64,000 nucleotides of DNA from Natrinema sp. DC36. Its GTDB lineage: Archaea > Halobacteriota > Halobacteria > Halobacteriales > Natrialbaceae. The translations under genes were made by a program, and so were the position numbers. Positions within the stretch are counted from its first letter, which is position 1. The number at the start of each line of letters is the position of its first letter. This document shows positions 1 through 64,000 of this stretch, piece after piece. A model generated the notes under the pieces. It was not told the DNA's origin. It searched no databases and saw only the letters and a list, made by a program, of their open reading frames with translations. The stretch covers positions 3,038,001 through 3,102,000 of the forward strand of contig NZ_CP084472.1 in NCBI RefSeq assembly GCF_020405225.1, written 5' to 3'.

Positions 1-1405
1 TTACTCGTTCGGCCGTCGGGGGTCTAACCCGACTAACGCTGCTACTATGACCAGAATTTTCGTTACTGAACGGTCCACACGATCTCTCGACCGTGCTTCC
101 ACCCGAACAGAACGCCAACCTACAAGATTGCGGTATGAACCGCACTGCTAGGTCTCGGTGGTAGACTTGAGCCCCGATCATTTTGGGCGCCTCAAACCTC
201 GGCCGGTAAGCTATTACGCTTTTCTTAGAGGGTAGCTGCTTCTAAGCTCACCTCCCGGCTGTCTAGGGCTTGAGACCACCTTCGATCGCACTTAGTCTAC
301 ACTTGGGGACCTTAACCCAGCTCTGGGTTGTCTCCCTCACGGTACACAGGCTTACCCCGTGCACCGGACTCCCTGCGTCAAACGGCGTTTGTAGGTTCGG
401 AGTTGGACAGGGGGGCGCACTCCTCTCGGAGTGCGATCCCCCAATCCGTCGCTCTACCCCACAAACTACCTCGGCAGAGGTCATGCTTCGACATGTTTCG
501 GTTGGAACCAGCTGTTTCCGGACTCGATGGGCCTTTCACCCCTAGACGTAAGTCACGAGAGGGTATTGTAGGACACCAACTCTAACAGACTTCCACGTGC
601 CTTTCGGCACGCTTCATCTTGCTCACGCCTAGATCGTCCGGTTTCGGGTCGTGCCCGTTTGACTCCCCGCGCTTGAACACGGTGACCCTGGTGCAAAGCA
701 CTGCGGTCATATCGGTTTCCCTACGCCTTCCTCGATAATCGAGTTAGACTCGTCAAACAGGCACACTCTCTGGTTCGTTTTTCAAAACGTACGACGGAAC
801 TCCGGCTTCCTCTGTCGCTTACTACAGGTTCGCACCTGATTCATTGAACAGAGGACCTTGTGAGCCCCGTCGCTCTATCGCCAACTGATTTCACGCCCTA
901 TTGCACCTCCCTTCGTGGGGTGCTTTTCAGCGTTCGTTCACACTACTTGTTCGCTATCGGTCTTGAGGAGTGTTTAGTCTTCGCGGTCGATGCCCGCGAT
1001 ATTCACGAGGGATATCCAACCCCCGATACTCTGGAGCTGACTCGTTCCTTACTCGTCGACGGTACGGGACTGTCACCCTGTCTCGTGCTCTATTCCAAGA
1101 GACTTCGCGTCGAGTGTCGGGAAGTGATCGTCAGTCCGAACACCACATTGCCCGTGAGGGCTTCGGTTTGGACTGTGTCGCGTTTATTCGCCATTACTAA
1201 CGACATCGCGTTTGCTTTCTTTTCCTGTCGATACTAAGATGTTTCAATTCTCGACGTTCCCCATTGCGCGAAGCAATTGCGGTGGGGATTCCCATTCGGA
1301 GATCCTGAGTTCTTCGCCTCCGTGCGGCTCCCTCAGGCTTATCGCAGCTTGGCACGTCCTTCTTCAGCTCTCAAGCCGAGCGATCCACCAGCTGGCACAG
1401 TAGCC
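1..1405 (-). rRNA. rrl: 23S ribosomal RNA, 5' part (runs off window start)
   Basis: The reverse complement matches the archaeal 23S rRNA 5' half. The 5' end is placed near 1405, where the minus strand reads a typical haloarchaeal 23S start (GTGGCTACTGTGCCAGC). About 1.4 kb of the expected 2.9 kb is present; the 3' half and 5S lie beyond the left edge. It is co-transcribed with the upstream tRNA-Ala and 16S. Short ORFs on either strand here are spurious. Confidence 0.95.
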
Positions 1406-1862
1406 ACGTTCATCGGATCTGAATTGCAACCTGCAGTTGTAATTCAAGAGTGACCCGGGAACGGGTCCAGTGGACGCCTGGACTACACGTACACACGGTC
1501 TCATTTGCACGCCGTAGACGCGGCATGCATTAACCCTTCCCAGCCACGTTTACACGGGCTGGTGCATCGGTTGTTGTTCGGATTAAACCGAAATCGTCTG
1601 CCCCACTTAAGGGGCACGATTCGGTTGTCCTCCGAGACATGGACCCACAGGGATTCGAACCCTGGGCATCCTCCTTGCAAAGGAGGCACTCTACCACTGA
1701 GCTATGGGCCCACGCCCGTCTCATGATCGAGACAGGCACGGAGTTGGATGTGAACCTTGGTAGTTCTAAGGTGCCCGATCGGCCGGTCGCTGGTCGATCG
1801 AACGTGGAACCGCAATCGCAATCCGCTAAGGTGGGTCGGGGCGACGCCCCGATCCCGGTCTG
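1406..1862 (-). other. 16S-23S internal transcribed spacer
   Basis: This spacer holds tRNA-Ala and processing sequences. The 11 nt at 1798-1808 (TCGAACGTGGA, plus strand) are an exact reverse complement of 3410-3420 in the 16S leader. The two arms could therefore form the long helix that loops out 16S for bulge-helix-bulge processing. A short direct repeat, CTAAGGTG, occurs at about 1767 and 1826. Confidence 0.7.
1640..1711 (-). tRNA. tRNA-Ala (TGC anticodon) in the 16S-23S spacer
   Basis: The minus strand folds as a full cloverleaf: acceptor GGGCCCA pairs with TGGGTCC with one G-T wobble, the anticodon loop is TTTGCAA (anticodon TGC), the T arm contains GGTTCGAATCC, and the discriminator is A at 1640. 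No CCA is encoded. A tRNA-Ala in the rRNA spacer is the usual euryarchaeal arrangement. Confidence 0.97.
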
Positions 1863-3335
<1,473 letters not shown>

Positions 3336-3409
3336 GCTATGTATATACTCCCCCGTGAAGGGGAGGGTCTGTTGGCGGTGAATGTTGCAAACACACTCAC
3401 ACTAAATGG

Positions 3410-3420
3410 TCCACGTTCGA
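3410..3420 (-). other. Leader arm of putative 16S processing stem
   Basis: TCCACGTTCGA (plus strand) is an exact reverse complement of 1798-1808 in the spacer behind 16S. Archaeal pre-16S is excised from such a flanking helix. I did not confirm a full bulge-helix-bulge beyond the 11 bp. Confidence 0.5.
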
Positions 3421-3520
3421 TGACGCTGGTCGAACGACCAAGCGGGCGTCACCGAACTACCAAGGCTCACATCAGATCCCATCTGTACGGCGGACCGCAG
3501 GGGTAGGATCCTCATTTCCT

Positions 3521-3564
3521 TCGGACGTATTCATAAGCCGTCTGGGGTACATAACCCCTTCGGA
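3521..3564 (-). promoter_or_regulatory. Proximal pair of degenerate rRNA promoter boxes
   Basis: Two related boxes sit here back to back on the minus strand: GGGGTTATGTACCCC (about 3544-3558) and GGCTTATGAATACGTCCGA (about 3522-3540). They resemble the upstream copies and could be extra rRNA start sites, but the match is weaker. Confidence 0.45.
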
Positions 3565-3630
3565 CTCCAAATCGTCCGTGACGATGCGGCGTATCCAAAC
3601 GCCCCGTCGCCACATCTTCGTGTTCACATC

Positions 3631-3660
3631 CGAATGCCCTCGAACGTATAAGGGCGTCGG
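3631..3660 (-). promoter_or_regulatory. rRNA promoter, third copy
   Basis: The minus strand reads CCGACGCCCTTATACGTTCG then AGGGCATTCG. It lies 80 nt from the second copy and is nearly identical in its core, which supports a promoter-duplication array. Confidence 0.65.
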
Positions 3661-3710
3661 ATCGCCCCCGCGCCGGAAACCGCATCCGGCGGGGGTGTGT
3701 ACGATCACAA

Positions 3711-3741
3711 CTGAACGCCCAGACACGTATAAGGGCTCCGG
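3711..3741 (-). promoter_or_regulatory. rRNA promoter, second copy
   Basis: The minus strand reads CGGAGCCCTTATACGTGTCT then GGGCGTTCAG. It has the same layout as the copies at 3917 and 3631, with the core CCTTATACGT box. Confidence 0.6.
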
Positions 3742-3916
3742 ATCATCACGACCGGCAGTTCCGGTCGTGACCATCGTTGCGTGGAGCCCTCGAGTACGCA
3801 GTCTCTCGTCGGATCGAACCGACGAGGTGTCCGAGGACGGATGTAACGTCTGCCTCCGTGCCGGGTTGCGGCCGGAGGGAACGCGGCGGCGTGCGCCACG
3901 TCGTTCGCAATACAAT

Positions 3917-3948
3917 CGAATGCCGGGTATACATATAAGGCCGTCGGA
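3917..3948 (-). promoter_or_regulatory. rRNA promoter, distal copy
   Basis: Read leftward the site is CGACGGCCTTATATGTATAC followed by CCGGCATTCG. This is an archaeal TATA-type box inside the imperfect palindromic frame typical of haloarchaeal rRNA promoters. It is the farthest upstream of the series, about 580 nt before 16S. Confidence 0.65.
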
Positions 3949-4263
3949 CGAGACCTGTATCGGAACCCGATACCATGGCACGGTTTTCCACTAAAACGTA
4001 GTGTCAATGATATTGATAAGTGCGATAGTTGCTCGAGCGAGCCGTATCGATCGCGAGAATGTCACGCGGGCGGAGGTCGGCCGGTCATCCCACCCTTGCA
4101 GGTGCGGTCTGGCCGAATGATACCCGCGTGGGTCGCACTCGAGCGCGCACGCGCAAGAAGGCTTCGTGTCGAGAGTTTCCGGGTGCGTCTCGTGAGTTGG
4201 TGAGCGAGGGGCAGAGACGCGCATCGATGCCGATAAACCACGTGCGTTGCAAAGGGGAGACGA

Positions 4264-4641
4264 ATGGTCCGGGACCCGTTCGCTTCGGAGTCGACGCCGT
4301 CCGCCGAGGAGATCTGCTCTGCGCTGGACGATCCCGACTGCCGTGAGATTATCCGGAAGCTCGAGGAGCCGATGACTGCATCGGAGCTATCGAAGCGGTG
4401 TGAGATCCCGCAGTCGACGCTGTACCGGAAACTCGAGTTGTTGACCGAGTCGACGTTACTCGAGGAATCGACCGAGATTCGACAGGACGGTCATCACGCG
4501 AGCAAGTACTCGGTCGCGTTCGACGAGATTACGCTCGGGCTTGACGAGGATCGGTCGCTGTCGGTCGATATCGAGCGACCGGCCCGGACGGCGGACGAAC
4601 GGCTCGCGGAGCTGTGGTCGGAGGTGCGAAAGGAAACATGA
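4264..4641 (+). CDS. Winged helix-turn-helix transcriptional regulator
   Basis: This 125-aa protein is a likely DNA-binding regulator. Residues about 15-75 form an ArsR/MarR-like winged helix: a region around ICSALDDPDCREIIRKL, then the recognition helix region TASELSKRCEIPQSTLYRKL, then a wing. The C-terminal 40 residues are acidic. A GGGGAG ribosome-binding-like site precedes the ATG. Its stop overlaps the next start (ATGA, 4638-4641), so it is translationally coupled to a small membrane protein. Such wHTH plus small membrane protein pairs are common in haloarchaea; ligand and targets are unknown. Confidence 0.85.
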   Translation: MVRDPFASESTPSAEEICSALDDPDCREIIRKLEEPMTASELSKRCEIPQSTLYRKLELLTESTLLEESTEIRQDGHHASKYSVAFDEITLGLDEDRSLSVDIERPARTADERLAELWSEVRKET

Positions 4642-4934
4642 ATCCGATTCCAACGGGGCCAACCGAGACGATGCTCGCGCTGGCGGTCGTCAAGACGCTC
4701 GTTCTCGTGGTCGGGGGTGTCATCACGTACTTCGCGTTCAAGGCGTATCGGCGGACCCGGCAGCGGGCGCTGGGGTATCTCGCGGCCGGGTTCGGGCTCG
4801 TCACGCTCGGCCTGGTACTTGCCGGGATGTTGTACGAACTCCTCGAGGTCGACCTGGCGACCGGAATCCTGCTCGAGAGCCTGCTTGTCCTGGCCGGGTT
4901 CCTCGTGATCGCGTACTCGCTGTACGTGCAGTAA
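4638..4934 (+). CDS. Small membrane protein coupled to wHTH regulator
   Basis: This 98-aa protein has three predicted hydrophobic helices (roughly residues 11-30, 43-62 and 70-95) separated by a basic loop (RRTRQR). The start at 4638 is chosen because it forms the ATGA overlap with the upstream regulator stop. It resembles a haloarchaeal conserved membrane family (DUF7521-like, recalled from memory) that is usually paired with wHTH genes. A signal-sensing partner role is only inferred from this pairing. Confidence 0.75.
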   Translation: MNPIPTGPTETMLALAVVKTLVLVVGGVITYFAFKAYRRTRQRALGYLAAGFGLVTLGLVLAGMLYELLEVDLATGILLESLLVLAGFLVIAYSLYVQ

Positions 4935-5034
4935 CGGGCGCGAGCGCCGAGCGGTAGAAGACGGACTCGAGGTGAAAGCGACGCGGAACGGACGCTTCGT
5001 GTCGTCTCGATACGGAAGAGGAAATAGCAGACTG

Positions 5035-5176
5035 TTATCGTGGCAACAGAGGATTACCACGCCCTCCCCAGCCGATTCGCTCGATCGCTCCGCTCTCTCG
5101 CTCATCCCTCGCACGGAGTCGTCCTGCGGTTCGCCGTCGGCGAACCGCAAGCCAGCGCGCGCCATAGTGGATTACC
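5035..5176. repeat. Dispersed repeat family 1, copy a
   Basis: This element lies between two converging gene ends. It contains the family block CCACGCCCTCCCCAGCCGAT (from 5058), then CTCATCCCTCGCAC, then a perfect 11-bp hairpin (5125-5135 with 5139-5149, 3-nt loop), then GCGCGCGCCATAGTGG. Related copies lie at about 24851, 50241 and 62387. It is a possible bidirectional terminator. Confidence 0.75.
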
Positions 5177-5231
5177 AAATAGCGCGACGCGGCGGATCAT
5201 GGTCGTCACGTCGTCGGTACGAATCAAGCCG

Positions 5232-6695
5232 TCATCGATTCAGGGTGTGAATCGCGTGGCCGAGTGCGTTTTCGGCGGCTTCCATCACCGACTCCGAGAG
5301 CGTCGGATGGGCGTGGACCGTCGCGGCGACGTCCTCGAGCGTCGCACCGAGTTCGATCGCGAGGCCGAGTTCGGCGATCAATTCGGAGGCTTCGGGGCCG
5401 ACGATCGAGGCGCCGAGGACGTAGCCGTCTTCGTCGTCGGCGACGATTTTCACGAAGCCCTCCGAGTCGCCGGTCGTCAGCGCGCGGCCGCTGGCCTGGA
5501 ACGGGAACTGGCCGGTCACCGTCTCGAAGCCGGCCTCCTCGGCCTCGGATTCGGTCATCCCGACGGTTGCGATTTCGGGATCGGTGAAGACGACTGCGGG
5601 AATCGCCTGGTGGTCGAGGGCCGCGGGCTCGCCGGCGATCAACTCGGCGGCGACTTTCCCTTCCGCGCTGCCTTTGTGTGCGAGCATCGGTTCGCCGGCG
5701 ACGTCGCCGACGGCGAAGATATGGTCGACGTTCGTGCGTGCGCGCGAATCGGTCTCGATGAAGCCGCGGTCGTCGGTTTCGATCCCGGCTTTCTCGAGAT
5801 CGAGCGTCTCGGAAACGGGGGATCGGCCGACGGCCACGAGGACGTTCTCGACGTCGAGCTCGAGGCGTTCCGCTTCGATCGCCTCGGTGCTCCCACCGTT
5901 CGCTGCAGCGCCATCGACCGGCTCGGCGACGACGCGGATGCCGTGACCCGGCTCGTACCACTCGGAGGCGGTGTACCCGAAGTGAAAGTCGATCCCGAGG
6001 GCCTCGGCTCGCTGTTTGACCGGTCGTGTGAGGTCGTCGTCGTAGCCCGGCAGGATCGAATCGAGCATCTCGACGACGGTCACGTCGGTGCCGAGTTTGG
6101 CGAAGACGCTCGCCAGTTCCATCCCGATATAGCCCCCGCCGACGACGACCATCGAGTCGGGGACGGAATCGAGCGCGAGCGCCTGTCGCGAGTTCAGAAC
6201 GGGCTCGTCGTCGAACGAGAAGTCGGGAATCGAAATGGGGCGCGAACCGGTCGCCACGATGGCGTTCTCGAACTCGAGGGTCTCCGAGCCCTGTCCCTCG
6301 CCGCTGTGGGAGACGCGGACGGTGTTCTCGTCCGCGAACCGGGCGGTGCCCTCGAGCAGGTTGACCTGATTCGCCTTGCAGAGTTTCTCGACGCCGCTCG
6401 TGAGTTGATCGACGACGCCGTCCTTCCAGTCCATCATCCCGGCGAGGTCGATTGCGGGATCGGCGTGGATCCCCATCTCCTCGGCGGTGGCGGCCTCGTG
6501 GGCGACATCGGTCGCGGTAATCAGCGCTTTCGAGGGGATACAGCCGTAGTTCAGGCAGGTCCCTCCGTAGGCGTCTTTCTCGACGAGCGTGACGTCCAGA
6601 TCGAGTTGGCCGGCGCGAATCGCAGCCACGTAGCCGGCCGGGCCCGCGCCGATAATCAGTACGTCCGTTCCGGTGGTGACGTCTCCGACGACCAT
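5232..6695 (-). CDS. lpdA: Dihydrolipoyl dehydrogenase (E3)
   Basis: This 487-aa flavoprotein reoxidises the dihydrolipoyl arm of a 2-oxoacid dehydrogenase complex, passing electrons through a disulfide and FAD to NAD. The N-terminal FAD motif GAGPAG is at residues 16-21. The redox motif GGTCLNYGC has C47 and C52. The second dinucleotide motif is GGGYIGMELA. The C-terminal interface motif HAHPTLSE carries the catalytic His-Glu pair near 463 and 468. Length is standard. It is the last gene of the leftward operon, 60 nt behind the E2 gene. A family-1 repeat follows it and may be the operon terminator. Confidence 0.97.
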   Translation of the reverse strand: MVVGDVTTGTDVLIIGAGPAGYVAAIRAGQLDLDVTLVEKDAYGGTCLNYGCIPSKALITATDVAHEAATAEEMGIHADPAIDLAGMMDWKDGVVDQLTSGVEKLCKANQVNLLEGTARFADENTVRVSHSGEGQGSETLEFENAIVATGSRPISIPDFSFDDEPVLNSRQALALDSVPDSMVVVGGGYIGMELASVFAKLGTDVTVVEMLDSILPGYDDDLTRPVKQRAEALGIDFHFGYTASEWYEPGHGIRVVAEPVDGAAANGGSTEAIEAERLELDVENVLVAVGRSPVSETLDLEKAGIETDDRGFIETDSRARTNVDHIFAVGDVAGEPMLAHKGSAEGKVAAELIAGEPAALDHQAIPAVVFTDPEIATVGMTESEAEEAGFETVTGQFPFQASGRALTTGDSEGFVKIVADDEDGYVLGASIVGPEASELIAELGLAIELGATLEDVAATVHAHPTLSESVMEAAENALGHAIHTLNR

Positions 6696-6755
6696 CGGTT
6701 ACGGTCCTCCGTCGTGCGTGAAATGTGCGCTCATGTTCGGTAGGTTCGTCTTCGA

Positions 6756-8462
6756 TCACTCGAGCAATAGTAGATTGGGGTTCTCGAGGTACTCCATGAC
6801 GGTGTTCGTGAACCGGGCACCGACGGCTCCGTCGATCAGCCGGTGGTCGAACGACAGCGAGAGCGTCAGCACGGAGCGGGGTTCGATCGACTCATCACCG
6901 TTTTCGTCGGTCACCACGCGCGGTTTGCGCTTGATCTCGCCGATCGCGAGGATCCCCGCCTCGGGGTAGTTGATGATCGGCGTGGCGTACTCGCCGCCGA
7001 TACCGCCGACGTTGGTGATCGTAAACGTCGACCCCTGCAGTTCGCCGGGGCTGATCGTCCGATCGCGAGCCTTCCGGACGAGTTCGTTCAACTCCGACGA
7101 GAGTTGGAGCAGCCCCTTCCGATCGACGTCGTCGACCACCGGCACCATCAGCCCGACGTCGGTCGCGGTCGCGATGCCGATGTTGTAGTAGTCGCGGTAG
7201 ACGACCTCCTCGCTCTCCTCGTCGATGACCGCGTTCATCTCGGGGTGTTCTTTCAGCGCCGCGACGACGGCCTTCGTGATGAACGGCATGTAGGTCAGCC
7301 GAATGCCGCGCTCCTCGGCGCGCGGTTTGAGGTCCTCGCGGACCCCCACGAGTTCGGTCACGTCGACCTCGTCGTGGTGGGTGACGTGGGGTGCGCTGTA
7401 CTTCGACTCGACCATCGCTTCGGCGATCCGCTTGCGGACCCCTTTGAACGGTTCGCGGCGTTCGCGCTCGCCCTCCGCGAAATCGGTTCCCTTCGTCCCG
7501 ACCGGTTCGCCTGCTTCGACCGCTTCCCTATCTGCTTCTTGGGCCCGACGCTGTGCCTCGGCGTACTCCCGAACCGCGTCCGGCGTGACGAATGCCTCGC
7601 CGTTGCGCTCTTCGGTCGCCGGGACAGCATTGAGATCGAGTCCCTCCTCCTCGGCCATTCGGCGGGTCGCCGGTGCTGCCAGCGTCTTATCCCGGTCCGC
7701 CGAGTCGACCTGCGTCGGGGCTCCGGACCGCTGGGAACTCGAGGCCCCGGTCGCGCTCTCGGTCGCCGTTTCCTCGGTGGTATCGGTATCTGTGCCCGCT
7801 CCGCTCGAGTCGCTCGGTTCGGATTCCGCTCCGCCGGGTGCTGCTTCGGCCGCCTGTGACTGGACCTGTGCCACGCCGTCACCGGACTCGCCTCCAGTCG
7901 CGGCCTGCACGTCGGCTGCGGTGATCCGGCCGCCGGGGCCGCTTCCTCGGATGCTCGAGAGGTCGATCCCCTCTTCGCGGGCCATGCGACGGACGCGCGG
8001 CGGTGCGAAAACACGGTCGTCAGGCGGTGCGACTTCCTCAGTATCTGCGCCGGTCGAGCCGGGGCTGCCAGCGGCGTCGCCGCTGTCGTTCCGTTGCTCG
8101 CTCGGTTCGTCGATTCCCGGCGGTTCGCCCGCCTGCTCTTGCTCCGATTCAGTTGGTTTCTCGCGCGCCTCGCCCTCGCTCGCGGCTTCGCCGTTCGCGC
8201 CTTCCGAGGCGCGTGTCGCCTCGCCCTCGACGTCGAACGAAATGATGACCGTCCCGACCGGGACGATTTCGCCCTCCTCGACGTGCAACTCGCGGACGGT
8301 GCCGTCGACCGGCGCGGGAACCTCCACGAGGGCCTTGTCAGTCTCGACCTCCGCGACCGGCTGATCTTCGGACACCGCATCGCCCGCCTCGACCAGCCAC
8401 GAGACCAGTTCGCCCTCCGCGACCCCCTCGCCGACGTCCGGTAGCTCGAATTCCCTGACCAT
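6756..8462 (-). CDS. Dihydrolipoamide acyltransferase (E2) with two subunit-binding domains
   Basis: This 568-aa core subunit transfers the acyl group from lipoate to CoA. An N-terminal lipoyl domain (about 1-78) has the lipoylated lysine in ETDKALVEV (K43). A long Ala/Glu/Ser-rich linker follows. There are two peripheral-subunit-binding-like domains: FAPPRVRRMAREEGID (about 151-187) and LAAPATRRMAEEEGLD (about 260-301). The C-terminal catalytic domain ends in the acetyltransferase motif SFDHRLIDGA. One nucleotide separates it from the E1 beta stop, so translation is probably coupled. The double binding domain is longer than the bacterial norm but is, as I recall, common in haloarchaea. Confidence 0.95.
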   Translation of the reverse strand: MVREFELPDVGEGVAEGELVSWLVEAGDAVSEDQPVAEVETDKALVEVPAPVDGTVRELHVEEGEIVPVGTVIISFDVEGEATRASEGANGEAASEGEAREKPTESEQEQAGEPPGIDEPSEQRNDSGDAAGSPGSTGADTEEVAPPDDRVFAPPRVRRMAREEGIDLSSIRGSGPGGRITAADVQAATGGESGDGVAQVQSQAAEAAPGGAESEPSDSSGAGTDTDTTEETATESATGASSSQRSGAPTQVDSADRDKTLAAPATRRMAEEEGLDLNAVPATEERNGEAFVTPDAVREYAEAQRRAQEADREAVEAGEPVGTKGTDFAEGERERREPFKGVRKRIAEAMVESKYSAPHVTHHDEVDVTELVGVREDLKPRAEERGIRLTYMPFITKAVVAALKEHPEMNAVIDEESEEVVYRDYYNIGIATATDVGLMVPVVDDVDRKGLLQLSSELNELVRKARDRTISPGELQGSTFTITNVGGIGGEYATPIINYPEAGILAIGEIKRKPRVVTDENGDESIEPRSVLTLSLSFDHRLIDGAVGARFTNTVMEYLENPNLLLLE

Positions 8463-8463
8463 G

Positions 8464-9459
8464 TTAGAACTCCACAGCGTTTCTGATGCCGTCCTCGATG
8501 CGCGCCGGCTCGGGGAGGTAGTAATCCTCGAGCGCGTACAACGGGAACGGCGTGTCGAAGCCCGTGATGCGCTCCACCGGCGCTTCCTGATACAGGAGCG
8601 CCTCCTCCTGCAGGGTCGCGGTGATCTCGGCTCCCAGACCGCCCGTCTTGGGTGCCTCGTGGACGACGGCAGCGCGGCCGGTCTTCTCGAACGATTCGAC
8701 GATGGTCTCCTCGTCCAGCGGGGACACCGTCCGCAGGTCGACCACCTCGGCGTCGATCCCCTCCTCGGTGAGGTTCTCCGCGGCCCCGAGCGTCGGCCGG
8801 GTCATCGCGCCCCACGTGTAGACCGAGATGTCGCTCCCTTCGCGGCGGACGGCCGCCTCGCCGATCGGAACCTCGTACGATTCCGCGGGCACCTCCTCGC
8901 GGAACGCCCGGTAGATGAGCTTCGGCTCGAGGAAGAGCACCGGATCCGGACTCCGGATCGCGCTGGTCAGCAACCCCTTGGTGTCGTAGGGAGTGGAGGG
9001 GATGACGACCTTGAGCCCGGGCTGGTGGACGAACATCGCCTCCGTCGACTCGGAGTGGTGTTCCGGCGCGCGAATCCCGCCACCGTAGGGTGCCCGGATG
9101 ACCATGGGGCACGTGTATCGCCCGCGCGAGCGCGTCCGAAGGCGCGCCGCGTGTGAGACGATCTGATCGAACGCGGGATAGATGAAGCCCATGAACTGGA
9201 TCTCGGGCACCGGCCGCATTCCGTAGGCGGCCATCCCGATCGCCGTGCCGACGATCCCCGACTCCGCGAGCGGGGTATCGATTACCCGGTTCTCGCCGAA
9301 CTCGTCGTAGAGCCCTTCGGTCGCGCGGAAGACGCCGCCGTTCTTGCCGACGTCCTCGCCCATGACGAGGACGTCGTCGTCGCGCTCCATCTCGGTGTGC
9401 AAGCCGTCCTGTACCGCCTGTACCAGCGTGAGGTTCTCTACGTCGGATTCTACGGACAT
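8464..9459 (-). CDS. 2-oxoacid dehydrogenase E1 beta subunit
   Basis: This 331-aa subunit pairs with E1 alpha to form the thiamine-diphosphate-dependent decarboxylase. It is recognisable by the family opening (TLVQAVQDGL, GEDVGKNGGVFRATEGL), PLAESGIVGTAIGMA, and the C-terminal GFDTPFPLYALEDYYLP. The ATG at 9459 is chosen over an upstream in-frame extension that overlaps E1 alpha. It begins 4 nt after the E1 alpha stop. The substrate (pyruvate or branched-chain 2-oxoacids) cannot be told from sequence alone. Confidence 0.95.
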   Translation of the reverse strand: MSVESDVENLTLVQAVQDGLHTEMERDDDVLVMGEDVGKNGGVFRATEGLYDEFGENRVIDTPLAESGIVGTAIGMAAYGMRPVPEIQFMGFIYPAFDQIVSHAARLRTRSRGRYTCPMVIRAPYGGGIRAPEHHSESTEAMFVHQPGLKVVIPSTPYDTKGLLTSAIRSPDPVLFLEPKLIYRAFREEVPAESYEVPIGEAAVRREGSDISVYTWGAMTRPTLGAAENLTEEGIDAEVVDLRTVSPLDEETIVESFEKTGRAAVVHEAPKTGGLGAEITATLQEEALLYQEAPVERITGFDTPFPLYALEDYYLPEPARIEDGIRNAVEF

Positions 9460-9463
9460 GATA

Positions 9464-10570
9464 TCACTCCAGCAGCGCGTCGTCGCCGTGGTCGTCGCGA
9501 ATCGATTCGAAGTACTCGAGCTGTCGCCGTAACCGTCGGGGCATCCCCTCGTAAACGTGGGCGAAGATCTCCTCGGGATCCGGCCGTTCGACCGACTCGG
9601 CCCCGTCGATGGCGTCGGCCACCGTTTCTTCGATCCGCGCTTCGATCGCGTCGACCCGTTCGTCGTCGAGCATGCCGTTCGATCGAAGGTACGTCTCGAG
9701 GCGCGGGATGGGATCTTTCTGCTTCCAGCGTTCGACCTCGTCGTCGGTCCGGTAGACGGAGGGGTCATCGGCTGTCGTATGGGCCCCGAATCGGTACTGG
9801 ACTGCCTCGATCAAGGTGGGGCGTAGTTCGCCCTCGCCGGGGTTTTTCGCCTTCTCGACGGCCTCGCGGGTTACCTTGTACACCGCCAGCGGGTCCATGC
9901 CGTCGACCTGGACGCCCTCGAATCCGTAGGCCGTGGCCTTCTGGGCCAGGGTGGCACTCGCCGTCTGGCGCTCGCGCGGCACCGAGATGGCCCACTGGTT
10001 GTTGTTACAGAAGAAGACGTTCGGCGTGTCGAAGACGCCGGCGAAGTTCAATCCCTCGTGGAAGTCGCCCTCCGACGTGGCCCCGTCGCCGAAGTAGCAG
10101 ACGAAGGCCTTCTCCTCGCCCTTGAGCTTCGATGCCCAGGCCGCGCCGGTCGCGTGGGGAATCTGGGTCGCGATGGGGACGGCGACCGAAAAGATGTTGA
10201 CGTCTTCGGGCATGTAGTTGCCCTGTTCGTGGCCCATCCAGTAGAGCAGCGTTCGCTCGAGGGAGAGTCCCCGAACCAGTCCGACGCCGTGTTCGCGGTA
10301 GCTGGGGAAGACCCAGTCCTCGGCGTCTAAGGCGTGGGCGCTGCCGACCTGTGCCCCCTCTTGACCGGACAGCGGCGGATAGGTCCCCATCCGTCCCTGC
10401 CGCTGGAGGCTGACGGCCCGTTCGTCGAAGCGACGCACGAGCCGCATCTGCTCGTACATCTCGACGAATTCGTCCTCGGAGAGGTCGGGGACGTCGACGC
10501 CCTCGCGAACGCGGCCCGCCTCGTCGAGTACCTGTACTCGCTCGTCGGGATCGCGCTGTAACGTACTCAC
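9464..10570 (-). CDS. 2-oxoacid dehydrogenase E1 alpha subunit
   Basis: This 368-aa first gene of the operon binds thiamine diphosphate through the [20 protein letters not shown]...NNNQW motif, followed by phosphorylation-loop-like [20 protein letters not shown] start at 10570 (encoding the STLQRDP beginning) is preferred over a longer in-frame extension, because haloarchaeal homologues, as I recall, start there. The order E1 alpha - E1 beta - E2 - E3 is the classical complex operon. lipA lies 270 nt upstream in the same direction. Haloarchaea mainly use ferredoxin oxidoreductases for pyruvate, so branched-chain or other 2-oxoacids are plausible substrates. Confidence 0.95.
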
Positions 10571-10840
10571 GGGAAGAGCCACCTGTACATACCCTAGTGA
10601 ACTATCGCTCAGGGTAAAGGAGTTTCCCAAATAGTTTACTAACGGAGAGATTCTTGCCAACCCGCTCCGAAAGTATCGAACGATAGGGGACGATTCTGGA
10701 CATGAGTGACCGAAAGTGGTCGTTTTGTGGCGATCATCGAACCAGGGCCCTGGGACGGTAACGAGACTGAGTGAAAACGACGTTCGACCGCCGCCGGTTT
10801 ATCGATCGCTGCGGCTGAGAAACCGTCTCGGCGTCACCGC

Positions 10841-11821
10841 TCAGGGCTCGGACCGCTCCGGACTCGAGCGGCGCGCATCGGCTCGCGCCTCTGCGACGCT
10901 CCTCCCCTCGCGTAACACGGCGTCGACGAACAGTTCTCCCGCCTTGTACGACGATCGAACCATCGGGCCGCTCGCGCAGTACAGGAACCCTAACTCGTCC
11001 TCGGCGACGCGTCGCCACGTTTCGTACTTGTGGGGGTGGTCGTACCGCTGGACCTCGAGGTGGTCTCTCGACGGGCGCAGATACTGTCCGAGCGTGACGA
11101 TGTCGACGCCGCGCTCGCGCAGGTCGGCCAGCGTCTGATAGACCTCGTGGTCGTACTCGCCGTGGCCGAGCATGATCGAGGTCTTCGCGTAGATATCGGA
11201 CTCGCGCTCGACCTGCTCGAGGACAGAGAGGCTCTGCTCGTAGCCCGCGCGGCGATCGCGAACGGGGAACTGCAGGCGCTCGACGGTCTCGACGTTGTGC
11301 GCGATCACGTCGGGTTCGGCGTCGATGATCTTTCGGACGAGGCGTTCTTCGCCCTGGAAGTCCGGAATGAGAACTTCGACGAGGATGCCGGGATGACGGT
11401 CCTTGATTTCGCGGATCGTCTCGGCGAAATGTCCCGCACCCTGATCCGGGAGGTCGTCACGGTCGACGCTCGTGAGGACGACGTAGTCGAGGCCGATCTC
11501 GGCGACCGCTTCGGCGACGTTCGCGGGTTCGTCGGGATCGAGCGGCTCCATCCCGCCCGTTTTCACGTCGCAGAAATTGCAGGCTCGGGAGCAGCGGTCG
11601 CCCATCAGCATGAAGGTCGCCGTCCCGCCACTGCCGTCGCCGGACCCCGCGGTTCCGTCGGGACCGGCGCGGCCCGACCAGCACTCGCCCAGGTTCGGGC
11701 AGTTGGCCTCCTCGCAGACGGTGTGCAGGCCGTGTTCCCGCAGCGTCTCACGGATGCCGGCGAACTCCTGGCCCGACGGCGGACGGCTCTTCAGCCAGTC
11801 GGGTTTGCGCGCACGGCTCAT
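10841..11821 (-). CDS. lipA: Lipoyl synthase
   Basis: This 326-aa radical-SAM enzyme inserts two sulfurs into the octanoyl group of E2 and other lipoyl proteins. It has the auxiliary cluster motif CEEANCPNLGEC, the radical-SAM motif CSRACNFC, and the C-terminal RSSYKAGE signature whose serine ligates the auxiliary cluster. A Gly/Ser-rich insert (about residues 50-66) follows the first motif. Its position just upstream of the 2-oxoacid dehydrogenase operon, whose E2 has a lipoyl lysine, matches the pathway. Confidence 0.97.
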   Translation of the reverse strand: MSRARKPDWLKSRPPSGQEFAGIRETLREHGLHTVCEEANCPNLGECWSGRAGPDGTAGSGDGSGGTATFMLMGDRCSRACNFCDVKTGGMEPLDPDEPANVAEAVAEIGLDYVVLTSVDRDDLPDQGAGHFAETIREIKDRHPGILVEVLIPDFQGEERLVRKIIDAEPDVIAHNVETVERLQFPVRDRRAGYEQSLSVLEQVERESDIYAKTSIMLGHGEYDHEVYQTLADLRERGVDIVTLGQYLRPSRDHLEVQRYDHPHKYETWRRVAEDELGFLYCASGPMVRSSYKAGELFVDAVLREGRSVAEARADARRSSPERSEP

Positions 11822-11987
11822 ATTCGAGTATCGAGCCGCGAAGTGAAAAACCGTGGTGATCTCACGGCCGACGCCGCGACAGCAGGGGCAGAACGTGTCG
11901 TCAAAACGTCTGAATTTCAGTTATATCGCCGTTAATCGGTCCGTTCTCCCGATAGCTTTACGGACGGGTACCGAATAGGCGCGGCCG

Positions 11988-12503
11988 ATGGCTTTCGGCT
12001 CGACACCAGACTGGTTTCACATCAGCGACGACGAGAGTATCGTCTGGGAGAGCCGCCCCCATCCGGTCACAATGGGGATTCGACTGCCGATCGGGATCGG
12101 GGTCGCACTCGTCGGCTTTCTCGTCGCCGGCTGGAGCGGGACCGACGGCATCGGCCCCTTGACGATACTCGGACTCCTCCTGATCATCGTCGGCGCGGTC
12201 GTCGCGTCCGTCCGCTATCTCGTCTGGACGAACACCCGCTACGTCATCACCTCCTCCGAGCTCTACAAGAAACGCGGGATCGTCTCGAGGGACGTTACTC
12301 AGTTTCGCCTCGAGCGGGTCCAGAACACCAGCCTGCGCCAGTCGGGGATCGGTCGCCTGCTGGGCTACGGCGACCTGACCGTCTACACCGCCGGCTCCGG
12401 CGAACCGGAGCTGACCTTCGAACGCGTTCCCAAGCCAGAACGGGCGAGCAGCCAGCTCAGCGACCAGCTCGAGCACGTCGCGACAGATAGAACAGCCGTC
12501 TGA
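11988..12503 (+). CDS. PH (YdbS/DUF304-type) domain membrane protein
   Basis: This 171-aa protein has two adjacent transmembrane helices (about residues 32-50 and 58-77). They are followed by a bacterial-PH (DUF304) domain with the typical TRYVITSSELYKKRGIVSRDVTQFRLERVQNTSLRQS segment, which spans membrane-proximal beta strands. YdbS-like proteins are membrane-associated and of uncertain role. It is divergent from lipA with a 166-nt shared promoter gap and appears monocistronic. Confidence 0.85.
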   Translation: MAFGSTPDWFHISDDESIVWESRPHPVTMGIRLPIGIGVALVGFLVAGWSGTDGIGPLTILGLLLIIVGAVVASVRYLVWTNTRYVITSSELYKKRGIVSRDVTQFRLERVQNTSLRQSGIGRLLGYGDLTVYTAGSGEPELTFERVPKPERASSQLSDQLEHVATDRTAV

Positions 12504-12637
12504 GCGACGACTCGGAATCCGGGAAGCGCGTCGTCGACCCTCCTTCTCTGCCAGGGAGACGCTCGAGTGGACGGTGACAGCCTCGGAACGACCGATGAAC
12601 CAAAGCACATTAGATCGAGTATGTCCTAGGAGGTGCA

Positions 12638-13234
12638 ATGTATTCATATCTGACAATGTCCGAAGAGGGGCCGGTATCGCGGGGCTCGAGTGTTGCAGCG
12701 AGTGCGGGACTCGGCGTCTTCGCCGCCGCGCTCGGCTATCTCATCACATACCTGCTGATCGGGAACGAGGTACGCGAGGCCAGCGAGGATATCGCCACCT
12801 GGAAGGGGGTCGCTTGGTACTTCTACGAGGCCCACATGGTCGATATCGAGGCCAGCGGACAGGCTGGCCCGTTCAGCGGGACGGATATCCTCAACCTCAT
12901 CGCCGAGTCGAGTAGTTCGAGCGCCGACCTGTTGTACGTGCTTCCCCCGCTCGCGTTGTTCGGAGTCGGTGCGTTCCTGGCCGTGCGGTGGAACGTTACT
13001 GCTCTCGACGAGGCCGTCATCGCCGGTGCACCGGTGACCATCGGGTACGCCGTGATTATGGGCCTCGGTGCGGTCGTCGCCGAAACCAACATCGAAGCGT
13101 CCGCGTTCGGGATCGAAGCCACCGGCTCGATCGGGCCGGCACTCCTGCCCGCGATCGTGCTCGGCGGCATACTGTACCCGCTGATATTCGCCACCGCGGG
13201 GGCTGCGATCGCCGCTGCCGTCAATACGCGATAG
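12638..13234 (+). CDS. Hypothetical multi-pass membrane protein
   Basis: This 198-aa protein has about five hydrophobic segments (residues about 23-42, 98-117, 127-152, 165-182 and near the C-terminus). A hydrophilic external loop holds WKGVAWYFYEAHMVDIEA. The ATG at 12638 is chosen because the strong SD-like GGAGGTG sits immediately upstream; an internal ATG at 12656 is the alternative. I recognise a haloarchaea-specific family but no function. A 100-nt gap follows before the helicase. Confidence 0.65.
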   Translation: MYSYLTMSEEGPVSRGSSVAASAGLGVFAAALGYLITYLLIGNEVREASEDIATWKGVAWYFYEAHMVDIEASGQAGPFSGTDILNLIAESSSSSADLLYVLPPLALFGVGAFLAVRWNVTALDEAVIAGAPVTIGYAVIMGLGAVVAETNIEASAFGIEATGSIGPALLPAIVLGGILYPLIFATAGAAIAAAVNTR

Positions 13235-13341
13235 ACACCGCGCTGTGAGGGAGACACGAAGTGCCACGAGAGAGGTTCGATGGCGACTGGATTGCGACTC
13301 GAAGGAAACGCCTTTGACCCGGCACTCCCCCTTACCGTGTG

Positions 13342-15702
13342 ATGGAGGTCGCCGAGGTTCTCCCCGAATTCGCCGACGCTTTCGCCTTCGAGGAGTTCAA
13401 CCGGATGCAACGCGAGGCACTGCCCGCACTGCTCGAGTCCGAGGAGAACGTGGTCGCGAGCGCGCCCACGGCCTCGGGGAAGACGGCGCTCGCGGAACTG
13501 GCGATCTGTAAAGCGCTCGCCGACGGCGGCACGGCGCTGTTTATCGCTCCGATGCGAGCGCTGACCAACGAGAAGGAAGACGACTGGGACCGGTTCGAGG
13601 ACCTCGATTACTCGGTGTACGTCGTCACCGGCGAGCGCGACCTGAACCCCCGCCGCGCGCGCCGGGCGGACATCCTCGTGATGACCCCCGAGAAACTCGA
13701 CTCGGCGACCCGCAAACACGATTCACGACGCTACGATTTCGTCACCGATATCGACGTCTGCGTCATCGACGAGGTGCACCTGCTGGACGCGGATCGGCGG
13801 GGCTCCGTGCTCGAGGTGACGATTTCCCGGCTCCGGCGGCTCTGCGAACCCCGAATCGTCGCGCTGTCGGCAACGATGCCGAACATCGACGACGTGGCGG
13901 CGTGGCTCGACGCGCCCGAGGAGACGACCTTCGAGTTCGGCGAGGAGTACCGACCCGTCGACCTCAACGCGGGCGTCAAGACCTACACCCACGGCGACAA
14001 CTCCTTCGCGGACAAGTACCGCCGCCTGTATCGAGCGCTCGACCTCGCGGAACCCCACCTCCGGGAGGACGGCCAGTCGCTCGTCTTCGTCTCCTCCCGG
14101 CAAGACACCGTTCAGGCCGCGAAGAAGGCCAGAGACGAGATCGCCGAGCGAGATATTCCGATGGGGGCTCGCGGCGACTACGACTTTCACACCGAATCGA
14201 AGGACCTCGAGAACGACACGCTCCGCAAGTCGGCGCTCGACGGGGTGGCCTTCCACCACGCCGGCCTCTCGAAGAACGACCGGGACCTCGTCGAGGAGTG
14301 GTTCAAGCAGGGCCACATCGAACTCCTCTTTTCCACCTCGACGCTGGCCTGGGGCGTCAACCTGCCCGCCCGCTGCGTCGTAATTCGGGACACGAAACTG
14401 CACGACCCCCTCGAGGGCGAGGTCGACATGAGCCCGCTAGACGTGCTCCAGATGCTCGGTCGCGCCGGGCGGCCGGGGTACGACGACATCGGCTACGGGT
14501 GGGTGGTCTGCGATACGGCCGAGGCCGACAAGTACCGCCGGCTGCTCCGCGACGGGAAGGAGATCGAGTCCCGACTGGCCGAGAGCCTGGAGACCCACCT
14601 CAACGCCGAGATCGCGATGGGGACCATCACCGATCTCGAGGACGTGATGGACTGGCTCGAGACGACGTTTTACTACGTCCGCGGCCAGTCAAAACCCGAC
14701 GACTACGACTTCCCCAATCTCCGCCAGCGGGTGCGAGACTGTCTCGAGGGGCTGGTCGATCGGGGTTTCGTCGAGACCGGCGAGGACCTCTCGATCGAGG
14801 CGACGGCACGGGGCGTGTTGACCTCGAAGTACTACCTCAGACTCGATACGGCGGCCCGCTTCGCGGCGCTGTGCGATCGCGTCGGGAGCGAGGGGGACGA
14901 CGAACTCGAGGCGAGCGACATCCTCGCGACGGTCGCGACCGCCGAGGAGTTCGACTCGGTGTCGGCCCGACAGGACGAACGCGACGCGGTCAACGCGGTG
15001 CTCGTGGGCGAGGACACGGAGGAACTCGACGCGGGCGAGCGGAAGGTACTCGCGATCCTCCGCGGAGCTGCCAGCGGGTCCACGCCCGCGGAACTCCGCA
15101 GCGACGCGTGGGTGATTCGACAAAACGCCACGCGGCTCCTCTCGGCGCTCGGGGCGTTCCTCGATCGCTTCGTCGGGCCCCACGCCGCGAACCTCGCGCG
15201 ACAGGTCGAGGCCCGCATCGAAAACGGCGTCGCGGAGGACGCCGTCGGGCTGACCGCCATCGACGGCGTCGGCCCGGGTCGCGCGAGCAAACTGGCGAAA
15301 GAGGGGCTGTCGACGCCCGGCGACATCATCGATGCGGGCGTCGGAGGGCTCGTCGACGCCGGGCTCTCTGAGGGCGTCGCCGAGCGCGTCTACGAGGGCG
15401 CCCAGTCGCTCCCCGCGGTCGAAATCGAGTGGGGGCAGTTCCCCGACAGCGTCGCGACGGGCGAAAACGAGGTCTGCGAGGTTACGGTGCGAAACGTCGG
15501 CGAACCGGCCCGCGCCGGTATCCGGGTGATGGTCAATGACGTGGAGATGACGAGTACGAACCTCTACCTGCGTAACGAGGAGACCGTTCCCGTCGGCGTC
15601 TTCGGTGCCGACGCCGAGGAACTCGAGTTCACCGTCAGCGTCGCCTTCCCCGAGACGCCGCTGATTCCGATCGAATCGAGTCGGACGGTCGACGTTCGAT
15701 AG
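13342..15702 (+). CDS. Ski2/Hel308-like DEVH helicase
   Basis: This 786-aa superfamily-2 helicase is probably involved in DNA or RNA unwinding in repair or restart. Motif I is APTASGKT (residues 41-48), motif II is DEVH (143-146), motif III is LSATMPN, and motifs V-VI include TSTLAWGVNLPAR and QMLGRAGRPGYD. A winged-helix/ratchet region and a helix-hairpin-helix (TAIDGVGPGRASKLAKEG, about 636-655) follow. The last 100 residues look like a beta-sandwich (CARDB/Sec63-like). A GTG lies directly before the ATG at 13342, so the start is uncertain by one codon. It is probably the second haloarchaeal Ski2-like helicase rather than canonical Hel308. Confidence 0.88.
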   Translation: MEVAEVLPEFADAFAFEEFNRMQREALPALLESEENVVASAPTASGKTALAELAICKALADGGTALFIAPMRALTNEKEDDWDRFEDLDYSVYVVTGERDLNPRRARRADILVMTPEKLDSATRKHDSRRYDFVTDIDVCVIDEVHLLDADRRGSVLEVTISRLRRLCEPRIVALSATMPNIDDVAAWLDAPEETTFEFGEEYRPVDLNAGVKTYTHGDNSFADKYRRLYRALDLAEPHLREDGQSLVFVSSRQDTVQAAKKARDEIAERDIPMGARGDYDFHTESKDLENDTLRKSALDGVAFHHAGLSKNDRDLVEEWFKQGHIELLFSTSTLAWGVNLPARCVVIRDTKLHDPLEGEVDMSPLDVLQMLGRAGRPGYDDIGYGWVVCDTAEADKYRRLLRDGKEIESRLAESLETHLNAEIAMGTITDLEDVMDWLETTFYYVRGQSKPDDYDFPNLRQRVRDCLEGLVDRGFVETGEDLSIEATARGVLTSKYYLRLDTAARFAALCDRVGSEGDDELEASDILATVATAEEFDSVSARQDERDAVNAVLVGEDTEELDAGERKVLAILRGAASGSTPAELRSDAWVIRQNATRLLSALGAFLDRFVGPHAANLARQVEARIENGVAEDAVGLTAIDGVGPGRASKLAKEGLSTPGDIIDAGVGGLVDAGLSEGVAERVYEGAQSLPAVEIEWGQFPDSVATGENEVCEVTVRNVGEPARAGIRVMVNDVEMTSTNLYLRNEETVPVGVFGADAEELEFTVSVAFPETPLIPIESSRTVDVR

Positions 15703-15771
15703 CTGGGTGCGATCGACGGCCGATAGAGAGGTGGTCGACACCGCTACTCCCGCTCGGCCAGTTCGATGCTG

Positions 15772-16428
15772 TTACTCGCGATCCGCCAGTTCGAGGACGC
15801 GCTCTCGCAGTTCAGCGGGCGAATCGACGATCTGATCGGCCGGCGACCGATCGATGTCGCCGTGGGCGGCGATCCGGTACGCGATTACGCACGTCCCGGC
15901 TCGAGCGGCCGCCTCGATCCCGTTCGCCGAGTCTTCGACGACGATGCACGCGTCGGCCGGGGCACCGATTTCGTCCGCCGCATATTCGAAGACGTCGGGA
16001 GCCGGCTTGCTCGCGGCGTCGATATCGTCGGCGCTGATCACGCGGTCGAACGACCCCTCGAGGTCGAACTCCTCGAGGACCATGCCGATCCAGTCGTGTG
16101 GCGACGACGAAACGAGCGCCGTGGGGACGCCGCGGTCGTCCAGTTCGGCGAGGAGGTCGTGCAGACCGTCGAGCGCTTCGGCGCGCTCGGTGTAGATCTC
16201 CTCGGCTGCCTCGTTGAACCGCCGGACGAACTCCTCGCGGGAGAGAGCGGTTCCGTACTCCGCCTCGAGATAGTCGTAGATCTCGCGGAAGTTCATCCCG
16301 CTCGTCTCGGCGAGGTCGACGTTCTCGTCGGGGACAGCCGCGGGGAAAAGTTCCTCGCGTTCGAAATCGACCCAGTAGTCTTCGCTGTTGACGAGCACCC
16401 CGTCCATATCGAAGAGCACAGCAGTCAT
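15772..16428 (-). CDS. HAD-superfamily phosphatase (beta-phosphoglucomutase/Gph-like)
   Basis: This 218-aa protein has the HAD motifs in order: nucleophile DMDGVLVNSED, motif II LVSSSPH, the motif III lysine in KPAPD, and motif IV VVEDSANGIEAA. A helical cap lies between motifs I and II (C1 cap, residues about 18-85). It probably hydrolyses a small phosphorylated metabolite; the substrate is not predictable. It converges with the helicase gene, leaving only 69 nt. Confidence 0.9.
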   Translation of the reverse strand: MTAVLFDMDGVLVNSEDYWVDFEREELFPAAVPDENVDLAETSGMNFREIYDYLEAEYGTALSREEFVRRFNEAAEEIYTERAEALDGLHDLLAELDDRGVPTALVSSSPHDWIGMVLEEFDLEGSFDRVISADDIDAASKPAPDVFEYAADEIGAPADACIVVEDSANGIEAAARAGTCVIAYRIAAHGDIDRSPADQIVDSPAELRERVLELADRE

Positions 16429-16596
16429 GTATGCCGGGCTATTCGATCCCCGCGTATAGCCGTTTGGCAGGCAGCAGGGGGCGTGACGGGAGCGGGACGG
16501 GAGCGGGACAGAGCCGTTCGAACAGATCGGATCCCGCTCCTCCGAACGCGTTCCTCGGCACCCGATTGACGGATCGGCGGCCGACGCGCTTGAGTG

Positions 16597-17055
16597 CTAC
16601 TCGTAGTAATCCAGTCGTTCCACCACGTCGGCGAACGCGACGTTTTCCTGTACCTGGGTGATTTCGATCCGCACCCGCTCTCCCTTGTCCGTCCCGGAAA
16701 CGATGACGACGAATCCGCGCTCGACGCGCGTGATGCCGTCTCCCTGATCGCCGACGTCCTCGATCTCCACCGTCCGGGTTTCGCCCGCTTCGACGGGCGG
16801 TTCCAGCGAGCCGTGTGTTTGGGACGATCGCCGGTCCGCCGTCGCCATCGCGTTTCGCTCCGTCTCCGCTGTGGGCTCCTGTTGTCCCTCGTCGTTCGAA
16901 TCCGTCGAGGGAGACAACACGGCGACTCGGTACGGCCGTCCCTCCTCTACATCGCCGAGTTGGAGTTCTCGTTTGGGAACCTCGACGACGTACGATTCGT
17001 CTCGCTCCTCTACTTGTCCGGAAAACAGACAGAGAAGTTGATCGGATATCTTCAT
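16597..17055 (-). CDS. TRAM-domain protein
   Basis: This 152-aa protein ends in a TRAM domain (about residues 95-150: GETRTVEIEDVGDQGDGITR...FVVIVSGTDKGERVRIEITQVQENVAFADVVE), an OB-like RNA-binding fold. The N-terminal segment MKISDQLLCLFSG is characteristic of the haloarchaeal version; this is why the ATG at 17055 is preferred to one 30 nt upstream. A low-complexity Ser/Glu linker joins the halves. It probably binds RNA, possibly as an RNA chaperone. Confidence 0.85.
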   Translation of the reverse strand: MKISDQLLCLFSGQVEERDESYVVEVPKRELQLGDVEEGRPYRVAVLSPSTDSNDEGQQEPTAETERNAMATADRRSSQTHGSLEPPVEAGETRTVEIEDVGDQGDGITRVERGFVVIVSGTDKGERVRIEITQVQENVAFADVVERLDYYE

Positions 17056-17242
17056 TGGATGTCCTTGTCCCATAGGAACAGTCATGTTCCCTTGAGTCTA
17101 CTGAATACGTCGACTCGGTGTCCGGTCGCTCGAGCCCGTCCGATGGTCCCGCCTTTTCCCCGCAATCCTGCTCGCAACGAGCGGAACCACGTCCCGTTCC
17201 GGAATCGCGTTACGCGGTCGGCACGCTCGAGACGGGAGTGCG

Positions 17243-17839
17243 TCAGTCGACGACCTCGCCGCGGCGCTCGTGTTCCATCTCCGTTTCGACCGCCGCGGCG
17301 ATCTCCGCGCCGAACTCGCGCTCGAGGAGCCACAGCGCCAGATCGATCCCCGCGGTCACGCCCCCGGCGGTGAGCACGTCGCCGTCGTCCACGACGCGCG
17401 CGTCGACTACCTCCCCAGCGGCGGCCCTGAGGTCCTCGATCGCGACCCGATGAGTGGTCGCGGGCCGGCCCTCGAGCAGGCCCGCTTCGGCCAGCACCAT
17501 CGCGCCGGTACAGATCGAGGCGACGGTCGCGCCGGCGGTGGCGCGCTCGGCGACCGCCGCGGGCAGGCGCTCGTCCTCGACGGCGGCCCGGACGCCGCTG
17601 TCCGCGGTCGTCCACCCGCCGCCGGGGACGAGCAGGAGATCCGGTCGGCCGATCGTTCCGTCCGGCTCGACGCGAAGGCCGTGACTCGCCGTCACGAGAT
17701 CCGTTTCCGCGAGCGCGACCAGTCGCGTCTCGATCGACGCACCGGCCTGGGTACCGTTCTGCAACACTTCGTAGGGACCGATCGCGTCGAGTTCGTCGAA
17801 GCCCTCGAACAGGACGATTTCGGCAGTCAGGTCGACCAT
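17243..17839 (-). CDS. DJ-1/PfpI family protein
   Basis: This 198-aa class-I glutamine-amidotransferase-like protein carries the nucleophile elbow in VASICTGAMVLAEAGLLEGRPATTH. The cysteine of SICTG and the downstream His match the isonitrile-hydratase/AraC-associated subgroup of the DJ-1/PfpI family. The N-terminus (AEIVLFEGFDELDAIGPYEVL) contains the conserved acidic residue near the Cys. The reaction is unknown. It stands alone, 187 nt from the TRAM gene. Confidence 0.88.
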   Translation of the reverse strand: MVDLTAEIVLFEGFDELDAIGPYEVLQNGTQAGASIETRLVALAETDLVTASHGLRVEPDGTIGRPDLLLVPGGGWTTADSGVRAAVEDERLPAAVAERATAGATVASICTGAMVLAEAGLLEGRPATTHRVAIEDLRAAAGEVVDARVVDDGDVLTAGGVTAGIDLALWLLEREFGAEIAAAVETEMEHERRGEVVD

Positions 17840-18011
17840 ACGTGAGCGTCGCTCGCACCGGAGAAACCCGTTTCGTCCGTGCTAGATAGTGACTCGAAAG
17901 GGCGGCCCTCGAGTCGTATCGCCGACGCGCCGGCGCATCGGCCCACCGGATTCATCGGGATAGTGTGACCCGCCGATCGTCACCGGCGCGATCCGATTCG
18001 GTCCGCGTTGA

Positions 18012-18066
18012 ACGGGCTCAAACGCGCGAAAACGTCCGTCAAACGGCTTCAAACGCTCGAAAATCG
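18012..18066. repeat. Short direct repeat upstream of secreted acidic protein
   Basis: Two imperfect copies, each about 23 nt and starting 31 nt apart, contain CTCAAACGCGCGAAAA and TTCAAACGCTCGAAAA. They lie 60-110 nt before the next start codon. They could be an operator or only a local duplication. Confidence 0.4.
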
Positions 18067-18122
18067 GGTCCACGACACACCCCCTTCAAGTCCATCCGGC
18101 CACCGAGAGTCGGATGCAAGCC

Positions 18123-18677
18123 ATGAAACGAACAACGCTCATCGCAGCTGCCTGCGCAGTACTGATCGCGACAACCGGCTTCGCCGCTGCAGCGCCCGGA
18201 AGTGCACCCGTCTCCGTAGACGGGGGCGCGGATAGCACCGACGAAGCGAACGCAGACGAACGCGAGGATCGAAGCGAGAACGGATCCGCTGCCGGCGGTG
18301 CCGCCGACGAACGGAACGGACAGGGGCCCGCCGTCGACCTCCCTGATCAGGTCCCCGATCACGTGTCCGAAATCCACGATCGAATTTCGTCGTTCCTGAG
18401 CGGTGACCTCGAGGGATCGCTCGGCGACGCTGTCAGCGCGGTGACGCCGGATGACGACGAAACTGACGACGCCGACGAAAGCGAAGATGCCGACGAAAGC
18501 GGCGAGGCTGACGACACCGACGAAGACGACACCGACGACGACGAGTCACAGATAGACGACGACGACGACGATGACGAGCAGAACGATGACGAAGACGAGC
18601 AGACCGACGACGGCGAACAGAACGACGATGACGAACAGAACGAGTCGTCCGATAGCGACGAACAGTCTGACGCGTAA
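18123..18677 (+). CDS. Secreted Asp/Glu-rich protein
   Basis: This 184-aa protein has a signal peptide (KRTTLIAAACAVLIATTGFAAAA). A middle segment reads GPAVDLPDQVPDHVSEIHDRISSFLSGDLEGSLGDAVS. The last 80 residues are extreme low-complexity Asp/Glu/Ser. The ATG at 18123 gives the cleaner signal peptide; an in-frame ATG at 18114 is the alternative. The middle motif resembles the small secreted protein at 19816, suggesting a local family. A role in Ca2+ or salt binding at the surface is possible but unsupported. It is followed within 10 nt by a membrane-protein gene, so they are probably one operon. Confidence 0.7.
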   Translation: MKRTTLIAAACAVLIATTGFAAAAPGSAPVSVDGGADSTDEANADEREDRSENGSAAGGAADERNGQGPAVDLPDQVPDHVSEIHDRISSFLSGDLEGSLGDAVSAVTPDDDETDDADESEDADESGEADDTDEDDTDDDESQIDDDDDDDEQNDDEDEQTDDGEQNDDDEQNESSDSDEQSDA

Positions 18678-18687
18678 CTGACTCTCC

Positions 18688-19062
18688 ATGCCCACCCCAG
18701 TTTCGCCGATGGCGATCGGTCTCGAGGACCGACTGCTGACGTTCGCCGTGAGCCTGCTGGTCGGCGGTCTGGCCCTCCACGTCGCCGCCCGCGTCGTCGC
18801 TGACGCTCGGGACTACGGTCACGCGGTTTTGACCGCACTGTTCGGCGCGCTGGCCTGGGCGCTCCTCGAGCCGATACCGCTACTCGGCGGGCTGCTGGCG
18901 ATCGTCGCCTGGGTCGCGGTCGTCAAGTGGCGCTACCGACTCGGCTGGATCGGATCCAGCGCGACCGGTATCGCCGCCTGGGCGGCGGCCGTCGTCGTCC
19001 TCGCGGCCCTCGAGCTGATGGGTATCGGTTCGGTTTCGGCACTCGGCGTGCCGGGTGCCTGA
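18688..19062 (+). CDS. Four-helix membrane protein, paralogue 1
   Basis: This 124-aa protein has four predicted transmembrane helices and the motif pair WALLEPIPLLGGLLAIVAW and VVKWRY. It aligns along its whole length with the protein at 19360, and both end in GVPG plus one residue. That alignment favours the internal ATG at 18709 as the true start. It follows the secreted acidic protein by 10 nt. Function unknown. Confidence 0.7.
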   Translation: MPTPVSPMAIGLEDRLLTFAVSLLVGGLALHVAARVVADARDYGHAVLTALFGALAWALLEPIPLLGGLLAIVAWVAVVKWRYRLGWIGSSATGIAAWAAAVVVLAALELMGIGSVSALGVPGA

Positions 19063-19070
19063 AACGGGTT

Positions 19071-19185
19071 CCCGCTGACGCTCCCCTCCCCCGCTGAGCT
19101 TCTTTCCACCGAGCTTGCCCCGCTAACGCTTTCCTCCACCGGGCCTCTCCCGCTGACACGTTCTCCAGCGAACCTCCCACGCTGG
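19071..19185. repeat. Degenerate ~30-bp tandem repeat between membrane-protein paralogues
   Basis: CCCGCTGA/CCCGCTAA-type units recur at about 19071, 19089, 19118 and 19149, with a decayed one (CACGCTGG) near 19177. Spacing is about 28-31 bp, except the first (18 bp). Units share TTTCTCCACCG-like middles. The block lies in a 297-nt gap without a gene. Confidence 0.55.
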
Positions 19186-19359
19186 CATCGGAGACGACTG
19201 CAGTAGTATCGGTATCGACCACGATAGCAGTATTCGCATTGGATCAGTCGCTTCCGACGGAAGAGTTAGCGTCCGCGCTGACGGTCCAATCACCGTCGAC
19301 GCGCCAGCGGCGGTACTGAAAGGGGTTGATATAATCGTCTGGACGGCGAAGTGTGTGAC

Positions 19360-19710
19360 ATGGTCTCCATAATCGGATCACTCGTCGCCTTCGTGGTCGC
19401 ACTGCTCATCGGCGGGTTGGCGATCTTCGTCAGCGCGCGACTCATCGTCGACGTCGATGACTATTCACACGCGATCGTCACGGCCCTCCTCGGAGCGATC
19501 GCATGGGCGCTCACGTCGTGGATACCGCTTCTGGGTCCGATACTGGCACTGATCGCCTGGGTCTGGGTGATCAATTGGCGGTACCCCGGCGGCTGGGGAA
19601 CGGCCGCGGCCATCGGGCTCATCGCCTGGCTCGCCGCGCTCATCATCCTCCTGGTTCTCAACGCCGTCCTCGGCCTCGGCGTCGGAGCGTTCGGCGTCCC
19701 CGGCACGTAG
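19360..19710 (+). CDS. Four-helix membrane protein, paralogue 2
   Basis: This 116-aa integral membrane protein is a tandem paralogue of the protein at 18688. They share the positions of ALTSWIPLLGPILALIAW, VINWRY and a terminal FGVPGT. An upstream in-frame GTG at 19351 is possible, but the ATG at 19360 aligns with the paralogue. A TATA-like GATATAATCG lies about 30 nt before the start, so it may have its own promoter. Function unknown. Confidence 0.7.
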   Translation: MVSIIGSLVAFVVALLIGGLAIFVSARLIVDVDDYSHAIVTALLGAIAWALTSWIPLLGPILALIAWVWVINWRYPGGWGTAAAIGLIAWLAALIILLVLNAVLGLGVGAFGVPGT

Positions 19711-19815
19711 TGATCCGCAGTCGGCCGAAACCGATCGACAGTCGGCTCAAGTCGGATCGAATCGAGGTCACGAACTACCCGGTTGATGTGGGTGAGCGCC
19801 TCCCGTCCGATCGTG

Positions 19816-20058
19816 ATGCAGAGACAAACGATACTCGCGATCGTGGTCGCGCTCACACTCCTCACCGGCGCAACGGGAGCTGTAACAGCACAGTCAGCGG
19901 ACGGGCCACCAGACACCCTTCCGGATTCGGTACCGGCGTTCGTCTCCGACGTTCTCGAGGCGATAATTGACGCCGTCAGTAGCGGTATCGATTCGCTCGG
20001 CGAAGTCGTTCGGGACCTCACTGCCGGGAGCGGTGCGCCCGGACTGACGACGACGTGA
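19816..20058 (+). CDS. Small secreted protein with LPDSVPAFV motif
   Basis: This 80-aa protein has a clear signal peptide (QTILAIVVALTLLTGATGAVTAQ). A short mature part contains DTLPDSVPAFVSDVLEAIIDAVSSGIDSL. That part echoes the LPDQVPDHVSEIHDRI stretch of the secreted protein at 18123. The two secreted and two membrane paralogues therefore form a mirrored set (secreted, membrane, membrane, secreted). The start at 19816 gives the best signal peptide. Function unknown. Confidence 0.6.
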   Translation: MQRQTILAIVVALTLLTGATGAVTAQSADGPPDTLPDSVPAFVSDVLEAIIDAVSSGIDSLGEVVRDLTAGSGAPGLTTT

Positions 20059-20173
20059 AGTGACACCGAGTTTTCCATTTCGATCTGAATCGTCGTATCG
20101 AACGTTTACGGGCGACCACACACCGTAGTAGGACTTTCGTATGATTTAAGCGAAGTGGCAAGTACCGACACGT

Positions 20174-21340
20174 ATGAACGTTCGCGCCGGCGTCGCGATC
20201 GTGGTCGCCGCGGCGCTCCTCTGCGGATCGGGGCCAGTCGTCGCTGTCGCTGCCACCGGAACCACGAACGCCGGCCAGCCCCAACCGAGTCCGTTTACGC
20301 TCCAGCAGGACCAGATCGACGCGGACGAGGTCCGAATGGACGTCGCGCTCGAGCCCGACGGGACCGCCGAGTGGACGCTCGAGTTCTTGGTCCGCCTCGA
20401 CGACAACGAGAGCACGGAGGCGTTCGAGTCGCTACGAGCGGACATTCGGGACGATCCCGAAAATTACACGCAGTCGTTCGCCGATCGGATGAACGAGACG
20501 GTTTCGACGGCGAGCAACGCAACGGGCCGCGAGATGGCCGCAGAGGAGTTTCGCGTGAGTACCGCGCGACAGTCGCTCGCACGCGAGTACGGCGTCGTCA
20601 GATACGAGTTCCGCTGGGACGGGTTCGCCGCCGTCGAGGGCGACGAGATCCGCGCCGGTGACGCCGTCGAGGGAATCTATCTCGACGACGGGACCCGATT
20701 GCTGCTCGAGTGGCCGGACGGCTACGAGCGAACGTCTGTCACGCCCGATCCGGACGACGAGCGCGAGAACGCGGTGATCTGGCGGGGCGGCGAGACGGAC
20801 TTCGTTTCTGGAGAGCCTCGAGTCGTCGTTACCGCCGCTGACGGCGGGACCGGGCTCAGCACGACGATGCTCGCGGGAATCGTCGCTATCGTGGCCGTCC
20901 TCGGCGCTGGCGGTGCATGGTGGTACCGCAACCGCACGTCTGGGGCGGGGCAAACGACCGACGGTGACGGGGCTCCCGAGTCCAATACCGATCCGGAGCG
21001 CACCCCCGAATCTGGTTCGGGATCCGCGACGGCATCGACGTCGGCGTCGTCGACGGCCGACGAATCGGCTGGCTCGAGTGCGACCGCAGCGCCGGATCCG
21101 GCGCTCCTCACCAACGAAGAACAGGTCCTCCGGCTCGTCGAAGATAACGGCGGCCGGATGAAACAGCAGGCAGTCGTCGAAGAACTCGACTGGACCGACG
21201 CGAAGACCAGCAAAGTGGTCAGCGCGCTCCGCGATGAAGGGGACCTCGAGTCGTTCCGCCTCGGTCGCGAAAACGTGCTCTCGCTCCCCGACGCGGACGA
21301 GCCAATCACGACGAATGCCGGCAGTGACGAAAACGAATGA
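20174..21340 (+). CDS. Membrane-anchored helix-turn-helix protein with extracellular domain
   Basis: This 388-aa protein has a signal peptide (about 1-26), an extracytoplasmic beta-rich domain (about 35-225) and one transmembrane helix (LSTTMLAGIVAIVAVLGAGGAWWY, about 228-251). A Ser/Thr/Glu-rich cytoplasmic linker follows, then a C-terminal winged HTH (LLTNEEQVLRLVEDNGGRMKQQAVVEELDWTDAKTSKVVSALRDEGDLES). The topology suggests a one-component receptor that binds DNA from the membrane. It belongs to a haloarchaeal DUF family (DUF7343/7345-like, recalled). The next gene, also secreted, may be its partner. Confidence 0.8.
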   Translation: MNVRAGVAIVVAAALLCGSGPVVAVAATGTTNAGQPQPSPFTLQQDQIDADEVRMDVALEPDGTAEWTLEFLVRLDDNESTEAFESLRADIRDDPENYTQSFADRMNETVSTASNATGREMAAEEFRVSTARQSLAREYGVVRYEFRWDGFAAVEGDEIRAGDAVEGIYLDDGTRLLLEWPDGYERTSVTPDPDDERENAVIWRGGETDFVSGEPRVVVTAADGGTGLSTTMLAGIVAIVAVLGAGGAWWYRNRTSGAGQTTDGDGAPESNTDPERTPESGSGSATASTSASSTADESAGSSATAAPDPALLTNEEQVLRLVEDNGGRMKQQAVVEELDWTDAKTSKVVSALRDEGDLESFRLGRENVLSLPDADEPITTNAGSDENE

Positions 21341-21511
21341 GACGAAATCGAGTCTCCGTCGAATCAGGTCCACCGAGTAAGCCGGTACAGGCGAAATCGG
21401 TGAAATCGACGGACAGCAACGGATCGAAAACGGCGTTGAATGGCGGAAACCGTCGATGAACCCAAGTCATCGACTCGAGTGTCTATCACTACGCAACTAC
21501 GACTCCCATCA

Positions 21512-22216
21512 ATGAACCGAACCATATCGATCACGCTGGCAGCGATACTCGTCGTCGCGATGGTCGCGGTCCCCCTCGCTGCGGCGAGCGTCTCCTCGAG
21601 CGCGAACGGACAGGCGACAAGCGACTCCGAGGCGGGAAACGAGTCGATCAAACCCGGTGAACAGTTCGCCGCCGCCGTCGGCGTCCAGAACGCCGAAATC
21701 GAGGGCGACGTTTCGGAACGGGCCTTCGGCGTCCGTATCGCGAACGCGGAGACCAACGCGACGAAGGCGGCCGTCGTCGCCGCGCAGTTCAACGAGACGG
21801 AAGCACGCCTCACCGAACTCGAGGGGAGACTCGAGGAACGGAACGAGTCCCGCGAGGCCGGCGACATCAGCGAGGGGCGCTATCGCGCGGAAGTCGCGAC
21901 GATCGTCGTCGAGATGCGGTCCCTCGAGCGCCGGGCGGCGACGGCCGAGACGGCCGCGACCGGACTCCCCGAAGCGGTGCTCGCTCCGCACGGTATCGAC
22001 GTCGACTCGATCCGAACGCTGCGAGATCGCGCCGGTGATCTCGGCGGACCCGAGACCGCGGAAATCGCTGGATCGATCGCCGGGGACGACGGTGAACGGT
22101 CGCTCGGTCCCGACCGCGATCCCAGCAGTCCGATCGACGTCGGCGGTGACACTCGAACCGACGAACGGAGTGTCAGCAGCGACGGCGAGACGAACGTAGC
22201 GTCGAGCGAAGCGTGA
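21512..22216 (+). CDS. Secreted coiled-coil protein
   Basis: This 234-aa protein has a signal peptide (NRTISITLAAILVVAMVAVPLAAAS) and a predicted coiled coil (FNETEARLTELEGRLEERNESREAGDISEGRYRAEVATIVVEMRSLERRAATAE, about residues 88-150). The tail is acidic and low-complexity. The ATG at 21512 is chosen for the signal peptide; the longer in-frame start adds 24 non-signal residues. It lies downstream of the membrane-anchored HTH receptor, an arrangement I recall in other haloarchaea. Function unknown. Confidence 0.7.
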   Translation: MNRTISITLAAILVVAMVAVPLAAASVSSSANGQATSDSEAGNESIKPGEQFAAAVGVQNAEIEGDVSERAFGVRIANAETNATKAAVVAAQFNETEARLTELEGRLEERNESREAGDISEGRYRAEVATIVVEMRSLERRAATAETAATGLPEAVLAPHGIDVDSIRTLRDRAGDLGGPETAEIAGSIAGDDGERSLGPDRDPSSPIDVGGDTRTDERSVSSDGETNVASSEA

Positions 22217-22270
22217 ACCAGCAGCCGACGCACACCCGTTTTTTGCCGCTCGATTCCGTAGAGCGGTGAG

Positions 22271-22501
22271 ATGGTCGACGCGTATACGGTGATCGATACC
22301 GCAACTGGAACCGCCGAGGGAGTCTGTCGTACCCTGTGCGATGCAGAAGCGGTGATCGACGCACACGTCATCGCTGGCGACTTCGACGTTATGGTCGAGA
22401 TAGCGGGCGACGACCCGCACGATATCCTCGAGACGATCACCGACACCGTTCGGCCGCTCGAGGGGGTCGGGACGACGCGAACGTACATCTGCATCGACTG
22501 A
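22271..22501 (+). CDS. Stand-alone Lrp/AsnC ligand-binding (RAM) domain protein
   Basis: This 76-aa protein is a single RAM/ACT-like domain without a DNA-binding domain: DAYTVIDTATGTAEGVCRTL...VIDAHVIAGDFDVMVEIAGDDPHDILETITDTVRPLEGVGTTRTYICI. The GDFDVMVEI core is the Lrp effector-binding signature. Such solo RAM proteins may bind amino acids or modulate Lrp-family regulators. Confidence 0.88.
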   Translation: MVDAYTVIDTATGTAEGVCRTLCDAEAVIDAHVIAGDFDVMVEIAGDDPHDILETITDTVRPLEGVGTTRTYICID

Positions 22502-22565
22502 GCCAGCGAGTGTGTCAGTCGCTCGACCCCGATCGGGCCAGGACGGCGGCATCCACTCGTCCGCG

Positions 22566-22578
22566 ACTTTAAGTACGA
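22566..22578 (+). promoter_or_regulatory. TATA-type promoter for the zinc-ribbon protein
   Basis: ACTTTAAGTAC lies about 27 nt before the ATG at 22598. That is the usual box A to start distance for a leaderless haloarchaeal transcript. Confidence 0.5.
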
Positions 22579-22597
22579 ACCCGCGGCCAGACAGGCC

Positions 22598-23374
22598 ATG
22601 ATCGACGACGCGATCCGCGTCCTCGCGGGCGACTGCACCGTTATCGCCGAGGACGACGACCGACAGGAGTACCGCGGCCGGGTGACGACGATCGTCAAAC
22701 CCGACAACACCATCCTCGTCCACGACACCGACGGCTACCAGCCCGTCGCGTGGCTGACCCGCGCCGACAGCGTCTCGAGCGATCGCACCGGCGGCTTCAC
22801 CCTCGTCGCGAAGAAGGGGACCCAGACGCTGCGGATCGCCACCCACGATCAGGACGGGTTCGCCCACTACCCATCTTCGGCGGCCGGAACGCCCATCGGG
22901 ACGTGTCCCGACTGCGGCGGCGCGCTCGTGCGCTCGAGCGGGGTCCACTGCGTCGGCTGTGGCGACCGCTACGGCGTGCCCGCGGACGCGACGATCCGCG
23001 ACGAGCAGTGTGATTGTGACTGTGGCCTCCCCAAGATGCGCGTCGAGCGCGGGCTGGCGTTCAACGTCTGCCTTGACAGAGGCTGTGAGTCCCTCGATGC
23101 GGCAGTCAAGCAGGCCTTCGATCGCGAATGGACGTGTCCCGAACCCGACTGCGACGGCGACCTCCGGATCCTCCGGCGCGGCGGCCTCATCGCCGGCTGC
23201 GAGCACTACCCCGACTGCGACACCGGCTTCGCCGTCCCCGCCGGCATCGCCGACGGCGACTGCGGCTGTGGCCTCCCGACGTTCGAGACCGCCAGCGGCA
23301 CCCGCTGTCTCGATGCGACCTGCGATCGGGGGCTCGAGGCGGCGCTCGAGGCCGAATCCGCGGCCGACGACTGA
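22598..23374 (+). CDS. NucS-like N-terminal domain fused to multiple zinc ribbons
   Basis: This 258-aa protein begins with a segment (VTTIVKPDNTILVHDTDGYQPVAWLTRADS) that resembles the DNA-binding N-terminal domain of NucS/EndoMS nucleases (DUF91). The nuclease domain is absent. The rest is rich in paired cysteines: CPDCGG with CVGCGD, CDCDCG with CLDRGC, CPEPDCDGDL with CEHYPDC, then CGCG with CLDATC. These resemble topoisomerase-type C4 zinc fingers. Three or four zinc-bound ribbons suggest a nucleic-acid-binding adaptor. It is probably transcribed alone and leaderless. Confidence 0.78.
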   Translation: MIDDAIRVLAGDCTVIAEDDDRQEYRGRVTTIVKPDNTILVHDTDGYQPVAWLTRADSVSSDRTGGFTLVAKKGTQTLRIATHDQDGFAHYPSSAAGTPIGTCPDCGGALVRSSGVHCVGCGDRYGVPADATIRDEQCDCDCGLPKMRVERGLAFNVCLDRGCESLDAAVKQAFDREWTCPEPDCDGDLRILRRGGLIAGCEHYPDCDTGFAVPAGIADGDCGCGLPTFETASGTRCLDATCDRGLEAALEAESAADD

Positions 23375-23697
23375 ACGACCGGATCGAACGCGAAAGCGGA
23401 GGTTGCACCCTGCGATAGCCGCCCGACCAGCCGCCGCTGCGGTGGGTGGGACTGAAAGGGGCTTCCGGCCTCGACGAACCCGGACGACGGAAGCACCGGA
23501 GCGACCGAAGGGAGCGAGGCGCGCAGCGAGTCCCGGGAGTCGAGACCGGAAGGGGCTTTCGGGCTGTTTGCAGCAGAGATGCTCCTGAACCCGCCCACGG
23601 TTCTCAAGCCCGCACGCCCAACAGTGTCCGTCCCACCACCACTCTCGAATGGGGATCGATCCGCAGCCACTTAGTCACGGCCCGCAAAACCCCGGCT
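23375..23697. repeat. Intergenic repeat-like sequence (family 3) before endA
   Basis: This 323-nt gap has no credible gene. It contains two similar blocks, GGACTGAAAGGGGCTTCCGG (about 23449) and GAGACCGGAAGGGGCTTTCG (about 23545). Between them lies a GAGCGAGGCGCGCAGCGAG-type stretch typical of haloarchaeal intergenic repeats. Confidence 0.55.
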
Positions 23698-24768
23698 ATG
23701 TCACTCGAGGGGCGGTTCGACGACGGCGTCGTCCGCGTGGGCGGCGACGCGCGCCAGCGCTATCACGACTCGCGGGGCTACGGCTATCCGCTCGAGGGCA
23801 ACGAGATCGCCCTCGCGCCGGTCGAAGCGGCCCACCTCCTGTATCGGGGGGATCTCGAGGCGGTCGTCGACGCCGGCAGCGGCGAGCGCCTCGGGTTTCG
23901 AGAATTCGTGGCTCGCGAGCCCGGCGAGGATTTCGGGGTTCGGTTCCTGGTCTACGCGGATCTGCGGTCGCGGGGCTTCTATCTCTCGCCGGCCGCGGAG
24001 CCGTGGGTTCCGAACCCGCCGAGCGGCGAGGCCGACTTCGCGGTCTTCCCGCGAGGAAAGGGGCCTCGAGACGGCGAGATCGCCTACGCGCTGCGGATCA
24101 TCGGCGAACGGACCGACATTCCGGCCGCCGAACTCCGGGAGGGCGTGCTAGCGGTCGTCGACGAGGAGAGCGAAATCACCTACTTCGAGGTGGGACGGCG
24201 GGATCCGACCGGCTCGTCGGGCACCGACGCCACGCTGCCCGAGGACTGCGAGGCCGACCTGCTCGCCGATCGGGTCGTCGTCTGGGAGCCGCCGCTTTCC
24301 CTCTACGAGCAGACGTTCTACGGCCAGCCCCTCGAGGGCCGGGAGTACGACGAGCCGACGCTGCAGTGTTCGCTGCTCGAGGCGACCTACCTCGCCGAGC
24401 GAGGGGCGCTCGCGCTCGAGGCCGACACGGTCCGCGAGCGGGGCCGCGAGGTCGAGGGCGAGCGATTCGATCGGCGGCTGACCGTTTACACGGAGTTGCG
24501 AGAGCGAGGCGTCGTCCCCAAGACGGGGTACAAGTTCGGTGCGGACTTCCGGACCTACGCGGACGTGGAGTCCGTCGAGAACCTCGGTCACTCCGAACTG
24601 CTGGTTCGCGTGCATCCCGCGGCGTACGTCTTCGAGCCCCGAGATCTGGCGCTGGACGTTCGGCTCGCTCACGGCGTCCGGAAGACGATGGTGTTCGCGC
24701 TGGTCAGCGACGACTCCGCCGAAGAGACGGAGATAGAGTGGTGGTCGCTCGAGCGGTTGACCCCCTAA
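23698..24768 (+). CDS. endA: tRNA-splicing endonuclease, fused-repeat type
   Basis: This 356-aa enzyme cuts introns from pre-tRNA at bulge-helix-bulge sites. It is a tandem duplication of the EndA fold. The C-terminal half keeps the catalytic triad Y287 (ADFRTY), H298 (GHSELLVRVH) and K329 (GVRKTMVFAL). The N-terminal half (about 1-170; related GVRFLVYADLRSRGF) has lost the catalytic set and is structural. Length fits the euryarchaeal fused form. In many haloarchaea endA is, as I recall, adjacent to trpS; here two minus-strand genes lie between them. Confidence 0.95.
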   Translation: MSLEGRFDDGVVRVGGDARQRYHDSRGYGYPLEGNEIALAPVEAAHLLYRGDLEAVVDAGSGERLGFREFVAREPGEDFGVRFLVYADLRSRGFYLSPAAEPWVPNPPSGEADFAVFPRGKGPRDGEIAYALRIIGERTDIPAAELREGVLAVVDEESEITYFEVGRRDPTGSSGTDATLPEDCEADLLADRVVVWEPPLSLYEQTFYGQPLEGREYDEPTLQCSLLEATYLAERGALALEADTVRERGREVEGERFDRRLTVYTELRERGVVPKTGYKFGADFRTYADVESVENLGHSELLVRVHPAAYVFEPRDLALDVRLAHGVRKTMVFALVSDDSAEETEIEWWSLERLTP

Positions 24769-24850
24769 TTGGAACTGAATCAGAGACGGTCATTGATCGC
24801 TGTTTATAGACGTCTACTTCGCTTTGAATACTGAGGGTCGTGAACGACGA

Positions 24851-24998
24851 GCGTTCTGCTCATGCTGGCAATACGGAAAATCCACACCCTCCCCAACCGA
24901 TTCGCTCACTCCTTTCAGTCGTTCGCTCATCCCTCGCACAATGTCGTCGACTGCCCTCGCTATCTCTCGGGCAGTCGACAGCGCGCGCCACCGCACGT
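24851..24998. repeat. Dispersed repeat family 1, copy b
   Basis: It lies between the converging ends of endA and the 25009 gene. It holds GCGTTCTGCTCATGCTGGCA, CCACACCCTCCCCAACCGAT, CTCATCCCTCGCAC and GCGCGCGCCACCGCACGT. The central hairpin (24946-24956 with 24969-24979, 11 bp perfect) has a stem sequence entirely different from that of copy a. Confidence 0.78.
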
Positions 24999-25008
24999 GA
25001 TACTCCGT

Positions 25009-25938
25009 CTACGTAAACTGCTCGAGAAATTCCGCTCCGAGTACGACCTCCGTTCCTGCGAGCCCGACCGAACAGAACAGCGTGATGTCGGTCGCGCGCT
25101 GGCGGCCGAGATCGGGGTCCTCGAGCACGTCGGCGAGTTCGACCATTCGCTCGCGGTCGTCGCCCGACGCGACGTACGGCCGGTCGTAGGCGTCGACCTG
25201 CGGGAGCGAATCGGTCGCGATGACGTCGGCGCGGTCGACCACCTCGAGCGGGAGTTCGTGGGCGTCTCGGAATCGCGGCCCGATCGTCGTGACGTGGGTG
25301 CCGGGCTCGAGCCAGTCGGGATCGAAAACGGGCTCCTCGCTGTTCGTCGCGCAGACGAGCGCGTCCGCGTCGCGGACGACCGGTTCGGGATCGTCGACCG
25401 CGCGGACGGGCGGTTCGACCTCGCCGTCGGCGGTCTCGGCGAACGACTCGCGGCTCTCAGCGGTCGGACTGTAAATCAGCACCTCCGCGAAATCGCGGGC
25501 CGCACACGCCGCGCCGACCTGCGCTCGAGCCTGAAATCCCGAGCCGAGAACCCCGAGCGTCTCGCCGTCCTCGCGGGCGAGGTGGTCGATCGCGACGCCG
25601 CCGATCCCGCCGGTCCGGAGCCCGCCGATCGCGAACCCGACGAACAGGCCCGCGAACGCGCCGGTGGTCGCGTCGAAGACGGCCACCAGTTCCGTGTGCT
25701 CGTCGCCGGACTCGGGGTGAGTCTCGTAGACCCTGAATCCGGTCACGTTCGCCGACCCGGTCGCGGAGCCGGCGGTGAACACCAACTCGCCCTCGCCGGC
25801 GTCGACGCGCCAGCGCGGCGGGGCCTCGAGCGTTCCCGCAGCGCGTTCGCAGAACGCGTCGCGCATGGCGTCGACGACCTGCGCGTACTCGAACTGCGAG
25901 TAAACATCGCCGTCAGTGAGGATGGGAAAGTCGGGCAT
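25009..25938 (-). CDS. Ornithine cyclodeaminase / mu-crystallin family protein
   Basis: This 309-aa NAD(P)-binding protein has the family features: substrate-side RWRVDAGEGELVFTAGSA, Rossmann motif GVLGSGFQARAQVGA, CATNSEEPVF and THVTTIGPRFRDAHELP. The ATG at 25938 gives the usual family N-terminus (LTDGDV); an in-frame ATG at 25965 adds nine residues. Activity could be an ornithine cyclodeaminase, an alanine dehydrogenase or an imine reductase, and cannot be resolved here. A second, diverged family member is at 50605. Confidence 0.85.
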   Translation of the reverse strand: MPDFPILTDGDVYSQFEYAQVVDAMRDAFCERAAGTLEAPPRWRVDAGEGELVFTAGSATGSANVTGFRVYETHPESGDEHTELVAVFDATTGAFAGLFVGFAIGGLRTGGIGGVAIDHLAREDGETLGVLGSGFQARAQVGAACAARDFAEVLIYSPTAESRESFAETADGEVEPPVRAVDDPEPVVRDADALVCATNSEEPVFDPDWLEPGTHVTTIGPRFRDAHELPLEVVDRADVIATDSLPQVDAYDRPYVASGDDRERMVELADVLEDPDLGRQRATDITLFCSVGLAGTEVVLGAEFLEQFT

Positions 25939-26025
25939 GATCGACCCGTCGGGCGGATGGACCATAACAGTTCAGCCCCGCGGCGGGTCTCGTCCGTTGA
26001 CACGGCAACGGTGAGCGGCGAACGC

Positions 26026-26421
26026 CTACGGCTCGCCCGGAAGCGCTGCCCCTTCGTGCTCGAGCAGTTCCCGTTTCAGATCGAGTCCGCCGCCGTAGCC
26101 GACGAGCGAATCTACGCCCACGATCCGATGACAGGGAACGATCACGGGAATCGGATTGCGACCGCAGGCCTGCCCGACCGCGATCGGTGCGCTCTCGAGG
26201 GCCGACGCGATCTCGCCGTACGTTCGCGTTTCACCGGCCGGAATCTCCGTCATCGCTCGCATAACGCTGCCCGTGAAGCCATCGGGGAACTCGATCTCGA
26301 GGTCGAACGCCGTCCTCGTTCCCGATTCGTATTCCCGTACCTGCTCGCGGATCGTTTCCGGATCCGCATCGATCCGCGACTCGTCGATCTCCCGTTCGCA
26401 CCCGAATACCTGAACCTGCAT
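26026..26421 (-). CDS. ogt: Methylated-DNA-protein cysteine methyltransferase
   Basis: This 131-aa suicide repair protein removes O6-alkyl groups from guanine. The active site is VPCHRIVG, and the DNA-recognition helix region is TYGEIASALESAPIAVGQACGRNPIPV. The ATG at 26421 (QVQVFGCE) is preferred over a longer basic in-frame extension overlapping the trpS promoter side. It is divergent from trpS. Confidence 0.93.
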   Translation of the reverse strand: MQVQVFGCEREIDESRIDADPETIREQVREYESGTRTAFDLEIEFPDGFTGSVMRAMTEIPAGETRTYGEIASALESAPIAVGQACGRNPIPVIVPCHRIVGVDSLVGYGGGLDLKRELLEHEGAALPGEP

Positions 26422-26526
26422 CGTCGGTCGACGTTCGACGCGCACCCACTTCACTCTCGCCGACCGAAGATTTCGGCGACGGCGAAGCCGAAGGTTTTTG
26501 CGCGCTGCCGAGCCAAAACGCACGTA

Positions 26527-28371
26527 ATGACCGGAGACGACCCACTCGAGGAGTCCGAGTCAGGGGAACCGACGAGCGGGGAACCGATAACGGACGGCGG
26601 AGCCGCAGGTGCGGATGACGTCGCGCTGGACCCCTGGGGATCCTCGAGCGTCTCCGACTACCGAAAGCTGTTCGAGGAGTTCGGTATCGAGGAGTTCGAC
26701 GAGCTGCTCGAGCAGGTGCCCAATCCGCACTATCTGATGCGACGCGGCGTCATCTTCGGCCACCGGGACTACCGACCGGTCGCCGAAGCCTTACGGAACG
26801 ACGAGCCGGCGGCCGTCCTGTCGGGTTTCATGCCCACCGGCGATCCCCACATCGGCCACAAGCTGGTCTTCGACGAGATCATCTGGCATCAAGAGCAAGG
26901 GGCCGACGCCTACGGCCTGATCGCCGACCTCGAGGCCAACTCCGCCCGCGGGATGAGCTGGGAAGAGATCGACGAGCACGCGCGTAATTACCTGCTCTCG
27001 CTGCTCGCGCTCGGCTTCGACCCGGAGGAGGGCGAACTCTACCGCCAGTCGACGAACCGCGAGGTACAGGATCTCGCCTTCGATCTCGGCGCGGAGGCAA
27101 ATTTCTCGGAGTTCCAGGCGATCTACGGCTTCGACGGCGAGACCGACGTCTCGCACATGCAGTCGGTCGTCACCCAGATGGCCGACATCCTCTACCCGCA
27201 ACTCGAGGAGCCCAAGCCGACCGTGATCCCCGTCGGTCCGGATCAGGATCCTCACGTCCGACTGGCGCGGGACCTCGCCGAGCGGATGCGCTTCTTCAAG
27301 GTGAGCGAGGCGTATCTGAGTCAAGAGTTGAGTGATAAAGAGAGAGAATTAGCCGCCTGGCTTAATGAAGAAATTAGACAAGCGTTCCTAAACACTATTG
27401 AAAAGAACGAGCCTAAAGATGTATCAGGCGGAAGTCTAGGATTTATAAGGTGTGGTCAAGCTTCGATAATATTGGATTGGATGTCGGATTATATTACTAG
27501 CGATGAATCTAACCAATTTGACCTATCATCGCCCGATATTGATGAAGTTATGGAGTTGGAATATGACTATTCAAGGAGCGACTGGAAGTCTGTTTCAAAT
27601 TATATAAATCCCGGGAAAGTTGCGCCACCAGAGAATGTCAATAAAGAAACCATTTTCTCACTAATTTCCACATTAGAAGGTGCTGGGAAGGAGCCGTTTA
27701 GAGAGAGAATTAGGATATTCAACCGGAAGGCAACAGAAAGCGCATTTGAGGATCTGAAGAGAAAATGTGAGCAGTACAACTTTAGAGCATATGAGTCACA
27801 TATCGATATTTTCGATATCGAGACGTTAGTCCACAAACCTCAGAATTTAAACAAGCTTCCAGAAGACAGAGCCAAACTGATGGAGATAGCAAAAGATACC
27901 GCAGAAGAACTCGCCCGCGAGGTTGAGGTCGACAACGGCGGCTACGGGTTCCAGCCACCGTCGTCGATCTATCACCGATTCATGACCGGGCTGACCGGCG
28001 GGAAGATGTCCTCGTCGATTCCCGCGAGCCACATCTCGCTGCTGGACGACCCCGAGGACGGCTACGACAAGGTGAAAGCGGCAACCACCGGCGGCCGTGA
28101 GACGGCCGAGAAACAGCGCGAACTCGGCGGCAAAGCGGACGAGTGTCCCGTCTACGAACTCTACGCGTACCTGCTAGCCGGCGACGACGACGAGTTCGCC
28201 AAGCGCGTCTACGACGAGTGCGTCGGCGGCGAACGGCTCTGTGGCGACTGCAAGGAGCAAGCCGCCCAGCTCATGCGGGAGTTCCTCGCGGAACACCAGG
28301 AAAAACGCGAGGAGGTCGAAGACCTGCTCGAGGAAGCGGATATCGAACTCGAGTCGCCGCGGCGTCGCTGA
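26527..28371 (+). CDS. trpS: Tryptophanyl-tRNA synthetase with AT-rich mosaic segment
   Basis: This 614-aa class-I synthetase charges tRNA-Trp. The HIGH-type motif is PTGDPHIGH (103-111), VGPDQDPHVRLARD is at about 236-249, and KMSSS is at 493-497. Residues about 264-459 (nt 27318-27903) are conspicuously AT-rich, with ATA, AGA, AGG and TTA codons that the rest of the gene avoids. The reading frame stays open and rejoins normal GC-rich code at AREVEVDNGGYGF. Part of the segment (LEGAGKEPFRERIRIFNRKATESAFEDL) still looks like the corresponding haloarchaeal TrpRS region, so this seems to be a swapped domain rather than an intein (no Cys/HN splice residues). The protein is about 100 residues longer than the usual form, by memory. 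Confidence 0.93.
   Translation: MTGDDPLEESESGEPTSGEPITDGGAAGADDVALDPWGSSSVSDYRKLFEEFGIEEFDELLEQVPNPHYLMRRGVIFGHRDYRPVAEALRNDEPAAVLSGFMPTGDPHIGHKLVFDEIIWHQEQGADAYGLIADLEANSARGMSWEEIDEHARNYLLSLLALGFDPEEGELYRQSTNREVQDLAFDLGAEANFSEFQAIYGFDGETDVSHMQSVVTQMADILYPQLEEPKPTVIPVGPDQDPHVRLARDLAERMRFFKVSEAYLSQELSDKERELAAWLNEEIRQAFLNTIEKNEPKDVSGGSLGFIRCGQASIILDWMSDYITSDESNQFDLSSPDIDEVMELEYDYSRSDWKSVSNYINPGKVAPPENVNKETIFSLISTLEGAGKEPFRERIRIFNRKATESAFEDLKRKCEQYNFRAYESHIDIFDIETLVHKPQNLNKLPEDRAKLMEIAKDTAEELAREVEVDNGGYGFQPPSSIYHRFMTGLTGGKMSSSIPASHISLLDDPEDGYDKVKAATTGGRETAEKQRELGGKADECPVYELYAYLLAGDDDEFAKRVYDECVGGERLCGDCKEQAAQLMREFLAEHQEKREEVEDLLEEADIELESPRRR
27318..27903 (+). other. Foreign-composition segment inside trpS
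   Basis: Base composition drops abruptly at about 27318 and recovers at about 27903, without stop codons. Runs such as GAGAGAATTAGCC and ATTTATAAGGTGTGGTC contrast with flanking GC-rich code. The segment lies between the class-I HIGH and KMSKS motifs. It is best read as recombined sequence from a low-GC source. Confidence 0.75.
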
Positions 28372-28504
28372 GCGGCGATCCACCGACGGTGCTGACGAGC
28401 GTTGGCGATCGGGTGACTGAGCTGATATGTTTTTTGGGAGTGATGAGTCATTTTCAGCGTCTGACGAAGATATATCAGTCCGGTTGTGGAATCCGAAACT
28501 ATCG

Positions 28505-29851
28505 ATGGCCCGGTCCCTCCGTGAATCGAACGATGACCTGTTGGTCCCCGCCGACGTGCTCGGTGCGTTCGGTGTCACGCCGGCGGATCTCGGGCCGGGT
28601 TCGTCCGATGGCGATAGCCTCGAGACGGCGCTGGCCGACGCGCTCTCGACGGGCGTCGACCGGCGGACGGTGCTCCGTCGGACGATCACGCGGAGCGACC
28701 GCGGACTGGCCTGCTCGGCTCGGTACTCGGCGGCCGACCTCGAGCGCGAACTCGCCGCGGTCTTCGAGTCGATCCGCTGGTCGGTCACGATCACACACAC
28801 GCGGAACGGGCTGAAACTCACCGCCACCGATCCCCGCGGCCGCCGCCGCGAGACGTCGATCACGTATCCCGAGACGCCGCTGGGGACCGACAACCTCCCC
28901 GCCGTCCTCTGGACGATCAACGACGCTATCCTCGAGGGAACCGGCGCGCGGTTCGTCCTCCTCTCGGCGGGCGTCGATCGCTGGCGGGCCGCACTGGTCG
29001 AAACGAGTGCGCTCGAGCGGCTCCGCGAACGCTACGGCCCGCGGATCGAGGCCGTCGATCGGCCGCTCTGTCCGGACCACGGACTCGAGGCGTACGTCCC
29101 CGCTACGGCGGCCGACGGCGCGAGCAGACTCGACGGCGACGGTCTCGGTGCCGACGGCGACGGACCGTGGCCGCCGTGGGCACTCGAGCGGGGCTCCGAC
29201 CGGTCGCACGATCTGACGACGAGCGGCGACTCGCTCATCGACGAAGCCGAGCCGTCCGCGCGATCGGAGCCGGATTCGGACGCGGCGTCAAAGCACGTCT
29301 CGAGCGACGCGCTAGCCACGTCACCGTCAGAGGGGGGCCCGGAACGATCGATCGCATCGGCCCCCTCGAGCGAAATCGACGGCTTCGAACTTCGGGGAAC
29401 TCCCGCGGTCTCGAGACGTGACGATGACGACGGTCGCTCCGAGAACTGTGAGTCGGAAGCGACCGTGTTCGACGACGGGGAGAGTACACCAAGTAGCGAC
29501 GAGGACACGACGAACGCGGACGAATTCGGGACGCTCTCGGGGAGTAGTGAGACGGCACGCATCGACAACGACTCGTTCGGGACGGAACTCGAGCCCCAGT
29601 CCGACGACGACCGCTACCGGGCGCTCGGTGCGGCGCTCGACGCGGGCGGAACCGTCTCCGTCCGGGGCCTGCTCGAGGACGACGAGTTCCTTCCGGAGCT
29701 ACCCGCGGTCGAGTCCGAGGAGACCCGTATCGAGTTCGCCGACGGGTGTGCGCCCGTCGACGTCCCCGAGGCGACGGCGACGACCGAGCGATCGGGATTC
29801 GAGTGGGTCGATCCCGGCTCGCTCGAGACGACGCGACTCTCGAATCAGTAG
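28505..29851 (+). CDS. Unrecognised acidic protein
   Basis: This 448-aa protein has a folded-looking N-terminal half (about 1-190: LLVPADVLGAFGVTPADL..., TGVDRRTVLRRTITRS, WSVTITHTRNGLKLTATD) and a long Asp/Glu/Ser-rich low-complexity region (about 200-375). A short C-terminal segment follows (YRALGAALDAGGTVSVRGLLEDDEFLPELP). No signal peptide or membrane segment is visible. The ATG at 28505 lies about 30 nt after a TATA-like GATATATCAG. I do not recognise a family. It converges with the histidine kinase, leaving 11 nt. Confidence 0.6.
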   Translation: MARSLRESNDDLLVPADVLGAFGVTPADLGPGSSDGDSLETALADALSTGVDRRTVLRRTITRSDRGLACSARYSAADLERELAAVFESIRWSVTITHTRNGLKLTATDPRGRRRETSITYPETPLGTDNLPAVLWTINDAILEGTGARFVLLSAGVDRWRAALVETSALERLRERYGPRIEAVDRPLCPDHGLEAYVPATAADGASRLDGDGLGADGDGPWPPWALERGSDRSHDLTTSGDSLIDEAEPSARSEPDSDAASKHVSSDALATSPSEGGPERSIASAPSSEIDGFELRGTPAVSRRDDDDGRSENCESEATVFDDGESTPSSDEDTTNADEFGTLSGSSETARIDNDSFGTELEPQSDDDRYRALGAALDAGGTVSVRGLLEDDEFLPELPAVESEETRIEFADGCAPVDVPEATATTERSGFEWVDPGSLETTRLSNQ

Positions 29852-29862
29852 TGCATCGGCCG

Positions 29863-31575
29863 TTACGACGGATTCCCGTTCGATTCGGCTCGAGGGGCGG
29901 TGGGCGGAGACAGCACCGGAACTTCGACGGTGACGATCGAACCGGTCGGATCGTCCGTCTCGAACGTCACCTCACCGCCGGCGATTTCGGCCCCCCACTT
30001 GGCTAACCAGAGCCCGAGACCGCTTCCGTGTTCCAGCGGGGTTTCCGTTCCCCGCTCCAGGATGGACCGTTCGTAGTCGTCGATCCCGGATCCGTTATCC
30101 GCGATACGTATCCGTACCCGATCGCCGTCCGATTCGACTGCGACTCGAACGGACGGGTTCGGGCCGGTGTTGTGCTCGATTCCGTTTTCGATGAGGTTGA
30201 CGAACACGGGCTCGAGGACGCTAGCGACGTATATCTCCTCCAGGTCCGACTCACAATCGATGCGAGCGTCCGGATACTCCTCCCGGACAATCGCGACGCC
30301 GTCCGCGAGGAGCGACTCGAGCGGGACGACGTCGATCGAGTCGCGCCCCCGTTCGAAGACGTCGACGATTTCGCGGGCTTTGACTCCCAGTTCTTCGATT
30401 CGTCGCGCGCTCGCCGTGATCTCGTCGGCAGCGCCCTGACCCTGACCGTCCCCGTCCGCGAGTAACTCGGCGTAGCTGCTGATGACGTTCGTTTCCGTCC
30501 GAATGTTGTGCCGGAAGACGCGGTTCAGGACTTCGTGACGCTGTTGCTGTCGAACGTGTTCGCTGATATCGTGAAACGTGATGACGTGGCCGATCGTCCG
30601 GTCGTGGATGTCGGTAATGGCGGTCGCCGTCACGTCGTACAGCCGGCCGTCGTGCGGGCTCCGAAACGAGCGTCGCGTCGCGACCGATCCGTCAGTCGGG
30701 AGCAGCGAGTCGTCGGGAGCGATCTCCTGAAGCGGCCTGCCGAGGACGCGACGGGGTTCGGTTCCCAGGACGTCCGCGCCGGCGTCGTTGATTTCGACGA
30801 TGTAGTCGTGGCTGTCGGTAACGATAGCGCCGTCCGGCATCCGCTCGAAGAGCAGTCGGCGCGCACGCGGGTTCGGCGACGGACTCTTCCCGAAGAGCTG
30901 GAAACGCGTGAGTGCGCCGAGACAGGCGACGCCGGAGATCGAGAACGCGACCGGCGTCGGGTCGAGGCCCGTGACCGGGATGGCACCCACGAGAAAGAGA
31001 ACGTTACTCGCCCACGGTGCCAGGATGCCGACGAGAAGCGCGGCGCTTTGGCCCCTGAACGGCAGCGAGTCGTCTCGGATCAGTTCCAGGAGCGGAACGG
31101 AACCGAGCAGCCCCAGCAGGTACGTGTAGGCGGTGATAATCCAGAACCAGGGGCCGGGAGTCCGGCTGAGCAATACCATACCATCCTCGCGAACCAGCCT
31201 CGAGTCCGCGTAGAGCAAGCCGGTGTCAGTCAGTGCAAAGACGACGGTGAGCACCGGCACGATCGAGAGGATCGCGACGTAGCGCGGCTGAATGTACCGA
31301 TCCCGACCGGTGTACTCCAGCGAGAAGAGCATCCAGCCGACCGGAATGGCGACGACGCCGATCCATCTGAGATCCGCCCAGAAGACTTTCGCACCGAGCG
31401 TCGACGCCTCGATGTCGAAGAGCAGGAGCGCCGACCACCAGCACTGTCCGGCGAGCAGGATGACGAGCGGCACTGCACCGGGCTCAGGTCGTTCCCGCCA
31501 GGCGAGGAGGAGCGCAGTCATTCCAATCGCAATGGTTGCGAGTAATATCGCTGACAAAACAGTAAGAGAAAACAC
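29863..31575 (-). CDS. 7TM sensor histidine kinase with PAS domain
   Basis: This 570-aa kinase has seven N-terminal transmembrane helices (about 1-225, histidine-kinase N-terminal 7TM type: QCWWSALLLFDI, FWADLRWIGVVAIPVGWMLFSLEYTG). A PAS domain follows (about 242-340; MPDGAIVTDSHDYIVEIND...). The haloarchaeal HisKA-like box RVFRHNIRTE has the phospho-acceptor H356. The C-terminal HATPase has N-box FVNLIENGIEHN and G-boxes DNGSGI and GSGLGLWLAKW. The start is GTG at 31575, just downstream of a TATA-like TTTAATATC on the minus strand. No response regulator is adjacent. Confidence 0.92.
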   Translation of the reverse strand: MFSLTVLSAILLATIAIGMTALLLAWRERPEPGAVPLVILLAGQCWWSALLLFDIEASTLGAKVFWADLRWIGVVAIPVGWMLFSLEYTGRDRYIQPRYVAILSIVPVLTVVFALTDTGLLYADSRLVREDGMVLLSRTPGPWFWIITAYTYLLGLLGSVPLLELIRDDSLPFRGQSAALLVGILAPWASNVLFLVGAIPVTGLDPTPVAFSISGVACLGALTRFQLFGKSPSPNPRARRLLFERMPDGAIVTDSHDYIVEINDAGADVLGTEPRRVLGRPLQEIAPDDSLLPTDGSVATRRSFRSPHDGRLYDVTATAITDIHDRTIGHVITFHDISEHVRQQQRHEVLNRVFRHNIRTETNVISSYAELLADGDGQGQGAADEITASARRIEELGVKAREIVDVFERGRDSIDVVPLESLLADGVAIVREEYPDARIDCESDLEEIYVASVLEPVFVNLIENGIEHNTGPNPSVRVAVESDGDRVRIRIADNGSGIDDYERSILERGTETPLEHGSGLGLWLAKWGAEIAGGEVTFETDDPTGSIVTVEVPVLSPPTAPRAESNGNPS

Positions 31576-31659
31576 AGATACGGAGGAGATATGGCTGTTC
31601 GATATTAAACGTGCTGGGCAAATCAGCCCCTCGCGAAAGAGAATGGGAGTGTGCAGTTG

Positions 31660-32607
31660 TTAGGAGAGCGAGACGACGAAGGCGAGAACGGCGAAGACCA
31701 CGAGGTACTCGCATTCAGCGACCTTCGCCAGCAGTCGCTCGTTCTCGAGTCGTCCGATCAGCGACGTTACCCAGATCGAATAGCCGATTCCGGCGAGGAG
31801 CGCGAGTGCGTGTGCGGGAGAGAGGAACTCGAGGGAGACTGCGAGCACCACGAGTCCGGCCGTACAGAGATCGATCGCGGAGAGGATCCAGCGCGTCCGA
31901 GTGACGCCGAACACGACCGGAATCGTCCGGACGCCGATCGCCCGGTCGCCGTCGACGTCGCGGACGTTCGGGATCTCCGTGTTCGTAAACACCCGAAGGA
32001 AGAAGTACGAGAAGACGACGAGCGTCGAAATCGTGATCGGCTTCCCAGCGAACGCGAGCGGAAGGAGCGTCAGGGTCGCGGCCCACGCGAGCGCGACGAC
32101 GGTCGTATTGACGAGGAAGACGTCTTTCAACCGCTGGACGCGCCCAACGTTCCCGCTCCCGGGAATCCAGTTCGTGGCGTAGCACACCCAGAACACGCCC
32201 GGGAGCAAGGCGACCGCGAGTGCGATCGGGCCGCCGAGTACGGAGAGTGCGACCGCGAGCCCGTACGCGATCGACGCCAGCACGTAGAGGATATCTCGAT
32301 GTCGTCTGACGAACGCCGCCTGTCCGGGATTCGACATCACGTCGGTGTCGACGTCCGCGAGGCGATCGTTGGTGTAGACGGCGAAGACGACCAGCCCCAC
32401 GACGACCGCCGCCGGACTCGGCGGTAGCGAGAGGAGGGTCGAGACGATGACCACCTCGGCCATCGCGATCAGCGACAGATACGCCGAACTGTACACCAGT
32501 GCGTTCCATGCCCGTCCCGGACTCGAGGGGAGCCGGGCGAGCAGCGTGCTGAGTAGCGCAACCGTCGTGGTACCGACGTCTGAGAGCGTCTGATTGGTTC
32601 GTCTCAT
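31660..32607 (-). CDS. UbiA-family prenyltransferase
   Basis: This 315-aa integral membrane enzyme attaches an isoprenoid chain to an acceptor. It has both Asp-rich motifs: NDRLADVDTD (residues 80-89) and NVRDVDGDRAIG (214-225), separated by several transmembrane helices. Candidate acceptors in haloarchaea include lycopene (carotenoid elongation), geranylgeranylglyceryl phosphate and quinone precursors; none can be assigned. The minus-strand TATA-like GATATATTTAGT (about 32653-32664) is its likely promoter. Confidence 0.88.
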   Translation of the reverse strand: MRRTNQTLSDVGTTTVALLSTLLARLPSSPGRAWNALVYSSAYLSLIAMAEVVIVSTLLSLPPSPAAVVVGLVVFAVYTNDRLADVDTDVMSNPGQAAFVRRHRDILYVLASIAYGLAVALSVLGGPIALAVALLPGVFWVCYATNWIPGSGNVGRVQRLKDVFLVNTTVVALAWAATLTLLPLAFAGKPITISTLVVFSYFFLRVFTNTEIPNVRDVDGDRAIGVRTIPVVFGVTRTRWILSAIDLCTAGLVVLAVSLEFLSPAHALALLAGIGYSIWVTSLIGRLENERLLAKVAECEYLVVFAVLAFVVSLS

Positions 32608-32652
32608 AGTTTCAATAGTGTTCGAGAGCGGCCGCCTATCGGCCGCCCCGTA

Positions 32653-32664
32653 CTAAATATATCG
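32653..32664 (-). promoter_or_regulatory. TATA box for UbiA-family gene
   Basis: Minus-strand GATATATTTAGT lies about 50 nt before the ATG at 32607. It fits the haloarchaeal box A consensus, with a short leader. Confidence 0.45.
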
Positions 32665-32841
32665 GCAGTACTGAACGATGTAAGTACGGGATGCAGCCGA
32701 GTTTGATTACCGTCCGGAAACGGGGATCGGCGCTCGATCGCGGCCCGCAACGAGTTCGACTCGGAGGAGCGACCGGCGTCGGTCACGACGAGAGCCACGC
32801 CGGGCGCAAGTTTTTTCGCGTGTCGTCGAGAGGCGAGACCT

Positions 32842-32925
32842 ATGGCGCCCGAATCCCGGACGGCCGGTGTCGGCGGACAGCCAGCGCACGAGCGGTCGGG
32901 ATTCGATTTCTTCTTCGCCCGGTAA
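32842..32925 (+). CDS. Putative Phe-rich leader peptide upstream of pheST
   Basis: This 27-codon ORF (ATG at 32842, TAA at 32923) ends in ...RSGFDFFFAR, with four Phe codons (all TTC) within the last seven codons. It lies 135 nt before pheS, the Phe-tRNA synthetase alpha gene, on the same strand. An 8-bp GC-only hairpin follows its stop (32942-32949 with 32963-32970). Bacterial pheST is known to be controlled by the Phe-rich PheM leader peptide through attenuation; an archaeal analogue is inference. A poly-T-rich AAGTTTTTTCG (about 32811) could be part of its promoter. The remainder of the 452-nt gap between ubiA and pheS shows no other gene. Confidence 0.55.
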   Translation: MAPESRTAGVGGQPAHERSGFDFFFAR

Positions 32926-32941
32926 CGCCGGGCCGGTGGAT

Positions 32942-32970
32942 CCGCGAGCACTCACACCGGGCGCTCGCGG
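32942..32970 (+). promoter_or_regulatory. Hairpin between Phe-rich leader ORF and pheS
   Basis: CCGCGAGC (32942-32949) pairs exactly with GCTCGCGG (32963-32970) around a 13-nt loop, starting 17 nt after the leader stop codon. Ribosome position on the Phe codons could influence its folding. No U-tract follows, so a classical intrinsic terminator is not evident. Confidence 0.45.
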
Positions 32971-33059
32971 CGAAACCGACCGCACTCCGCTCCCCGGATC
33001 CGACGCCCGGGCATATCGGAACCGCTAACTGACCGACACGCAGGCATACGAACAAGCGA

Positions 33060-34586
33060 ATGCAACTTCCAGCACAACAGGTCGCGGTCCTCGAGGCCGC
33101 GAACGCGGACGAGGCAACGTCCGTCGACGCCCTCGCCGCGGCGACCGACCTCCCCCCCGAAACCGTCACCGGAGCCGTCTTCGAACTCGAGGACGAGGGA
33201 CTGGTCGCCGTCAGCGAGCGTGTCGACGAAACGGTCGCGCTGACCGACGAGGGGCGCGAGTACGTCACCGACGGGCTTCCCGAGGTCCGGCTCTACGAGG
33301 CCGCCCTCGAGGCCGGCGCCGACGACGAGCCCGTCTCGATGGGGCAGGTCATCGGTGCATCGGGACTCGAGGGGGGTGCGGTCGACATCGCGCTCTCGAA
33401 CTACGCGCGCAAGGACTACGGCGTGATCGACAGCGGCGAAATCACCGCCGACCCCGCTGCCGATCCGGCTGCGGACGCGGAGGCGAACGCGCTCGAGGCG
33501 CTCGCCGACGCCGACGACGCGCCGGTCGAGGCCGTCGACGCGGACGACGAACCGCTCGAGGGGCTCGAGCGCCGCGGATTGCTCGAGCGCCGCGAGTCGA
33601 CGGTCCGCGAAGTCACGCTGACCGAGCGCGCCGTCACGGAGCTGATGGCGGGCATCGAGACGAGCGAGACGGTCGGCCAGGTCACCCCGGAGCTGCTGAC
33701 CAGCGGAGAGTGGGAGGACGTCGAGTTCTCCGAGTACAACGTCGAGGCCGACGCCGAGCGCTTCGACGGCGGCAAGGTCCACATCCTGCGCCAGACCGCC
33801 GAGCGCGTCAAAGATACCCTCGTCGGCATGGGCTTCCAGGAGATGGACGGCCCCCACGTCGACGCGGACTTCTGGATCAACGACTGCCTGTTCATGCCCC
33901 AGGACCATCCCGCGCGAACGCACTGGGACCGGTTCGCGCTCGAGCGGCCGACCCACATCGACGAGTTGCCGGAAGACCTCGTCGACCGCGTCGAGCGCGC
34001 GCATCGGGAGGGCGTCGGCCCGGACGGCGAGGGTTATCACTCGCCATGGGATGAGGACTTCGCCCGGGCGCTCGCGCTCCGCGGGCACACCACCTCGCTG
34101 TCGACCCGCTATCTGGCGGGCCAGGAGGTCGGCGAAATCGAGCCCCCCGCGCGGTACTTCAGCGTCGAGAAAGTGTACCGCAACGACACGCTCGACCCGA
34201 CGCACTTACTCGAGTTCTTCCAGATCGAAGGCTGGGTGATGGCCGAGGACCTCTCGGTACGCGACCTGATGGGCACCTTCGAGGAGTTCTACGCCCAGTT
34301 CGGAATTACGGACGTTCAGTTCAAGCCCCACTACAATCCCTACACGGAGCCGAGCTTCGAGCTGTTCGGTACCCACCCGACGACCGGCGAACTCGTCGAG
34401 ATCGGCAACTCCGGGATCTTCCGGGAGGAGATGCTCGAGCCCCTCGGCGTGGAGTGCGACGTGATGGCCTGGGGACTTGCCCTCGAGCGACTGCTCATGT
34501 TGATGTACGGCTTCGAGGACATCCGGGACATCCACGGAACCCTGTGTGATCTCGAACTGCTGCGCGAAACCGAGGTGACCTACTGA
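33060..34586 (+). CDS. pheS: Phenylalanyl-tRNA synthetase alpha subunit
   Basis: This 508-aa class-II catalytic subunit has N-terminal winged-helix tRNA-binding domains (about 1-200), containing an acidic Ala/Asp-rich insert around residues 125-175. The catalytic core has motif 2 (ARYFSVEKVYRNDTLDPTHLLEFFQIEGWV), the F/Y-rich KPHYNPYTEPSFEL stretch and motif 3 (VMAWGLALERLLM). Its TGA overlaps the pheT ATG by one nucleotide, so subunit synthesis is coupled. See the preceding Phe-rich leader ORF for possible control. Confidence 0.97.
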   Translation: MQLPAQQVAVLEAANADEATSVDALAAATDLPPETVTGAVFELEDEGLVAVSERVDETVALTDEGREYVTDGLPEVRLYEAALEAGADDEPVSMGQVIGASGLEGGAVDIALSNYARKDYGVIDSGEITADPAADPAADAEANALEALADADDAPVEAVDADDEPLEGLERRGLLERRESTVREVTLTERAVTELMAGIETSETVGQVTPELLTSGEWEDVEFSEYNVEADAERFDGGKVHILRQTAERVKDTLVGMGFQEMDGPHVDADFWINDCLFMPQDHPARTHWDRFALERPTHIDELPEDLVDRVERAHREGVGPDGEGYHSPWDEDFARALALRGHTTSLSTRYLAGQEVGEIEPPARYFSVEKVYRNDTLDPTHLLEFFQIEGWVMAEDLSVRDLMGTFEEFYAQFGITDVQFKPHYNPYTEPSFELFGTHPTTGELVEIGNSGIFREEMLEPLGVECDVMAWGLALERLLMLMYGFEDIRDIHGTLCDLELLRETEVTY

Positions 34587-36298
34587 TGCCCACCGTCGAT
34601 ATCGACCCCGACGAACTGCGATCCCTGACCGGACACGACGAGAAGAGCGACGACGACCTGATCGACGACCTGTTCGGCCTCGGCCTCGAGTTCGAGGGCC
34701 GCACGGAGGACGGCGAGTTCGAACTCGAGTTCGCGCCGGACCGCCTCGATCGGCTCTCCGTCGAAGGCGTCGCCCGCTCGATGCGCTACCAGTACGGCGA
34801 CGCGCGGGGCGTCCACGTTCCCTCGCCGAACTCGCCCGAATGGACCATCGAAGTCGACGAATCGGTTCCCGACGAACGGCCGTACGTCACGGGTGCTGTC
34901 ATTCGAGACATCGATCTGGACGAGGAGAGCCTCGACTCGCTCATCCAGCTCCAGGAGAAGCTCCACGCGACGATGGGGCGCAAGCGCGCGAAGGGCGCGA
35001 TCGGGATTCACGATCTGACGATGCTCAAAGGGACCGCTGCAACGGAGGGCAACCCGACCATCCAGTACGTCGGCGTCGAGCCCGACGAGGATCGGTTCGT
35101 GCCGCTCGATTCCGATCAGGAGATGACGCCGGCGGACGTGCTCGAGGACCACCAGACGGGCCAGACCTACGCCGACCTCGTGAGCGGGTACGAGCGGTAT
35201 CCGGCGATCTACGACAGCATCGGGCTGTTCTCGTTCCCGCCGGTGATCAACGGCCGCCGGACGGAAGTGTCGACGGACTCGAGAGACCTGTTCGTCGAGA
35301 TGACCGGCACCGACCAGTGGACGATCGACAAGATGCTGAACATCGTCTGCTACGCGCTGTCGGCTCGCGGGGCCACGCTCGAGGAAGTGCGGGTCGAGTA
35401 TCCGGATCACGAGATCGTCCGTCCCGACCTCTCGATGAAGACGAAGACGGTCGCTCACGACCGCATCGAGACGATCCTCGGGATCGGGCTCGACCCCGAC
35501 GAAGTGATCGATCTCGCCGAGCGTTCCGGGCTCAAAGCGGAGAAAGAGGAGAGCGAAGACGGCGACCTCGTCTACGAGGTGACGATCCCGCCCTACCGCG
35601 TCGACGTGCTCCACCCGCTGGACGTCATCGACGACCTCGGGCGGGCCTACGGCTTCAACGAACTCGAGCCCCGCTATCCCGACGCGGGGACCGTCGGCGG
35701 GCGTCACGAGCGCTCCCGGCTCGAGAACGCCGCCCGAACCCAACTCGTCGGACTGGGCTTCGAGGACCTGCTGAACTTCCACATGATCAGCGAAGGGGAG
35801 AACTTCGACCGCCTCGATATCGCTCCCGGTGACGACGTTTACGGAGCCGGCGAGCCCGCCACGATCAAAGAGCCCTACAGCGAGGACTTCACCATGCTCC
35901 GGACGTGGGTCGTGCCCTCGCTGCTGATGGTCCTCGAGCGAAACACCCACCGCTCGTACCCACAAAATCTCGCCGAGATCGGCTTCGCCGCCGAGGTCGA
36001 CGAGCGCGAGAACACCGGCGTTGCGGAGGGCCGCCGCATCGGTGCCGTTCTCGCGAGCCACGAGGCTGGCTACGAGGACGCCAAGGCCCGACTGCAGACC
36101 CTCACTCGCAACTTCGACGTCGACCTCGAGACGCCGCCGACCGACCACCCAACCTTTATTTCGGGTCGAACCGCAGCGGTTGTCATCGACGGCGAGGAAG
36201 TCGGCGTGATCGGCGAGGTCCACCCGAAGGTGCTCGTCGAGCACGACCTCGAGGTACCGGTGTCGGCGTTCGAGTTCGACCTCGAGGCGCTGCGCTGA
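34586..36298 (+). CDS. pheT: Phenylalanyl-tRNA synthetase beta subunit
   Basis: This 570-aa subunit is of the archaeal/eukaryotic short beta type. It starts PTVDIDPDELRSLTG, followed by a B3/4-type editing region (about 90-280; LHATMGRKRAKGAIGIHDL), a B5 domain (about 290-370; LDPDEVIDLAERSGL) and a catalytic-like module (EPYSEDFTMLRTWVVPSLLMVLERNTHRSYPQNLAEIGF). The gene is followed by a strong nested hairpin element. Confidence 0.97.
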   Translation: MPTVDIDPDELRSLTGHDEKSDDDLIDDLFGLGLEFEGRTEDGEFELEFAPDRLDRLSVEGVARSMRYQYGDARGVHVPSPNSPEWTIEVDESVPDERPYVTGAVIRDIDLDEESLDSLIQLQEKLHATMGRKRAKGAIGIHDLTMLKGTAATEGNPTIQYVGVEPDEDRFVPLDSDQEMTPADVLEDHQTGQTYADLVSGYERYPAIYDSIGLFSFPPVINGRRTEVSTDSRDLFVEMTGTDQWTIDKMLNIVCYALSARGATLEEVRVEYPDHEIVRPDLSMKTKTVAHDRIETILGIGLDPDEVIDLAERSGLKAEKEESEDGDLVYEVTIPPYRVDVLHPLDVIDDLGRAYGFNELEPRYPDAGTVGGRHERSRLENAARTQLVGLGFEDLLNFHMISEGENFDRLDIAPGDDVYGAGEPATIKEPYSEDFTMLRTWVVPSLLMVLERNTHRSYPQNLAEIGFAAEVDERENTGVAEGRRIGAVLASHEAGYEDAKARLQTLTRNFDVDLETPPTDHPTFISGRTAAVVIDGEEVGVIGEVHPKVLVEHDLEVPVSAFEFDLEALR

Positions 36299-36409
36299 GG
36301 GAGACGGCGGTTTTCTCGAGTTTGAATCCGGTCTGCGGTCGCTGCGGTCCAGCCTCTGTACCGCGAGCGAGTGAAACGAGCGAGCGGGCCGACGACCGAT
36401 GTGAGTGAC

Positions 36410-36521
36410 CGAAGGGAACGAACGGAGGGAGGAGTGCTTTTGATCGAAATTTTGCCGAGTGACGAGCGAGCGAGAGCGCTATTAGCGCTCTCGCTCGTTC
36501 AGAACGCAGCGCAAAATTTCG
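36410..36521. repeat. Dispersed repeat family 2, copy a, with nested hairpins
   Basis: It lies between the converging ends of pheT and the AbrB-like gene. An 11-bp outer stem (36445-36455 with 36511-36521, CGAAATTTTGC) encloses a 14-bp perfect inner stem (36467-36480 with 36484-36497, 3-nt loop). The outer arm abuts the stop codon of the minus-strand gene. GGAGTGCTTT just before it is shared with the copy at about 51921. It is a likely two-way terminator. Confidence 0.7.
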
Positions 36522-36719
36522 TTAGAATTCGTGTTCGACGTCGTCCTCGTTGGCTTTCTGGATGATTATCTTGCCGTCCCGGACCCGGACGAAGACCTCG
36601 TCGCCGATATCCATGCCCGCGACCTCGAGTTCGTCTTCGTGGAGGTTGAGGTGGACGTTGTGGTAGTTACCGTCGTCGTCTTTCGCACCGCTTGGACTCA
36701 GCTTCTTTTTCCGTACCAT
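36522..36719 (-). CDS. Small AbrB/SpoVT-like protein
   Basis: This 65-aa basic-then-acidic protein (RKKKLSPSGAKDDDGNYHNVHLNLHEDELEVAGMDIGDEVFVRVRDGKIIIQK) has the swapped-hairpin AbrB pattern: beta strands around a MDIGDEVFVRV core ending in GKIIIQK. It is probably a DNA-binding or scaffold protein conserved in haloarchaea. On the minus strand, TTAAGTATA (36752-36760), about 35-40 nt upstream of the ATG, looks like its box A. Confidence 0.8.
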   Translation of the reverse strand: MVRKKKLSPSGAKDDDGNYHNVHLNLHEDELEVAGMDIGDEVFVRVRDGKIIIQKANEDDVEHEF

Positions 36720-36910
36720 CGCGGGATTCTATTCCGAACTTCGCCGTAGGATATACTTAAGTGTTTTCGACGCCCCGAGCGTGGCCGTGGTACGGGCGCA
36801 TCGAGCGAACGACGACGGCACGGCGACCGGATCCCGGGTGACGATACTGCGGTGAAATGGTGTACGCTACTTACTTAAAGATACTGGCGCAGTCGGTCGG
36901 TTTTGGGGGA

Positions 36911-36920
36911 TATCTTTATG
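36911..36920 (+). promoter_or_regulatory. TATA box for MC1 gene
   Basis: TATCTTTATG is centred about 27 nt before 36943. Transcription would begin near 36942. This allows either a leaderless start at 36943 or a short leader with SD GGAGG (36945-36949) serving the ATG at 36958. Confidence 0.55.
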
Positions 36921-36957
36921 TCGGATCGTGTGCTTGACTGACATGGAGGCGAAAATC

Positions 36958-37266
36958 ATGGTACGTGAAGACGGGAAACGAAACTTTGCACTGCGCGAAT
37001 CACCCGACGACGAGTCGAGTGTCTTCTCGGGTAACACACCCCGACAGGCCGCACTCAAGGCGGCCAGACGGCTCGAGCCCGGCTCGAGCGAGGAGGCGGC
37101 GGACCGCGTCGAACTCAAACTTCGAGAGAAGGGGACGGACAAGGTACACATCTACGACGGTTGGGCGTGGGAGGAGACGGCTCCCGACGACAAGCCCGAC
37201 TGGATGCCCGACGAGATCACGGAAGCGAACGTCTCGAAGAAGGGAATCGAGCACCTCGACGAGTAA
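36958..37266 (+). CDS. Non-histone chromosomal protein MC1
   Basis: This 102-aa DNA-bending chromatin protein has the family motifs KRNFALRE, SVFSGNTPRQAALKAARRLEPG, IELKLREKGTDKVHIYDGWAWEE (with V in place of I at the first position) and PDWMPDEITEANVSKKGIEHLDE. Two starts are possible. The ATG at 36958 has a GGAGG SD-like site 8 nt upstream and gives the common N-terminus MVREDGKRNF. The ATG at 36943 would be leaderless and add five residues. Confidence 0.95.
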   Translation: MVREDGKRNFALRESPDDESSVFSGNTPRQAALKAARRLEPGSSEEAADRVELKLREKGTDKVHIYDGWAWEETAPDDKPDWMPDEITEANVSKKGIEHLDE

Positions 37267-37664
37267 GCCGTCCGATCGGTAGTTTTCTCCGGTGTGACAG
37301 CGACCAGGAGCGGCGCATGAGGTCGGAGAGAGTGTGCTGCCGCGTATCGTGTGAACCGCTCGGGGTCGAGTCGTTCGATACGCTTCGGTTCTCGTGATCA
37401 AGCGAAACCGACGAGTTCGCCGACCCCGACGGGGTCTCCCAGTCCGCTTGTGAACCGACGAATCCGGTTCGGCGAGAAAACCGAACGGACGACGATACTC
37501 ACCGAGTAGAGGGTCGAATATTTTCACAATATCTCCCACATAGAGCGTTTGTCAACAAGTTAAACGGCATAATACAGAGTGTCTTTGTTAGAGCACTGCC
37601 GTACAGTTGGGTATATTCTAATAAGTGGATTTATACGGGAGTTGCCGAACAACTCGAGTGAGCC
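37267..37664. other. Intergenic gap before the NarK-type transporter
   Basis: Between MC1 and the small ORF at 37665 I see no credible gene. From about 37530 on the sequence turns AT-rich. TTTATACGGG (about 37630) is a likely box A for the downstream transcript. Confidence 0.5.
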
Positions 37665-37814
37665 ATGTTGAAGTACGTCGAAGAAGATCGAAAAATATGG
37701 TACGAAGATGATGAAAATTCGGAGAGGAACAATACGTTTGTCTCCACTACCGGGATAGGAGCGAGGAAGTTGAAGTGGGCCACTCGCAGCTTCAGTCGGG
37801 GTGGGCAATCGTGA
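37665..37814 (+). CDS. Possible small upstream ORF before transporter
   Basis: This 49-codon ORF (ATG 37665, TGA 37812) ends 5 nt before the transporter start and begins about 30 nt after a box A-like TTTATAC. Composition is AT-rich and charged ([22 protein letters not shown]). It might be a translated upstream ORF that couples to the transporter, or simply non-coding leader. I do not recognise it. Confidence 0.3.
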
Positions 37815-37819
37815 TCACG

Positions 37820-39130
37820 ATGACCAAGTGGCGGACGCTGCTGTTAGCAACGATCGGGTTCAACTTTTCGTTCCTGATCTGGTTCTCCTTCGCGCCGTTC
37901 ACGGGGCCGATGGCCGAGGAGTTCGGCCTCTCGCTCGCGGAGATCGGGATCCTCGCGAGCGCGGCGATCTGGCTCGCGCCGTTCGGTCGCATGCTGACCG
38001 GCTGGCTCTCCGATCGCTGGGGCGCGCCGACGGTGTTCGCCATCGTGTTAACCTACGTCGGCGTCTTCTCCATCGCGTCGGCGTTCGCCCAGTCTTACAC
38101 CGTCTTCTTCATCGAACGGCTAATCGTTGCGACCGCTGGAATCACCTTCGTCATCGGGATCCAGCACGTCTCCGAGTGGTTCGACGAGGAACAACTGGGG
38201 ACTGCGGAGGGAATCTACGCCGGCGTCGGCAACGCCGGTGCCGCCGGCGGTGCCCTCATCCTTCCGCGCGTGTTCACCGAGAACTGGAGCGGTCCGATCT
38301 TCGAAACGAGTTGGCGAGCCGCCTTCTTCTACACCGGGATCGTCTCGATCCTGCTGGCGATCGTCTACTACACGGTCGGCGAGGCCGCCAAGAGCGACGC
38401 GAAACGAGAGGCGACCAAGTCGACTGCGAACCTCAAAGATTGGCTCTACACCGCCACCCGCTACGGAACGGTCGTGCTCGCGCTGGCGTACGTGATGAGC
38501 TTCGGCCTCGAGCTCTCGATGAACGGCTGGCTGGCGACGTACTACCGGGAGGGGTTCAACACGGACAACATCGTGCTCGCTAGCACGTTCGCCGCGACGT
38601 TCTCCGTCGCAGCCGGCCTGCTTCGGCCGATCGGCGGCTACGTCAGCGACCTGCTCGCCCGCACGGAGAAGAACATTCTGCCGATCTTCACCGGTCGCTA
38701 CCGCGAGCAGTGGACGTTCGTCTCGCTGTGTTTCATCGTGCTCGCGATGGTCGGGATGACGCTGGCTGGCCTGACCGGCCAGGTGCTACTGGCCGTCGCG
38801 GCCGGCTTCATCGTCGGCATGGGCTGTGCGTTCGCCGAGGGCGCGATCTTCGCGCAGGTGCCCGCGATGTTCCCCAACAGTTCGGGCAGCGTCGCGGGCG
38901 TCGTCGGCGGCGTCGGTACGGTCGGCGGAATCGTCTACCCGCTCGTCTACGCCGCGCCGATGATGCCGAGCCTCCACACCGGCTACTCCGTCGTCGCGGT
39001 CACGATGATCCCCATCCTGTTGCTGTGCGCGTGGGTCTTCCAGCCCCGCCTCGCCGAACGGGCGACCGAAGACGGCTTTCTGGCCTCGAGCGGCGATAGC
39101 GGTACCTCCGGGGCACCGATCGACGACTGA
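37820..39130 (+). CDS. MFS transporter, nitrate/nitrite porter (NarK) type
   Basis: This 436-aa protein has about 12 transmembrane helices. The nitrate-porter signature [11 protein letters not shown] (about residues 134-144) and a second glycine-rich motif [17 protein letters not shown] (about 355-371) match the NNP family. The arginine in helix 2 of NNP porters could correspond to [15 protein letters not shown], the MFS loop motif. The ATG at 37820 begins the first helix cleanly. No nitrate or nitrite reductase genes are adjacent, so another anion substrate is possible. Confidence 0.85.
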
Positions 39131-39204
39131 GTGCTGCGGAACCGTCGTCGACCGGCCCCGAGAACCCGACGGTCTTTTGACCCGTAGCCTGCTATCGGCG
39201 GGTA

Positions 39205-40017
39205 ATGACTGCAGTGACGCTGGGACCCGAAGGGACCTACTCACACCGGGCGACGAGCGCGATCGCCGACGACGGCGATATCGACTTCCGCCAGTCGGTC
39301 ACGGCGATCGTTGACGCCGTCGCCGCGGGCGAATACGACCGCGGCGTCATCCCCATCGAGAACAGCATCGAGGGCTCCGTGACGGAGAGCCTCGACGCCA
39401 TCGCCGACTACGACGTCGCCGTCGTCCGCGAGATCGTCACGCCGATCCGACACGCCCTGCTCGCACAGGGCCCCGAGTTCGACACCGTCGCCAGCCACTC
39501 GCAGGCGCTAGCGCAGTGTCGCACCTATCTCGAGCGCGAGTACCCCGACGCGACGCTCGAGGCCGTCGCGAGCACGGCCCAGGGCGTCGACTTCGCCCGC
39601 GACGATCCCTCGGTCGCAGGTATCGGCCACCCGGCCCTCGGCGGCGACGAACTCGAGGTGCTGGCCGAGGACATTCAGGACCAGGACTCGAACGCGACGC
39701 GCTTTTTCGCGATCGCACCCGCGGCGGAGCGCTCGACGGGCGGCGGCAAGACCTCGCTGGTGGTCTACCCGAACGCGAACTACCCCGGCCTGCTGCTCGA
39801 GTTGCTCGAGCCGTTCGCGGACCGGGATATCAACCTGACCCGCGTCGAGTCGCGGCCGAGCGGCCAGCGGTTGGGCGACTACGTCTTCCACGTCGACTTC
39901 GAGGCCGGGCTCTACGAGTCACGAACGCAGGAGGCGATCGCGGACCTCGAGGAACTGGCCGAGAACGGCTGGGTCCGGCGGCTCGGCTCGTACGATACGG
40001 AACACGTCGTCGAATAG
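39205..40017 (+). CDS. pheA: Prephenate dehydratase
   Basis: This 270-aa enzyme converts prephenate to phenylpyruvate in Phe synthesis. The catalytic domain opens AVTLGPEGTYSHRA and has GVIPIENSIEGSV and the TRF motif (NATRFFAIAP). The C-terminal ACT domain has the ESRPS feedback-binding motif (LTRVESRPSGQRLGDYVFHVDFE). Feedback inhibition by Phe is expected from the family. It is transcribed alone after the transporter with a 74-nt gap. Confidence 0.96.
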   Translation: MTAVTLGPEGTYSHRATSAIADDGDIDFRQSVTAIVDAVAAGEYDRGVIPIENSIEGSVTESLDAIADYDVAVVREIVTPIRHALLAQGPEFDTVASHSQALAQCRTYLEREYPDATLEAVASTAQGVDFARDDPSVAGIGHPALGGDELEVLAEDIQDQDSNATRFFAIAPAAERSTGGGKTSLVVYPNANYPGLLLELLEPFADRDINLTRVESRPSGQRLGDYVFHVDFEAGLYESRTQEAIADLEELAENGWVRRLGSYDTEHVVE

Positions 40018-40097
40018 GGGGCAGAACGCTCCCCGGTCCCTGTGGCTCGAGGGAGAGAGAATCAGAGACGAACGCAGCGCGGACTGGTTGGGGCCGA

Positions 40098-40256
40098 TCA
40101 CTCGCTTGTCGTACTCTCCTCGGGACGGAGCCGCTCGCGAATCCGGTCGGCGTAGGTGGCTACACCGAGACCCGCAACGAAGGTCAGGAACGAGGGGACG
40201 AGAATCCACAGGAGGTCGGGGTGCTCCGAACCGGTGTGCAGGGCGGTATCGATCAT
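40098..40256 (-). CDS. Small single-pass membrane protein
   Basis: This 52-aa protein has one hydrophobic helix (LLWILVPSFLTFVAGLGVATYA, about residues 15-36) and a charged tail (DRIRERLRPEESTTSE). The internal ATG at 40256 fits better than the longer in-frame start. Function unknown. Confidence 0.5.
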   Translation of the reverse strand: MIDTALHTGSEHPDLLWILVPSFLTFVAGLGVATYADRIRERLRPEESTTSE

Positions 40257-40397
40257 AGCGCTCCGTACGCGAACGGGTGCGATAGTTCGACCGACAGGGG
40301 CAGAATTGACCGTTAGTGCCGGATCGAGCGCTGTCGGTGCCGAAATCACCGAACCGAGGACCGCAAACTGTTTTCACTGTCCCGCGTTACCGGGAGT

Positions 40398-40856
40398 ATG
40401 CCACTCGATGCAGGCGACGACGCGCCGACCGTGACCGCACGCAATCAGGACGGCGAGGAGGTCTCGCCGGCGTTCGAGGAACCGACGGTCGTCTACTTCT
40501 ACCCGAAAGACGACACGCCGGGGTGTACGGTCGAGGCGAACCAGTTCCAGCGCGAGCGCGAGACCTATCGCGACGCCGGCGTCGACGTCTACGGCGTCTC
40601 TGTCGACGACGTCGACTCCCACCGGTCCTTTTCCGAGTCGGAGGGCCTCGAGTTCGACCTGCTGGCCGATCCCGACGCCGAGATCGCCGACGCGTTCGAC
40701 GTCGAACTGCGCGACAGCGGCGTGACCACCCGGACGACGTTTTTGCTGGCCGACGGCGAAGTGCAGGCGGTCTACGAGGGCGTCGATCCCGACGGTCACG
40801 CGCGCGACGTCTTGCTCGACGCGCTCGACGACGGACTCGTCACCCTCCCCGAGTAA
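40398..40856 (+). CDS. Peroxiredoxin, BCP/PrxQ type, 1-Cys
   Basis: This 152-aa peroxidase reduces peroxides through a peroxidatic cysteine in the motif DDTPGCTVEANQF. In BCP/PrxQ the resolving Cys usually sits five residues after the first; here that place is Asn and no other cysteine is present. The protein therefore must use an external thiol. Confidence 0.93.
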   Translation: MPLDAGDDAPTVTARNQDGEEVSPAFEEPTVVYFYPKDDTPGCTVEANQFQRERETYRDAGVDVYGVSVDDVDSHRSFSESEGLEFDLLADPDAEIADAFDVELRDSGVTTRTTFLLADGEVQAVYEGVDPDGHARDVLLDALDDGLVTLPE

Positions 40857-40955
40857 CGCGTTCGATCTCCGAAACGCGAGCCGCCTTCGAGTGCCCCGCC
40901 TTCTGTCGTCGCGCTTCGGGCAGAATTTATCCCCTTCGGGACCCTACATGCCGCC

Positions 40956-41375
40956 ATGCGACGCAATCCGTTCGACGATATCGAGGAGATGCTCGACCGC
41001 GTGAGCCGACAGGTCGAAGAGGGCATGACCGCAGGCGGGCTACAGGTCCCCGGCTCGGTGCCGGTCGACGTCGCCGACACCGACGAGCAGTACGTCGTGA
41101 CGGCCGACCTCCCCGGCTACGAGACCGACGACATCGAACTGACGCTCTCGGACGGCACGCTGCGTCTCGAGGCCAACCGGACGGACGAGGAGCGCGACGC
41201 CGAGGGGAGCTATCTCCGACGCGAACGGACCGAAACGTCGGCGAGTCGGCGGATCCGCCTGCCGGAGCCGGTCGACGAGGAATCGGTGGCCGCCGGCTTC
41301 GAGAACGGCGTGCTGACGGTCCGGCTCCCGAAGGTCTCGGGAAGCGGGGACTCGAAACAGATCGACATCGAGTAG
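40956..41375 (+). CDS. Hsp20/alpha-crystallin family chaperone
   Basis: This 139-aa small heat-shock protein has an N-terminal helix (NPFDDIEEMLDRVSRQVEEG) and an alpha-crystallin domain (about 37-130: VPVDVADTDEQYVVTADLPGYETDDIELTLSDGTLRLEA...). The family signature FENGVLTVRLPK is present. A box A-like GAATTTATCCC at about 40923 lies 30 nt before the start. Confidence 0.93.
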   Translation: MRRNPFDDIEEMLDRVSRQVEEGMTAGGLQVPGSVPVDVADTDEQYVVTADLPGYETDDIELTLSDGTLRLEANRTDEERDAEGSYLRRERTETSASRRIRLPEPVDEESVAAGFENGVLTVRLPKVSGSGDSKQIDIE

Positions 41376-41544
41376 CCGGCGGTGGAGCTCCTCGGAGCCG
41401 ACCGGCTTTCGGTCGTAGATCGGGGTTGCCGAGCGACGCAGCGACGCGAACGCGGCGACGGCATCCGTGCGGTCACCTGCCGACCCGTCGCCGTGATCGG
41501 TCGTTTCCGGGCAGTTATTATGTCTCGATTATAACAGCTCTGCT

Positions 41545-42345
41545 ATGGTCCAAGTGGTCGCACTCGTCTTCGCGGGGATCTTTATCCTGTTCGGCGGTGT
41601 CGTGCTGTCTCGAGCCGGCGAACTCAGTGATCGAAGCGAAACGATCAGCGAACTCGCGTCAGCGGGCGACGAGCGGGTCGAACCGGGCGGCGAAGCCACC
41701 GTAAGCGGGCCGGTCCACGTCCTCGAGCCGGCGTCGCCGGCGCGGACCGGACCCGAGTCGAACGGAGGCGACGCACCCGCTCTCTGGGCGTGGCGGGTCC
41801 GCCAAAAGGAGAACGCACCGAACGGCAGCCGGTGGCGGACCGCCGAGTCCGAACTGGCGGTCGGCGAGTTCGCCGTCGATCACAGCTGGGACCGCGTCCG
41901 CGTGGACGCGACGACGCTGGCGACCGACGCGGACGGCGATCCCTTCGATTCGCCGGAACTGTTCCTCGGCGATCCCGAGACGGAGTCCTATCTCGGCGAC
42001 CTCGGCCCGGTCAATCGCTTCTTCGAGCGAACCGGGCTGGCGGGCGAGGACGGCGTCGTCAGCGACCTCGAGTTCAACGTGAGCGTCGGCGGAAAGACCA
42101 CCATGCCCGACAAGTATCAGGCCACCGTCGTCCGGGACGGCGACGAACTGGTCGTTCAGGGCGAACTGACGGAGACGGCCGACGGCTACGTCCTACGGGG
42201 AACCGACGAGACGCCGCTCGTGATCGCGACCGGGAGCCTCGAAGACCAGCGCGAGCAGGTTCGCTCGTCGGTCCGGCTCCGTCGGGCGGGCGGCGGGGTA
42301 TTCGTCGGTATCGGCCTGCTCGTCGCGGTTCTCGCTGTCCTCTGA
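41545..42345 (+). CDS. GIDE/MUL1-like membrane protein
   Basis: This 266-aa protein has a transmembrane helix at each end (VVALVFAGIFILFGGVVLS and VFVGIGLLVAVLAVL). A large soluble domain between them resembles the BAM/GIDE domain of MUL1-type E3 ligases (EATVSGPVHVL..., W...VDHSWDRVRVDATTL). No RING finger is present, so ubiquitin-ligase activity is not implied. The stop is adjacent to the end of the converging SDR gene (no gap). Confidence 0.75.
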   Translation: MVQVVALVFAGIFILFGGVVLSRAGELSDRSETISELASAGDERVEPGGEATVSGPVHVLEPASPARTGPESNGGDAPALWAWRVRQKENAPNGSRWRTAESELAVGEFAVDHSWDRVRVDATTLATDADGDPFDSPELFLGDPETESYLGDLGPVNRFFERTGLAGEDGVVSDLEFNVSVGGKTTMPDKYQATVVRDGDELVVQGELTETADGYVLRGTDETPLVIATGSLEDQREQVRSSVRLRRAGGGVFVGIGLLVAVLAVL

Positions 42346-43116
42346 CTAGTACCAGGCCCCGCCCGACGAGACGTTGATGTCCTGCCCCGTGACGTGGCGC
42401 GACGCCTCGCTCGCGAGGTGGACGGCCATGTCCGCGACTTCCTCGGGCGGGACCAGTTCGTCGATCATGAGGCTCTCGAGGACCTCCCCTTCGACCGCTT
42501 CGACGGGGACGCCCGCCGCCTCTGCCTGTCGCTCGAAGACGCCCCGGATTCGCTCGCCCTCCACCGGACCGGGACAGATCGCGTTGACGGTCACGCCGTC
42601 GTCGCCGAACTCGGCCGCCAGCGAGCGGGTCACCCCGATCAGCCCCATCTTCGAGGCGGCGTACGGGCCCCGATTGGCGTAGGGCCGCTTGCCGCCGATC
42701 GACGAGATGTTGATGACGCTTCCCTGCTCGGACTCGCGCAGGTGCGGGGCCGCTTCCCGCGTGACGCGGGCGACTCCGACGACGTTGACGTCGAGGGTCT
42801 CGAGCCACTCGCCGTCGGTCGTCTCCTCGAGCGGCGCGGTGGGGCCGGCGATCCCCGCGTTGTTGACGAGACAGTCCAGTCCGCCGAAGGCGTCGACGGT
42901 CTCGTCGATCGCATCGGTCACCGATTCGGGATCGGTCACGTCGGTCTCGACCGCCAGCGTTCGATCGGGGGCGTCGATCAGGTCGGCGGTATCGTAGATG
43001 CCGTCGCTCCTGGCCGCGAGCGCGACGTTCGCACCCTCGTCGGCGAACGCGACGGCGATTTCGCGGCCGAGCCCCTGACTCGCACCCGTGACGAAGACGG
43101 TGGAATCTGCTACCAT
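42346..43116 (-). CDS. Short-chain dehydrogenase/reductase
   Basis: This 256-aa classical SDR has the cofactor motif TGASQGLGREIA (residues 10-21), NNAG (near 86-89), catalytic Ser in NISSIGG, and YAASK with the Tyr-Lys pair. The C-terminus (HVTGQDINVSSGGAW) is typical of 3-oxoacyl-ACP reductase/3-hydroxyacyl-type members. Substrate unknown. It is divergent from leuS. Confidence 0.93.
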   Translation of the reverse strand: MVADSTVFVTGASQGLGREIAVAFADEGANVALAARSDGIYDTADLIDAPDRTLAVETDVTDPESVTDAIDETVDAFGGLDCLVNNAGIAGPTAPLEETTDGEWLETLDVNVVGVARVTREAAPHLRESEQGSVINISSIGGKRPYANRGPYAASKMGLIGVTRSLAAEFGDDGVTVNAICPGPVEGERIRGVFERQAEAAGVPVEAVEGEVLESLMIDELVPPEEVADMAVHLASEASRHVTGQDINVSSGGAWY

Positions 43117-43296
43117 ACCTCGGGGTGTGGCGGGACGAGAATAAAACCGCTTGCCTCCCGGAACCGGTCGGGACGAGCGTTCGGTACGGCTCGAGGAGCG
43201 TTCGGCGGGACCGTTCGCCGAGGCCGTTCGACGGCCCGACGGGGGACGGTATGGAAAGCTATAGGGCGGCGTCCCCTCCTAGACGTATATAAGCAA

Positions 43297-45996
43297 ATGA
43301 GCGACGCGGGATACGACCACGCGACGGTCGAACGGCGCTGGCAGGAGGCGTGGGACGAGGCGGACGTCTATCGGACGCCCGACGACGTCGAGGATCCGAC
43401 GTACGTCCTCGGAATGTACCCGTATCCGTCGGGCAAACTCCACATGGGCCACGTCCGCAACTACACGATCACGGACGCGTACGCTCGGTATCGCCGGATG
43501 CGCGGCGACGACGTCCTCCATCCGATGGGCTGGGACGCGTTCGGTCTCCCCGCGGAGAACGCGGCCAAAGAGCGCGACACGAATCCCCGCGACTGGACGT
43601 TCGACTGCATCGAGACGATGACCGCACAGATGGAGTCGATGGGCTTTGGCTACGACTGGGAGCGGGAGATCGCCACCTGCACGCCCGAATACTACCAGTG
43701 GAATCAGTGGCTCTTCGAGCGGTTCCTCGAGGAGGACCTCGTCGAGCGCCGCGACGCCGAGGTCAACTGGTGTCCCCACTGTGAGACCGTTCTCGCCGAC
43801 GAACAGGTCGAGGGCGAGGCGGAACTCTGCTGGCGCTGTGACACGCCCGTCGAACAGCGCGAACTCGAGCAGTGGTTCCTGAAGATCACCGAGTACGCCG
43901 ACGAACTACTGGAAGCGATCGACGACCTCGAGGGGTGGCCGAACTCGGTTCGCCAGATGCAACGCAACTGGATCGGTCGGCAGTACGGGACGGAACTGGA
44001 CTTCGAAATCGGGGAATACGGACCGGTTGAAGCGTTCACCACCCGCGTCGACACCATCTACGGAGCGACGTTCTTCGCGCTCGCACCCGATCACCCGATC
44101 AGCGAGGAACTGGCCGAAGAGAACGGCAACGTCCGTCACTTCATCGAGGAGGAGGCAGACCCGGACGGCGACGAGCCCAACGGCGTCGAGACGGGGCTGA
44201 CCGCGACGAATCCCGTCACCGGCGAGGAGATCCCGGTCTACGTCGCCGACTTCGTGCTCTCGGACGTGGGGACGGGCGCGCTGATGGCCGTGCCGGGCCA
44301 CGACGAGCGCGACCACGCATTCGCACAGAAGATGGGCGTCGATATCGAGCCTGTCATCGCCCCCAAACCTGACGACTGGGACGGTGAAACGGTCCCCGAC
44401 GCACCCGACGTGAGCGAGGAAGCGTACACCGACGACGGCGTCCTCGTCAACTCCGGCGAGTACTCGGGCCTCGAGAGCGAGACGGCCCGCGAACGGCTGA
44501 CAGAGGACGTCGAGAGCGCCGAGGAGGCCACGCAGTACCAGCTACGCGACTGGGGGATCTCCCGCCAGCGCTACTGGGGTACCCCGATTCCGGTGATTCA
44601 CTGCGATGACTGCGGCCCCGTCACGGTCCCCGAGGAGGAGCTGCCGGTCGAGTTGCCGGAGTTCATAAACACCACCGGGAACCCGCTAGACGCCGCCGAG
44701 GAGTGGAAGCAGACCGCGTGTCCCGACTGCGGCGGCGAGGCCGTCCGCGAGACTGACACGATGGACACCTTCGTCGACTCCTCGTGGTACTTCCTTCGGT
44801 ACGTCTCTCCGGACCTCGAGGACGCCCCCTTCGACCTGGAGCGGGCCAACGACTGGATGCCCGTCGATCAGTACGTCGGCGGCATCGAACACGCCGTGAT
44901 GCACCTGCTCTACTCGCGCTTTTTCACGAAGGTGCTGGCCGACCACGAGGGGCTCGAGCACCGCGAGCCCTTCACGAACCTGCTGGCCCAGGGCATGGTC
45001 CAGCTCGAGGGCGAGAAGATGTCCAAGTCGAAGGGGAACGTCGTCTCGCCCCAGCGGATCGTCGAGGAGTACGGGGCGGACACCGCGCGGCTGTTCATGA
45101 TGCAGGCCGCCCAGCCCGAACGCGACTTCGACTGGAGCGAAGAGGGCGTCCAGTCGACCTACGCCTTCCTCGATCGGCTGAAGGGAATGGTCGAACAGCA
45201 CGCGGCGCAACGCGCCGCGGAAGATGCGAGCGGGCAGAGCCCGCGAGCCGACGAGCCCGACGGCGACGACGACGCCGTCGCGAGCTACGTCGACGCGGAG
45301 ATCGACGCGACGATCGCCATCGCCAGCGAGGAGTACGACGACCTAACGTTCAACAAGGCGCTGCGTGAAACGCAGGATCTGACGCGGACGCTACGGCAAT
45401 ACGCCAATCACACCGATCCCCACGCGGCGACCTACGAGCGCGGGCTCTCGGCCGTGGTCCGCCTGCTCTCGCCGGTGGCACCCCACCTCGCCGAGGCGCT
45501 CTACGAGACGCTGGGCAACGACGAGTTCGTCGCAGAGGCCGAGTGGCCGACCGCCGATGTCGACCGCGACCACGTCGCCAAGCGCCGCCGACTGGTCGAA
45601 AACACTCGTGAGGACATCCGTGACATCGTCGAGGTCGCCGGGATCGATGATCCGACGGCGATCGACGTGGTCGTCGCCCCCGACTGGAAGTACGACGCCC
45701 TCGAGATCGCGATCGAGAGCGACGCCGACAACCTGATCGGCGAACTCATGGGCGAGTCACACATCCGCGAGCAGGGCGACGCGGCGGCCGACTACGGGCA
45801 GGACCTCCAGGTCGAACGCGAGGCGCTGTCGATGACGCTCGGGCCGAGCGACGAACACGCGGCGCTCGAGTCCGCCGCGTGGCTGATCGAACGCGAGTTC
45901 GAGGCACCGGTTCGCGTCGTTCGCGCCGACGAGGCCGACGACGACGTGCTCACAAACGCCGAGCCCGGTCGACCGGCCATCGAGATAGACGACTGA
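43297..45996 (+). CDS. leuS: Leucyl-tRNA synthetase, bacterial type
   Basis: This 899-aa class-I synthetase has KLHMGHVRNYTITD (HMGH at 49-52), GWDAFGLPAENAA, the zinc-binding CPHCETVLADEQV...CWRC, and the CP1 editing domain (TTRVDTIYGATFFALAPDHP, GHDERDHAFA). The synthetic core continues with DSSWYFLRYVSP and KMSKSKGN (KMSKS at 574-578). A Glu/Asp/Ala-rich insert (about 640-665) is halophile-like. The domain layout is bacterial, as is known for haloarchaeal LeuRS. The ATG at 43297 follows TATATAAG too closely for that to be its box A. Confidence 0.97.
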   Translation: MSDAGYDHATVERRWQEAWDEADVYRTPDDVEDPTYVLGMYPYPSGKLHMGHVRNYTITDAYARYRRMRGDDVLHPMGWDAFGLPAENAAKERDTNPRDWTFDCIETMTAQMESMGFGYDWEREIATCTPEYYQWNQWLFERFLEEDLVERRDAEVNWCPHCETVLADEQVEGEAELCWRCDTPVEQRELEQWFLKITEYADELLEAIDDLEGWPNSVRQMQRNWIGRQYGTELDFEIGEYGPVEAFTTRVDTIYGATFFALAPDHPISEELAEENGNVRHFIEEEADPDGDEPNGVETGLTATNPVTGEEIPVYVADFVLSDVGTGALMAVPGHDERDHAFAQKMGVDIEPVIAPKPDDWDGETVPDAPDVSEEAYTDDGVLVNSGEYSGLESETARERLTEDVESAEEATQYQLRDWGISRQRYWGTPIPVIHCDDCGPVTVPEEELPVELPEFINTTGNPLDAAEEWKQTACPDCGGEAVRETDTMDTFVDSSWYFLRYVSPDLEDAPFDLERANDWMPVDQYVGGIEHAVMHLLYSRFFTKVLADHEGLEHREPFTNLLAQGMVQLEGEKMSKSKGNVVSPQRIVEEYGADTARLFMMQAAQPERDFDWSEEGVQSTYAFLDRLKGMVEQHAAQRAAEDASGQSPRADEPDGDDDAVASYVDAEIDATIAIASEEYDDLTFNKALRETQDLTRTLRQYANHTDPHAATYERGLSAVVRLLSPVAPHLAEALYETLGNDEFVAEAEWPTADVDRDHVAKRRRLVENTREDIRDIVEVAGIDDPTAIDVVVAPDWKYDALEIAIESDADNLIGELMGESHIREQGDAAADYGQDLQVEREALSMTLGPSDEHAALESAAWLIEREFEAPVRVVRADEADDDVLTNAEPGRPAIEIDD

Positions 45997-46306
45997 ACCC
46001 ACCCCCGGCGATCACCGCCACGTAAATCGATCGCGCCGTCCGCGGAGAGTTGCGGACCGTTCGCCGATGTTCCGATCAGCTTTTCGCTCCGCTACAAGTC
46101 AATTAAATATAATTTATGTTTATTTGAGCGTTAGTTCGGGCAAACAAAATACCGGGAATAATGTCTGTAGAACTGATTCTCAAGGGATAGTGTATGACTA
46201 TCATTCGCGACAATCAGTTGAATCGATACATTCAATTGGGGCGGGTAAACATTGTTAAAGAAGACATCGGGCAGCATCGCGCTGCCCGACGGCTCAACGA
46301 GACACT
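45997..46306. other. AT-rich intergenic region before the transducer-opsin operon
   Basis: This 310-nt gap holds no gene. About 46070-46260 is unusually AT-rich for this chromosome (AATTAAATATAATTTATGTT). It also holds a short inverted pair TTGAAT/ATTCAA (about 46210-46227). A 9-bp perfect hairpin TCGGGCAGC/GCTGCCCGA (46267-46275 with 46281-46289) ends 17 nt before the transducer ATG. The region probably contains the operon promoter. Confidence 0.55.
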
Positions 46307-48556
46307 ATGGCATTCGAGGACTATCTCCCTGATCGGCTCAGAGAAACGTACAGTGTAAAGATCGGTCTCATATTCTTGCTGGTCGTCGTTATGACGGTAC
46401 TGGTTTCCGCGCTCTTTTTGGGCCACGTCTCCGGTACGGTCGGCCCGGCGGCGGAAGACCACTTCAGCGATCGAACGGCGGACCGAGGCGACGTCGCAGC
46501 GGCCTGGCTCGAGGCGAACGCCGAAACGGCGAACGGGCTGGCCGCGGATGCGACCGTTCAGGAAGGGACCAACGCTGAAATCAGCGAACGGCTCGCGACG
46601 GCCCAGTCGACGCGCGGGGATCGAATCAGCGAAATTCACTATCTCGACGGCGACGGCGAGGTACTCGCGAGCAGTGCGGACGGCGCGGTCGGCGAGAACT
46701 TCTTCGAAACGGCCGGCGTCGAGGGTGCCACCGACGGACCCAGCGCCGCCCACGACGCGGTCGCGAGCGACGAATCGGTGCTCTCGTTCGTCGCCGCGGT
46801 CGACGGCGAATCGGACCGTTACGTCGCCGTTTCCGCCCCCGTGAGCGCGTTCGGCTCGACCCTCGAGACCGCAGACGACCGGCGGACGATCGTCACCGAC
46901 GCGAACGGCGAGCCGATCGCGGCGGTCGGCGAGGCGGCGACGGTCGGCGACGACGCCGTCCTCGACGCCGCTTCGCCGGACGGAGACGGCGTCTCGACCG
47001 GGACCCCCGAGGACGCCGAGACGGAGTTCGCGGCCACGTCGGCGACGATCGACGTCGGCGGCGAATCGCTGACGGTCACGAGCTACGATACCGCGGCGGC
47101 CGTCTACGGCCCGCAGCGGACCGCGACGTCGTCGCTGGTCGCCTTGCTGCTGGTCGTCATCCTCCACCTCGGCCTCGTCGGGGTCGTCCTCGGCGGGAAC
47201 ATCTCGCTGAACCTCCGGCAGCTCGCCGGCAAAGCCGAACGGATGGGTGACGGCGACCTCGAGGTCGGTTTCGAGACCGACCGGATCGACGAGGTCGGAT
47301 CGCTCTACGGCTCCTTTGCGTCGATGCGAGATTCGCTTCGGGAGACGCTATCGGACCTCGAAGACCAGCGCGAACGCGCCCGCGAAGCGCAACGGAGGAC
47401 CGAAGAGCGAAACCGCGAGCTCGAGGCCGAAGCCGAGCGCTACAGCGAGGTCATGGCGTCGTGTGCCGACGGTGACCTCCAGCGGCGTCTCGAGCCCGAG
47501 ACGGACCACGAGGCGATGGTCTCGATCGCCGAGGCGTTCAACGAGATGATCGCCGATCTGGAGGAGACGGTCGCCCAGGTCAAGACGATCTCCGCGGAGG
47601 TCGCGCGGACGAGTACGGAGGTCCAGACCAGCTCCGACGAGATCCGGCGGGCGAGCGAAGAGGTCAGCTCGTCGGTCCAGGAAATCTCCGACGGCTCCGC
47701 GTCGCAGGCCGAGGACCTGTCGATGGCGTCGACCGAGGTCAAGGAGATGTCCGCGACCGTCGAGGAGGTCGCCGCCGCGACGAGCACCATCGCCGAACAA
47801 TCGAGTCAGGTCGACGAACTGGCGACCGACGGCCAGCGGGCGGCCACCGAGACGACGGCGGAGATGCACGCGGCCAGCGAACAGACGGAAGCCGTCGCCG
47901 AGACGATCCGATCGCTGGACGAGGAGGCCGAGCAGATTCAGGAGATCGTCGAGCTGATCGACGAGATCGCCGGCCAGACCAATATGCTCGCGTTGAACGC
48001 GGCCATCGAGTCCGCGCGATCCGAAAGCGCCTCGAGCGATAGCGGCGGCTTCCAGGCCGTCGCAGACGAGGTCAAGGAACTCGCAGCCGAGACTCAGACG
48101 GCGGTCGACGATGTCGAAACTATGATCGAATCGATACAGCAGCGCGCGACGAAGAGTGCCACGCAGATCGAGGCGGCCGAATCGACGATCGGATCGGCGA
48201 CCGAACAGGTCGACTCGCTCTCGAACAGACTCGACCGGATCGCGACGGAGATCGAACAGGTGACGATCGGCGTCCAGGAGATCGATCAGGCGACCGACGA
48301 ACAGGCGGGATCCGCCGGGGAGTTGGCGACGATCGTCCAGGACGTCGCGAGCGTCGCCGACGAGACGACCTCGCAGGCCCAGCAGGTCGCCGCGGCCGCC
48401 GAAGAGACGACCGCGACGATCACCGACGTCTCGGCCGAGGCGACGCGGCTCGACGAACGGGCGACGAACCTCGCCGACGCCGTCGACGAGTTCACCGTTT
48501 CCTCGGGGGCCGATCCGACCGTGACCCCGGCGGGACAGGGAGGTGACAGCCGATGA
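46307..48556 (+). CDS. HtrII-like halobacterial transducer (methyl-accepting)
   Basis: This 749-aa membrane receptor signals to the CheA kinase. TM1 is about residues 17-42. A large extracytoplasmic domain spans about 43-273. TM2 is about 275-302, with LHLGLVGVVLGGNISLNLRQLAGKAERMGDGDLEV, very close to NpHtrII around TM2/HAMP1. A second HAMP-like segment reads AERYSEVMASCADGDLQRRLEPETDHEAM. The long signalling coiled coil has tip EIAGQTNMLALNAAIES (from about 553). After the tip the normal ARAGE..GF stretch reads ARSESASSDSGGFQAVADEVKELA, longer than usual. The last codons overlap the opsin-like ATG (ATGA), the standard htr-sop order. The external domain could bind a ligand. Confidence 0.93.
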   Translation: MAFEDYLPDRLRETYSVKIGLIFLLVVVMTVLVSALFLGHVSGTVGPAAEDHFSDRTADRGDVAAAWLEANAETANGLAADATVQEGTNAEISERLATAQSTRGDRISEIHYLDGDGEVLASSADGAVGENFFETAGVEGATDGPSAAHDAVASDESVLSFVAAVDGESDRYVAVSAPVSAFGSTLETADDRRTIVTDANGEPIAAVGEAATVGDDAVLDAASPDGDGVSTGTPEDAETEFAATSATIDVGGESLTVTSYDTAAAVYGPQRTATSSLVALLLVVILHLGLVGVVLGGNISLNLRQLAGKAERMGDGDLEVGFETDRIDEVGSLYGSFASMRDSLRETLSDLEDQRERAREAQRRTEERNRELEAEAERYSEVMASCADGDLQRRLEPETDHEAMVSIAEAFNEMIADLEETVAQVKTISAEVARTSTEVQTSSDEIRRASEEVSSSVQEISDGSASQAEDLSMASTEVKEMSATVEEVAAATSTIAEQSSQVDELATDGQRAATETTAEMHAASEQTEAVAETIRSLDEEAEQIQEIVELIDEIAGQTNMLALNAAIESARSESASSDSGGFQAVADEVKELAAETQTAVDDVETMIESIQQRATKSATQIEAAESTIGSATEQVDSLSNRLDRIATEIEQVTIGVQEIDQATDEQAGSAGELATIVQDVASVADETTSQAQQVAAAAEETTATITDVSAEATRLDERATNLADAVDEFTVSSGADPTVTPAGQGGDSR

Positions 48557-49317
48557 TCCCCGAACTCCAACTCTATCGGATCGCCTTCTACGCGATGGTC
48601 GCCGCGACAGTCGGCTTCCTCGTCTGGATCGCACGAATGCCGGCCGGGAAACGACGGTACTACCTGCCGGTCCCGATCATCTGCGGGACGCTCGCGCTCG
48701 CCAACTTCGGAATGTCGATCGAACTGTTCAGAATCACGACGGCGGGAGGCGATCCGATTCCGATGACCCGGTACGTCGACTACACGATCGTGACGCCGAT
48801 CATGGTCGTCGTCGCCGGGCTGGTCGCCGGCGCGACACGACGACAACTGGCTGCAGCCGCCGTCCTGAGCGTGATGTGGGTCGGTTCGACGGCCGTCCGC
48901 TATTTCCTCGAGCCCCCGTTGAACGCGGCGGCCGGGATCGTCACGATCGTCTCCCTCGTGGCGATCGTTTACCTGATGGTGTGGCCGCTCACGAAGCGCT
49001 CCGCATCCCGAAGCGGCGAGCGCGTCCTGCTCTACGGGAAGCTCCGGAACTTGCTCCTGTTGCTCTGGGTGTTCTATCTGATCATGGGGTTCGTCTCGCG
49101 ACAGGGCCTCGGACTGCTCGACGCGTTCGGCGGTATCTTCGTTGCCTCCTACCTCGACATCCTCGCCCGGATCGGGTTCGGCGTACTGGTGTTACGAGCG
49201 ACCAACGCCACCGATCAGGTGATCGAGAGTCTCAGATCGTCGAATGCGGGTGACGACGGCTCGGACGGCGTCACGCTCGAGAGATCCGACGACACAGCGG
49301 TCGACCCGGCCGACTAA
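48553..49317 (+). CDS. Opsin-like 7TM protein lacking the retinal lysine
   Basis: This 254-aa protein aligns with sensory rhodopsin II along all seven helices: KRRYYLPVPIICGTLALANF (helix B), RYVDYTIVTP (helix C; R73, D76), LRNLLLLLWVFY (helix F; W172, Y175) and YLDILARIGFG (helix G; Y200, D202). The residue equal to the Schiff-base Lys (K205 of Natronomonas SRII) is R206, codon CGG at 49168-49170. Other pocket positions also differ: Trp76 to Y77, Pro175 to L176, Trp178 to G179. A covalent retinal is therefore not expected. It overlaps the transducer by 4 nt. It may sense something else for the transducer, or be a structural partner. Confidence 0.9.
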   Translation: MIPELQLYRIAFYAMVAATVGFLVWIARMPAGKRRYYLPVPIICGTLALANFGMSIELFRITTAGGDPIPMTRYVDYTIVTPIMVVVAGLVAGATRRQLAAAAVLSVMWVGSTAVRYFLEPPLNAAAGIVTIVSLVAIVYLMVWPLTKRSASRSGERVLLYGKLRNLLLLLWVFYLIMGFVSRQGLGLLDAFGGIFVASYLDILARIGFGVLVLRATNATDQVIESLRSSNAGDDGSDGVTLERSDDTAVDPAD

Positions 49318-49456
49318 CGCCAGCGCCACGGTCCGGTGCCGGATAGCGGCCCTCTCCGCGGAGTACCGACCGAACCACCATCGGATTTGACAGCAGGCTA
49401 TCTAGTATTTACGTCGCCCCGTCGTCGGGTACTGACAGTACCTGTTGGTTCCGAGG

Positions 49457-50209
49457 ATGACTGCACAACGCACGGATCCGTTTCGATGGAGGTTCGCGGG
49501 AGGATCGTCGCCAAACGCACCGCACGTCGCCTCGATGACCTGGCGCGACGGACTGTTCGTCCACTGGCCGGTCGATCCGGACGAACTTCGACCGCACGTC
49601 CCCGGTCAACTAACTCTCGAGACGCGGGACGGTCGCGCCTGGCTGGGCGTGCTCCCGTTCGTGTTGACGAACGTGGGCCTCCGCGGGACGCCGTCGATCA
49701 CCCGGCTGGCGTTTCCAGTACTCACCGTCCGGACGTACGTCCGCTATCGAGGCGATCCCGGCGTCTTTTTCTTCAGCATCGATCTCGACGGGTCGCCGAT
49801 CGCGACGACGGTCGGCCGAACGACGAGTTTGCCAGTCTACGACGCGAACATCCGGGTCGGGGCCACCGAGGAGAACCACGTCGCCTTCGCGAGCGAGCGC
49901 CGGCGGACGGACGATGACACGCCCGCTCGATTCGCCGCGACCTACCGTCCCGACGGCGAGATCCGGACCGCCGAACCGGACACGCTCGAGCACTGGCTCA
50001 CCGCCCGTCGGCGGTTCTACGCGCCGACCGCGAGCGGCGTCCTGACCGGCGAGATCGCACACGACCCGTGGCCGCTCCAGCCCGCCGACGTGGCGATTCA
50101 CGAGAACACGATGCTCGAGGCCAACGGCCTGTCGACGCCGACCGACGGCCCGGTCGTCCAGTACGCCGACGAACTCTCGATGACCGGTTCGATTCCGCGG
50201 CGGTTGTGA
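49457..50209 (+). CDS. DUF2071 (YqjF) family protein
   Basis: This 250-aa protein matches the YqjF/DUF2071 family: MTWRDGLFVHWPVDPDELRPHVPGQLTLETRDGRAWLGVLPFVLTNVGLRG, then VRTYVRYRGDPGVFFFSIDLD and LTARRRFYAPTASGVLTGEIAHDPWPLQPADV. It is soluble and its biochemical function is unknown. It lies 139 nt behind the opsin-like gene in the same direction; a separate promoter is likely. Confidence 0.88.
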   Translation: MTAQRTDPFRWRFAGGSSPNAPHVASMTWRDGLFVHWPVDPDELRPHVPGQLTLETRDGRAWLGVLPFVLTNVGLRGTPSITRLAFPVLTVRTYVRYRGDPGVFFFSIDLDGSPIATTVGRTTSLPVYDANIRVGATEENHVAFASERRRTDDDTPARFAATYRPDGEIRTAEPDTLEHWLTARRRFYAPTASGVLTGEIAHDPWPLQPADVAIHENTMLEANGLSTPTDGPVVQYADELSMTGSIPRRL

Positions 50210-50240
50210 GCGGTAGGGTCGTACATATTTACCCGACCTC

Positions 50241-50535
50241 ACGGCGGTGGCGCGTGCTGTGGCGCGGTTCGCCGACGGCGAACCGCGGCTCGAAGCCACG
50301 CGAGGTCCACGAGCGAAGGCTTGTCAGAGCGTGCTCTGACAGTGGATGAGTGAGCGACTGGAAGGAGCGAGCGTTAGCGCGGAACCGGAGGTTCCGCGAA
50401 CCATGCGAACGGGCAGTGCGCGGCGCGACGCGCCGCGACTGTCGGGACGGCGCAGCCGTCCCGCAGCGCCCGTGAGCAGAAATCGGCTGGGGTGGGTGTG
50501 GCATTTCGTAGCCGCGTGAGCAGGACGCTCATAGC
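50241..50535. repeat. Dispersed repeat family 1, copy c (expanded, inverted)
   Basis: It lies between converging ends of the DUF2071 gene and the 50605 gene. GGTGGCGCGTGCTGTGG is followed by an 11-bp perfect hairpin (50263-50273 with 50277-50287, 3-nt loop), then AAATCGGCTGGGGTGGGTGT and CGTGAGCAGGACGCTCAT. About 100 nt of further short inverted repeats (AGAGCG/CGCTCT, CGGAACC/GGTTCCG, GCGGCGCG/CGCGCCGC) make this copy larger. The 395-nt gap holds no gene. Confidence 0.75.
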
Positions 50536-50604
50536 GTCGATAAGTCGCGAGATAGATATTCGAGAGCCTCATCGACCGCAGTCGGTGAGTCAAAACTGCC
50601 GTTC

Positions 50605-51600
50605 CTATGAGCCGTCCGCACCGATCATATCGAACGGGTAGCCGACGCCATCCGCCGACGCCCGCTCGTAGACGACTCGCGCGGCCGCCACGTCCTGAAT
50701 CGCGAGCCCGGTCGAATCGAAGACCGTGATCCCCGTCTCGTCGGTCCGTCCCGCTTTCGACCCGACAACGAGTTCGCCGATCTCACCGTGAATGTCCGCG
50801 TCGGTCAGCGTCCCCGCGCGGTAGGGGACGTTGATCTCGCCCGAATGCGTACACTGCTCGTGGTCGTCGATAACGATCGTCGCCGCCTCGAGCAACGCAT
50901 CAGCCAGCTCGTGTTTGCCCTCGGCGTCGGCCCCGATGGCGTTGACGTGCGTCCGTTCGCCGACGTCTGCGAGTCCCACGATCGGCTCCTCGACCGGCGT
51001 CACGGTCGAGAGCACGTCACAGCGCCCCGCCTCCGAAATCGAGCCCCCACGGACGTCGAACCGGTCCGCGTAGGTCTCGACGAACCGCTGGACTCGCTCC
51101 TCGTCGGGATCCGAGACGACGACCGTCTCGATCGGGCGGACCTCGCTGATCGCCTCGAGTTGCGTGTACGACTGGACGCCGGCCCCGACGAGACCGAGGG
51201 TCGAGGCGTCCTCGACGGCCAGATAGTCGGTCGCGACCGCCGCCGCAGCGCCCGTTCGTTTCATGGTGAGCGTCGTGCCGTCCATGATCGCCAGCGGAAA
51301 CGCGGTCTCGGGATCGGAGTAGATCATCGTCCCCAGAACGGTCGGCAGGTCGTGGTCCGCGGGGTTGTCCGGGTGGACGTTGACCCATTTCAGTCCGGCC
51401 GCGTCCCACTCGCCGGTGTCGAGGTAGGCGGGCATCGACCGGAAATCGCCGTTGTATCGGGGCAGGTCGATGTAGGACTTAGCGGGCATCTGCGTCGTCC
51501 CGCGCTCGAAGGCCGCGAACGCCTGTTCGACGGCGTCGATGACGTCGCCGAGGGCGGCGTACTCGTCGACGTCGTCGCTGTCCAGGAGAAGCGTGTTCAT
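50605..51600 (-). CDS. Alanine dehydrogenase / ornithine cyclodeaminase family enzyme
   Basis: This 331-aa NAD(P)-dependent enzyme resembles the archaeal AlaDH type. It has MPAKSYIDLPRYNGDFRSMPAYL, the family Lys in GLKWVNVHPDNPADHDLPTVLG, LTMKRTGAAAAVATDYLA, Rossmann motif GLVGAGVQSYTQLEA and THVNAIGADAEGKHEL. Alanine dehydrogenase is a reasonable call, but related imine reductases share these motifs. A distant paralogue is at 25009. Confidence 0.87.
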   Translation of the reverse strand: MNTLLLDSDDVDEYAALGDVIDAVEQAFAAFERGTTQMPAKSYIDLPRYNGDFRSMPAYLDTGEWDAAGLKWVNVHPDNPADHDLPTVLGTMIYSDPETAFPLAIMDGTTLTMKRTGAAAAVATDYLAVEDASTLGLVGAGVQSYTQLEAISEVRPIETVVVSDPDEERVQRFVETYADRFDVRGGSISEAGRCDVLSTVTPVEEPIVGLADVGERTHVNAIGADAEGKHELADALLEAATIVIDDHEQCTHSGEINVPYRAGTLTDADIHGEIGELVVGSKAGRTDETGITVFDSTGLAIQDVAAARVVYERASADGVGYPFDMIGADGS

Positions 51601-51999
51601 ACCCGCGAATATTGCGGGCTCGTACTTAGTTCGTCGTGACTCGAGGGCTCCGTGTGAGACTGAACCGCCCGGTATGCGCCTGATTCCACCAGTGAGCGAT
51701 ACGAACGACGAGCGGATCCGGAAGTCGGGATCTGAGAGCGACGAAAGAGAAAACGATGAAATGGGCCGACTGCAGTGAGCGACTCGAGCGGGCTATCGCC
51801 CCTTGAACCCGCGCCCGAATCGAGCGTCGGCGAGTGAGCGGTTCGGAGAACCCGAACGACGCCGTTCACCGAGCGCGGCACGCAGTGCCGCGCTCGGGCC
51901 GACGAGTGACCATCGGGAGCGAGGAGTGCTTTAGATCCAGGTTTTACCGAGCGAACGAGCGAGCGACGTGAGCGAGTGAGCGCAGCGTAAAAGCTGGGC
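51601..51999. repeat. Gap with repeat family 2, copy b
   Basis: This 399-nt gap has no gene. At 51918-51997 it carries GAGGAGTGCTTTAGATC, then an outer stem (51937-51947 with 51987-51997, 10 of 11 pairs, containing GTTTTAC/GTAAAAG). It ends 2 nt beyond the thermosome stop. The stem differs from copy a (CGAAATTTTGC) yet pairing is kept. Further left, CCGAGCGCGGCAC/GTGCCGCGCTCGG (about 51867-51898) forms another strong hairpin. Confidence 0.65.
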
Positions 52000-53676
52000 T
52001 TACATCATGCCGCCCATGCCGCCGCCCATACCGCCCATGCCGCCGCCCATGCCACCGCCGCCCGGCGGCATCTCTTCCTCGTCGTCATCGTGGGAGACCG
52101 CAAGGTCACCCGCGGCGATGACGTCGTCGATGCGAAGCAGCATGACGGCCGCCTCGGTGGCGGATTCGATCGCCTGCGTCTTCACGCGGAGCGGCTCGTA
52201 GACGCCCTCGGCGTCCATGTCGATGGTGTCGCCGGTGTAGGCGTCGAGCCCGGCACCCGTGTCGCCGCCGTCGTGGGCACTGCGGAGTTCCACGAGGGAG
52301 TCGATGGGGTCGAGCCCGGCGTTCTCGGCCAGCGTACGCGGGATGACCTCGAGCGCGTCGGCGAAGGCCTCGACGGCGAGCTGTTCGCGGCCGCCGACGG
52401 AGTCGGCGTAGTCGCGCAGCGAGAGCGAGACGTCGATCTCGGGTGCGCCGCCGCCGGCGAGCACTTTGCCGTCTTCGAGCGTCGTTCGGACGACGCCGAG
52501 GGAGTCCTCGACGGCGCGGTCGATCTCGTCGATGACGTGTTCGGTGCCACCGCGGAGGATCAGGGTGACGGCCTTCGCGTCCTCGACGTCCTCGACGAAG
52601 ATGCGCTGGTCGCCGGCGATCTCCTTCTGGGCGACGCTACCGGCGGCACCGAGGTCGTCCTCGGTCAGGTCGTCGACGCTCGAGACCGGCGTTGCGCCGG
52701 TCGCGCGGGCGAGCTGGGCCTGATCGCTGGACTTGACGCGACGGACTGCGATGATGCCTTCCTGTGCGAGATAGTGCTGGGCCATGTCGTCGATGCCGCC
52801 GTCGACGAAGACGACGTCAGCGCCGACGTCAGCGACCGCTTCGGCCATCTCGCGCAACTGGGCCTCCTCCTGCTCGAGGAACTGCTCGAGCTGGTCGGGA
52901 TCGGTGACGTTTACTTCGGCGTCGATCTCGGTCTCCTTGATCTCGAGATCGCCGTTGACGATCGCCACGTTGGCGTCCTCGGCGAAGTACGGCATGTTGT
53001 CGGAGACGCGCTCCTTGTCGACGATGACGCCTTCGACGAGTTCGGAGTTCTCGACGGAGCCGCCGACGACCTTCTCGACTTTGATGTTGTCCGTGTCGAC
53101 GCCCTCGTCGTCGGCGACCGCGCGAACGGCCTCGACGATGAGTTCGGAGAGCAGATCCTTCGCGTTCTCTGCGCCCTTACCGGTCATCGCCGTCGCGGCG
53201 ATCTGCTCGAGGATCTCCGTGTCGTCCTCGTCGACGTCGATGGCGATCTCCTCGAGGGCCGCGGTGGCTTCCTCGGCGGCCTCTCGGTACCCCTGGGCGA
53301 GGGTGGTCGCGTGGATGTCCTGGTCGAGGAGGTCCTCGGCCTGGCTGAGGAGTTCGCCGGCGACGACGACGGCGCTGGTGGTGCCGTCACCGACCTCCTC
53401 TTCCTGGGTCTCGGCGACTTCGACGATCATGTCGGCCGCGGGGTGGTCGATCTCCATCTCCGAGAGCAGTGTGACACCGTCGTTGGTGACGATGACGTTG
53501 CCCGAGGAGTCGACGAGCATCTTGTCCATCCCCTTCGGGCCGAGCGTCGTCCGAACGGACTCGGCGACGGCCTTCCCGGCCTGTACGTTCATCGACTGCG
53601 CGTCCTCTCCGGAGGTTCGCTGACTGTCCTCCGAGAGTACGATAAGGGGCTGATTGCCCATCTGCTGTTGAGCCAT
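52000..53676 (-). CDS. thsA: Thermosome (group II chaperonin) subunit
   Basis: This 558-aa ATP-driven folding chaperone has [22 protein letters not shown], the ATP motif [15 protein letters not shown], the catalytic aspartate region [31 protein letters not shown] and a C-terminal Gly-Gly-Met-rich tail. The ATG at 53676 ([15 protein letters not shown]) is the usual start. The paralogue number (alpha/beta/gamma) cannot be fixed here. Confidence 0.97.
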
Positions 53677-53701
53677 AGTCACTCGAATGATTGTTTGTGA
53701 T

Positions 53702-53716
53702 TCTATATAAGCCTTT
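53702..53716 (-). promoter_or_regulatory. TATA box of the thermosome gene
   Basis: Minus-strand AAAGGCTTATATAGAA ends 26 nt upstream of the ATG. This is a strong haloarchaeal box A. The transcript would be nearly leaderless, as reported for heat-inducible cct promoters. Confidence 0.65.
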
Positions 53717-53948
53717 CTCTATCAGCTGAAGATGAGCGCCCCAGGAGGGCCATGTCTGGCGTTTTCGATCCGATAGCTGTCAGGGTATATATGGACGCAC
53801 AACGTGAGAATCGGCGAATGGACGCGCTTCGGCGGTGATACCGCACGGGTCGAACAGCCGCGGGACCGTCAGTTCCGATCGATCGGCCGACAGAACGTCC
53901 GTTCACGGTGTCGATCGCGGAGGCGAACACCGAAAGCGAAGTCGTCGA

Positions 53949-54506
53949 TCAGGACTGGCCGCCGGGGAACCGGTGATACTCCATCCCCTTGTGTTTCATC
54001 TCGTTGTGCTTCTCCTCGAGGAAGGAGTAAACCGCGCCGTGGGGTGCCCCGTCGAGGAGCATCTCGGCGGCGCTGCGGACCACGTCGACCTCCTGTGGGC
54101 CGCCGATAATCCCGAGCGTCGAGCCGTAGATGACGACGTCGGCCCCGGTTAGCTCCTCCATCAGTTCGCGGGTCCGACCGCTCTCGCCGATGAGCCGGCC
54201 CTTCTTGCGTTTCATGTCGGTCTTGTTGCGCGAGGCGGCGTCGATGTCGACGACGTCGAACAACATCATATCGTCCTCGAGCAGTCGCAGGGCGTCTTCG
54301 GGTGCGAATCCGCGCCCGATGGCGCGAACGATCTCGGGGCCTTTGAGGCCGAGCACGGGGTCACCGACGGTTTCGACGGCGACGGAGCCGTTCTCCGAGT
54401 CGATGTCGAGTCGCACTTCCGCTTCCGCCTCGATCTCGCGCATCGTCTCGCCTCCTTCACCGATGAGAACGCCGATGCGGTCCTGCGGAATCTTCACGTG
54501 CTGCAT
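53949..54506 (-). CDS. KH-domain RNA-binding protein (Pno1/Dim2-like)
   Basis: This 185-aa protein has two KH domains: VKIPQDRIGVLIGEGGETMREIEAE (about 4-28) and a second with KGRLIGESGRTRELMEELTGADVVIYGSTLGIIGGPQ (about 102-138). Archaeal homologues act in small-subunit rRNA maturation together with Rio1. The ATG at 54506 (QHVKIPQDRIG) is chosen over an upstream extension. rio1, often adjacent in archaea, is about 1.6 kb away here. Confidence 0.93.
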   Translation of the reverse strand: MQHVKIPQDRIGVLIGEGGETMREIEAEAEVRLDIDSENGSVAVETVGDPVLGLKGPEIVRAIGRGFAPEDALRLLEDDMMLFDVVDIDAASRNKTDMKRKKGRLIGESGRTRELMEELTGADVVIYGSTLGIIGGPQEVDVVRSAAEMLLDGAPHGAVYSFLEEKHNEMKHKGMEYHRFPGGQS

Positions 54507-54778
54507 ACGGTTCGCTACTGGCTGGGCGAGGTTAAGCGCTTGGTCCGCGAGTACTGGGTGGGACGTGGCACCCACGTACGTGGTCACGTCGGTTGCCGGT
54601 AGCCTATCCGAACCTGTCAGTCACCGGTGGCCACCCCGAACCGTCGAGGAATCCGATTCGAGCGCCGGTCCGCGACGGTCGGGCTACCGCCGCGAGCCGA
54701 CGCCCGATGACCCGCCGACGGGTCCGCAGTCAGACCCATGCTCACTCCTATAAGTCGCGCTCGAACGTAGCGGACGGC

Positions 54779-55537
54779 ATGGCACCCGAACCGGTGTACG
54801 ACGTGTCCGTCTCGATAGACGAACCGCTCGAGGGGACGCTGCTCGTCGGGCTCGCGAACGTCGGACTGGCGGGACTCACGGCCGTCGACTACCTCGTCAC
54901 CCACCGCGAGTTCGACCGAGTGGGGTACGTTCGATCCCGCGGCCTGCCGGAGATCACCCCGGTCGAAAACGGCGAACCGAGACATCCGATGCGCGTGTAC
55001 GCGTCGACGCAGATCGACTGCACCGTGTTGCTCAGCGAACTGTTCGTCCCGGTGTGGGCGGCCGACGCGTTCGTCGACGGCGTTCTGGAGTGGGTCAACT
55101 CGACCGACATCGACGAGCTGGCCGTCTTTCACGGCGTCCCGTATCCACACGGCCCGGACGAACACGATGTCTTCTCCGTCGCCACGCCGGAGTACAGGGA
55201 TCGCCGGCTCGCGGAGTCGACCGTCTCGCCGGTCAGCGGGGGCGTCCTCGACGGCGTCGCGGGCGCACTGACGAGACGCAGTCTGGAACGGGAGGCCCCG
55301 CCGCTCGGCGCGTTCGTCACCCCGACGCATCCGCCCGGGCCGGACCTCGAGGCGTCACTCCGGTATCTGGAACTGCTGGAAACCGTCTACGGCATCGAAA
55401 TCGACGACGAACAGCTTCGCGAACGAGCCGCAGAGCTCCAGCGGTACTACGGTGAACTCGCAGATCGAATGGGGGCGCTCGATTCCCAGGCGAACCCCGA
55501 GAATCGGAGTTTTCCGGAAGATAGAATGTTCATGTGA
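54779..55537 (+). CDS. PAC2 (proteasome assembly chaperone-like) family protein
   Basis: This 252-aa protein has the PAC2 family pattern: GTLLVGLANVGLAGLTAVDYLV, a glycine-rich turn, then CTVLLSELFVPVWAADAFVDGVLEWV and VSPVSGGVLDGVAGALTR. Its role in archaea is uncertain; eukaryotic relatives assist proteasome assembly. It sits on the opposite strand between the KH and Rio1 genes. Confidence 0.87.
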   Translation: MAPEPVYDVSVSIDEPLEGTLLVGLANVGLAGLTAVDYLVTHREFDRVGYVRSRGLPEITPVENGEPRHPMRVYASTQIDCTVLLSELFVPVWAADAFVDGVLEWVNSTDIDELAVFHGVPYPHGPDEHDVFSVATPEYRDRRLAESTVSPVSGGVLDGVAGALTRRSLEREAPPLGAFVTPTHPPGPDLEASLRYLELLETVYGIEIDDEQLRERAAELQRYYGELADRMGALDSQANPENRSFPEDRMFM

Positions 55538-55585
55538 ACCCGGAAGCGGCGGTGACCAGCACCGCTCGATCAAAAGTCCGAACGG

Positions 55586-56089
55586 CTACTCGAGCACCGA
55601 TCGGAACCGCACCGACGCCGAGCGCGTGTCGAGGATCGCCACGGTCCGATCCGCCTCGGATTTCGCCAGGAAGTGTGCGCCGGGATTGAGCACCGTCGTC
55701 CGTCCGTCATCGGTGAGCTCGCGCTCGTGGTGGTGGCCGTAACAGACGAAGTCGTACGTCTCGCCGGCGGCGATCGCTTCGACCTCGGCTTTGCTCTCGC
55801 CGTGGAGGACTGCAAACGAGAGCCCGTCGAACTCGAGGTCCGCGAACCGACCGTGAAGCTGGCTCTCACCGCCCAGCGAGTCGAAGGCTGCCTGGAGATT
55901 GGCGACGTCGCCGTCGTTGTTCCCGAGAACGCCGTGGAGTTCGAACTCCTCGAAGTACGGCACTATCAGCGGAGCGATAAAGTCGCCGCAGTGGATGACA
56001 ATCTCGACGCCCTCCTCCCGAAAAATCTCGATGGCGCGTTCGGTCGCCTCGGCGTTGTCGTGCGTGTCCGAAATGATGCCGACGTTCAT
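55586..56089 (-). CDS. YfcE/MJ0936-type metallophosphodiesterase
   Basis: This 167-aa calcineurin-like phosphoesterase has the metal-binding motifs in order: SDTHDN (residues 7-12), HCGDF, GNNDG, LHGE and YGHHHER. The length and order fit the small YfcE/MJ0936 phosphodiesterases. It starts 61 nt behind the end of rio1 in the same direction and may be co-transcribed. Confidence 0.95.
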   Translation of the reverse strand: MNVGIISDTHDNAEATERAIEIFREEGVEIVIHCGDFIAPLIVPYFEEFELHGVLGNNDGDVANLQAAFDSLGGESQLHGRFADLEFDGLSFAVLHGESKAEVEAIAAGETYDFVCYGHHHERELTDDGRTTVLNPGAHFLAKSEADRTVAILDTRSASVRFRSVLE

Positions 56090-56150
56090 ACACCTTCGCG
56101 CGCTGGCGAGCCACTAAGACGTTCGGGACGCCACGACGGCAGTGCGGCGA

Positions 56151-57026
56151 TCAGCTCCGCGAGGGATCCGGCTCCGGATTCGTGACGAACTCGAACAGCT
56201 CGTCGCCGGTCACCTCGAGCCCCTGCCGGGAGAAGAAACTCGCCACGTTCCGACAGTCCCGCTCGAGAAACTCGCGGCTGTTGGGGTGGTGGACGGTAAC
56301 GGCCTGCCCGAGGTCGATGAACACGAGTTGGCCCTCGCTTTCGTCGAAGACGACGTTGTACTCGCTCAGGTCGCCGTGGATCAGCCCCGCCGAGTAGAGT
56401 CGTCGCATGTACTCGCGCATGACCTCGTAGGCCGTCTGCGGGTTCTCGATAGTGACTTCGCCGAGGCGCTTCGCGCGCCCGTCCTCGGTACCGATGTACT
56501 CCATGACCAGCACGTTGCGCTCGGTGGCAAGGGGTTCCGGAACCCGCACGCCGGCCGCCTGCGCGCGCCGGAGGTTCGCGAGTTCCTTCTTGGTCCACGC
56601 GAGGACGACGTCCTTCTTCTTGCCGCCCAGACCCTCGAAGCGGGGGTCGCCTTCGAGGTAGTCGCGCATCTGCGTGAAGTTCGAGGCGTTGATCCGGTAG
56701 ATCTTGACCGCGACCTCGCGGTCGTCGCCCTGCGCGAGGTAGACGTTAGCCTCTTTGCCCGTCGAGAGCGGGCCGCCGAACGCATCGACGTAGCCGTCCT
56801 GGACGAGTTTGTACAGCGCCGCCAGCGTCGCGTCGTCGAACACCGACTGCTCGACTTTGAACTGATCGGCGTCTTTGATCCGCTCCTCGAACTGCTCGAA
56901 CTTCCGATCGCGCTTGCGAGCGATGCGATCGGCGTCGGTCTCCGAGACGTCGATCTCCTCCCACTCGTCGCCCGGGCTCTCGACGTCCTCGAGGTCGACC
57001 AGTCCGAACTCCGTTCCCTGTCCCAT
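56151..57026 (-). CDS. rio1: Rio1-type serine protein kinase
   Basis: This 291-aa atypical kinase acts in ribosome biogenesis. The ATP-binding loop is STGKEANVYLA, the conserved Lys is in VAVKIYR, the catalytic loop is HGDLSEYNVVF, and the metal site is FIDLGQAV. The ATG at 57026 (GQGTEFGLVDLEDVE) is the natural start; a much longer in-frame extension has no family match. Confidence 0.95.
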   Translation of the reverse strand: MGQGTEFGLVDLEDVESPGDEWEEIDVSETDADRIARKRDRKFEQFEERIKDADQFKVEQSVFDDATLAALYKLVQDGYVDAFGGPLSTGKEANVYLAQGDDREVAVKIYRINASNFTQMRDYLEGDPRFEGLGGKKKDVVLAWTKKELANLRRAQAAGVRVPEPLATERNVLVMEYIGTEDGRAKRLGEVTIENPQTAYEVMREYMRRLYSAGLIHGDLSEYNVVFDESEGQLVFIDLGQAVTVHHPNSREFLERDCRNVASFFSRQGLEVTGDELFEFVTNPEPDPSRS

Positions 57027-57192
57027 CTGTCCGGACCTACGCGACGAGTGCGGGTAAATACTGGGTATCGGTCGGCCGGTCTCGAGCCGATGGCGACCGG
57101 GCAAGCGCTCGCGTCTTCCTTTTCCGACTGCCCGTCGTAGTAGCGGCAATGAGTCGCACGACCGAACGGTGTCCGACAGTCGAGGGGAACCG

Positions 57193-57573
57193 ATGACGGA
57201 GTACGACGTGACGCTCGAGCGGACCGACGGCCCGACCCGGACGATCGCTATCGACGAGGACGAGACGGTACTCGAGGCGGCCCAGCGGGCCGGCGTTCGG
57301 CTCCCGTACGATTGTCGGAAAGGAACGTGTATCACCTGCGTCGGTCGGCTGATCGGACTCGAGACGGAAGAGCACGACACCGAGGAAAGCGAAACGGACC
57401 GCCCGCTCGAAGTCGCCGATGCATTCACCTATCGACGGTCGCCGGCGGCGCTGACTGACCCCGAACGGGCGGACGGCTACGTCCTGCTGTGTATCGCCTC
57501 GCCGCGAGCCGACTGCCGCCTCGAGGTCGGTCCGCGGGTCCGCGCCGAAGTCGGCGACAGTCCCTGGGCATAG
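57193..57573 (+). CDS. 2Fe-2S ferredoxin (first of two flanking SBP56)
   Basis: This 126-aa plant-type ferredoxin has cluster ligands C41, C46 and C49 (DCRKGTCITC) and C100 (YVLLCIASPRADC). An acidic insert separates the motifs (EEHDTEESETDR). The ATG at 57193 gives the family N-terminus (TEYDVTLE). It lies 60 nt before the SBP56 gene. A closely related ferredoxin follows that gene, so the three may form one functional unit. Confidence 0.93.
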   Translation: MTEYDVTLERTDGPTRTIAIDEDETVLEAAQRAGVRLPYDCRKGTCITCVGRLIGLETEEHDTEESETDRPLEVADAFTYRRSPAALTDPERADGYVLLCIASPRADCRLEVGPRVRAEVGDSPWA

Positions 57574-57633
57574 GTCCTTCCCGCTCTCGTCACCCCGACC
57601 AGATTTATCTACTCGTTCGTGGTCGGTACAGCT

Positions 57634-59046
57634 ATGAGTGATGCTAGCACGCCAGGTGACGTCGAACCGAGCCACGATCACGAGCACCACCACGAGGGAC
57701 CCGGCTACGCGACGCCCCAGGCCGCGATCGAGGAGGGCGAGCGGGAGGAACTGGCCTACGTGATGGGGCTCTACGTCGGCACCGACGTCGACGCGCCGGA
57801 CTTCGTCTCGGTCGTCGACCTCGATCCCGACTCGGACACCTACTGCGAGATCGTCGACCGCATCGAACTGCCGAATCGCGGGGACGAACTCCACCACTTC
57901 GGGTGGAACGCCTGTTCGTCGTCTTGTCACATGGACGGTCTCGAGCGGCGACACCTGATCGTCCCGGGCCAGCGCTCCTCGCGGATCCACGTGATCGACG
58001 CGCAAGACCGGCGGAATCCCGAACTCGAGACGGTGATCGAACCCGAGGAGGTCTTCGAATACGACCTCTCGGCACCGCACACCGTCCACTGCATCCCGGA
58101 CGGGGAGATCCTGATCAGCATGCTCGGCGACGCCGACGGCGAGTTGCCGGGCGGCTTCCTCGAGTTGAACGAGGACTTCGAAATCGAAGGGCGGTGGGAG
58201 CCGCCGGGCGAGATCGAGATGAACTACGACTACTGGTACCAGCCCCGCCAGAACGTGATGGTCTCGAGCGAGTGGGCCGCCCCCAAGACGTACTACCCCG
58301 GATTCGACCTCGAGGACGTCGAGGAAGGGAACTACGGTCAGCGGCTCCACTTCTGGGACTGGGAGGCGGGCACCGTCGAGCAGACGATCGATCTCGGCGA
58401 GGAGGGGCTGATTCCCCTCGAGGTGCGCTTTCTCCACACCCCCGAATCGACCCACGGGTTCGTGGGAGCCGCGCTCTCGTCGAATATCTTCCACTTCTGG
58501 CGCGATGAGAGCGCGGCCGACGGTGACGGAGAGTACCGTGCGGAGAAGGTGATCGACTTCGAGAGCCGGGAGCACGACGACTGGGACATGCCGGTCCCCG
58601 CGCTCCCGACGGACATCTTGATCTCGATGGACGATCGGTACCTGTTCGGCTCGAACTGGCTCCACGGCGAGGTCTGGATGTACGATATCTCGGATCCGTC
58701 GAACCCGCGGCGAGCCGACTCGCTCTCGGTCGGCGGCACCTTCGGCGAGGTCCAGGAGGTCCAAGGCCGCGAGTTGGCCGCCGGCCCGCAGATGATACAG
58801 CTCTCGCTCGACGGCGAACGCCTCTACTGGACCACCTCGCTGTTCTCCTCGTGGGACGACCAGTTCTACCCCGAGGAGTCCGAGCGCGGCTCAGTGATGC
58901 TGAAAGCCGACGTCGACCCTCGGAAGGGGACGATGGAACTCGATGAGGACTTCCTCGTCGACTGGGGAGAGTGTCCGGCGGGGCCAGCTCGCGCCCACGA
59001 GATCCGGTGGCCCGACGGCGACTGCACGAGCGACGTCTGGCAGTGA
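57634..59046 (+). CDS. Selenium-binding protein 56 / methanethiol oxidase homologue
   Basis: This 470-aa protein follows human SELENBP1 and bacterial methanethiol oxidase over its length: LHHFGWNACSSSCH, SSRIHVIDAQ, YDYWYQPRQNVMVSSEWAAP, LHFWDWEAGTVEQTIDL, GFVGAALSSNIFHFW, TDILISMDDRYLFGSNWLHGEVWMYDISDP, GGPQMIQLSLDGERLYWTTSLFSSWD-like and AHEIRWPDGDCTSD. The family oxidises methanethiol to formaldehyde, sulfide and H2O2 with copper. The usual CSSC motif has an extra residue here (CSSSC). The His-rich N-terminus (HDHEHHHE) could bind metal. Confidence 0.95.
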   Translation: MSDASTPGDVEPSHDHEHHHEGPGYATPQAAIEEGEREELAYVMGLYVGTDVDAPDFVSVVDLDPDSDTYCEIVDRIELPNRGDELHHFGWNACSSSCHMDGLERRHLIVPGQRSSRIHVIDAQDRRNPELETVIEPEEVFEYDLSAPHTVHCIPDGEILISMLGDADGELPGGFLELNEDFEIEGRWEPPGEIEMNYDYWYQPRQNVMVSSEWAAPKTYYPGFDLEDVEEGNYGQRLHFWDWEAGTVEQTIDLGEEGLIPLEVRFLHTPESTHGFVGAALSSNIFHFWRDESAADGDGEYRAEKVIDFESREHDDWDMPVPALPTDILISMDDRYLFGSNWLHGEVWMYDISDPSNPRRADSLSVGGTFGEVQEVQGRELAAGPQMIQLSLDGERLYWTTSLFSSWDDQFYPEESERGSVMLKADVDPRKGTMELDEDFLVDWGECPAGPARAHEIRWPDGDCTSDVWQ

Positions 59047-59077
59047 GCGGCCGCGAAACCGACATTTGGCCGAGCAC

Positions 59078-59467
59078 ATGACGAGCCACGACGTGACCCT
59101 CGAGTGGCCGGACGGCCGGACGCGGACCGTCGAGGTCGATGAGAACGAAACGATCCTCGAGGCTGCCGAGTGCGACGGCAGCGTGCTCCCGTACGGCTGT
59201 CGGACGGGCGCCTGCGGGACCTGTTCCGGACGGCTGCTCGAGGTCGAAGGGACGCGGCCACCGAATAGCGAGCGCGCCGGAGACGGAGACGCCGACGTGT
59301 GTGCCGTCGACGACGCCGTCGCGTATCGCCGGCTGCCACGAGCGCTGAAGGACAGGCATCGGGCGGCCGGCTACGTGCTCCTGTGTATCGCCTCCCCGCG
59401 GGCCGACTGTCGGATCGAGGTCGGCTCGAGCGTTCACAGCGAACTGGTGGATAACCCGTGGAAGTGA
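59078..59467 (+). CDS. 2Fe-2S ferredoxin (second, paralogue)
   Basis: This 129-aa ferredoxin has ligands C41, C46 and C49 (GCRTGACGTC) and a fourth cysteine in YVLLCIASPRADC. It is clearly paralogous to the protein at 57193, with the same N-terminal DVTLE..DG.TRT and C-terminal segments. It starts 31 nt after the SBP56 stop, so it is probably in the same operon. Confidence 0.92.
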   Translation: MTSHDVTLEWPDGRTRTVEVDENETILEAAECDGSVLPYGCRTGACGTCSGRLLEVEGTRPPNSERAGDGDADVCAVDDAVAYRRLPRALKDRHRAAGYVLLCIASPRADCRIEVGSSVHSELVDNPWK

Positions 59468-59533
59468 TTCTGTAGATCTTACAGTGTCCGACCCGGCGAA
59501 AATATATACTATTGGAATTTTTTAGGAATAAGT

Positions 59534-59959
59534 ATGGTGTCACCTCTCCGCGTCCACACGCTTCCTCCAGCATGGCGATTCGCGCTCATCGGTGCGATAG
59601 CCTCGCTACCTGTCACCGCCATTCTAAACTGGCTGCCTAATTCGGAGGGGACCATCGGCGGTGGTATAATGATAATCGGAGCGTTCGTCGCAGGAGTCAT
59701 CGCCGCAATCCGCTCGTCAAACCCAAGTGCTGCTGGACTCCGCGCTGGTTTTATTGGTGGCGTCCTCGGACTGCTCATATTCATTGCGACAGCAGGTACG
59801 ACGGCACCATGGTCGCTACGGAGAGTCGTATTTGTCGTCTTCGCCAGTGGACTGGTGGTGTGTGTTGCACCCCTATTCGGTCTCGGATTCGGTCGTGTCG
59901 GTGGGTGGGTGGCAAACACCGTTGGCTCCCGATGGACGACCAACGTGGACGCATCATAA
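59534..59959 (+). CDS. DUF5518-like four-helix membrane protein
   Basis: This 141-aa protein has about four transmembrane helices and the glycine-rich segments GGGIMIIGAFVAGVIAA and AGLRAGFIGGVLGLLIFI. They resemble the haloarchaeal DUF5518 family (recalled). Base composition is more AT-rich than the neighbours. A TATA-like AATATATACT (about 59500) precedes it. Function unknown. Confidence 0.7.
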   Translation: MVSPLRVHTLPPAWRFALIGAIASLPVTAILNWLPNSEGTIGGGIMIIGAFVAGVIAAIRSSNPSAAGLRAGFIGGVLGLLIFIATAGTTAPWSLRRVVFVVFASGLVVCVAPLFGLGFGRVGGWVANTVGSRWTTNVDAS

Positions 59960-60020
59960 CGACAGGCTGTCAGACAAAACTCCTGTACTGACCGTTCAAA
60001 GCGATCGGTCGATGTTATGA

Positions 60021-62309
<2,289 letters not shown>

Positions 62310-62386
62310 TCGCTCGAGACGGGTCGTGAGTACTCCCGAGACACTCACTCTCCGTCCGTTTCTAGATTGGCCATCCATCGTGCGGT

Positions 62387-62590
62387 GGCGCGCGCTATAG
62401 TGCGGTGAGTCGACGACGAACCGCACTGCGAACTCGTGCGAGGGATGAGCGAGCGGTGCGAGGCGCGAACACGGTGAGCGCCTCGGATAGCGAACGGTGA
62501 CTGAAGGGAACCGTGAGCGAGCGAGCGAATCGGTTGGGGAGGGTGTGGCGATTCCCTATTGCCAGCGTGAGCAGAACGCTTCGTGCAAAT
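62387..62590. repeat. Dispersed repeat family 1, copy d (inverted)
   Basis: It lies between converging ends of ligA and the 62633 gene. GGTGGCGCGCGCTATAGTGC begins it, with an 8-bp hairpin (62399-62406 with 62420-62427). Then come GTGCGAGGGATGAGCGAGCG, ATCGGTTGGGGAGGGTGTGG and CGTGAGCAGAACGCTTCG. It shares blocks with copies a, b and c in the opposite orientation to a and b. Confidence 0.78.
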
Positions 62591-62632
62591 GTATCCCCCA
62601 ACGGAGAGAGGATTCCGAGAAAGCGACGCTGA

Positions 62633-62818
62633 CTACCGACGAGTGAGCACCACGAAAACTGCGATCACGGCCACGACGACGCCGATAATCGTCGGGACGA
62701 GCTGTCCGGAGCCCCACTCCCAGCCCAACACCTGCGTACCGACGATCGCCACGAGCGCGACGGCCGCGCCGATCGCCGTGACGAGCGGGGACGAGTTCCG
62801 ACCGAGCGAGAGTGCCAT
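62633..62818 (-). CDS. Small two-helix membrane protein
   Basis: This 61-aa protein has two hydrophobic helices (VTAIGAAVALVAIVGTQVLG and VPTIIGVVVAVIAVFVVLTR). The ATG at 62818 (ALSLGRNSSPLV) is preferred over a longer in-frame start. It lies 57 nt downstream of the ArsA-like gene in the same direction. Function unknown. Confidence 0.6.
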   Translation of the reverse strand: MALSLGRNSSPLVTAIGAAVALVAIVGTQVLGWEWGSGQLVPTIIGVVVAVIAVFVVLTRR

Positions 62819-62875
62819 GGTCGTGTGTAGACCGTCTGACACCATGGATCTGGTGGTGAAAACCACTGTGATCGC

Positions 62876-63880
62876 TCAGGTCGGCAGCCGCTCGGCGATC
62901 ACCGCCAGCGACTCCCCGCCCTGCACCTCCCCCTCGAGGTCGGGCAGCGTCACCACCTCGAGCCCCGGAAACGTCTCGCGGATTTCGGCGAGCCGTTCCT
63001 CGTGGCGCGCCCGCCGCGACTCACAGCGCGGACAGCCCTCGTGGGGGTCCTCGAGCACCCGATTCACCACCAGCCGCTCGACCGACACGCCGGCCTCGCG
63101 AAGCCGTTCGACGAGCCGTTCGGACTCCGCGATGGCCATCGCTTCCGGAATCAGGACGACCCGAAACTCGGTCCGCTCGGGATCGGTGAGCAGGTCGCGG
63201 GCGCGCTCGAGGCGGGCCTGAAACGCCGCGAGGCTCTCGTCCTCGTCGTCGCGCCGCCCGCCGAGCATCGACATCGGTCCGAGTACCGCCGTCCGGGCCG
63301 CCGATCCGATCCGCTTCGCCTGCCCGCGAAGCGACTGGGCCGTCTCGAGCGCGCGTCCCATGGCCCCGGGCATGTCGAACAGCCGCAGGGTGTGGCCCGT
63401 CGGCGCGGTGTCGAAGACGACGACGTCCCACTCGCCGGAGTCGACGTACTCGACCAGCAGATCGAGCGCCGCGATCTCGTCGCTGCCGGCCGGCGCGCCG
63501 CCCGCAAAGAGTTCCTCGACTTCCGCGTCCGAGAGGCTGATCCCGGCGCTGCGCAGGTCCGCCGCCAGCGCCCGCGCCAGTTTCTCGTAGCGCTCTCGCT
63601 GCGTTTCGGGATCGATCTCGACCGCCCACAGACGTCCCGATTGGTCGTCCTCGGTCTCGAGCGGCGCGGCCGTCTCGGCACCTTCGAGTAGAGTGGGTGC
63701 CTCGAGTTCGGTCGGCTCCGGTCCGATATCGGCCTCGAGCGAGTCGGCGAGCGAGTGAGCGGGGTCGGTCGAGACGACGAGCGTCCGCCGGCCCGCGGCG
63801 GCCAGCGAGAGCCCGGTGGCCGCGGCGCAGGTCGTCTTACCGACGCCGCCCTTGCCGCCGTAGCAGATGCAGTCGGTCAC
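62876..63880 (-). CDS. ArsA/Get3-family ATPase
   Basis: This 334-aa P-loop ATPase has the deviant Walker A GGKGGVGKTT (about residues 8-17), the switch motif STDPAHSLADSL and the A-loop/switch II DTAPTGHTLRL. A CxxC pair in EGCPRCESRR matches the zinc-linked dimer site of Get3. A role in tail-anchored protein targeting or metal handling is family-based inference. The start is GTG at 63880. No arsenic genes are adjacent. Confidence 0.93.
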   Translation of the reverse strand: MTDCICYGGKGGVGKTTCAAATGLSLAAAGRRTLVVSTDPAHSLADSLEADIGPEPTELEAPTLLEGAETAAPLETEDDQSGRLWAVEIDPETQRERYEKLARALAADLRSAGISLSDAEVEELFAGGAPAGSDEIAALDLLVEYVDSGEWDVVVFDTAPTGHTLRLFDMPGAMGRALETAQSLRGQAKRIGSAARTAVLGPMSMLGGRRDDEDESLAAFQARLERARDLLTDPERTEFRVVLIPEAMAIAESERLVERLREAGVSVERLVVNRVLEDPHEGCPRCESRRARHEERLAEIRETFPGLEVVTLPDLEGEVQGGESLAVIAERLPT

Positions 63881-64000
63881 GGGGTCGTATACGGCCGGAA
63901 GAAACCTAAACCGATTGCCACGGTTGATGGAGTGTCATCGCTGGCGATCGGACTTTCGGTCGGGACTCGAGCGTGAAACGCAAGAGAGAAGCAGTCGCGC

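Follow-up and report, generated by a model that had tools for sequence, protein, structure and literature searches.

A lysine-less haloarchaeal opsin and its HtrII-type transducer in Natrinema: a candidate light-independent receptor pair

What does an opsin do that has lost the lysine for retinal and is encoded directly behind a transducer? This question is raised by a locus of Natrinema sp. DC36, located in the window analysed here, a stretch of 64,000 nucleotides (contig NZ_CP084472.1, positions 3,038,001 to 3,102,000, forward strand). At 48553-49317 of this window the forward strand holds a frame that is open end to end, from an ATG start to a TAA stop, and that encodes a lysine-less type-1 opsin (opsin-related protein, ORP) of 254 residues with seven transmembrane helices. 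Its single Pfam match is Bac_rhodopsin (PF01036, E 7e-20, above the family cut-off), and it is the sole opsin of the 5.1-Mb genome. The AlphaFold2 model (mean pLDDT 84.4) has its best PDB matches among structures of sensory rhodopsin II (SRII), with TM-scores of ~0.87-0.92 (target length) at ~26% identity, in agreement with a preliminary description of the sequence that had aligned the protein with SRII helix by helix.

Alignment to the SRII of Natronomonas pharaonis (NpSRII, 27% identity), which served as reference for all residue columns, locates Arg206 (codon CGG, 49168-49170, forward strand, as for the other opsin and transducer features given below) at the position of the Schiff-base lysine, Lys205, as first described. 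Helix G contains no lysine at any other position, and a sequencing error at this codon is ruled out because arginine occupies the site in each of the 23 orthologues, which come from separate genomes. In helix C (R73-Y-V-D76-Y77, 48769-48783) the arginine and the counter-ion acid are retained, with Trp76 of NpSRII replaced by tyrosine. Helix F (Y175-L176-x-x-G179, 49075-49089) preserves the tyrosine equivalent to Tyr174, which has a relay role in SRII (PMC3274258), and has lost the pocket residues Pro175 and Trp178. Helix G (Y200-L-D202, 49150-49158) supplies a second acid and the counterpart of Tyr199, a residue that bonds Asn74 of HtrII in SRII (PMC3274258); tyrosine occupies this column in every ORP examined. 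The residue numbers initially assigned (R73, D76, Y77, W172, Y175, L176, G179, Y200, D202 and R206) are all correct, and so are the three additional pocket changes listed with them (Y77, L176 and G179), but more of the pocket differs, namely V108 to W109, G112 to T113, F127 to G128, F134 to L135 and T204 to A205. Thr204, a relay residue, is alanine in three species of the clade, including that of the window, so that the Tyr-Thr bond of SRII is absent there. The protein hence lacks the Schiff-base lysine that defines SRII, having Arg206 instead, and possesses an adjoining HtrII-type transducer together with the transducer-binding tyrosine of the Tyr199 column.

Judged by its sequence, the protein belongs to a known class, the haloarchaeal ORPs described in 2016 (Becker et al., PMC4915679): it is a haloarchaeal type-1 opsin homologue without lysine at K216 of bacteriorhodopsin (K205 of NpSRII), and it falls into a single lysine-less clade. 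The preliminary description was right that lysine-less opsin relatives exist, giving fungal examples, but missed this nearest class. In the 2016 study, 48 of 170 opsins lacked the lysine and formed a monophyletic group next to the sensory rhodopsins, often beside HAMP/MCP genes, both where retinal genes are present and where they are missing; ORP transcripts were detected in species other than that of the window, and two ORPs expressed with retinal gave no absorption band (PMC4915679). Like these published ORPs, the protein of the window is lysine-less, SRII-derived and encoded beside a HAMP/MCP transducer.

Its position within the class is less expected from the published residue summary, in which arginine is confined to group A and Y174 is changed to leucine in groups A and B (PMC4915679). 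Group A combines arginine with W76 to D, Y174 to L, W178 to A and V108 to M, and in group B the lysine site holds leucine or a different hydrophobic residue, along with Y174 to L (PMC4915679); among the sequences of our own tree, group A proteins mostly carry Asp76, Leu174 and either Ala178 or Ser178. The clade of the window, in NpSRII numbers, has Arg205, Tyr76, Tyr174, Gly178, Asp/Glu75 and Arg72. It thus differs from the published groups in keeping Y174, D/E75 and R72 and in pairing arginine with the W76 to Y change. With Tyr77, Tyr175, Gly179 and Trp109 next to its arginine, the window protein departs from group A, and with arginine and tyrosine in place of the hydrophobic residue and leucine it departs from group B, so by sequence the clade fits neither. 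In a tree of 112 opsins, calculated with the lysine-site column left out, all lysine-less proteins form one clade through a single change (SH-aLRT 100), with the window ORP inside, and its own clade is distinct within it (SH-aLRT 100), grouping weakly with the hydrophobic-type ORPs (SH-aLRT 88). The best tree places it outside group A, though a common arginine clade is not rejected (p-AU 0.40). Since Haloterrigena is named in the ORP tree of Becker et al. (PMC4915679), the subgroup was probably among their data, while the printed residue summary does not describe it. Separately, we note a group A ORP divided over two overlapping frames (locus L193, G281:C1:2929370-2930103), probably a frameshift in an otherwise conserved gene.

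The preliminary description had suggested a search for other lysine-less opsins beside htr genes, with a comparison of dN/dS. Using tblastn, 22 further orthologues were found, 54-86% identical to the protein of the window, and the resulting set of 23 comes from Natrinema, Haloterrigena and one further genus of the same family. Arg206, Tyr77, Tyr175, Gly179, Tyr200 and Asp202 are present in 23/23, and 62 positions are invariant across the clade. The gene order leuS-htr-orp-DUF2071-ornithine cyclodeaminase-like is likewise kept in all 23 loci; the DUF2071 protein, encoded at 49457-50209 in the window, follows the opsin in each of them. Transducer stop and opsin start overlap in an ATGA (48553-48556), and a 4-base overlap recurs in 22/22 other orthologous loci, which suggests translational coupling. 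Pairwise dN/dS against the window protein ranges from 0.19 to 0.53; in the seven genomes that encode a canonical pump-type opsin besides the ORP, the pump has a median of 0.13, compared with 0.22 for the transducer and 0.31 for the ORP. Together with the intact syntenic copies, these values indicate that selection maintains the ORP, less tightly than the pump. A pseudogene is therefore rejected, as had been concluded earlier from the intact frame.

The cognate transducer (htr, 46307-48556) comprises 749 residues, arranged as TM1, an external domain, TM2, a HAMP domain (PF00672) and an MCP signalling domain (PF00015). Its best PDB sequence match, over TM1 as well as over TM2 and HAMP, is NpHtrII, which identifies it as an HtrII-related transducer. 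TM2 lies at 47123-47191, with His287 (47165-47167) in the column of NpHtrII Asn74, a position that is Asn in Haloterrigena. Among the genomes of the genus, a close orthologue of the transducer (63-100%) occurs in 15/15 with the ORP and in 0/14 without it. The external domain of ~230 residues (transducer residues ~40-272, 46424-47122) is not recognised by the Pfam and NCBIfam sequence libraries, in which the opsin subgroup is also unnamed. However, its AlphaFold2 model, with domain blocks mostly at pLDDT 80-96, has a double-Cache fold between TM1 and TM2. As searched with Foldseek and compared with VIA-align, it resembles the ligand-binding domain of CtaA, an amino-acid chemoreceptor (Z 18 and rmsd 2.8 over 209 aligned residues), and those of PctA/PctB (Z ~17). 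By this fold comparison alone, the external part is a predicted dCache-type ligand-binding domain.

Such a domain is unevenly distributed. The spacing between TM1 and TM2 is ~240-260 residues in the window clade, in most transducer-linked His-type ORPs and in one Thr-type ORP, and 33-38 residues in transducers beside hydrophobic-type ORPs and beside the one group A ORP examined; unlike that of the window, the transducers of the published ORP types examined have no dCache domain. Where the external domain is missing, the ORP is the likelier sensor, whereas the window locus has two candidates. Several further arrangements were seen. In four Natrialba-type or related loci (L094 5027-8288, L115 1930-5708, L116 4919-8503 and L141 4033-7431) two different lysine-less opsins flank a single short-loop transducer, an arrangement which suggests that both ORPs work through it. 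A lysine-less subgroup of Haloarculaceae (Halorientalis and relatives; L091, L096, L098, L099 and L111) has histidine at the lysine site, with a downstream transducer of long external domain in the four loci scored. One lysine-less opsin with valine at the site (L090, G008:C14:128129-128833) lies apart from any adjoining transducer, and its genome has a second ORP, of the Thr type, next to a transducer that has the length of those with a dCache domain.

Where constraint resides in the ORP was assessed by comparison with a set of SRII orthologues whose overall identity (0.65) matches that of the window clade (0.64). Identity in the pocket is 0.72 in the window clade versus 0.95 in the SRII set and in helix C 0.59 versus 0.75, while the transducer-side helix F is more conserved, 0.81 versus 0.72. 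Hence, constraint is partly relaxed in the pocket and maintained in helix F. Conservation in the clade proteins is highest in helices F and G, the transducer-binding helices of SRII, and lowest in helices D and E, which help to line the pocket. Eight pocket positions (Y77, M84, W109, Y175, L176, G179, D202 and R206) are nevertheless invariant in the clade. An acid at NpSRII position 75 or 76 accompanies arginine in 52/52 scorable Arg-type ORPs and is found in 0/37 ORPs in which residue 205 is neutral and other than His; this association of a charge at 205 with the acid is perfect by count but, with only one or two independent lineage pairs, carries no significance. We infer from these few independent changes that an arginine-acid pair may replace Schiff base and counter-ion.

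The arginine site, the altered pocket, the conserved transducer-facing helices, the overlap, the co-occurrence and the lack of a detected retinal-forming enzyme (see below) jointly point to an SRII-derived seven-helix protein that would operate without retinal as partner of the HtrII-type transducer encoded just 5' of it. Most likely, the ORP is a retinal-free, light-independent subunit that would pass a chemical input through helices F and G to the transducer. Arg206 would sit at the former protonated Schiff base, ion-paired with D76 and D202, presumably leaving the ORP at rest in a dark-like state that light could not switch. The signal would then come from an input other than light, most likely a small molecule, which may enter the cavity vacated by the W to G change at 179 and the F to G change at 128 and shift helix F, and through it TM2, HAMP and the CheA/CheY pathway; chemotaxis is a likely output given that CheW-domain and archaellin genes are present in the genome. 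The dCache domain would probably be a second chemical input. We favour, with some margin but well short of certainty, an account in which chemical input arrives through the ORP, perhaps together with input through the dCache domain. More tentative, and rather doubtful as a whole, is its fullest form, a bimodal chemoreceptor in which a GPCR-like retinal-free opsin and the dCache domain feed one HAMP, and in which Arg206 permanently takes the place of the protonated Schiff base. The idea of a sensory opsin re-purposed to another signal, put forward in the preliminary description, therefore remains the best reading in view of purifying selection, transducer linkage, an altered pocket and a genome in which no other opsin or retinal-forming enzyme was found, but it had already been proposed as the function of ORPs in 2016 (PMC4915679). 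The same description took the opsin as the signal input and overlooked the dCache domain of the partner; as the transducer has this domain of its own, the opsin need not be the sensor.

Accordingly, the strongest competitor holds that the dCache domain alone senses and that the ORP has a passive part, structural or modulating, on which TM2 and HAMP depend for folding or correct bias. The well-predicted dCache domain, the concentration of conservation in helices F and G rather than in the pocket-lining D and E, and the faster evolution of the ORP relative to its own transducer (0.31 versus 0.22) all fit this reading. Yet most transducer-linked ORPs of other groups stand beside transducers without an external domain (spacing ~37 residues), and some other ORPs have no adjoining transducer, so that in both cases the ORP is the likelier sensor; in addition, the pocket positions listed above are invariant in the clade. 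We regard a passive role as unlikely, albeit worth serious weight.

A retinal-free role agrees with the distribution of retinal synthesis. Of the 29 genomes surveyed in the genus, 19 encode a canonical opsin, eight the ORP only and two no opsin at all; ORP and canonical opsins occur together in seven. The retinal-forming enzyme BCD (PF15461) was detected in 19/19 genomes with a canonical opsin, which serve as positive control for the search, in 0/8 of the ORP-only genomes, that of the window included, and in neither of the two opsin-free ones. The presence of BCD follows that of canonical opsins rather than that of the ORP, which is kept in genomes without a detected gene for retinal synthesis; this pattern is compatible with retinal from the surroundings. 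The lycopene cyclase family PF18916 proved unusable as a pathway marker, with a cyclase-like match in 29/29 genomes. That the ORP still senses light, through retinal or another chromophore bound non-covalently, would accord with the retained fold, R73, D76 and D202 and with lysine-less bacteriorhodopsin, which works with retinylidene amines at reduced efficiency (PMC4915679). However, neither BCD, by a search validated in relatives, nor an RPE65-family enzyme was found in the genome, the Schiff-base site is filled by arginine, the pocket aromatics are gone, and the two other ORPs expressed with retinal gave no band (PMC4915679), which makes a chromophore improbable. A relic opsin heading to loss, for which one could adduce the relaxed pocket and a dN/dS above that of the pump in the same genomes (0.31 versus 0.13), is more improbable still against 23/23 intact, syntenic orthologues with an identical 4-base overlap, dN/dS well below 1, 62 invariant positions and ORP transcripts in other species (PMC4915679).

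The retinal-free subunit that we propose can be placed among known systems. With NpSRII-NpHtrII it shares the fold, the gene pair, the F/G transducer face, Tyr199, D75 and R72, and TM1, TM2 and HAMP of NpHtrII match those of the window transducer; it differs in the missing Schiff-base lysine, the altered pocket, a large external domain instead of the short NpHtrII loop, and Asn74 to His. HtrII of H. salinarum is both phototransducer and serine chemoreceptor (PMC3274258), i.e. an HtrII-type transducer for a seven-helix partner that also takes a chemical stimulus, as proposed for the transducer of the window with its dCache domain, except that here the partner opsin is without the retinal lysine. 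Natural loss of the lysine is also seen in Rh-noK of marine betaproteobacteria and in lysine-less FArhodopsins, which are, however, relatives of proton-pump rhodopsins, without a transducer gene and from a separate lineage (PMC10308929).

In conclusion, the conserved 4-base overlap, the strict co-occurrence of ORP and transducer and the tracking of canonical opsins by BCD are new here, as are the modelled dCache domain of the transducer and an ORP subgroup with more of the SRII relay. Because this subgroup retains more of that relay than the published ORP groups, mutational knowledge of SRII is directly applicable to it. Our literature search found no paper naming an ORP ligand, and the locus is a good test case: its genome encodes a single opsin as well as chemotaxis proteins and archaellins, a retinal-forming enzyme was not found in it, and the dCache domain can be taken out of the transducer on its own. 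If a type-1 opsin senses a stimulus other than light, as has been proposed since 2016, the microbial rhodopsin fold would be a general receptor scaffold and not a photoreceptor alone.

Follow-up and report, generated by a model that had tools for sequence, protein, structure and literature searches.

We found that two overlapping genes of Natrinema sp. DC36 pair an HtrII-like transducer with an opsin that has lost the retinal lysine, and that the pair is intact in all 24 genomes in which we compared it. The reading that we favor, to which we give about an even chance, is that the two genes encode a retinal-free complex of the sensory rhodopsin II (SRII)-HtrII type, in which a dCache chemoreceptor would have the opsin as a permanent subunit in the membrane. 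The unit lies on the forward strand of the window, by which we mean the whole stretch of 64,000 nucleotides that was analysed. The transducer gene htr (46307-48556; 749 residues) was identified by Pfam, with HAMP (E 1.6e-10) and MCPsignal (E 5.4e-30) matches, by alignment to NpHtrII, and by its orthologues. The gene for the lysine-less opsin, or opsin-related protein (ORP), spans 48553-49317 (254 residues) and was identified by alignment and by a match to Bac_rhodopsin (PF01036, E 7.4e-20). The genes share the four nucleotides ATGA at 48553-48556, of which TGA ends htr and ATG begins the opsin. This overlap had been read from the window alone in an initial annotation, together with a gene order like that of classical htrII-sopII operons; the order holds, transducer first and opsin second, and the overlap is identical in 24/24 orthologous pairs. 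Because the overlap and the residues described below both recur in these 24 pairs, a chance origin of either is excluded.

To follow the pair across genomes, we searched 149 genomes and obtained a strong transducer match in 20, the window's own included. These were the same 20 genomes that carried an orthologous opsin, with the two genes adjacent. Four pairs from a wider draw brought the number to 24; they come from Natrinema, Haloterrigena, a third genus of their family, and a metagenome-assembled genome (MAG) from a different family. All 24 pairs are intact and keep the same overlap, at opsin identities down to ~36-40%. The initial annotation had named random loss or frameshifting of the opsin in homologous pairs as the observation that would speak against it; among the 24 genomes with the pair we found no frameshifted opsin, no lost opsin, and no orphan orthologous transducer. 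No relatives were found in the viral and plasmid collections. By the Nei-Gojobori method, the opsin had a dN/dS of 0.15-0.44, the extracellular sensor domain of the transducer one of 0.16-0.46, and the HAMP-to-signalling region one of 0.04-0.19. We conclude that the opsin is under purifying selection of about the strength that acts on the sensor domain.

Co-evolution of the two proteins, which the initial annotation had put forward as a check, gave no usable support when we compared their trees. Within Natrinema the two trees conflict significantly (AU p 0.0025 and 0.0004), which leaves the co-evolution argument weaker than hoped. The incongruence suggests that Natrinema species have swapped partners without losing the pair, and such exchange would speak for a generic, conserved interface and not for a private one. 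Other arrangements were seen among more distant lysine-less opsins. Those with His at the retinal position (L117, L141, L142, L143, and L144, from Halorientalis and relatives) precede their transducer, so that the order is reversed and the pair is adjacent. At four loci with ORPs of the published group B (L054, L064, L066, and L167) one transducer is flanked by two ORP genes, and possibly two opsins serve one transducer there. The MAG QS_1_68_20 (L051, G097 contig 14) has a second lysine-less opsin, with Val at position 205, and no transducer in the 6.5 kb read. Some group B ORPs likewise had no adjoining transducer in the stretch that we read, as Becker et al. also report for some ORPs (PMC4915679), and it follows that an ORP need not act through a transducer.

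We examined the retinal site of the opsin by alignment, in which NpSRII numbering equals the window numbering minus one (K205 is Arg206, Tyr199 is Tyr200, and Asp75 is Asp76). The helix-G lysine that binds retinal in NpSRII is replaced by Arg206 (codon CGG, 49168-49170, forward strand), with Arg in 23/24 orthologues and Thr in one, while Asp202, Tyr200, Arg73, and Asp76 are kept. The solved structures nearest to the opsin are those of deltarhodopsin and N. pharaonis SRII. The pocket for the retinal ring is rebuilt (NpSRII numbering): Trp178 is Gly in 24/24 orthologues, Val108 is Trp in 23/24, and position 127 is mostly small or polar; Tyr174 is kept. An AlphaFold2 model of the opsin was poor (mean pLDDT 57), with the pocket and a salt bridge unreadable, and its top Foldseek match was still SRII. 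We also asked whether the charges at positions 75 and 205 are coupled among ORPs, and rejected the idea: an acid at 75 occurs in 23/23 Arg-type rows of the window clade and in 0/38 Leu/Phe/Val/Met-type rows, a contrast that is striking by count but not significant, with only 2-3 independent events.

The genomic context of the opsin agrees with the loss of the retinal site. No second opsin was found in the window's genome, and a search for the retinal-forming genes brp/blh (PF15461) that matched 72 of the 149 genomes, our positive control, found none there. None of the 12 genomes with this opsin alone (G000, G009, G010, G014, G015, G018, G022, G027, G055, G059, G075, and G087) has brp/blh, whereas all seven with this opsin plus a lysine opsin do (G003, G006, G012, G017, G020, G023, and G028), counts that come from related genomes and are not independent events. 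Retinal synthesis thus tracks the lysine opsins and not this opsin. With these results, the opsin is not expected to bind retinal or to be photoactive.

The initial annotation had suggested that the pair could be previously undescribed, which does not hold. The class, its HAMP/MCP linkage, and the non-light hypothesis were published in 2016: Becker et al. name lysine-less haloarchaeal opsins beside HAMP/MCP transducers opsin-related proteins, describe an Arg substitution in one ORP group, and propose taxis to non-light stimuli (PMC4915679). In that survey, ORPs made up nearly 30% of haloarchaeal opsins, Haloterrigena ORPs already stood in the tree, two assayed ORPs showed no absorption with retinal, and models predicted an extracellular pocket (PMC4915679). 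No stimulus of an ORP is known in the literature that we searched. A tree of 85 opsins, inferred with columns 75 and 205 left out, has a 100/100 branch with all lysine opsins to one side of it; the window clade, among the lysine-less rows, forms its own 100/99 group, with group B and the one row of group A nearby. A further lysine-less type, with His at 205, occurs in Halorientalis, Natronosalvus, and relatives. The window opsin is a type-1 opsin homologue that lacks the helix-G lysine and groups with the ORPs apart from the lysine opsins; an SRII is defined by that lysine, where this protein has Arg206. Because the defining ORP features that we tested are present, and Haloterrigena ORPs are in the 2016 tree, we count the window pair as a well-supported further member of the published class.

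Like the ORPs of Becker et al. (PMC4915679), members of the window clade are lysine-less, belong to a lineage apart, are usually linked to a transducer, carry Tyr199 and Asp189, and occur in brp-less genomes too. The residue pattern differs from both published groups (NpSRII numbering throughout). Group A is described as having Arg205, Asp76, Leu174, and Ala178, with Arg72 not kept, and group B as having a hydrophobic residue at 205, Leu174, and Gly178, with Tyr51 and Arg72 kept (PMC4915679). The window clade has Arg205, Arg72, Asp/Glu75, Tyr76, Tyr174, Gly178, and Trp108. The window opsin therefore agrees with group A at Arg205 and differs at Tyr76, Tyr174, and Gly178; it agrees with group B at Gly178 and Arg72 and differs at Arg205, Tyr174, and Asn51. 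Judged by the residues as published, and not by group sequences, the clade fits neither group and looks like a third ORP subgroup. To our knowledge, and relative to the main text of Becker et al., what we add is the extent to which the pair is retained, the brp/blh correlation within one clade, the pattern at transducer position 74, the dCache-like domain, and a third active-site pattern.

We asked whether the surface by which SRII binds HtrII is retained. The transducer has TM1 at residues ~17-40 (46355-46426), with His40 at the position of NpHtrII Glu43, and TM2 at residues 268-294 (47108-47188), both placed on the forward strand by alignment to 2f95_B. Among solved structures its TM2/HAMP region is nearest NpHtrII (2f95_B, E 2.6e-26; residues 268-370 ungapped), as the initial annotation had judged. 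The His that it had noted at the position of NpHtrII Asn74 is likewise borne out as His287 (47165-47167, by the same alignment), with the refinement that the residue is lineage-specific: 16/24 orthologues, from Natrinema and the MAG, have His, and 8/24 have Asn as in NpHtrII. We place most weight on the comparison of this position with opsin-less transducers, since Asn or His occupies it in 24/24 paired transducers and in 0/20 generic HAMP transducers without an opsin; an apparent exception among the latter, L212, adjoins a lysine opsin. Transducers of lysine opsins have Asn, Ser, or Gly there, so position 74 alone is not decisive. With an HtrII-like TM2/HAMP and Asn or an equivalent donor at 74, the protein is, by sequence, an HtrII-type transducer.

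The opposing positions of the opsin are kept as well. In SRII-HtrII, hydrogen bonds join Tyr199 to Asn74 and Thr189 to Glu43 and Ser62, and these two SRII residues, introduced into bacteriorhodopsin or halorhodopsin, confer HtrII binding (PMC3274258). The Tyr199 equivalent is present in 24/24 orthologues and in 70/70 lysine-less opsins, and in no lysine pump, where Val, Ala, Met, or Ile is found. Opsin position 189 is Asp in 23/24 orthologues, and the orthologous transducers have His or Tyr at position 43 and Ser or Ala at position 62. The kept contact positions are those that decide SRII-HtrII binding (PMC3274258), which counts for an SRII-like docking. Counting against it, the window opsin has Arg at the position of NpSRII Asp214, for which a contact with HtrII Lys21 has been proposed (PMC5292967). 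The initial annotation had proposed that coupling was retained despite the loss of the chromophore site; with 24/24 intact pairs, conserved contact positions, and no brp/blh found in the genome, this is a reasonable reading and is now better supported.

The transducer carries ~220 residues between TM1 and TM2 that are absent from NpHtrII. An AlphaFold2 model of residues 44-265 (46436-47101) was confident (mean pLDDT 84.5) and shows a long N-terminal helix and two PAS-like subdomains; on this model the domain is dCache-like. Foldseek matched it to the dCache domains of KinD, McpB, CtaA, and PctA/PctB, and Pfam gave a sub-threshold dCache_1 match in the orthologue L045 only (E 2e-5). Amino-acid sensors of the dCache_1AA type have an Arg126/Trp128/Tyr129-type motif in PctA numbering (PMC10104139); an inspection of the sequence by eye found no R-x-W-Y string in residues 44-265. 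TM2 is followed by a HAMP domain with a GDGDLE patch (PF00672; residues 295-346, 47189-47344) and an MCP signalling domain (PF00015; residues 506-683, 47822-48355) in which the signalling tip EIAGQTNMLALNAAIESAR (47963-48019) is intact, all on the forward strand. The window's genome has cheW and archaellin genes, and two MCP genes were detected by a loose first-pass search that may undercount them. The sole other MCP gene detected (G000:C1:2686453-2688726) is 36% identical to the transducer; two MCPs are few for a motile haloarchaeon.

We also compared the DNA upstream of htr. A 13-mer, CGATACATTCAAT, lies ~82 nt upstream of the htr start (46224-46236, forward strand), recurs with 0-2 mismatches in 22/24 orthologues at about -75 to -83, and in an extended pattern occurs a single time in the 5.1-Mb genome. 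It is probably a gene-specific promoter or regulator site. Just 5' of the htr start, the window also has an inverted repeat, CGGGCAGC...GCTGCCCG (46268-46288), and similar hairpins fold in many, not all, orthologues.

Taken together, these results are consistent with a two-gene operon that would encode a retinal-free descendant of the SRII-HtrII complex; the physical complex, the salt bridge, the ligand as stimulus, and the direction of output are parts of this proposal that we infer. The opsin, with its rebuilt retinal pocket, should be incapable of forming a Schiff base, and its helices F and G would dock on TM1 and TM2 of the transducer through Tyr200 to His/Asn287 and Asp190 to His40/Ser275. 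Arg206 could stand in for the protonated Schiff base, facing Asp76 and Asp202, and so keep the opsin in a resting, salt-bridged state; SRII signals constitutively once the salt bridge between its Schiff base and Asp is broken (Spudich 1997, as cited in PMC5292967). The extracellular dCache-like domain of the transducer itself would be the point of entry for the stimulus, most likely a small ligand, and the opsin, as an obligate membrane subunit, would stabilise the complex and set its output, which HAMP and the signalling tip would relay to CheW/CheA and then to the archaellum. Adjacency of the pair even where gene order is reversed, in the His-type relatives, counts for this proposal. The incongruent trees, the Arg in place of Asp214, the transducer-less group B ORPs, and the poor opsin model count against it.

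The opsin could instead be the sensor itself, responding in a GPCR-like manner to a small ligand, pH, membrane voltage, or osmotic or thermal stress and driving the transducer in the way of SRII, with the dCache-like domain secondary. Strong conservation across the clade of the opsin core and of the cytoplasmic half of helix F (GERVLLYGKLRN) would suit such a role, as would the extracellular pocket that the models of Becker et al. predict in ORPs (PMC4915679) and the group B triples, in which two ORPs around one transducer suggest an ORP input of its own. The transducer, however, already holds a large sensor domain that is predicted to be well folded, and we regard this alternative as somewhat unlikely. 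A reading with two inputs to one complex, where the opsin, locked at rest by an Arg206-Asp76 salt bridge, would act as a non-light receptor and share the transducer with a dCache ligand sensor, seems to us fairly unlikely. Quite unlikely is a role for the opsin as an assembly or stability factor of the transducer that takes no part in signal transfer: obligate pairing, translational coupling, and a conserved docking surface would suit a structural partner, and partner interchange within Natrinema fits a generic interface, yet the residues kept in the interior, off the transducer face (Arg73, Asp/Glu76, Asp202, Arg206, Trp109, and Gly179), suggest that the interior is constrained.

Two further possibilities meet stronger objections. 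Light sensing through non-covalent retinal or another chromophore is very improbable given the rebuilt ring pocket, the lack of brp/blh in genomes that hold no second opsin, and the two assayed ORPs without absorption, even though lysine-less opsins can bind retinal analogues (cited by Becker et al., PMC4915679) and Tyr174 and the Asp75/Asp201 positions are kept (NpSRII numbering). Decay of the opsin into a remnant that a functional transducer carries along would fit the opsin's dN/dS, which lies above that of the HAMP-to-signalling region, and is nonetheless extremely improbable with 24/24 genes intact, many invariant sites down to ~36-40% identity, and dN/dS well below one. If the opsin turns out to sense something other than light, or to be a subunit that the receptor cannot do without, then a seven-helix opsin fold signals without a chromophore. 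The window's genome, in which we found only two MCP genes and neither a second opsin nor a retinal-forming gene, is favorable for finding an ORP stimulus, because photoreceptors or many other receptors should not hide the phenotype of a deletion there.

Among known systems, bacterial Rh-noK and the freshwater FArhodopsins are likewise related to microbial rhodopsins and lack the retinal lysine, although they form separate lineages, have no chemotaxis transducer partner, and lie beside a proton-pump or flotillin gene (PMC10308929). SRII-HtrII of N. pharaonis shares with the window pair its gene order, the TM2/HAMP region, the pairing of Tyr199 with position 74, the GDGD patch, and the signalling domain. 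The window pair differs in lacking the retinal lysine, in its rebuilt pocket, and in having no retinal synthesis gene found in its genome; in addition, its transducer has a large extracellular domain, and its opsin does not keep the Asp214 contact. HtrII of Halobacterium salinarum has an opsin partner that is photoactive, whereas the window opsin is not expected to be, and, as both a phototransducer and a serine receptor, it is likewise an opsin transducer with a chemoreceptor function (PMC3274258).
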